Under the pieces are notes generated by a model, which was given only the letters and a program-made list of their open reading frames with translations, ran no database searches and was not told where the DNA came from. From contig JAPKZT010000286.1 of assembly GCA_026393655.1 (NCBI GenBank), forward strand, positions 1-32,828: DNA of 32,828 bases, given 5' to 3'. The position numbers were made by a program, and so were the translations under genes. Position 1 is the stretch's first letter, and every line of letters begins with the position of its first letter. Below are positions 1-32,828 of the stretch, in pieces. This DNA is from Actinomycetota bacterium (GTDB taxonomy: Bacteria > Actinomycetota > Acidimicrobiia > Acidimicrobiales > Ilumatobacteraceae).

Positions 1-99
1 ACATCTCAGTACACCGATTACTCAAGGCATCAAGTACAGCGCAACGGTCTGGTTTGAATTGCCGATTATTAATAGCTAGTTGTCTAGTTAGTTAACTAG

Positions 100-1623
100 T
101 TAATTAGTTCGACGACGAACGCGCAATGGGCGATTTTCTGCGTTGAGACAATGTCCATCGTTTAGATCAAATCGCCATCCATGTAGCGAGCATGTCAATT
201 CTTGACCGTTGATCTCGCCGAAAATTGATAAATCTGCTTCACGATGTGGACACTTTCTTTGCATTACATAATCACCGAGTTGAATTTCTTCGCTTAAGTC
301 AGAATTGATTTTTAGTCTTGATGCAGCCTCGGACTCAGTTCGTTGCATCCGCTCGACAGAAAGACTTTTAAAAAAATTGTAAAGATACTCGTTGAACTCA
401 CCTTCTCGCCATGCCGAAAAGCGACATGACAAGAAAAACGAATTAGACCAGTCGACAGCGCGTTGTCTGACCACCGTTTCAAGTAAATCTCGGGGAACGG
501 TAAATCTAAAACCAAACTCTTGAGTATCAAATTTTTCAACCGTGCCAGTTTCAAAGTTTATTAAAATATCAAGTTCATCAGTTTTAATCAAACAATTTGC
601 ACCGATGCCTTTTCGCAGTGCTGGTGCTAAAGCCATCAGTGGGTCAAACCAAACACGCAGTGTTGAAATCAAATCGGTTGGCGAAGTGGCCCAATGCTGT
701 TTTTCTGCAACAAGCCAAGTTGCCCAGTCGGCTTGGTAGTTGCGCAAGTATTGTTTTTTATTTCCAAAGATATTCACAGTGATTGACTCTGGTGAAATAT
801 CAATAACCGTGCCAGGAATCGCCAGAATGTCGTTAGTGCGATTGAGTTGCTTGAGTCTTTTAAGAAACTCACGCTGATCTGGAAATATAGAAATTTCATC
901 GCCGGTTATGACATTTAAATGAAATAAAGACTCGTCAAGAAAACATGGCGGCCCAGCTGATGGCACTACAGCTCTGGCATTTAGAGTTTCTACATATTTA
1001 AGGGCGCGAGTAAATTGACTTTCAACTTTTGCCTTAGCGAGTTTTCGCTTAGTTTCAATGTTGTCTTCGTAGACCATCGGATACCAAATTGCTCCGCTGT
1101 ATTGCAACCAATGCAAATCAACGGGGCCGTGTTCAATGAGTGCGTTTAAATTTCCCGTGCGACAATCGTTTTGATTTACCAGTCTTGTTTCACCATCACT
1201 TACAACGAGTGCCGAATCACCACCTGGCCCATCGGTAATTGAGGTTTCGACATGAATTGCAATTTTCGTGCAAGAATCTATTGCAGTCTCTTGACCATTT
1301 TTGGTTTTTAAAAAGTTTTTGAAACCAAGTTTTGTTAACCGCCGCTCAAGTTCTTTACTTGGAAAATCTGGCAGAAGCACAACAACTTCGCGACTCACAT
1401 GTTCGGCCAGAAATGTTTCATCTAAATGGTCGCCATGAATGTGCGAAATATATAGGTGTGTTGGTGATTCAATTTCTGCGAGCAAATCGCCGGACAACTG
1501 ATCATTTCGTGGAAAAACAAACCAAGATCCAAAAAAAGCAGGTACGAACCATGGGTCGCAGAGAATTCTTGCCTCTCCAGAGTTGATCAGAATTCCGGCG
1601 TGCCCAAGCGAGACTGCTCGCAT
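100..1623 (-). CDS. Metallo-beta-lactamase-fold hydrolase with C-terminal Rieske [2Fe-2S] domain (CMAH-like domain combination)
   Basis: N-terminal MBL fold motif SHIHGDHLD; C-terminal CPH...CSLHGWRF Rieske CxH/CxxH pair. Confidence 0.8.
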   Translation of the reverse strand: MRAVSLGHAGILINSGEARILCDPWFVPAFFGSWFVFPRNDQLSGDLLAEIESPTHLYISHIHGDHLDETFLAEHVSREVVVLLPDFPSKELERRLTKLGFKNFLKTKNGQETAIDSCTKIAIHVETSITDGPGGDSALVVSDGETRLVNQNDCRTGNLNALIEHGPVDLHWLQYSGAIWYPMVYEDNIETKRKLAKAKVESQFTRALKYVETLNARAVVPSAGPPCFLDESLFHLNVITGDEISIFPDQREFLKRLKQLNRTNDILAIPGTVIDISPESITVNIFGNKKQYLRNYQADWATWLVAEKQHWATSPTDLISTLRVWFDPLMALAPALRKGIGANCLIKTDELDILINFETGTVEKFDTQEFGFRFTVPRDLLETVVRQRAVDWSNSFFLSCRFSAWREGEFNEYLYNFFKSLSVERMQRTESEAASRLKINSDLSEEIQLGDYVMQRKCPHREADLSIFGEINGQELTCSLHGWRFDLNDGHCLNAENRPLRVRRRTN

Positions 1624-1629
1624 ATTTAT

Positions 1630-1989
1630 TTAAGCAACTGGAGGATCAGTAAATTGTTGGCCGGCTCGGGCCACATGTTCCGTCCACTCTTTGCCATTCC
1701 AATAACGCAATTCAAAACGATTGGAAGGATCGGCATACCAAGCAGCAGGGACTTCATGATTATTAGCTCCACTAGAAATTGCATTTGAAGTCGTATCAGC
1801 ATTCGTATTTTGCGAAACAGTCGAGCTGCTAGTGCTATTTGCCGCACGCCTTAAAAATGCACAATAGCGACCATCAGTTGTCGGGACGATTGAAACAACT
1901 TCCCAGCCTTCGGCTGATTTTTTTGTTAACTCTCCTGCTAGTGCTTCTGGGCTGGAGTTGTATGGGTTAAACGCGGCGTACTCAAACAT
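1630..1989 (-). CDS. Small DUF2510-domain protein
   Basis: C-terminal AAWYADPSNRFELRYWNGKEWTEHV matches the DUF2510 pattern typical of actinobacteria. Confidence 0.75.
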   Translation of the reverse strand: MFEYAAFNPYNSSPEALAGELTKKSAEGWEVVSIVPTTDGRYCAFLRRAANSTSSSTVSQNTNADTTSNAISSGANNHEVPAAWYADPSNRFELRYWNGKEWTEHVARAGQQFTDPPVA

Positions 1990-2054
1990 AAAAACAGGCT
2001 AGTGCTGATCACGGCTAACTCAATAAACAGAAGATCAAATAATTGTCTCGTTAA

Positions 2055-3038
2055 ATGACCATGATTACGAAATCTGTGCACCGTAACCTTGTATCAGTCA
2101 TGAAAAATCGTTCAGAGCGCATTGGATACTTTGGTCCTGCAGGCACTTTCACTGAGCAAGCACTGCTGACACAAAGTGATCTTGCTACTTGTGAACTTGT
2201 TGCATTTCGCACCGTGCCAGATGTCTTAGACGCAGTTGAGTCGGGTGAAGTTGAGCAAGGTTTTGTACCGATTGAAAATTCAATTGAAGGCACAGTTAAC
2301 TTCACCCAAGATGCACTTGTGTTCGATCACAATTTATTAATTCAGCGCGAGGTGGTGTTAGATATTGAGCATTGCTTGGTTGCCCGGATAGGAGTTGCGC
2401 TTTGCGATGTGGTTGGTGTGATGTCGATTCCGGTTGCGGCTGCTCAATGTCATACTTATTTGCGAAAACAGTTTCCAAAACTTGAGGTCCGGGCAGCAAA
2501 TTCAACCGCCGAAGCTGCACAATTAGTAGCCGCAAACACTTCTGAAAAGTTCGCTGCAATTGCTCCGCGAAATGCTGCCAAGGTTTATGGTCTTGAGGTT
2601 ATTGCCACTGATATTGCTGATCATCAAGGAAACCAAACTCGCTTCGTGCTGGTCGGCAAAAATACTGTGCCACAAGCAACTGGTCATGACAAAACCGCGA
2701 TCGTCGTATTTCAACGTGCTGACGAACCAGGAAGTTTGATTTCAATTTTGCAAGAGTTTGCCGCGCGACGAATTAATTTATCCGTGCTACTTTCACGTCC
2801 CACAAAACGCGGCGGGCTTGGCGACTATTGCTTCATCATGTACGCAGACGGCCATATTCAAGATGAGTTAATGGCAGATGCGCTGCGTGATCTTCACGCC
2901 AAGCAAGGCGATGTTAAATTTCTTGGTTCGTACCCGGCTAGTGGTGAACATGCGCACACTGCACGCGAGCACGCCGATAGTAGATGGCGCGAAGCTGACG
3001 ATTGGATGACAGAACTAAGAAGTCGCATTACAAGATAG
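2055..3038 (+). CDS. pheA: Prephenate dehydratase with C-terminal ACT domain
   Basis: YFGPAGTFTEQALL start, ENSIEGTVNFTQD, NQTRFVLVG, ACT-like ESL region (DEPGSLISILQEFAARRINL). The start may instead be the internal Met near 2100. Confidence 0.92.
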   Translation: MTMITKSVHRNLVSVMKNRSERIGYFGPAGTFTEQALLTQSDLATCELVAFRTVPDVLDAVESGEVEQGFVPIENSIEGTVNFTQDALVFDHNLLIQREVVLDIEHCLVARIGVALCDVVGVMSIPVAAAQCHTYLRKQFPKLEVRAANSTAEAAQLVAANTSEKFAAIAPRNAAKVYGLEVIATDIADHQGNQTRFVLVGKNTVPQATGHDKTAIVVFQRADEPGSLISILQEFAARRINLSVLLSRPTKRGGLGDYCFIMYADGHIQDELMADALRDLHAKQGDVKFLGSYPASGEHAHTAREHADSRWREADDWMTELRSRITR

Positions 3039-3049
3039 CGTCTACCAGC

Positions 3050-3137
3050 GGAACGGTGGCAGAGTGGACAAACGCATCCGCCTTGAAAGCGGACGGCTGT
3101 AAAAGGCCCGGGGGTTCGAATCCCTCCCGTTCCGCCA
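3050..3137 (+). tRNA. tRNA-Ser(TGA)
   Basis: GGAACGG/CCGTTCC acceptor, long variable arm, anticodon loop CTTGAAA (TGA), GGTTCGAATCC T-loop, encoded CCA. Confidence 0.93.
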
Positions 3138-3191
3138 ACATTTACGCAAGAATTTGACCGTACACTGAGGGCTCGCTTGTTAACTAATCTT

Positions 3192-3266
3192 GGAGAGGTG
3201 CCAGAGCGGCCGAATGGGGCGCCCTGCTAAGGCGTTGTCCGGGTAAACCGGACCGTGGGTTCAAAT
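3192..3266 (+). pseudogene. 3'-truncated tRNA-Ser(GCT)
   Basis: GGAGAGGTGCCAGAGCGGCCGAATGGGGCGCC-CTGCTAA-GGCG... with variable arm TCCGGGTAAACCGGA and GTGGGTTCAAAT. The 3' T-stem (CCCAC), acceptor strand (CCTCTCC) and CCA are absent; GCCGACTTCAG follows instead. Confidence 0.88.
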
Positions 3267-3822
3267 GCCGACTTCAGTACGGGCTGCTACTTGCAGTTCG
3301 TTTCATACGGCTAAAGCAAATGATTCGTGGACTCGAATTGCGGCCCGTTTTGATGTCTCATTGAAAAAAGTACTTACTTTAAATAATGCGCGTCAATCCA
3401 CAAAAATAATGATCGGTGACCAAATCTGTATTTCTGATGCGCCGCCACCGACTACTACTACAACTACCACCGCAACAACGACGAGCCAACCACCGATTGT
3501 CGTGCCGAAAGCGACTACGAAGCGAAATGAAGTAATCGCGATAATACGCGAGATCTGGCCAGATGAGTATGAAGAAAATGCTTTATTTGTTGCTCAACGC
3601 GAAAGCAACTTTGTTCCAACTGTCATTGGCGGCACAAATAATTGTTGCATTGGATTATTTCAGATGTTTTATTCGGTGCATAAAGCATGGCTTGTTGATA
3701 TTGGAATTACAGAGCCGTCACAGCTTTTTGATGCGCGGTTAAACACGCTTGCGGCTTTCACGCTGTTTAAGCGAAACGGTAAATCATGGAAACCATGGTG
3801 GACAAGCTCATGGAGACCTTAA
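3265..3822 (+). CDS. LysM + lytic transglycosylase (SLT-like) protein, apparently N-terminally truncated
   Basis: LysM-like TAKANDSWTRIAARFDVSLKKVLTLNN...IMIGDQICI, Pro/Thr linker, then AQRESNFVPTVIGGTNNCCIGLFQ transglycosylase-like motif. It starts at the tRNA fusion point with only a residual signal-peptide end (PTSVRAA). Confidence 0.7.
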   Translation: MPTSVRAATCSSFHTAKANDSWTRIAARFDVSLKKVLTLNNARQSTKIMIGDQICISDAPPPTTTTTTTATTTSQPPIVVPKATTKRNEVIAIIREIWPDEYEENALFVAQRESNFVPTVIGGTNNCCIGLFQMFYSVHKAWLVDIGITEPSQLFDARLNTLAAFTLFKRNGKSWKPWWTSSWRP

Positions 3823-3847
3823 GGCAGTAGGATTTGGGTTGAAATTT

Positions 3848-3923
3848 GCGCTCGTAGCTTAATGGATAGAGCATCTGATTACGGATCAGAAGGTTGGCGG
3901 TTCAAGTCCGTCCGAGCGCGCCA
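3848..3923 (+). tRNA. tRNA-Arg(ACG)
   Basis: GCGCTCG/CGAGCGC acceptor, anticodon stem-loop CTGAT-TACGGATCAG (ACG), GGTTCAAGTCC, encoded CCA. Confidence 0.94.
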
Positions 3924-3931
3924 AACACAAT

Positions 3932-5149
3932 TTATTTTTTTACAACCTGCCAGCAGTACGTCTCAGAATAACCCCACGGACTTACGAGCAACTCAACTTC
4001 GGAGTCTGGGTGATCACGACAAAATTCTGTGGCTTGATCTACTTCAGATGTCCAAGTCGGCCCCGAAGTTAAAAACCAGCCAGCTTCAAACCAATGAACA
4101 ACTGGAACTATTGCGAATACAAATGCAATTGCAATCGTAAACTTTCGGATCTTCTTGAAAATACTCACAAAATCATCTAGAAACAAAATGCCGCTGATCC
4201 ATGCAAGAGTCATAGGCGCAATAAAATAGCGATCGGCGATACCACCCAAGATGAAGCATGAAACAGCTAGGGCAATCGTGGAAACGCCAAGAAAATATCG
4301 AATCTGATTAAATTTTGTGTGCCGAATAGGTTTAACAGTATTTAGAGCAAAAATGAGCAATGCGAAAAGTGTCGGAAAAAATATTCCTGAATACCAAAAC
4401 AAACCCATACCGGGCCAAAGCGACTTGACACTTGATCCGCTTCGACCTTTTATTGCGAGGCTTAGACCAACTTTCAAAACTTGAATAATAAAAGTTCCAT
4501 AAACAACTATCAACAGGCTAAAAACTTTGCGGCGAAGTTCTCTGTCTCGCGACTTCGCTAGCCAAAGCAACGGCAAAGTGGTTACGAAAAGAATCGGTTG
4601 ACTTAGACCTGCAATTAACGCGACTATTGCAATTAATTTTGGGTATTTAATTATTGCATGACTCGAACAAAAAGCAATTGCGACTGCTGCAGTCAGTGGA
4701 AATTTGATCATCCCAATATTTCCAAGAGAGCTTTCGTTGGCGTGTGGAGCAACGATCAATGCGAGTCCCGCAAGCGAAGATACGACTTGGTTTTTAGATT
4801 CTTGAAAGACCATCGCATAGATAAATAATCCGAGAGCGACCCAAATTAAGTTGACAACAGTTGATGACACTATGGCGTGATATCTAATCGGAAAGATAGC
4901 AACAATCTCTGCTGCAGCGCGACCGGAAATCTCAAAATATTCAGGGAATGGTTTAAATAACACCCATAGATTTTCTTTTACAGCATCTGGCACATATGTG
5001 TAACCAGTGTCGGCGCCAATCCGATTGACCGCTTTCCAATCTCGCGCAAATATTAGGAGGGTATAAACAAAACCTGTCGCAACAAACCACCAATTTCGAG
5101 CAACTGTTTGCTTAGTTACCATCAGACCGAATCTTACTTTGGTGGTCAA
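3932..5149 (-). CDS. Polytopic membrane protein of unknown function, in glycosyltransferase neighbourhood
   Basis: Long ORF with many hydrophobic segments; overlaps next minus-strand gene by 4 nt. Confidence 0.7.
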   Translation of the reverse strand: MTTKVRFGLMVTKQTVARNWWFVATGFVYTLLIFARDWKAVNRIGADTGYTYVPDAVKENLWVLFKPFPEYFEISGRAAAEIVAIFPIRYHAIVSSTVVNLIWVALGLFIYAMVFQESKNQVVSSLAGLALIVAPHANESSLGNIGMIKFPLTAAVAIAFCSSHAIIKYPKLIAIVALIAGLSQPILFVTTLPLLWLAKSRDRELRRKVFSLLIVVYGTFIIQVLKVGLSLAIKGRSGSSVKSLWPGMGLFWYSGIFFPTLFALLIFALNTVKPIRHTKFNQIRYFLGVSTIALAVSCFILGGIADRYFIAPMTLAWISGILFLDDFVSIFKKIRKFTIAIAFVFAIVPVVHWFEAGWFLTSGPTWTSEVDQATEFCRDHPDSEVELLVSPWGYSETYCWQVVKK

Positions 5150-5886
5150 CTGGTTAATTGATAGACGATGATGCCGACAAACTCTTTGATTCGATATGTA
5201 TTGTCGTCAAGACTCGCAGTGAACGGAACAAAACTAAATAGTGAAAAACCAAAATCTTGATCTTCTGTGCCAAATGAATAGACATTTGAAAAGTAGCGTT
5301 GAAATTCGCGAAGTGCTCGGCGTAAGTGAAAGTTTGATGTAACCAACGCAATCGGTGTGTCAGATTTGATGCTCGGCAAAGTTTTGGCTTGAATCGCGTG
5401 GCCTTGAGTGTTGAATGAAGTTGATTCGATAATGATTCGACTTTTATTTAATCCAAGAGAGACAGCACGCTCGGCTGCCAACTCACCGTGCCTAGTTGGT
5501 GGGCGTTCACCCTCTGTCCCAGGTTCTTGACCAGAAAACACCACCATCGAGAGTGGGTATTTTCGCCATAAGACCGAAGCGGCGTTTACTCGGCGAATGC
5601 TTTCAGTGCCCAAGAAGTCTTCAGGCGGTGTTGCGCCAACTTCGTAACCGCCGCCCAAAACAAATATAAATTCTGGTGACCAGTTTGATTTGACTGTTTG
5701 CTCAGTGTTCAAGAGCGAATCAAAAATTGAAGTCGCAAAGTTCGTCGAGAGAAAAACCAGCGTTGCGATGCTGACGCGCGCAAGAAGTTTGACGACGCGA
5801 TTAATTTTTGGATTATTAAATTTGGTGAAAATCGCAACCACTAAAACGACTATTAGTAGCCAAAGCGGGTCGATTAGAGCTCGCAC
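5146..5886 (-). CDS. YdcF/SanA/ElyC-type DUF218 protein
   Basis: FVLGGGYEVG...VVFSGQEPGTEGERPPTRHGELAAERAVSLGL...STSFNTQGHA...LVTSNFHLRRALREF pattern of DUF218. Confidence 0.85.
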   Translation of the reverse strand: MRALIDPLWLLIVVLVVAIFTKFNNPKINRVVKLLARVSIATLVFLSTNFATSIFDSLLNTEQTVKSNWSPEFIFVLGGGYEVGATPPEDFLGTESIRRVNAASVLWRKYPLSMVVFSGQEPGTEGERPPTRHGELAAERAVSLGLNKSRIIIESTSFNTQGHAIQAKTLPSIKSDTPIALVTSNFHLRRALREFQRYFSNVYSFGTEDQDFGFSLFSFVPFTASLDDNTYRIKEFVGIIVYQLTS

Positions 5887-5894
5887 CGTTTGGG

Positions 5895-6626
5895 TTAGAA
5901 GTAACTCTTGTTTGATGACAACCGAAACTTGAGTGTGTGGATCAATATTTTTATACCGTATTTGATTCCGTTAACTCGCGAGATCTCATCGCCATAAAAA
6001 GTAGGAATTTCAATTTCGACGATTCGCTGTCGCGCACCGATCATTTGCAAAATGATTTGTGAATCAAAGTCAAAATAATCTGAGTTTTTCAAGAAGTTGA
6101 CTTTGCGCAAAGCAGCAACGCGGTAGGCGCGGTATCCACTGTGCCATTCTGTCAGCGAAACATTCGCCAAACGGTTTTGTAATGTCGTCAAAATTTTGTT
6201 ACCGACAAACTTGTAGAGCGGCATCCCACCTTGGCGCGCACCACCTTGGGTGATCATCCGAGAACCAAAGACGACATCGGCGCTGCCAGAGACTATTGGT
6301 GCAACCATTTGTGGAAGATACTCTGGCGCGTATTGACCATCGCCGTGCAGCAATACGACCAGGTCAAGGTTTTTCTCGAGCGCCCATTGGTAACCAGTTT
6401 TTTGGTTACCGCCGTAACCAAGATTGATTTCGTGATGCACGATTGTTAACGGAAGTTGCGACTTGCTTTGATATTCCAAACCGACATTGTGCGTGTCATC
6501 GGTACTTGCATCGTCACAAACCAAAATTGAGTCAACTTGCTTTGCGAAATCGATCGGTATGCGATCTAGCACTCGAGACAAAGTCGCTTGTGCGTTATAG
6601 GCGACTATTAAAACACCTATTTTCAT
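5895..6626 (-). CDS. Family 2 glycosyltransferase (dolichyl/polyprenyl-phosphate sugar synthase-like)
   Basis: VLIVAYNAQATLSRVL...VCDDASTDDT...HGDGQYAPEYLPQMV...FGSRM. Confidence 0.88.
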   Translation of the reverse strand: MKIGVLIVAYNAQATLSRVLDRIPIDFAKQVDSILVCDDASTDDTHNVGLEYQSKSQLPLTIVHHEINLGYGGNQKTGYQWALEKNLDLVVLLHGDGQYAPEYLPQMVAPIVSGSADVVFGSRMITQGGARQGGMPLYKFVGNKILTTLQNRLANVSLTEWHSGYRAYRVAALRKVNFLKNSDYFDFDSQIILQMIGARQRIVEIEIPTFYGDEISRVNGIKYGIKILIHTLKFRLSSNKSYF

Positions 6627-6641
6627 ATAGCTTTGACTTTA

Positions 6642-8189
6642 CTATGGCCAATAAAAATTAATGTCGTCGCGACATGTGCCTAAATCAAAAATCGTTCCCC
6701 AACTATCGCTAAAGATTGATGTTGCGCCCTGTGGCATTGACTCGGTATTTGGTGTTCCGTCGTTATATAAAGTGTTGTACCAAACAAAATAACGATGACC
6801 ACAACGTCTCTTTTGAGCGGCATCAAGTTGATATTGATTAAATACTGGTGGTCGTTTAGAAATCGAGAAGAGTTGTTGTGGTTGGTTGCTGAGTATCAGA
6901 CTTTTAGCAGGAAGAGTTTTTACAAATTCGTGGATTGGCAATTCTTGAAATCCCTTTCCAGACCAGTGTCGACCGTCGTTACCAAACTCCAGTGCATCTT
7001 TAGTTACTGATACTAGATGCAGGCCGAATAGTGCTATAAAACCTGCGCTGATTATTAGACGAATATGTTTTTGATTAGTGATTGTGCGTTCAACTGCAAT
7101 TGCGATAAGAACAATCATCGGCACATAGATCGGGATCATCATTCGGTTGTCGAGTGGACCCAACTCCCAGTGAACAAATCGATATGCAGAAAAACAAATA
7201 TATGAAATCACAACGGCAACACACACCAGTAAGACATCAGAGTTATTTTCATTTTGCCGAGCCACTTTGAGTTTTTTGACACCGATGATCAGGGTGAGTG
7301 TCACGATAATTATCACAACTAATGATCCTGCGAATTTGGCGGTTGCTGGATAATCAAGCCACGACATGTAGATGCCACCTTCAAATGGTTTTGCAAGTAC
7401 CCAAGTGCCCAAGGTTCCCGTAAGAGTTTTTAGCGGATCAATAAGAGATCCTCCGCCGGGAGCGCGAGCACCAGTTAAAGTGCCATCAATTCGCTTGTTG
7501 CGAATAAGCCATAACCAACAAGGGATAAACGAAATGGCGAATCCTGCCGAATTTATAACTGCCGATCTAATTAATCCAAGTTGTTTACGGTTTATAAAAA
7601 GTGAGCTAATCGTTAGTGCAACTGCGAAAACAGGACCGACATAACGAATAAAAAACAATGCAGCCATGAGCAGAGGCATCAGGGCTGCTTTCGTATACGA
7701 CATTTTTTGCCGAGAGATAAACATTGCGATTAGCAGCACTGCAAGAAATGGTGGTTCTGACCAGGCCATTGAGTATTGCCATAACAAGGCCGGACTGAAT
7801 GCGACAAATGCTGTAGCGACAATTAATATCACGCGATTATTTAGCGCGCGCTGCAATAGCGCGAAGGTGAAGATTACGACAATGAAAGCACAAGTTGCGT
7901 TCAGTAGCAATAAAAATAGATTTGCGCTAAGCCCAACCGAAATACCAGCTGCAATCAAAACTGAAAGCCCCGGTGGACGAACCGTCATCGGCAATCCAGT
8001 TACATCGAGCAACCCACGACCGTTTGCGAAGTTGGTTCCGACCGCGACGTAATCAGTTGAGTCCCAACTCCAGCCAACACCTGAACGATTCGAGATGATT
8101 GACAAAATTGCAGCCGTTATAGACAGCGCGAATGCCCAAAGGTTTGCTTTGATCCAGTTATAAATGCCGAATATTACCGAAGCAAACAC
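6642..8189 (-). CDS. Polytopic membrane protein, probable GT-C type/ArnT-like glycosyltransferase
   Basis: 515 aa, many TM segments, N-terminal WDSTDYVAVGTNFANGRGLLD region typical of GT-C proteins; adjacent to GT2 gene. Confidence 0.65.
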   Translation of the reverse strand: MFASVIFGIYNWIKANLWAFALSITAAILSIISNRSGVGWSWDSTDYVAVGTNFANGRGLLDVTGLPMTVRPPGLSVLIAAGISVGLSANLFLLLLNATCAFIVVIFTFALLQRALNNRVILIVATAFVAFSPALLWQYSMAWSEPPFLAVLLIAMFISRQKMSYTKAALMPLLMAALFFIRYVGPVFAVALTISSLFINRKQLGLIRSAVINSAGFAISFIPCWLWLIRNKRIDGTLTGARAPGGGSLIDPLKTLTGTLGTWVLAKPFEGGIYMSWLDYPATAKFAGSLVVIIIVTLTLIIGVKKLKVARQNENNSDVLLVCVAVVISYICFSAYRFVHWELGPLDNRMMIPIYVPMIVLIAIAVERTITNQKHIRLIISAGFIALFGLHLVSVTKDALEFGNDGRHWSGKGFQELPIHEFVKTLPAKSLILSNQPQQLFSISKRPPVFNQYQLDAAQKRRCGHRYFVWYNTLYNDGTPNTESMPQGATSIFSDSWGTIFDLGTCRDDINFYWP

Positions 8190-8248
8190 GATTGAACTCT
8201 AGGCGTTTAATAGTGTTGTGAACCTAGAATTACCCCCATGGTTCAGAA

Positions 8249-9442
8249 ATGAAATTCGCTCAGGATGTAGTTGTAGTTGGTGGCTGCGGTCATGTTGGGC
8301 TTCCACTTGCGATTATCTTGGCGTCCAAATCTTTAAAAGTTGTTGCCTTTGATACGAATTCTCAAGTTGTTGAGAAAGTTAACAGTGGCCAGATGCCGTT
8401 TGATGAACCTGGTGCGCCTGAAGTTCTGAAACAAGTTTTAGCCGCGAAGTCGTTTTTTGCATCAAGCGATAAGCAAAGCGTTGCTAGCGCCGAACATGTC
8501 GTCGTCGTTATCGGCACACCCGTTGATGAACATTTAAACCCAGATCCTGAGGCAGTGCCAAATGCGGTGACTTGGTTGCTCGATGTGCTGCAAGACGGTC
8601 AGCATCTTGTGTTGCGTAGCACGGTTTATCCGGGAGTGACAAAACTTGTCGAAAAAGTCATCGCCAAAAGTGGCAAGAAAATTGATGTCAGTTTTTGCCC
8701 TGAGCGCATCGCCGAAGGCAAGGCAGTCGAAGAATTGATTGCATTACCGCAAATAATTTCGGCAAGAACACCAGCGGCAGTTGAACGCGCTAAGAAACTA
8801 TTTAGTTGTCTCACTCAAAATGTGATTGTTGTCAGCCCTGAAGAAGCAGAACTTGCAAAATTGTTTACAAATACTTGGCGTTACATTAAATTTGCGGCTG
8901 CTAATCAGTTGTACACAATCGCCAATGACTTTGGTGTCGACTTTGAGCGAGTCCGTCATGCAATCACCCATGATTACCCTCGAGCGGCAGATATGCCGGG
9001 CGCAGGCTTTGCTGCTGGTCCGTGTCTATTTAAAGACACGATGCAACTCGCAGCGTTCAACAACAATAATTTTACTCTCGGTCATTCAAGCATGATGATC
9101 AACGAAGGTCTGCCGCTATATCTTGTTTCGCGAATTGAAAAAAACTTTGACTTGTCAAAAATGACCGTCGGAATATTAGGCATGGCGTTCAAGGGTGAGA
9201 GCGATGACATTCGTTCAAGTTTGTCGTATAAATTGAAGCGAATTTTGCGGTTCAAAGCAGAATCGGTTCTGTGCGCAGACTCACTTGTGCACGATGACAC
9301 GTCGCTAGTTTCAGAAGATGAACTTCTCAAGCAAGTTGATTTAGTTGTGATTGGTGCGCCTCATCGTCGTTACGCATCCTTAAAGATTTCTCAGCCAGTG
9401 ATCGACATCTGGAACATTCGCAAGCAAGGCGTACTGATCTGA
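8249..9442 (+). CDS. Nucleotide-sugar (UDP-glucose/UDP-ManNAc type) dehydrogenase
   Basis: VVVVGGCGHVGLPLAIILASKSLKVVAFD, IGTPVDEHLNPD, LRSTVYPGVT, FCPERIAEGKAVEE, GPCLFKDTMQL. Confidence 0.9.
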   Translation: MKFAQDVVVVGGCGHVGLPLAIILASKSLKVVAFDTNSQVVEKVNSGQMPFDEPGAPEVLKQVLAAKSFFASSDKQSVASAEHVVVVIGTPVDEHLNPDPEAVPNAVTWLLDVLQDGQHLVLRSTVYPGVTKLVEKVIAKSGKKIDVSFCPERIAEGKAVEELIALPQIISARTPAAVERAKKLFSCLTQNVIVVSPEEAELAKLFTNTWRYIKFAAANQLYTIANDFGVDFERVRHAITHDYPRAADMPGAGFAAGPCLFKDTMQLAAFNNNNFTLGHSSMMINEGLPLYLVSRIEKNFDLSKMTVGILGMAFKGESDDIRSSLSYKLKRILRFKAESVLCADSLVHDDTSLVSEDELLKQVDLVVIGAPHRRYASLKISQPVIDIWNIRKQGVLI

Positions 9443-10238
9443 CGCCAAGAGTATCTATTGTTATTCCCGTCTATAACGAGGGTGAAAACGTTGAGCCTGT
9501 GTTGCGTCGCTTATTTGAAGCCGTTGATATTGAAGCTGAAGTATTGGTCGTTTACGACGAAGCACATGACACGACGATTCCAACACTGACAAAATTGCAA
9601 CTTGAGTTTCGAAACTTACGCTCAGTCCAAAACACTTACGGTCGTGGGCCGGCCAAGGCAATTAAATTTGGCATTGACCAGGCAACTGCCCAAGTATGGC
9701 ATTGACCAGGCAACTGCCCAAGTAGTTGTTGTAACGATGGCCGACGGATGCGACGACGCTTCGCAAATTGCAATCTTGACTCGATTAGTCGAGCGCGGAG
9801 TCGTTGTTTGCCTGCGCGAGCCGATACGCAAAAACCGGCCAGCAAGTTGGTGGCCCACTGATCAAAGGCCTGATGTCAAAAATTGCAGGATTAAGTCTCT
9901 ACTACGGTGCCAGAGTTGGCACTCGTGATGCAACGAATTCGTTTAAGGCATATTCAACAAAATTCGTTCGTGAGGTCGAAATTGAAAGTGATAAAGGTTT
10001 TGAGATCGGCATTGAACTTGTTGCTAAGGCGCGGCGATTTCGCCAGCCAGTTGCTGAGATTCCCACAATTTGGCTGGATCGATCTTTTGGTGTGTCAAAT
10101 TTCAAGATAGCAACTTGGCTACCGCGTTATTTGAAATGGTACTGTTATGCGTTCGGTACAAAGAAAGTGTTGTCTAAATCAAATGTCAAAAGTTCTCCTC
10201 ACTGGTGCGTCGGGTTTTATTGGTGGTTATGTAGTTGA
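9439..10238 (+). pseudogene. Family 2 glycosyltransferase disrupted by a 28-bp tandem duplication and a second frameshift
   Basis: GT2 motifs are spread over three frames: VSIVIPVYNEGENVEP...VVYDEAHDTTIP (frame of ORF 9499), VVVTMADGCDDA (frame of 9602), SRYAKTGQQVGGPLIKGLMSKIAGLSLY...DATNSFKAY (frame of 9804). Confidence 0.85.
9669..9724 (+). repeat. Perfect 28-bp tandem duplication (TGGCATTGACCAGGCAACTGCCCAAGTA x2)
   Basis: Copies at 9669-9696 and 9697-9724 are identical. Confidence 0.98.
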
Positions 10239-11208
10239 AGAGTTGCTAAGCCGTGGCCACAATGTGGTCGGTTTAGATAACTATTCGAAATACGGGCGAG
10301 TCACAAGAAGTTACGACAGTCACCCAAACTATAAATTGGTTGAGGGCGATGCCTGCGATGTAGATCTAATGACGAATTTGTTAATGGATTGCGATCATTT
10401 GATTGCTGGTGCAGCATTGATCGGTGGCATTAGTTACTTTCATGCGTATGCATATGACTTGTTAGCAACTAATGAGCGAATTATGGCATCAACTTGCGAT
10501 GCTGCGATTAAAGCGCATCGTCAGGGGAAACTGCAGAAAGTTACCTACTTAAGTTCTTCGATGGTTTTTGAGAGTTCGCAACATTGGCCAAGCGCTGAGG
10601 GCGACCAACGCAAGATTCCACCACCGTTGTCGTCGTATGGTTTTCAAAAACTTGCCGTTGAGTATTTTGCGCAAGCGGCTTTTGATCAGTACAAACTGCC
10701 GTTTACGATCATTCGTCCGTTCAATTGTGTTGGCGTGGGCGAGGGTCGAGCACTTGGCGAAGTCGAAGTGCTCTCGGGCAATGTTTCGCTGGCAATGAGC
10801 CATGTTGTGCCCGATCTCGTACAGAAAATTCTCAAAGGCCAAGATCCATTACATATTCTTGGGACCGGTGAACAGATTCGTCACTACACATATGGCGGTG
10901 ATTTGGCCAAAGGAATAGTTACATGCATGGAAAGCCCGAAAGCGCTGAATGAAGATTTCAATATCTCAACTGCAGAATCCACTTCTGTATTACAACTTGC
11001 TGAAGTTATTTGGAACAAGATTCACAAATCATCAAAGCCGTTTAACTATGTAAGTGATGAAGCATATGAGTATGACGTTCAGCGCCGCGTGCCATCGGTA
11101 GAAAAAACGAAAACCGTTTTGAACTTTGAGTGCACAACTTCATTAGACACAATGCTTGATGAAGTTATTCCATGGATTCAGATGGCAATCAACGAAGGCA
11201 AAATTTAA
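10183..11208 (+). CDS. NAD-dependent epimerase/dehydratase (SDR)
   Basis: MSKVLLTGASGFIGGYVVEELLSRGHNVVGLDN, SSYGFQKLAVEYF (YxxxK), ORF 10147..11208 with more likely start at 10183. Confidence 0.9.
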   Translation: MSKVLLTGASGFIGGYVVEELLSRGHNVVGLDNYSKYGRVTRSYDSHPNYKLVEGDACDVDLMTNLLMDCDHLIAGAALIGGISYFHAYAYDLLATNERIMASTCDAAIKAHRQGKLQKVTYLSSSMVFESSQHWPSAEGDQRKIPPPLSSYGFQKLAVEYFAQAAFDQYKLPFTIIRPFNCVGVGEGRALGEVEVLSGNVSLAMSHVVPDLVQKILKGQDPLHILGTGEQIRHYTYGGDLAKGIVTCMESPKALNEDFNISTAESTSVLQLAEVIWNKIHKSSKPFNYVSDEAYEYDVQRRVPSVEKTKTVLNFECTTSLDTMLDEVIPWIQMAINEGKI

Positions 11209-12797
11209 TCGAGATCAGGTGCTATACAGACGCGCTTATTTGGTGTCAGCGAAGTAACGATCCACATATCTTGGTTAAGTGATGACGAAATAGTAACTGT
11301 TACCTGGGATCCGCTGGGAATAAAAGTTTTCAATACAGAACTTGGTGAATCGCTGAAGTTTCTAAAGCCAATCTCAATGTCTCCGTCGGGCGAAGCAATT
11401 GCAGTGCTCGTACCCGCAAGAGTTAGAAAGTCAGACGCACTCACCCCTGTTTTGCAAAAAAACGCCGACTCTTTGGGTTGAGTGATGGTTAGTACATCGG
11501 TCTCAAGTAGAACCCGGTCAACTTCAGTACGAGTTGCAGCAGACGATGCGCGAAGTTTGGCCATGTCAAGTGCAGGGGAGGACTTAAGTTCGCGCAGGGC
11601 CGCAAAATATTTGTTGGTTATGATATCCGGGGCCCGAATTGGGTCGGGTTGATAATCGGGCTCAACAAAATGACGACGTGATTCAAGAACACTTAATTCA
11701 GCGCGAACGTCAGATGACCAGTCTCTTAGCCAACTCGCATGCGATTCAAAGTGCGCCCACCCTGCAGTAATTGACCAAATTGAAATAATAACTACCGCAA
11801 CATTTAGTTGTGGTCGTGGCAGACTTTTTGAAAGTTCGACGCAAATCAAAAAAACTAGCGGAATTGAAAAGTATAAGTATCGGCTTGACGCCGGAGCCCA
11901 ATTTTGCGCTCTGGAAAGTGCAGTGAAAGACCAATTAACGAACAACAGAGTCAGCAAACCAACTAATCTCGGTGTAACTATTTTTTTAAAGTAAGTAAAA
12001 TAAATAATTGTTAAAACAAAAATTATTTCGAAAATAAATCCCCAACCAATTGAAAGCCCGAAGATTTCACTCAAAGAAGAAGCAAAAGATTCGTTTACGT
12101 AGCGCAAAGCGACACTGAAATTGTCGGATCTAATATCACTTATTCCGTATTGCGAATACCAAACTAGCCAAATGGTGGTTGGCGCAACTACGACCCACCA
12201 CGACTTGCGGACTCGTTGCGAAATCAGGATTTCAATTGCTACCGCCGCTACTGCGGCGACACCTAGACCTGCGCTACCGAGTGAAAGCATCAAAGCCAAC
12301 ATTGCTAAAAGTTGATTTTTATTTATGGTACTTTCGAGAAAATAAATTGCCAATAAATAGCCAGCAAGACTAAACATGCTGCCGATCTGAAATGGCCAGA
12401 GGATGTTCTCGGCGCCGGCTCCCAGAAATAATATTGCAGCTCCGAGGGCGATTGCAGAAGTTTCGCCAAGACGTGTTCTCACGAGAACTACAAACATAGA
12501 TGCAACTAAAATGTGTGAGAGATAGCCAATCATTTGGTAGACGCCATAGTGATTTAACCCGACAATATGAAAAAGTGCCCAATAGATTGTCGCGGGAAAC
12601 AGCGAAAGGTGCGAATTATGTGGTTGCAAAAAAGTGTCTGGGTTGAACTGCCACCGATTCATAACGAAGTTCCACTCGTCATATTGAAACGTGCGATTTT
12701 GTGAAATCGAAGCGAATTTAAAAATAGCTATGAAACATAATGCAACCCATAGCAAAACTGCAGAATTCGGTTTTTTCTTTAAAAGTTTTACGATCAT
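11205..12797 (-). CDS. Polytopic membrane protein, putative glycosyltransferase-like
   Basis: 530 aa, many TM segments; translational overlap with upstream GNAT gene. Confidence 0.6.
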   Translation of the reverse strand: MIVKLLKKKPNSAVLLWVALCFIAIFKFASISQNRTFQYDEWNFVMNRWQFNPDTFLQPHNSHLSLFPATIYWALFHIVGLNHYGVYQMIGYLSHILVASMFVVLVRTRLGETSAIALGAAILFLGAGAENILWPFQIGSMFSLAGYLLAIYFLESTINKNQLLAMLALMLSLGSAGLGVAAVAAVAIEILISQRVRKSWWVVVAPTTIWLVWYSQYGISDIRSDNFSVALRYVNESFASSLSEIFGLSIGWGFIFEIIFVLTIIYFTYFKKIVTPRLVGLLTLLFVNWSFTALSRAQNWAPASSRYLYFSIPLVFLICVELSKSLPRPQLNVAVVIISIWSITAGWAHFESHASWLRDWSSDVRAELSVLESRRHFVEPDYQPDPIRAPDIITNKYFAALRELKSSPALDMAKLRASSAATRTEVDRVLLETDVLTITQPKESAFFCKTGVSASDFLTLAGTSTAIASPDGDIEIGFRNFSDSPSSVLKTFIPSGSQVTVTISSSLNQDMWIVTSLTPNKRVCIAPDLD

Positions 12798-13294
12798 AAA
12801 ATTTTCTTTGCCAGCAAACTTACAGTAAGTCCAGGTTTTGAATCTTGTTGACCGACTTCGCGAAAACCGATGCGATTGTGAAACCTAATAGATCCCGTAT
12901 TCGGTGGGTTCAAGTTAACTTCGCATGTCAAGAGTGGAGCACAGCGATCTTTAATCATTCGCTGTTCGACGGCCAAATAAAGTTTTTCACCAAGTGTTTG
13001 ATTGCGCATTTTCTCACTGACAACAATGCGGTCTAGGTAAACAAAGTCCGAGTATTCTTTTGAAAACCATTGATAGTTGACGCTTGTATACGGTGCGCCA
13101 GGCGCGAAAGTTATACAAAACGCGTGCAACGTATCGGCGCCAATTGCAAAAGAATAAAGCGAATGTTCAATTAGAAATTGAAGTTGTACGCGATCAAGTT
13201 CTCCGACAGCTGGCGAGTTGAGATTATTTAGTTCAAGTGCAGCATCAATGTCGCTGTTCAAAAATAATCGGGGTTCAAGTTCATTTAGCGACAT
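12794..13294 (-). CDS. GNAT-family N-acetyltransferase
   Basis: YLDRIVVSEKMRNQTLGEKLYLAVEQRM...CEVNLNPPNTGSIRFHNRIGFREVG. Confidence 0.85.
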   Translation of the reverse strand: MSLNELEPRLFLNSDIDAALELNNLNSPAVGELDRVQLQFLIEHSLYSFAIGADTLHAFCITFAPGAPYTSVNYQWFSKEYSDFVYLDRIVVSEKMRNQTLGEKLYLAVEQRMIKDRCAPLLTCEVNLNPPNTGSIRFHNRIGFREVGQQDSKPGLTVSLLAKKIL

Positions 13295-13316
13295 AAGTAT
13301 CTAATATCATTACGTT

Positions 13317-13889
13317 ATGAGCACTTCGCACTTTGTCCTTAGTAATTCAATGGTTGCGCCGTGGCCAGACTCAATGCAGACAGCTGTTTTTGGTCTCGGA
13401 TGTTTTTGGGGCGCTGAGCGCAAGTTTTGGCAACTAGACGGTGTCTACTCGACCGCCGTTGGTTATAGCGGAGGCGCGACCCAAGATCCGAGTTACCGCG
13501 AAGTTTGCAATGGCGACACGATGCACGCCGAAGTAGTGCTAGTTGTGTTTGACCCCGCAAAGATTTCGTACGAGAAGTTGTTGCAAGTTTTTTGGGAGTC
13601 ACATGATCCGACCCAAGGTATGCGACAAGGCAACGACATTGGCACGCAATATCGCAGTGCAATTTATTTGACGAGTGACGACCAACAAGCGCTCGCGCTT
13701 TCTACTCGCGATATTTTTCAGAAACGCTTGACCGAGGCCGGCTTTAGCAAAATCACTACCGAAATTAAGACATCACCTGAGTTTTTTTATGCCGAGGAAT
13801 ATCACCAGCAATATCTCGCTAAAAACCCGAGTGGATACTGTGGCATCGGCGGCACCGGCGTGACTTGCCCAATCGGCGTGATGAAATGA
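13317..13889 (+). CDS. msrA: Peptide-methionine (S)-S-oxide reductase
   Basis: [59 protein letters not shown]. Confidence 0.95.
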
Positions 13890-13907
13890 TTGGTGTTGCA
13901 GTAAAAG

Positions 13908-15299
13908 TTAAATAGCGGCCGAGAGTTGTTCGGCAGTGGGTTTGCGGTACAGAGTTATCATCGTGATTCCGGAAAGCAAAATCACACTACTCATTAGTAG
14001 CCACGCGTGATGAAAACCGGATATTGGGTCTTTGGTTTTTGCAGCAGCAACAAGCATTGAACTAACTAACGCAACTCCAAGTGCTGCACCTATTTGTCCG
14101 GCAGTATTGCTTAGCGCAGATCCCATCGCCAATCTTGGTTGTGGCAAATATGCTGTCGCCGAACTTGTGAGTGTTGAGATACATAAACCCACACCGATAC
14201 CGACAAAAACAATCGTCGGAAAAAACATATCCCAGTAGTGAATTTCTGGTTTGATATGGAGATTCATCCACAAGATTCCGATGCTCATAATCAACGCACC
14301 AGATGCGACTACTTTGCCATGACCAATTCGGCTACCAAGTTTTCCGGCTGGTGCGGCAACTATTGCTGCGGCGAACGGCCCAGGTGAACCAGCCAAACCC
14401 GAAAGTGACGGACTGTAATGCCACACTGTTTGTAGCCATTGTGTATTGATGAAAATCATTGAAAAGAAACCCATTCGAAAAACTAATCCACTAATTGCAG
14501 CGGCTGTGACGAAGGGTAATTTAAATAACCGTAAGTCGAGCACAGGGTGAGCAACTCGGTTGCAACGGATTACGAAAGTTGCAAGCAAAATAAATGACGC
14601 CGCAAAAATAATAGACGAGCGACTTGAAATCCATCCCCACTCGTCGCTTTGCACGATCATTAAAGTGAGTAATCCGACACCGAATACGACTAGTAGTGCG
14701 CCGAAATAATCAACCGTGCGCGGTGCAGTTTCGTCGCGCGATTCACGCAACAACTTCACGCCGATCGCAAATGCCAACAAACAAAATGGCACGTTCACTA
14801 AAAACACCGAGTGCCATCCGAAGTTGTCAACCAGAACTCCACCGATCATCGGACCACTGGCTGCTGACAAGCCGCCAACAGCACCCCAGACGCCAATCGC
14901 CGCTGAGCGTTTTTCAACTGCGAACTCTGGCAACACGAGTGCCAGTGATGCAGGTGTGAGGATTGCTCCACCGATCGCCTGAATTATTCTTGCGATAACC
15001 ATGAACAATGCGGTTGGTGAGGCAGCACAAAGAATTGAGCCGAGCATAAAAATCATTAAGCCACCAAGAAATGCTCGCTTGCGACCGAATGCATCGGCGA
15101 GGCGACCTGCAGTTAACAAACCTGCTGCATAGGCAATGTTGTAGGCCGAGAAAACCCAAGTAAGTGTTCGACGGCTTTCGGGCCACTGTTTGACAAACGA
15201 GCCAAAGGCTACGTTGACGATACTTATATCTAGCGAAACTAACATCACGCCAACGGATGTGAGTGCTAAAACTTTTGCGCCTCGTGACCAAGGTTTCAT
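13908..15299 (-). CDS. MFS transporter, DHA2/14-TM-like drug efflux type
   Basis: LDISIVNVAFGSF, WVFSAYNIAYAAGLLTAGRLADAFGRKRAFLGGL, RIIQAIGGAILTPASLALV. Confidence 0.88.
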   Translation of the reverse strand: MKPWSRGAKVLALTSVGVMLVSLDISIVNVAFGSFVKQWPESRRTLTWVFSAYNIAYAAGLLTAGRLADAFGRKRAFLGGLMIFMLGSILCAASPTALFMVIARIIQAIGGAILTPASLALVLPEFAVEKRSAAIGVWGAVGGLSAASGPMIGGVLVDNFGWHSVFLVNVPFCLLAFAIGVKLLRESRDETAPRTVDYFGALLVVFGVGLLTLMIVQSDEWGWISSRSSIIFAASFILLATFVIRCNRVAHPVLDLRLFKLPFVTAAAISGLVFRMGFFSMIFINTQWLQTVWHYSPSLSGLAGSPGPFAAAIVAAPAGKLGSRIGHGKVVASGALIMSIGILWMNLHIKPEIHYWDMFFPTIVFVGIGVGLCISTLTSSATAYLPQPRLAMGSALSNTAGQIGAALGVALVSSMLVAAAKTKDPISGFHHAWLLMSSVILLSGITMITLYRKPTAEQLSAAI

Positions 15300-15314
15300 T
15301 TACTTACCGTTCTT

Positions 15315-16439
15315 TCAGTAATTAGAGCCCCAAAGATTTTTTCGAATCTCAGCACCATCAGCATCAAGTGTTCGTCCTTCCCACCGTAGTTCACCTGGCG
15401 TGCCCGATAACAAAGCGATTAAGCCTTGCATCGGTGTTGCGCCAACCATTTTGATCGCTTGACGCGCCGCAAAGTGTGGATCACTTGATATTTCGGCCAT
15501 TGATAAGACTGGCCCAATTGCGGCTTGGGCATCGGTGAATATTTGCAACACAGCGTGGCTGTCTCTTTGCGCGCAAAACTTGATCATCATGTCGTTTAAC
15601 GCTTCACGATTTTCTACTCGGCTGGCAAAAGTTGTGAATCGCTGATCGCCAGCACACCCAAGAACTTGGACAACTCGTGCCGCAACTGTGTCTGAACTTG
15701 CAGACACACCGACCCATTTATTGTCGCTGCATTGAAAGACGCCGCGTGGCACCGTATACGGTAATTGCGAACCAAGTCGGGGTTGTTGTTCACCGGTGAG
15801 CATGAACAACGAAATCAAAGGCCCCATGATTTGAAACATTGTCTCTAACAAGTTGACATCAACGACTTGACCGACTTTGCTATGCAGTGCGACCATTGTC
15901 GCAAAAGCCGCAACAACGCCAGTGACTTCGTCGGTCAATGCAATTGGTGGCAACATCGGCGGGCCATCGGGTTCGCCGCTGATTGCAGCCAGCCCAGACA
16001 TTGATTCGGCAATTGATGCAAACCCTGGTCGGTCTTTATAGGGGCCAGTTTGTCCAAAACCTGAAACGCGTGTGATTACCAAACTTGTGTTGCGCTTTAA
16101 TAAAACTTCGGGGCCAACGCCTAGTCGTTCGAGTGTGCCCGGTCGAAAGTTCTCGACTAAAACATTGGCATCATCGATTAGTTTGAGAAATATTTCTCGG
16201 TCTGTATCAAGTTTTAAATCAAGTGCGATATTTCGTTTGTTGCGGTTGACAAGTTTCCACCACAAGCCAGTGCCATCGCGCGGATCGCGCCATGCCATGC
16301 CGCGCAGGCTGTCGCCAACGCCAGGTTTTTCAATCTTGATTACATCCGCGCCAAAATCAGCGAAGTATCTTGCGCAATTTGGTCCGGCTAAAACCGTTGA
16401 TAAATCAATAACCCGCAAATCTTTTAGCGGTGCTGACAT
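15315..16439 (-). CDS. CaiB/BaiF-family CoA-transferase
   Basis: LKDLRVIDLSTVLAGPNCARYFADFGADVIKIEKPGVGD, NKRNIALDLK, ENFRPGTLERLGV. Confidence 0.92.
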   Translation of the reverse strand: MSAPLKDLRVIDLSTVLAGPNCARYFADFGADVIKIEKPGVGDSLRGMAWRDPRDGTGLWWKLVNRNKRNIALDLKLDTDREIFLKLIDDANVLVENFRPGTLERLGVGPEVLLKRNTSLVITRVSGFGQTGPYKDRPGFASIAESMSGLAAISGEPDGPPMLPPIALTDEVTGVVAAFATMVALHSKVGQVVDVNLLETMFQIMGPLISLFMLTGEQQPRLGSQLPYTVPRGVFQCSDNKWVGVSASSDTVAARVVQVLGCAGDQRFTTFASRVENREALNDMMIKFCAQRDSHAVLQIFTDAQAAIGPVLSMAEISSDPHFAARQAIKMVGATPMQGLIALLSGTPGELRWEGRTLDADGAEIRKNLWGSNY

Positions 16440-16451
16440 TTTTAAATTTAA

Positions 16452-16631
16452 CTAATTAGGTCGGTTACGGCGAGCGATTGTCGAATTAGTCCATGAGCGA
16501 CCGCTGAACCGCCAAGATGTCTGAACCGTAACTGTCGCAATCGGCTGAGGTTTCGGCCATAGCAATTCGAGAGCAGTACTAATTGCGACCGCTTCATCTG
16601 CGGTAGGTGAAGGTGAAACCGAATTTTGCAT
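16452..16631 (-). CDS. 59-aa ORF, candidate acyl-CoA carboxylase epsilon-type subunit
   Basis: Not in ORF track (<60 aa). Reads MQNSVSPSPTADEAVAISTALELLWPKPQPIATVTVQTSWRFSGRSWTNSTIARRNRPN*. ATG lies 2 nt after the pccB stop. Confidence 0.6.
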   Translation of the reverse strand: MQNSVSPSPTADEAVAISTALELLWPKPQPIATVTVQTSWRFSGRSWTNSTIARRNRPN

Positions 16632-16633
16632 TT

Positions 16634-18190
16634 TTAAAGCGGCATGTTGCCGTGTTTACGGCGTGGCAACTCTTCGCGTTTTGATTGCAGCATTTTTAAT
16701 CCGGCAATAAGTTTGCTGCGTGTTTCGGCTGGGTCAATCACATCGTCGATATAGCCGCGTTCGGCAGCAGCGTATGGGTTTGCATATTTTGCTCCGTATT
16801 CAGCAACGAGTTCTTTACGACGCTCGGCAGGGTTTGCTGCTTGTTGAAGTTCTCGACGATAAACAATTTCAACGGCTCCCTGCGGACCCATTACTGCAAG
16901 TTCAGCAGTCGGCCACGCATATGCCAGGTCTGCACCAATTGATTTTGAATTCATCACGACATATGCGCCACCATACGCTTTTCGGGTGATGACTTGTATG
17001 CGCGGCACGGTTGCTTCGCAATATGCATAAAGCAATTTCGCACCGTGGCGAATAATGCCTCCATATTCTTGATCAACACCTGGCAAGAAACCAGGCACAT
17101 CAACGAAAGTAATCAATGGAATATTAAATGCATCGCAAGTGCGCACAAACCGTGCAGCTTTTTCGCTGGATTCAATATCAAGAACGCCAGCCAAAATCAT
17201 CGGCTGATTACCGACGATGCCAACTGTCTTGCCATCTAGTCGTGAGAAACCGCAAACGATACTTTTTGCCCAGTGTGGAAAGTATTCGAAAAACTCACCA
17301 TCATCAACAACTTCTGCGATTACTTTTTTCATGTCGTATGGTTGGTTCGCCGATTCAGGCAAAATCGTGCGCAATGATTCGCACTGACGAAGTGGGTCAT
17401 CTGTTGGCGCAATAGATGGCGCTTCGGCCATGTTGTTCTGCGGTAAAAAAGAAAGCAGATATCGCACATCTTCAAGACACGCTTTTTCGTCTGAAGAAAC
17501 AAAAGTTGCAACGCCGCTCTTTGAAGCGTGACTCATCGCGCCGCCAAGTTCTTCAAGTGTTACATCTTCACCAGTGACAGTTTTGACGACATCTGGACCA
17601 GTTATAAACATGTGGCTTGTTTCGCGAACCATAAAAATAAAATCGGTCATCGCTGGTGAATAAACCGCGCCGCCAGCACATGGCCCGAGCACAACACTGA
17701 TCTGTGGGATCACCCCAGATGCCTGCACATTGCGATGAAAAATTCCGCCGTAACTAGCAAGCGATACAACACCCTCTTGAATGCGTGCTCCGGCACCATC
17801 GTTGAGACCGATCAACGGCGCGCCGACTTTCAGCGCGAGATCCATCAACTTGTGAATTTTTTCGGCAAAAACTTCGCCTAGCGCGCCACCGAACACCGTG
17901 AAGTCTTGACTGAATACGAAAATTTTGCGACCATCAATCGTGCCCCATCCGGTGATTACGCCATCGGTGTACGGGTGTTCTTCTAAACCAGCAGCCTGTG
18001 CGCGGTGGCGAGCAAGAAGATCAAGTTCATGGAAACTTCCTTCGTCAAGCAGAATCTCGATTCGCTCACGAGCAAGAAGTTTGCCCTTTTCGTGCTGTCG
18101 ATCAATTGAACGTTGCGAGCCAGCGGTAAATGCTGCGAGTTTACGAGCCTTGAGGTCGGCAAGTTTGTCATCCATTGAGTTGCTAACCAT
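16634..18190 (-). CDS. pccB: Acyl-CoA (propionyl/methylmalonyl-CoA) carboxylase carboxyltransferase beta subunit
   Basis: [21 protein letters not shown]-type start ([19 protein letters not shown]), [43 protein letters not shown]. Confidence 0.93.
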
Positions 18191-18247
18191 TTATTAAACG
18201 ATACTGCCAGTTACACGAATCGCTGAGCAACTGCATGGTCTCGAACA

Positions 18248-20128
18248 TCAACCACCGACGGTTGTTGCAGTTGGCAGGGTAGTTACTGTTGGCAGTGTGA
18301 TTACCGACGGCAGTGTCGTCGCGGTAGTTGGCAGAGAAATTACCGTTGGCAGGGTCGTCACAGTAGAAATAGTCGATGCTTCAGTAATCGCGATTGTTGT
18401 TGCGAGTTTTTCTAGGTCGCCAGTTGTTGTAGTGCCGGAGAGTTCAATGTTCCAGATGCCTGGAACATTAAGTACAAAAGTGCCGTCACCTGAGACAATT
18501 GCTGCACCTTGACTCGTAAGCGGAACATTGATTTGAATGCCGCTGTAACCGATTGCCTGCGGAATTAGTTTGACTGTGAAATTATTTATTCGTCGTGGCT
18601 CAATGAGTTCAATTCGCATTGCATTAATTCCTGTTAGGCCAGGTGTCAATGAGATCACAACACGAAATCGATCGTTTCGAAGTTCTTCTCTAAATGCGTA
18701 TGTCGCGGTCGGCGCACTGAGTTGGGCGACGGCTTTTGGTGGTTGAGTCGAAACCATCCACGAAGTAATTGTTAATGCAAAAATAGCAAAACCAAGTTCA
18801 ACTGTCACGGCACGCCGAAGACGCCATGCCATTTTTCGGGTAAGAGAGTTATTTTCGGCAAAGATTTTATGAACAAAATTTTTGAAAGCGAATACGATAA
18901 AAACCATCACTGCTGTGATAATTATTTTCAAAACTCCGAGCCGACCGTGACCACTACTTAAAATTGATGCACTGTCTAGAAGATAAATTTGCAATGAACC
19001 AGTAAATAATGTGACTCCGAAAGCGAGCACCGAATGTTTCGAAAATGCCAAGACAGCACCTACGAGATCGTCTCCGCCAGGTCCGATAAGGATCACTCGC
19101 GAAAGCAACATCAATCCACCAATCCAATAGGCCACCGATAGTCCGTGTACCGCACCGAGGATGTACGTAAAAATTGCAACATCTTGACCTAACCGACTGA
19201 AACCAAGAGTTGAGATCATCAGTACCAGTAAAACCATCGCAGGCATTTGCGTTGCAGGGTCGTTTGCGCGTAATGGAAATAACGCAACCCATCCACATGA
19301 GACGACTAACGCAAAACGAAATATTAAAACGACACCACTTCCTGATGTCAGCGAACTTAACCACTCAAACGGATTTAAAGATGATAAAAAACTTTGGGAA
19401 GTTTGTTGCAGTGTCGTGAGAGTGAGGATCAAATAAAGTGTGGCAACACAAGCAATCCACGAAAGTCGCATGTAACGAATCATTACGGCGTAGTTTGGGC
19501 CTTCTGGCCAAGCGGTAATCACTAGAGCAAGCCCACCAAATATTGCGGTCATCAAAAGATATTCAAGAATTCGTAACAAGCCGATTACGCCACCAACCCG
19601 TGGTGCTGATTTCTGTTCTCCAATTGTTTCTCCAATCAAAATCGGAACAGTCGTGTCAGTTGCTATTACTTGACCAGTGGCGCTTGCAATCGTGGTTTGA
19701 ATCGCGACGGCTGAAGTGAAATTAAATGATCCGCTACTGAAATCTGGCAGTGACCAACTGACTACACAGAGTCCCGCTGGCGGAATTTGAGTCAATGCGG
19801 CTGAAACAGTTTTAAAGTCGGTGCCCAATTGTGCTTGACCTAGACCAACCGAAGTGCCGTTACAGGCAAGCGATAATCCCATGTTGGATGCAACATCAGG
19901 TGACGTCAACGGGTCTCTAAAAATAAGTTGTAGTTGTGTTGGCGGCATTGACACCACTTGATTCGCCGCGGGGTTTGACGAGGTCAAGATGTTTGTGCCG
20001 GGAGCAGCCTTTGGGGCAAAAGTCGCGCCAGCCTGAGTTGCCCCGAAGCCACAAATGAGAGCCAGCGCCCCAAAAATAACCGTCGCCAGCCGTTTACGCC
20101 CTGGCGACTCGGTCATTGCCTTAGACAT
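18248..20128 (-). CDS. CopC-CopD fusion-type copper resistance membrane protein with Thr/Pro-rich C-terminal tail
   Basis: Signal peptide, CopC-like LTSSNPAANQVVSMPPTQLQLIF, TM segments of CopD type, TLPT repeats at C-terminus. Confidence 0.72.
   Translation of the reverse strand: MSKAMTESPGRKRLATVIFGALALICGFGATQAGATFAPKAAPGTNILTSSNPAANQVVSMPPTQLQLIFRDPLTSPDVASNMGLSLACNGTSVGLGQAQLGTDFKTVSAALTQIPPAGLCVVSWSLPDFSSGSFNFTSAVAIQTTIASATGQVIATDTTVPILIGETIGEQKSAPRVGGVIGLLRILEYLLMTAIFGGLALVITAWPEGPNYAVMIRYMRLSWIACVATLYLILTLTTLQQTSQSFLSSLNPFEWLSSLTSGSGVVLIFRFALVVSCGWVALFPLRANDPATQMPAMVLLVLMISTLGFSRLGQDVAIFTYILGAVHGLSVAYWIGGLMLLSRVILIGPGGDDLVGAVLAFSKHSVLAFGVTLFTGSLQIYLLDSASILSSGHGRLGVLKIIITAVMVFIVFAFKNFVHKIFAENNSLTRKMAWRLRRAVTVELGFAIFALTITSWMVSTQPPKAVAQLSAPTATYAFREELRNDRFRVVISLTPGLTGINAMRIELIEPRRINNFTVKLIPQAIGYSGIQINVPLTSQGAAIVSGDGTFVLNVPGIWNIELSGTTTTGDLEKLATTIAITEASTISTVTTLPTVISLPTTATTLPSVITLPTVTTLPTATTVGG
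18270..18362 (+). repeat. Imperfect 18-nt tandem repeats (about 5 units) encoding TLPT-type hexapeptides on the minus strand
   Basis: gttggcagggtagttact / gttggcagtgtgattacc / gacggcagtgtcgtcgcg(gta) / gttggcagagaaattacc / gttggcagggtcgtcaca. Confidence 0.85.
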
Positions 20129-20195
20129 ATATATAGATTACTAATTTCAGCCCCTGTTCAAGCATGAAGCACGCCATAGATAGTGTGGCTACGAA

Positions 20196-21929
20196 ATGGC
20201 AACGCAATCTCTCTATCGACGATACAGACCACGCCGCTTTGACGAGCTAAAAGGTCAAGACCATGTCGTGCGCGCTCTGCGCAATGCGGTGATCAATAAT
20301 CGTGAAGGTCAGGCGTATTTATTTTCTGGGCCTCGTGGGACGGGCAAAACTTCTACTGCACGAATTTTAGCGAAAGTGCTCAACTGCGAAAATCTAAAAG
20401 ACGGTGAGCCATGCGGAAAATGTAATTCGTGTGTTTCGATAGATGTTGGTTCAAGTTACGACGTACTTGAATTAGATGCTGCAAGCAACAACGGCGTAGA
20501 CAATATGCGTGATCTAATTGAACGCGCCGCGCTTGGCAACCCAGGTCGGCACCGTGTTTTTATTCTCGACGAAGTCCACATGCTTTCTAAACCAGCCGAA
20601 GCAGCATTATTGAAAACTCTTGAAGAACCACCCGAACATGTTGTGTTTGTGTTGGCGACTACCGACCCGCAAAAAGTTAGCGAGACGATTCGCAGCCGTA
20701 CGCAACATTTGCAATTTCATCTTTTGCCGATGCAAGAATTAAAAGATCACGTCAATTGGGTCGTAGCCGACGCAAAACTTGTAATTAGCGCAGATGCAAT
20801 TGATCGCGTTGTAAAACTTGGTGGTGGTTCTGTGCGTGACACACTCTCTGCACTTGAACTCGCGGTTGCCTCTGGTGGTGAAGTCGATGAGCAGATCTCT
20901 CTTGATGAATTTATTGAAGCCTTTATTGATCACGATCCAGGTCGTGCACTTGCTGCTGTTGGCGCATCAGTACAATTTGGCGCCGACCCGCGCGCACTCA
21001 CTGAAGACATCGTGCGAAACTTACGCGATCTGTTCTTGTCGTTGATGGCGCCAGAGCTTGTTCAACTTCCCAAAGAGCGCGCCGAAATCGTGAGTGACCA
21101 AGCTCGCCGAATGGGCGCAAGCAGTGTTGTTCGGGCGATTGAAGTTCTTGGAGAAGTGTTAATCGAAATTCGACACGCACCAGACGCTCGATTGTTGCTT
21201 GAAGTTTCATTAGTAAAACTCACAAGGCAAAATTCAAATACCGATATTGCCGCGTTGATGTCGCGCATCGAAAGATTAGAAGCAGGGGTTGTGGCCAATC
21301 GAGATCCGACTGGGCCGATGACAAGACCGGTTTTGGTAGATCCAAATACGGGACGTGCAAAATTAGGCGGACGGGCGACTCCACTTGTGGTTGTTCCAAA
21401 TATTGCCCCGGTTGTGACGTCGGCTGTGTCATCAAATAGCAAGCCTGCAAGTGAACCAACGATCACGTTGGCGAGTGTTCCAGATGCAGCGGCTAATCAA
21501 AAACCTGAGTCAACTGCAGTTCTGAGTGATGATGAAATTAAACGTCGTTGGCCCGATGTTGTTGCTGCGCAAAAGCCAATGGTTCGTGCGCTGTTTAGTG
21601 CGGTGAACTTGGTTGATTGTCGAGATGGGATAATCACATTGTCGGCGCCAAGTGATATGCACATCACAAAATCAAGCGATCACCTTGAAGCAATATCGAG
21701 TTCACTTAAGACGATCGCTGGCAAACAAATCAATTTCAAATTCGTTGTGGGCGAGTCAAAGCGCAATCGAAACGTCAAACAAAATTCAGCCGAGTTAATT
21801 GATGAAGAGATAGAAGAGCCCGTTGATTTATCTGAGACAACCAAAGCACCAAAGGGCACTCGATCATCTCCGATTGATGAATTGGCAAAAGCGTTTCCGG
21901 GATCGCGAATAATTGACGATAAGAAGTAG
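20196..21929 (+). CDS. dnaX: DNA polymerase III subunit gamma/tau
   Basis: RRYRPRRFDELKGQDHVVRALRNAV, FSGPRGTGKTSTARILAKVLNC, HRVFILDEVHMLSKPAEAALLKTLEEPPEHVVFVLATTDPQK. Confidence 0.97.
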   Translation: MATQSLYRRYRPRRFDELKGQDHVVRALRNAVINNREGQAYLFSGPRGTGKTSTARILAKVLNCENLKDGEPCGKCNSCVSIDVGSSYDVLELDAASNNGVDNMRDLIERAALGNPGRHRVFILDEVHMLSKPAEAALLKTLEEPPEHVVFVLATTDPQKVSETIRSRTQHLQFHLLPMQELKDHVNWVVADAKLVISADAIDRVVKLGGGSVRDTLSALELAVASGGEVDEQISLDEFIEAFIDHDPGRALAAVGASVQFGADPRALTEDIVRNLRDLFLSLMAPELVQLPKERAEIVSDQARRMGASSVVRAIEVLGEVLIEIRHAPDARLLLEVSLVKLTRQNSNTDIAALMSRIERLEAGVVANRDPTGPMTRPVLVDPNTGRAKLGGRATPLVVVPNIAPVVTSAVSSNSKPASEPTITLASVPDAAANQKPESTAVLSDDEIKRRWPDVVAAQKPMVRALFSAVNLVDCRDGIITLSAPSDMHITKSSDHLEAISSSLKTIAGKQINFKFVVGESKRNRNVKQNSAELIDEEIEEPVDLSETTKAPKGTRSSPIDELAKAFPGSRIIDDKK

Positions 21930-21935
21930 GCAATA

Positions 21936-22544
21936 GTGGTTTCGGCGTATACACAACCGATGCAGGCGCTTATCGATGCGCTCTCTCGGCTACCTGGGAT
22001 TGGACCAAAATCGGCACAACGAATTGCGTTTTATTTAATTAAAAGTGAGGATCGTGATGTTGAACATCTTTCAGACGCGATCACCAAGGCAAAAGCAACT
22101 GTGCGCTTCTGTGAGCGATGTTCTAATTTTGCTGAAACTACTCTTTGTCATTTCTGCAGTGATGATCGTCGTGACACGACAACGATTTGTGTTGTCGAAG
22201 AATCACGAGATGTAGTTGCGATAGAAAAAACTGGTGAGTTTCGCGGGCGATATCACGTGTTACTAGGTGCAATTAATCCATTAGATGGGGTTGGCCCTGA
22301 ACAACTCAAAATTCGTGAACTACTTGTGCGAATCGAGCCGGAAAGCGTTAAAGAAGTTATTTTGTGCATGAACCCAAATACTGAGGGCGACGTGACCTCA
22401 ATGTATTTAGCTCGCATTTTGAAACCGCTCGGAGTAAAAGTTACGCGAATTGCGAGCGGGCTACCTGTCGGTGGTGATTTAGAGTACGCCGACGAACTAA
22501 CTCTTGGTCGCGCGCTTGAAGGTCGTCGCGAAGTTACGGGCTAA
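21936..22544 (+). CDS. recR: Recombination mediator protein RecR
   Basis: LIDALSRLPGIGPKSAQRIAFYL, four-Cys zinc finger CERCSNFAETTLCHFC, NPNTEGDVTSMYLAR. GTG start. Confidence 0.97.
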   Translation: MVSAYTQPMQALIDALSRLPGIGPKSAQRIAFYLIKSEDRDVEHLSDAITKAKATVRFCERCSNFAETTLCHFCSDDRRDTTTICVVEESRDVVAIEKTGEFRGRYHVLLGAINPLDGVGPEQLKIRELLVRIEPESVKEVILCMNPNTEGDVTSMYLARILKPLGVKVTRIASGLPVGGDLEYADELTLGRALEGRREVTG

Positions 22545-22546
22545 TG

Positions 22547-22570
22547 AGCTAGCTAATTAATTAGCTAGCT
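22547..22570. repeat. 24-bp perfect palindrome AGCTAGCTAATTAATTAGCTAGCT between convergent recR and thiolase, possible terminator
   Basis: Self-complementary by inspection; contains the thiolase TAG stop codon. Confidence 0.9.
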
Positions 22571-23746
22571 AGCACGAACAATCAGCGCATCACCCTGACC
22601 GCCGCCGCCACACAATGCAGCAGCACCAAGACCGCCGCCACGACGACGCAATTCGTGAAGCAATGTCAGAGCTAATCGATTACCACTCATACCAATTGGG
22701 TGACCGAGTGCAATTGCGCCGCCATTGACGTTGACGATTTCATCTGAGATTTTTAGTTCGCGCATTGAGGCGATGCCAACTGCAGCAAATGCTTCATTGA
22801 TTTCAAACAAGTCAACATCAGAAACTTTTTTGCCAACACGTTCTAGGGCTTTAAGAATGCTGCGACTTGGTTGATGTAATAACGAAGCATTATCTGGGCC
22901 CGCCACCATTCCATAACTGACAAACTCACCAAGTGGTTTGACACCACGTTTTTCGGCAGCACGTTTTGACATCATCACGATTGCCGAACCTGCATCACTG
23001 ATTTGGCTGGCATTGCCTGCTGTAACGGTGCCATTTTTATCAAACGCCGGCTTAAGTGATGCGAGTGACTCCATTGTGGTTGACGCGCGCACACCTTCAT
23101 CATCACTAATCACAACAGGGTCACCTTTGCGCTGTGGAATTGAAATTGAAACAATTTCGTCGGCAAGTCTGCCAGCAGCAATTGCTGCTGCAGCGCGCTG
23201 GTTGCTCTTCATTGCTAAATCATCTTGTGCATCACGACTAATGTCACCGGCTGCATATCGCTCGGTGCCAAGACCCATCAGGCACGCATCAAACGCACAC
23301 CATAAACCGTCGCGCTGAATTGCATCAAGTAATTGAACATCGCCAAAACGAAAACCGCTGCGTGCACCCATCGCAAGATATGGAGAATTCGTCATGCTCT
23401 CCATGCCACCCGCGATGACGATGTCAGCATCACCATTTGAAATCATTTGATCCGCAAGATAAATCGAATTCAAGCCAGACAAACAAACTTTGTTGATATT
23501 GATGCTTGGCACATTCATTGGGATACCAGCTTTTACTGCTGCTTGTCGTGAAGGCACTTGACCTTGACCTGCAGTTAAAACTTGACCCATGATTACGTGT
23601 TCAACTTCGTGCGGTGCAACACCTGCGCGACGCAATGCTTCAGCAATTGCGAAACCTCCAAGTTCCGCTGCACTAAATGAAGCTAATGCTCCGCTCATCT
23701 TTCCGATTGGCGTTCTTGCTCCCGCGACAATGTATGAACCCGGCAT
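22565..23746 (-). CDS. Acetyl-CoA C-acetyltransferase (thiolase)
   Basis: VAGARTPIGKMSGALA, NKVCLSGLNSIYLA, EINEAFA, NVNGGAIALGHPIGMSGNRL, ALCGGGGQGDALIV. Confidence 0.95.
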   Translation of the reverse strand: MPGSYIVAGARTPIGKMSGALASFSAAELGGFAIAEALRRAGVAPHEVEHVIMGQVLTAGQGQVPSRQAAVKAGIPMNVPSININKVCLSGLNSIYLADQMISNGDADIVIAGGMESMTNSPYLAMGARSGFRFGDVQLLDAIQRDGLWCAFDACLMGLGTERYAAGDISRDAQDDLAMKSNQRAAAAIAAGRLADEIVSISIPQRKGDPVVISDDEGVRASTTMESLASLKPAFDKNGTVTAGNASQISDAGSAIVMMSKRAAEKRGVKPLGEFVSYGMVAGPDNASLLHQPSRSILKALERVGKKVSDVDLFEINEAFAAVGIASMRELKISDEIVNVNGGAIALGHPIGMSGNRLALTLLHELRRRGGGLGAAALCGGGGQGDALIVRAS

Positions 23747-23858
23747 GGTTGCTCCTTTTAATTTGTTATTTAAAGAGTAGAGCCCAATGGGCCAGTTTTC
23801 GCATTTGAAATAGTTCTCAGGTTTATATTTTGTCCGTTTGGCTTAGTAATCTCAATAC

Positions 23859-25196
23859 ATGCAGGAAATCTTAAAAGCGATAATGGACGATGCCGATAGC
23901 GAAACATTCGCTAATTTGAAAATCCCGGCGACCTATCGAGCGGCACATATTTTAAAATCAGAAGAAACTATTTTCGCTGGGGTTGCATCAAAAGATAAAG
24001 ATCCGAGAAAAACTGTACATATTGGGCAAGTGCCAACGCCAGAACTTGCACCGGACGAATGTTTAGTCGCGGTGATGGCTAGCAGCATCAATTTCAATAC
24101 AGTTTGGAGCGCCATTTTTGAACCCGTCAGCACCTTTGGTGCACTCGCTCGACTTGCGCGCGAGAGTGAGTGGGCTAAGCGACATGATTTGGATTATCAC
24201 GTTCTTGGTAGCGACGCCGCCGGAGTTGTGTTGCGCGTCGGCACCGCGGTGCGCAACTGGAAGCCTGGCGACAAAGTCACTGCGCATTGCAACCACCTAG
24301 ATGATCAAGACCCGTCAGCACATGATGACTCGATGATGGCAACCAATCAACGAATCTGGGGCTACGAAACTAACTTTGGTGGACTCGCAGAACTCGCAGT
24401 GCTCAAGGCGAATCAGTTGATGCCAAAACCGAAACATCTTTCGTGGGAAGAATCTGCAGTTAACGCATTGTGCAGTAGCACGAGTTATCGGATGCTTGTT
24501 TCAAAAAATGGTGCGGCGATGAAACAAGGTGATGTTGTTTTAATTTGGGGCGCAACTGGTGGCATTGGTGCTTATGCCGTGCAATATGTTCTCAATGGTG
24601 GAGGAATACCCGTTGGTGTCGTTAGTTCGCCGGAAAAAGCAAAAATTCTTCACGAACTCGGGTGTCATGCGGTGATTGACCGCAAAACCGCCAACTATAA
24701 GTTTTGGAACGACGACAATACTCATAACGAAAGCGAGTGGCGTCGACTCGGCAAAGACATTCGTGGGCTTGTCGGCGAAGATCCGGATATTGTTTTTGAA
24801 CATCCCGGTCGATCAACTTTCGGTGCGTCAATGTACGTTGTCAAACGTGGTGGAACTGTTGTTACGTGTGCTGCAACCAGCGGTTTTATGTTGGAGTTTG
24901 ACAATCGTCATTTTTGGATGCGCTTGAAGCGTTTGGTTGGCTCGCACTTTGCAAATTATCGCGAAGCATGGGAAGCAAATCGTCTGATGAGCAAAGGCAT
25001 GATTCATCCGGTGCTATCGCAAGTTTTTTCTCTCGACGAAACTGGCACAGCGGCATACCAAGTTCATAAAAATCTACATGAAGGCAAACTTGGCGTGTTG
25101 TGCCTTGCCCCAAAAGAGGGTTTGGGTATTACAGATAAAGAGTTGCGCGCAAAAATTGGTGAAGACAAGCTCACTATTTTCAGAAGAGCCAAATAA
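23859..25196 (+). CDS. ccr: Crotonyl-CoA carboxylase/reductase
   Basis: ASSINFNTVWSAIFEPVSTF, HVLGSDAAGVVLRVG, RIWGYETNFGGLAEL, IWGATGGIGAYAVQYVLNGGGIPVGVVSS, GSHFANYREAWEANRL: Ccr-type MDR enzyme. Confidence 0.93.
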   Translation: MQEILKAIMDDADSETFANLKIPATYRAAHILKSEETIFAGVASKDKDPRKTVHIGQVPTPELAPDECLVAVMASSINFNTVWSAIFEPVSTFGALARLARESEWAKRHDLDYHVLGSDAAGVVLRVGTAVRNWKPGDKVTAHCNHLDDQDPSAHDDSMMATNQRIWGYETNFGGLAELAVLKANQLMPKPKHLSWEESAVNALCSSTSYRMLVSKNGAAMKQGDVVLIWGATGGIGAYAVQYVLNGGGIPVGVVSSPEKAKILHELGCHAVIDRKTANYKFWNDDNTHNESEWRRLGKDIRGLVGEDPDIVFEHPGRSTFGASMYVVKRGGTVVTCAATSGFMLEFDNRHFWMRLKRLVGSHFANYREAWEANRLMSKGMIHPVLSQVFSLDETGTAAYQVHKNLHEGKLGVLCLAPKEGLGITDKELRAKIGEDKLTIFRRAK

Positions 25197-25202
25197 TCTG
25201 CG

Positions 25203-25622
25203 ATGAGTGATTCACCAGAAATGTTGTTAACCGAGATCGACCACGTGGCAATTGCAGTTAATGATCTTGAGGCTGCGATTGATTACTACAAGCGAGCATT
25301 TGGGGCAACTGTTGCTCATCGCGAAATTGTTGAGCAAGATGGAGTTGAAGAAGCATTGCTGAAAGTTGCGCAAAGTTACGTGCAACTATTGACACCAACT
25401 CGACCAGATTCGCCAGTTGCAAAATCGCTTGAAAAGCGCGGTGAGGGTTTACATCACATTGGTTATCGTGTCGCGAATTGCGCACAGGCGTTGCAGTCAA
25501 TGATTGACGCCGGCGCAAAACCAATTGACAACGTGCCGCGCAAGGGTTCGCGCGGCACAACCGTTGCGTTCGTTCATCCAAAAGGTAGTTTCGGCACGCT
25601 AATTGAGTTAGTGCAGGAGTAA
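25203..25622 (+). CDS. mce: Methylmalonyl-CoA (ethylmalonyl-CoA) epimerase, VOC family
   Basis: IDHVAIAVNDLEAAIDYY...GEGLHHIGYRV...GSRGTTVAFVHPKGSFGTLIELVQ. Confidence 0.92.
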   Translation: MSDSPEMLLTEIDHVAIAVNDLEAAIDYYKRAFGATVAHREIVEQDGVEEALLKVAQSYVQLLTPTRPDSPVAKSLEKRGEGLHHIGYRVANCAQALQSMIDAGAKPIDNVPRKGSRGTTVAFVHPKGSFGTLIELVQE

Positions 25623-25632
25623 AACCAAAGCC

Positions 25633-26292
25633 GTGATTTTTGTGCTGACGATTTTCGTCGGTGCTGTAGTTGGTGCGTTGGTCGGCATAATTGCCAAAAA
25701 ATTTATAGTTGAAATTGATTCGCAGAAAAGTATCTCGCGGGTAAAACTTATTATTCTGGGCGTAGCGCTCGGTACGTTCTTTGCATTTCTAATTCGCACA
25801 CGATTTTCAAGTTGGGATCTTCAACTTGCCTATGCAATTTTGTGTAGTGGATTAATTTTGCAGACGATGATAGATGCCTTGACACATCGTTTGGTTCGAA
25901 GCGTTACATATTTACTAGGCGTGACCGGTGTTGTGCTTTTGCTAATTAGCGCAATTCGCACGGATAGTTTTAATTCAATTGTTGCGGCGTTGGTCTGTGC
26001 TTTCGCCAGTGGATTGCTATTTTCTGTAATAAATAAAATTGCGCCAGGCGGGTTGGGTGTTGGAGATGTTCGGCTTGTGCCAGTTCTCGGTTGGTATTTG
26101 GGTTTTCTTGGTTACAACGAGGCAATTTGGGCAATTTTTATTGCGTGTCTCAGTGCCAGTGTGGTCGGGGTGAGTTTGATTGCCGTCGGGCGTGGGTCGT
26201 TAAATCGCAGGCTCGCTTTTGGTCCATATCTCACGCTCGGAACACTCGTCTGCGTATTTGTTGGCAAAGTATTGCCGAGTGTTTTTAGCTAG
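25633..26292 (+). CDS. Type IV prepilin peptidase-like (A24 family) membrane protein
   Basis: IDALTHRLV (first Asp), GGLGVGDVRLVPVLGWYLGF (GxGD), LAFGPYLTLGTL. Confidence 0.82.
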   Translation: MIFVLTIFVGAVVGALVGIIAKKFIVEIDSQKSISRVKLIILGVALGTFFAFLIRTRFSSWDLQLAYAILCSGLILQTMIDALTHRLVRSVTYLLGVTGVVLLLISAIRTDSFNSIVAALVCAFASGLLFSVINKIAPGGLGVGDVRLVPVLGWYLGFLGYNEAIWAIFIACLSASVVGVSLIAVGRGSLNRRLAFGPYLTLGTLVCVFVGKVLPSVFS

Positions 26293-26327
26293 ACGGGGAT
26301 TTTGGCTAGTCGCTATTTTAGCTAGTC
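26283..26327. repeat. Three imperfect TTTTxGCTAG(A/T)CG repeats with 16-17 nt period
   Basis: GCTAG at 26288, 26305, 26321, each preceded by a T-rich run. Confidence 0.8.
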
Positions 26328-26359
26328 GCGTCAGTTAGCCAATCGCCTAAGTTGGACAG

Positions 26360-27244
26360 ATGCAAGTTCATTTAATCGATGGCACTTATGAAATGTATCG
26401 ACAGCACTACGGCTCTGCGATTCGTGATAAAGAACCACCACCGTTTGCGGCGACGATTGGTATTTTGACTTCGACTTTGCAACTACTTGCAGAGGGTGCA
26501 ACACACATTGCAGTGGCGACTGATCATGTCATTGAAAGTTTTCGTAACGAACTTTATAGCGGATACAAAACTAGTGAAGGCATGGAGTCTGTTTTACTTG
26601 AGCAGATACCGATAGTCGAAGATGCGTTGCGAGCGATGGGCGTAACGGTTTGGGCAATGGAGAAGTACGAAGCAGACGATGCGTTGGCTTCTGGTGTCGC
26701 TGTCGCGTGTGAAGATCGCCGCGTTCACCAAGTGCGAATCTTGACGCCAGATAAAGATTTAGGTCAATGCGTAAGCGGTCGAAGAGTTGTTCAGGTGGAT
26801 AGGCGCAACAATATTGTGCTTGACGAATCTGCTATTCGTGAGAAGTTTGGTATTGGCCCCGAATCAATCGCAGATTATTTGGCACTAGTTGGAGATACCG
26901 CTGATGGGTTTCCTGGGTTGCCTGGCTGGGGAGCCAAGAGTGCATCAACAGTGCTTGCTCGGTATATCGCACTTGATGCGATACCTGATGATCATGAACA
27001 ATGGAAAACTGATGGCTTAACGACGTTGCGTGGTGCAGAAAAACTTGCAACAACACTTCGCACTCAAAGAAAAGATGCCGAACTGTTTCAAACTCTTGCC
27101 ACATTGGTGCAAGATGTACCAGTCGGTTCTGTAGATAGTTGGAAGTGGAATGGTGCTAAACCAGAGTTCACCGGGATGTTAGAAAAATTTGGCGCAACAC
27201 ATTTACTAGATCGACTTGAGCGAATTAAAACCCTTTCGCAATAA
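26360..27244 (+). CDS. Stand-alone 5'-3' exonuclease (PolA N-terminal domain-like / FEN)
   Basis: HLIDGTYEMYRQHYG, YEADDALASGVA, LTPDKDLGQCV, DYLALVGDTADGFPGLPGWGAKSAS. Confidence 0.9.
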   Translation: MQVHLIDGTYEMYRQHYGSAIRDKEPPPFAATIGILTSTLQLLAEGATHIAVATDHVIESFRNELYSGYKTSEGMESVLLEQIPIVEDALRAMGVTVWAMEKYEADDALASGVAVACEDRRVHQVRILTPDKDLGQCVSGRRVVQVDRRNNIVLDESAIREKFGIGPESIADYLALVGDTADGFPGLPGWGAKSASTVLARYIALDAIPDDHEQWKTDGLTTLRGAEKLATTLRTQRKDAELFQTLATLVQDVPVGSVDSWKWNGAKPEFTGMLEKFGATHLLDRLERIKTLSQ

Positions 27245-28126
27245 CTCGAACGCAACCAAAGGCAATGCCCACAAGTTTTGAATCAAAAGACCAAGTGCTC
27301 GAACAAATTTTCGTGCTTGCAAAGATCGCCATGCATACAGCAGACCATAAAGTCCGACTGTTCGCTTTCCGTGTAGTTTGTCGAGCAAAGTCAGGCCCGA
27401 AAGATTTTGTGCCTTGCGATATAACTCGTAGTTATCGGCAGTGAGTATCAAACTATTGCTTGAAATTGAAGACAATGATGATGTGACGCGACGAATATCA
27501 GTTAGAAATTTTGGCAGAATCGCTAGTTCGCCGATACTTGCTAGAGCGAGCCAGAGTGCAAAATCTTGTGCGTATAAATATTTCTGGTTATACCCACCAA
27601 CCGCGCGAGCACTTTCGGCTCGAAACATTGCCGACGAATTTACTATTGGGTTATCTGATGCCATTTGTCGCATTACATCGACACTTGTAGTTGGCGTTCG
27701 CACTTCGTTGATCAGGTTTCCGTGTTGATCAATGTTGCGATACCAACTGCCGACAACAATAATATTTGGGTTGTTTGTTAGAAAGTCAAATTGCTGTTGC
27801 AATCGATCTTGGCTTGAAATGTCATCGGCATCAAGAATCGCCACAAAATCCGCGCGAGCATTTTCTAGGGCAATCGCCAGTGCCGGTGTTCGGCCATGAT
27901 TTTTGTCAAGAGCAATAATTCTGATCCGATCATCATTTAGATTTTTAACAACAGTCAATGAGATATCAGTTGAGCAATTATCGACTACGACAAGCTCCCA
28001 GTTGTTAAAAGTTTGGGCGATGATGCTGTTTACGCTCTCTTGAATCGTCGACGCGGCGTTGTAGCAAGTCATCAACACTGAAACTTTCGGTATGGCTGTC
28101 GATGCTGAAGTCAGATGCGTTTCCAA
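27206..28126 (-). CDS. Family 2 glycosyltransferase
   Basis: PKVSVLMTCYNAASTIQESVNSIIAQTFNNWELVVVDNCSTDIS, ILDADDISSQDRLQQQ. Confidence 0.88.
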   Translation of the reverse strand: METHLTSASTAIPKVSVLMTCYNAASTIQESVNSIIAQTFNNWELVVVDNCSTDISLTVVKNLNDDRIRIIALDKNHGRTPALAIALENARADFVAILDADDISSQDRLQQQFDFLTNNPNIIVVGSWYRNIDQHGNLINEVRTPTTSVDVMRQMASDNPIVNSSAMFRAESARAVGGYNQKYLYAQDFALWLALASIGELAILPKFLTDIRRVTSSLSSISSNSLILTADNYELYRKAQNLSGLTLLDKLHGKRTVGLYGLLYAWRSLQARKFVRALGLLIQNLWALPLVAFELLRKGFNSLKSI

Positions 28127-28151
28127 ACTTTGATCGTTTCCGCCGACTGAA

Positions 28152-28257
28152 GTGACGACCAGGCGATCTGCGGCACTCGAATGGTTCCGATGAAGGCTGC
28201 TGCCTTCCGGCTCTGACCTGATTCTTGGGCACTCGTTGCACAGGACCCGGCCGCCAC
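28152..28257 (-). ncRNA. ffs: Bacterial small signal recognition particle RNA (4.5S type)
   Basis: Minus strand carries AUCAGGUCAGAGCCGGAAGGCAGCAGCC (SRP helix-8 motif with GGAA tetraloop). Terminal strands GUGGCGGCCGGGU and GCCUGGUCGUCAC form 13 consecutive pairs including G-U. Confidence 0.88.
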
Positions 28258-28385
28258 CTCACTCGACGGAAACGGTTTCTTAACGATATCCGCAATCTGT
28301 TATCGGCAATTCGTACTAGTTAATCGTTACAGCAGTGCTCAGATAGCCTGCCAACGCTGAACAGTTCACATTGTTCGGGCGATTT

Positions 28386-28473
28386 GGAGGGGTGCGAGAG
28401 CGGCCGAATCGGCACGCTTGGAAAGCGTGTGAGGCGCAAGTCTCCGTGGGTTCGAATCCCACCCCCTCCGCCA
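28386..28473 (+). tRNA. tRNA-Ser(GGA)
   Basis: GGAGGGG/CCCCTCC acceptor, CACGC-TTGGAAA-GCGTG anticodon arm (GGA), long variable arm, encoded CCA. Confidence 0.94.
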
Positions 28474-28937
28474 TGATCACTAACGATGACGCGATGAACT
28501 TTGCACTGGCTGAAGCGCGGCTCGCACTCGTGCACGGTGATGTGCCAGTTGGCGCGATCGTGATTCATAAAGATGTGATCATCGCATCGCGACACAATGA
28601 GCGTGAACTTCGAAACGACCCGACAGCGCACGCCGAAATTTTGGCTTTGCGCGATGCAGCAAATTTATTGGGACGATGGCGACTCGAAGAGTGCACACTC
28701 GTGGTAACTCTCGAGCCATGCACGATGTGCTCTGGCGCACTTGTCAATTCGCGAATCAGCACGGTTGTATTTGGCGCTGCCGATCTAAAAGCCGGCGCGT
28801 TTGGCAGTCTGTACAACATTGCGACTGATCCGCGATTAGGTCATCATCCAAAAGTTGTACACGGAGTTTTAGCAACTCAATGCGCTGAAGTTCTAACTGA
28901 ACTGTTTAAAAATTTACGCGAGGCAAAGACTAATTAG
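28473..28937 (+). CDS. tadA: tRNA-specific adenosine deaminase
   Basis: HAEILALRDAAN, LEPCTMCSGALVNSRI. The track ORF (28371) runs through the tRNA; the first plausible ATG is at 28473. Confidence 0.93.
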   Translation: MITNDDAMNFALAEARLALVHGDVPVGAIVIHKDVIIASRHNERELRNDPTAHAEILALRDAANLLGRWRLEECTLVVTLEPCTMCSGALVNSRISTVVFGAADLKAGAFGSLYNIATDPRLGHHPKVVHGVLATQCAEVLTELFKNLREAKTN

Positions 28938-28960
28938 CACTCGGCGGTAGCCTTGAAAAC

Positions 28961-29050
28961 GGAAGGGTGCCAGAGCGGACGAATGGAACGGTCTCGAACA
29001 CCGTCGTGGGTTTAGGCCCACCGTGGGTTCAAATCCCACCCCTTCCGCCA
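28961..29050 (+). tRNA. tRNA-Ser(CGA)
   Basis: GGAAGGG/CCCTTCC acceptor, ACGGT-CTCGAAC-ACCGT anticodon arm (CGA), long variable arm, encoded CCA. Confidence 0.93.
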
Positions 29051-29093
29051 TTTTTTAGAATAAGTTTTAGAATGCGTCTAATGTAAGCAGGTA

Positions 29094-30143
29094 ATGAGTG
29101 TGATCAGTGTTTCGATTAGCGATGTTCGCGCAGATTTAATTTTTGCGCACGAGCAAGCATGGTCGGCGCTTTCGCGTCCTGGCACATGGTGGTCTGGTGC
29201 GCAAAGACGTGAACTCGCGCAAACGGCGATACTTGCGGTTAGCGAAAGTGAACCATCGCCACCGTGGGTTGCGGCTTCAACCGTTGCAGACAAAAATTTG
29301 CAAATACATTTCGCTTCAAGTGCAGCGCATGACGCTGTTTACAGAATTGCTCGCCATGCGGCAACTTTGACAAATGATTGGTATCAGCGGACCACGCAAG
29401 AAATTGAACCGCTGGCATTTATTGAACTGTGCGGAGTTGTTTGCACCGTGGCGACTGTTTCGGCTTTTCGTCGAGCATTAGATCTAGGTATTCCAGAATT
29501 AGCGCCAGCAACACTTGGCGAGCCATCAAGAATTAAACCAACAAATGTTGTTGATGCAACTTTGAACTGGGTGCCAGTAATTGCACCAGCGGATGAAAAC
29601 GCGGCTGTAGTACAAGCCTTCACTGCGGTGCCAGAGACTAACCGTGTGATCTGGGCGATGGCTGATGCCCAATATATTCCTGATAAAGAAATGGTCGACC
29701 CACATTGGACTCGCGGAACGCTTTCGCGGGTGCAAATGGAACTTGTCGCAACTCGAGTTTCGCAACAACGTGAATGTTTTTATTGAACGACTTCACATGC
29801 CAGCATGCTCAGTTGGAGCGGCACCGAACAAGGATTAGAAGTTAATTTGGAATATGTACAAAATACGACCGGTGGTGTAGACGTGAGTTTCGCACGAGAA
29901 CTAGTTGATTTTGCAACAGCGGCCACTGAGTTTGACTCAGCAGCATTAACTACGGCGCGCAATAATTTAATCAATGTCGCAGGTCTTGCTGTGACTGTTG
30001 ATGTAGCGGCTGTGATTGCAAATTTCGAAATGATGACAAGACTTGCTGATTCAACTGGTGCGAGAATGCAAACCGAAGTTGTACAAGATCGTTTGGCGGT
30101 TGCAACAGCGATGGGTGTCGACAAAGTTGTGTCACGACGCTGA
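29094..30143 (+). CDS. Candidate AhpD-like (CMD/alkylhydroperoxidase family) selenoprotein with in-frame TGA at 29784-29786
   Basis: Track ORFs 29094..29786 and 29805..30143 share a frame. Continuous reading gives MELVATRVSQQRECFY-[TGA]-TTSHASMLSWSG; the E-x11-C-x2-U-x3-H spacing equals that of the AhpD active site. Confidence 0.8.
29798..29823 (+). promoter_or_regulatory. Candidate bacterial SECIS hairpin
   Basis: UGCC-(AGCAU bulge)-GCUC-AGUUG-GAGC-GGCA; 5-nt apical loop starts 24 nt after the TGA and has G in its first two bases. Confidence 0.55.
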
Positions 30144-30171
30144 CGAGGTTTTAATAAAACGCAGATTTAAT

Positions 30172-31746
30172 TTATTCGCAGACCTTGCCATTTTCGGGAA
30201 CAACTAAGTCAATTAGGTACGTGTCAACTGCTTTTATTATGCATGCATTGACTCCGTAACCTGTGTGTTGTTCAGCTTTCACAGTGAGAAAAATGCCGCT
30301 TTCTAAGGCTTTGGCAGCGTTGCGTGACGACTCGATTGGGGTTGCTGGGTCGCCTGTTGTGCCTATCACGATTACCGGTCCTGCACCTTTGCCAGTCACT
30401 ACAACTTTCTTTGCTTGCTTAACTGGCCATAATGCACACGAGTAGCCGTATCCAAAACCTGGCCCAAATCTTTTTGCAGCTTTTGTAAAAATTGGTATTT
30501 GTGCGTCCACTGCTTTGACACCAATTGGACCAGGATCGTCTAGGCATGAAATTGCAATGAACGCTTCAAGCTCATTGCCGTAAGTGCCGTTTGGTTTGCG
30601 TTGGTAGTACTCATCGTAGAGTGCAAGCAAACCTGAACCATCGCCGACAACAGCGTCAGCAAGTGCTCGCTCAAGTTGCACCCAAAGCGCATCTGAGTAC
30701 ATCGCTTGAGCCAGCGCAGTAAACATCACGCCTTGTGTGACAGGCGTTCTATCTGAAGCAACTACAAGCGGAGCAGCATCGACATCGACGAGAAGTTTGT
30801 CAAGTGCTTTAGCTGAATCGCCGTTGCTATTGAAGGCGCACGTTACGCGCGCCGAGCAATCTGCAAGAAACGCATCAAGTTGCATCTCGAAACCTTTTGC
30901 TTGAGCGAGGCCTTGATCAAGAGATGATGAGTTCGGATCAGATGCTCCATCTAAAACAGCGGCACGAACAGTTTTTGGAAACATTGTCACCCAAGTTGCC
31001 CCGAGTTCTGAGCCATATGAAAAGCCAAAGTAAGTTATTTTTTCTTCGCCAAGTGCGCGACGAATTGAATCCATGTCCTGAGCAGATGAACGTGTCGAAA
31101 TATAAGGCAGGATTCGTCCGCTATTTTTGACACATTGATCGTTAAATTTCTGGCCGGCGTCGATAATTGCTTGTTTTTCTTGCGGTGTATCTGGCGGCGA
31201 ATCCATGCCGAAGTACTCGTCATATTGGTCGATGCAATCTACTTTTGGGGTCGAATCGCCGGTGCCACGCGGATCCCAACCGATGATGTCGAAACGATTA
31301 AGCAGCTCAGCACTGAAATAGAACTGTGCGTCTTTTGCAACACTTGAGCCACCGAAACCCGGGCCGCCAGGGTTGACCAACATTGAACCAACTCGACTTG
31401 CTTGATCTGATGCTGGGTTTCGAATTATAAATAATTTAAATGATCCGATAGTTGGATTGTCATAGTCAAAAGGAACTTCTAAAGTTCCGCATTGCATTTT
31501 GGCTTTAGATCCACCGCTTCCGGTGTCGTTGCAAGTGCCCCAAATAATTTTGCCCGTGAACTCAGGCGCTGGCGCAATGCTTGAAGTTGAACTTACACCG
31601 GCGGGTATTGAAGTAGCTGTTGGTTTGATCTTGACCCGATCTTTTGATGAACCGACAATTATTCGTTCACTGCACGCACTTGCGAGTGAAGCGGCAACCA
31701 AAATCACGATTAGCAACTTGCGTCTACTATTTAAGACATGTTTCAT
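30172..31746 (-). CDS. Lipoprotein alpha/beta hydrolase with TAP-like C-terminus (S33 peptidase-like, mycobacterial CaeA/Hip1-related family)
   Basis: Track ORF 30172..31788; Met at 31746 gives a signal peptide with LASAC lipobox. LVNPGGPGFGGS, GWDPRGTGDSTP, FGFSYGSELGATW. Confidence 0.87.
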   Translation of the reverse strand: MKHVLNSRRKLLIVILVAASLASACSERIIVGSSKDRVKIKPTATSIPAGVSSTSSIAPAPEFTGKIIWGTCNDTGSGGSKAKMQCGTLEVPFDYDNPTIGSFKLFIIRNPASDQASRVGSMLVNPGGPGFGGSSVAKDAQFYFSAELLNRFDIIGWDPRGTGDSTPKVDCIDQYDEYFGMDSPPDTPQEKQAIIDAGQKFNDQCVKNSGRILPYISTRSSAQDMDSIRRALGEEKITYFGFSYGSELGATWVTMFPKTVRAAVLDGASDPNSSSLDQGLAQAKGFEMQLDAFLADCSARVTCAFNSNGDSAKALDKLLVDVDAAPLVVASDRTPVTQGVMFTALAQAMYSDALWVQLERALADAVVGDGSGLLALYDEYYQRKPNGTYGNELEAFIAISCLDDPGPIGVKAVDAQIPIFTKAAKRFGPGFGYGYSCALWPVKQAKKVVVTGKGAGPVIVIGTTGDPATPIESSRNAAKALESGIFLTVKAEQHTGYGVNACIIKAVDTYLIDLVVPENGKVCE

Positions 31747-31787
31747 GTGAGCCTTAATCGTATTATAAATTGTCTGCGTTGTTACCA

Positions 31788-32828
31788 ATGAAAGATAAAA
31801 AAACTACTAGCAAGACCCTATTTGATGACGGCATGAGTGGGTTGGCTAGCGAAACAGTTAATCAAACAGTTAATAAATTAGCTGACCAAGAATCGCTTTC
31901 GGTCGGAGATTTCATTCGCCAAGTAAATCAAACCGTCAAAAATCGCTTTGGACGCGGAGTTTGGTTGCATGGCGAAATTCAAGAGATGAAGACTCCCAAC
32001 CATGTTTATTTCACGCTGGTTGATAATGACGGAGATAAGAAAGCCGTGTTGAGTGCGTCTATTTGGCAAACTGTTTATGCTTCGATGCGAGTCACACTTG
32101 CGAATAGTGGATTGCAATTAGCAGATGGTCTAAAAGTGCGAGTATTTGGTGAACCAGATCTATATCCGGGTAACGGTCGGTTCAGCATCAAGATTTCAAA
32201 AATTGATCCAAGGTTCACACTCGGAGACTTAATTGCGCAGCGTGAAGAAATCGTTCGGCAATTAAAACTTAAGGGTTTATACGACGCCAACCGCAAAGTT
32301 GAAATGCCGCTCGTGCCGTTGCGAGTCGGCATCGTGACGAGTGTTAGCAGCGCGGCACACGCCGATGTACTCAAGACTTTTAAAGACTCGCAAATTGGAT
32401 TCACAATTTTTGTTCACGATGCACGTGTGCAAGGCGAAGACGCAATCAAATCAGTCGTCGCTGCACTCAAAAATCTTGATGCCAGAAAAGATTTAGACGT
32501 GTTGATGCTTGTTCGTGGTGGAGGGTCAAAAAATGACTTGATGGCCTTTGACTCGGCGCAAATTGCAACTGCAATTGCCAACTGCCGTCTGCCTGTTTTG
32601 ACGGGCATCGGCCATGAAATAGATTTGAGCGTCGCTGATGAAGTTGCAAATCAATCTCATAAAACACCGACTGCATGCGCCACCGCGGTGATTGAACAAG
32701 TTAGAGAATTTGTTGACGCCACAGAAGAAGCGTGGGCTGGCGTGGCTACATTAGCGATGCGAGAACTCGAGACATCCTCGAGTCAGTTAACCGAGCGAGC
32801 AAATCAAATTAGCAGCAAAGTTTTAGAT
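31788..32828 (+). CDS. xseA: Exodeoxyribonuclease VII large subunit (5' part, runs off window)
   Basis: Not in track (open at edge). MKDKKTTSKTLFDDG...LSVGDFIRQVNQTVKNRFGRGVWLHGEIQE...VGIVTSVSSAAHADVLKTF...DVLMLVRGGGSKNDLMAFDS...VLTGIGHEIDLSVAD. Confidence 0.92.
   Translation, partial: MKDKKTTSKTLFDDGMSGLASETVNQTVNKLADQESLSVGDFIRQVNQTVKNRFGRGVWLHGEIQEMKTPNHVYFTLVDNDGDKKAVLSASIWQTVYASMRVTLANSGLQLADGLKVRVFGEPDLYPGNGRFSIKISKIDPRFTLGDLIAQREEIVRQLKLKGLYDANRKVEMPLVPLRVGIVTSVSSAAHADVLKTFKDSQIGFTIFVHDARVQGEDAIKSVVAALKNLDARKDLDVLMLVRGGGSKNDLMAFDSAQIATAIANCRLPVLTGIGHEIDLSVADEVANQSHKTPTACATAVIEQVREFVDATEEAWAGVATLAMRELETSSSQLTERANQISSKVLD

What the first reader, a model, noticed from the sequence alone, without database searches (positions are those of the whole stretch)
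3192..3300. tRNA-Ser(GCT) truncated in its T-loop and fused to a LysM/transglycosylase ORF that lost its signal peptide
Seen: a normal type II tRNA-Ser(GCT) runs to GTGGGTTCAAAT, then continues as GCCGACTTCAGTACGG instead of CCCAC-CCTCTCC-G-CCA. The ATG of ORF 3265 is created at the junction, and the ORF starts at PTSVRAA, which looks like the tail of a signal peptide. Inference: one deletion (or an assembly misjoin) removed the tRNA 3' end, the spacer and the start of the secreted protein gene. AGC/AGT codons are used in this window, so an intact tRNA-Ser(GCT) must exist elsewhere or the junction is artefactual.
Basis: partly seen in the sequence, partly recalled or inferred. Interest (0 to 1): 0.72.

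Follow-up and report, generated by a model that had tools for sequence, protein, structure and literature searches.

The report
Probable assembly join broke a tRNA
A serine tRNA gene here stops in its T-loop and runs straight into a cell-wall enzyme gene because 67 bases are missing that every readable relative has; similar join-like lesions elsewhere in this draft genome make an assembly error more likely than biology.

Summary
tRNA-Ser(GCT) runs intact from 3192 to T60 (3266) and then continues into a LysM/SLT gene whose ATG (3265-3267) spans the junction. In the 12 relatives of the same genus where both genes can be read, the tRNA 3' end is complete and the same enzyme gene follows with a full signal-peptide core. 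The five nearest all have 194 nt from tRNA start to the NDSW motif; the window has 127. So exactly 67 bp are missing: 16 nt of tRNA plus 51 nt. There is almost no spacer: in the relatives the signal-peptide core begins 1-2 nt after CCA.

The lesion is most likely an assembly or consensus artefact (about 0.72). The tRNA is needed for AGY codons. The same contig and genome carry other unique lesions: a 28-bp exact tandem duplication plus one inserted T in a gene intact in relatives, a 20-bp duplication that shifts the frame of another gene, and a 27-bp duplication inside tRNA-Glu. Other drafts of the genus break or misjoin at this same tRNA. A real recent deletion, with another tRNA copy in unread contigs, is not excluded.

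By-product: in this genus the enzyme's reading frame is open through the tRNA, and its start codon is unclear.

The parts
3192..3266 (+). tRNA-Ser(GCT), nt 1-75 of 91; lacks the 3' strand of the T-stem, the acceptor 3' strand and CCA
3265..3268 (+). junction AT|GC between tRNA T60 and the LysM/SLT gene; creates an ATG; 67 bp missing relative to five relatives, at most 1 nt (T) microhomology
3265..3822 (+). LysM + SLT transglycosylase ORF (185 aa) that lacks most of its signal-peptide core; the rest is intact
3050..3137 (+). intact tRNA-Ser(TGA) just upstream; same order in relatives
3848..3923 (+). intact tRNA-Arg(ACG) just downstream; same order in most relatives
9669..9724 (+). exact 28-bp tandem duplication, unique to this contig, breaking a glycosyltransferase-like gene (second join-like lesion in the same contig)
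9800..9810 (+). single extra T (near 9807) in the same gene, absent from all seven relatives aligned there

Best explanation
The fusion is most likely an artefact of the draft assembly or its consensus. The real chromosome probably has, as in all readable relatives, an intact tRNA-Ser(GCT) directly followed by a LysM/SLT transglycosylase gene with a full signal peptide, and 67 bp were lost where two assembled pieces were joined. Shown: the missing 67 bp, intact relatives, other join-like lesions in this genome, and repeated assembly breaks at this tRNA in other drafts. Inferred: that no cell carries this junction, and that the cause is the tRNA sequence shared identically by co-occurring species.
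For: (1) All 12 same-genus loci where tRNA and gene can both be read have the complete tRNA 3' end, including BS4 (L069), whose contig name style (tig00002064) suggests a long-read assembler. (2) tRNA-Ser(GCT) is needed for AGY codons, 24.8 per 1000 codons here; every matching genome of the genus has one copy, and no intact copy or 3' half is found in this genome. (3) Other unique lesions in the same genome: exact 28-bp tandem duplication plus one extra T in a gene of this contig that is open in relatives; exact 20-bp duplication shifting the frame of a conserved gene on C45; exact 27-bp duplication inside tRNA-Glu(TTC) on C107 where 15 relatives have the uninterrupted sequence. All three have zero junction homology; in 540 kb of relatives no tandem duplication of 20 bp or more has a period that is not a multiple of 3. 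(4) The same tRNA is a trouble spot in other drafts: contigs of G005, G016 and G028 end at or inside it, G001 has an N gap just upstream, and G009 shows a different abnormal join at nt 2 that loses about 311 bp including tRNA-Ser(TGA). (5) The 91-nt tRNA is identical in seven species. (6) The downstream ORF shows no decay, and both flanks match relatives equally well (86.4% and 86.9% to G006).
Against: No reads could be examined. A short-read assembler normally needs reads across a junction, and zero-homology joins are not the usual graph error. The assembler and sequencing platform of this genome are unknown. The tandem duplications are insertions, the tRNA lesion is a deletion, so the kinds differ. 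Coding density of the genome is normal.
Confidence: 0.72

Rival explanations
1. A real, very recent 67-bp deletion in this strain. The cell survives because another tRNA-Ser(GCT) gene lies in the unassembled or withheld part of the genome; the transglycosylase is made from the new ATG without its signal peptide and is not exported.
For: The genome is only 90.9% complete in 344 contigs and contigs under 3 kb are masked (11 of 61 sampled); other essential tRNAs (His, Ile, intact Glu) are also absent from the hits, so absence proves little. The junction is clean and the flanks continuous.
Against: Every matching genome of the genus shows a single copy. The downstream ORF shows no decay. Three other unexplained lesions occur in the same assembly.
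Confidence: 0.17
2. A minority variant or pseudo-copy: the population or a duplicated region holds both the intact and the deleted allele, and the assembler chose the deleted path.
For: Draft with 8% estimated contamination; strain mixtures are usual in such bins (general knowledge).
Against: No second copy of the locus in the readable genome.
Confidence: 0.08
3. The tRNA is functional: its 3' part is supplied from elsewhere (split or trans-spliced tRNA), or the T-loop junction marks a site-specific recombination event.
For: The break is exactly at T60|C61; an element border on C242 lies at the same tRNA position, and the tRNA-Glu duplication also ends at T60.
Against: No 3' half (TTCAAATCCCNCCCTCTCC) anywhere in the readable genome; the right side of the junction is the ordinary neighbouring gene, not an element; no suitable pairing partner near by.
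Confidence: 0.03

Closest known systems
Ordinary bacterial tRNA-Ser(GCT) gene (type II tRNA)
   Same: Identical over nt 1-75 to intact copies in seven relatives
   Different: Lacks nt 76-91
LysM + SLT (lytic transglycosylase-like) exported protein, conserved downstream of this tRNA in the genus
   Same: Domains, gene order and the mature sequence, up to 94% identical
   Different: Signal-peptide core missing; start codon at the junction
Assembly join errors in draft and metagenome-assembled genomes
   Same: Short deletion or exact short tandem duplication at a breakpoint, breaking conserved genes
   Different: Cannot be proven without reads

Membership tests
functional tRNA-Ser(GCT) | complete cloverleaf with acceptor 3' strand | tested here: not met
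   ARAGORN reports none at 3192; nt 76-91 absent
functional tRNA-Ser(GCT) | GCT anticodon and serine-type long variable arm | tested here: met
   nt 1-75 identical to intact relatives that ARAGORN calls Ser(gct)
LysM/SLT exported enzyme | LysM and SLT domains | tested here: met
   PF01476 and PF01464 above cut-off
LysM/SLT exported enzyme | signal peptide | tested here: not met
   hydrophobic core of about 17 codons missing relative to relatives; no signal-peptide predictor was available
assembly artefact | junction absent from relatives | tested here: met
   all readable same-genus loci have the full tRNA 3' end
assembly artefact | similar lesions elsewhere in the same assembly | tested here: met
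   28-, 20- and 27-bp exact duplications and +1 T
assembly artefact | no raw reads across the junction | not testable with these tools
   no reads available
split or trans-spliced tRNA | separate 3' half gene in the genome | tested here: not met
   no match to the 3' half in the readable genome; masked small contigs remain unread

The most novel reading that the evidence does not exclude
In this genus the transglycosylase reading frame is truly continuous with the tRNA: translation starts inside tRNA-Ser(GCT) at a non-AUG codon, so that tRNA sequence encodes the charged start of the signal peptide, or tRNA 3' maturation releases a leaderless mRNA beginning at UUG. The frame is open through the tRNA in all relatives, the hydrophobic core begins 1-2 nt after CCA, and two relatives lack the UUG.
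Probability: 0.12. Interest if true: 0.55.

Novelty: not a real feature. Interest (0 to 1): 0.17.

Why it matters
If the junction were real, a cell would have lost its apparently only tRNA for AGY serine codons, which should be lethal without a second copy. Showing that it is probably a join error keeps a false 'fused tRNA' out of the record and flags this genome's other lesions. The by-product, an exported protein whose reading frame abuts and is open through a tRNA gene across a genus, is a small testable question about translation starts and tRNA maturation in freshwater actinobacteria.

Tried and rejected
Second tRNA-Ser(GCT) or a free 3' half in the own genome: none readable. Mobile element at the junction: rejected, since the downstream gene is the normal neighbour in relatives. 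The T60 break on C242 looked like a second case, but G021 shares part of the insert (92% over 625 bp), so it is probably a real element border. Junction string in viral contigs: no match. Scaffold N-gaps as the cause: N runs in the sample are whole masked contigs under 3 kb, not gaps. Coding density is normal, so the assembly is not globally poor. A 28-bp repeat on C58 lies in no clear gene and was not counted. The fold of the truncated transcript is unremarkable, z = -1.28.

Full report
What is there. Window 3192-3266 reads as nt 1-75 of a 91-nt tRNA-Ser(GCT), up to T60 of the T-loop. From 3267 the sequence is a LysM/SLT transglycosylase gene; the ATG at 3265-3267 spans the junction and is the first start of a 185-aa ORF. 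ARAGORN finds tRNA-Ser(TGA) upstream and tRNA-Arg(ACG) downstream but nothing at 3192. Pfam finds LysM and SLT in the ORF.

Comparison with relatives. The window is contig C54 of a 2.18-Mb draft in 344 contigs, 90.9% complete with 8% estimated contamination. Named relatives are Acidimicrobiia drafts, one labelled acIV. Thirteen of 29 genomes of the genus, own included, hold the protein. The 12 others all show a tRNA-Ser(GCT) with complete 3' end directly upstream. In G004, G006, G008, G020 and G025 the distance from tRNA start to the NDSW motif is 194 nt; in the window it is 127. The missing 67 bp are tRNA nt 76-91 and 51 nt after CCA. Only one base (T) of microhomology is possible. Flanks on both sides match G006 at 86.4% and 86.9%, so no foreign DNA is joined.

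Is it real? tRNA-Ser(GCT) should be essential: AGY codons are used at 24.8 per 1000 here, and the other serine tRNAs found (TGA, GGA, CGA) read UCN. No second copy and no 3' half is readable. That absence is weak evidence. Among the 38 tRNA-family hits I also find no His, no Ile and no intact Glu tRNA, and contigs under 3 kb are masked (11 of 61 sampled).

Other lesions in the same genome. At 9669-9724 of this contig a 28-bp exact tandem duplication, and near 9807 one extra T, break a gene whose counterpart in G021 is a 217-aa open frame; seven relatives lack the extra T, and the matching stretch is about 29 bp shorter in six. On C45 an exact 20-bp duplication shifts the frame of a conserved gene that reads like an alpha-galactosidase by eye. 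On C107 an exact 27-bp duplication disrupts tRNA-Glu(TTC); 15 relatives have the uninterrupted sequence. In 438 kb of this genome (24 kb of it masked) these three are exact two-copy duplications of 20-28 bp with no extra homology. In 540 kb of relatives no tandem duplication of 20 bp or more has a period that is not a multiple of 3. This pattern fits faulty joins better than evolution, though the tRNA-Ser case is a deletion and the others are insertions.

Why this tRNA? Its 91 nt are identical in seven species, so assemblers may tangle here. Other drafts agree: contigs of G005, G016 and G028 end at or inside it, G001 has an N gap just upstream, and G009 shows a different abnormal join at nt 2 that drops about 311 bp including tRNA-Ser(TGA). 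The link to shared sequence is my inference. That the tRNA-Ser and tRNA-Glu lesions both have a boundary at T60 is not explained.

By-product. In the relatives the signal-peptide core begins 1-2 nt after CCA, and spacing to the mature protein varies only in multiples of 3 (97, 100, 103, 112 and 142 nt). Third codon positions vary most from the first codon on in the trio G008, G020, G025: [4, 2, 11]. The frame is open through the tRNA but offers no ATG, GTG or TTG there, and in several species a stop lies just upstream of the tRNA. TTG at CCA+2 is the usual candidate start; G015 and G009 have TTT instead. In another genus (G036) GTG and ATG stand at CCA+2 and +5; in G029 there is a normal leader. 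Leaderless mRNAs with UUG starts exist in the actinobacterium P. acnes, about 3% of its leaderless mRNAs (PMC3848588). Which start is used is unknown.

Verdict. Observation confirmed; deletion versus misjoin is not settled by sequence alone, but a misjoin is favoured.

Noticed in passing
L013-L025, L069-L075 (relatives): The LysM/SLT reading frame is in phase with and open through tRNA-Ser(GCT); the signal-peptide core starts 1-2 nt after CCA, and two relatives lack the TTG start.
   Followed up: partly
window 9669-9724 and about 9807: Exact 28-bp tandem duplication and one extra T break a glycosyltransferase-like gene that is open in relatives.
   Followed up: yes
L114, about 1482-1581 (G000 C107): tRNA-Glu(TTC) interrupted by an exact 27-bp tandem duplication ending at T60, the same tRNA position as the window junction.
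   Followed up: partly
L162, about 8504-8543 (G000 C45): Exact 20-bp tandem duplication shifts the frame of a gene that reads like an alpha-galactosidase.
   Followed up: partly
L067, 494-1761 (G000 C242): A tRNA-Val fragment ending at T60, then about 1.1 kb, a piece resembling a tmRNA 3' end, and an intact tRNA-Val(GAC); part is shared with G021, so probably an integrated element.
   Followed up: partly
L115, 2658-18066 (G020 C9): A cluster of sugar-catabolism and ABC-transport genes sits between the LysM gene and tRNA-Arg(ACG), with two partial copies of the LysM gene 3' end near its far end.
   Followed up: partly
L066, 388-461 and 738-811 (G000 C228): Two similar tRNA-like sequences about 350 bp apart with eight-base anticodon loops (ARAGORN type unknown).
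   Followed up: no
L121 (G009 C256): Different abnormal join at nt 2 of tRNA-Ser(GCT): about 311 bp missing, including the end of pheA and tRNA-Ser(TGA).
   Followed up: yes
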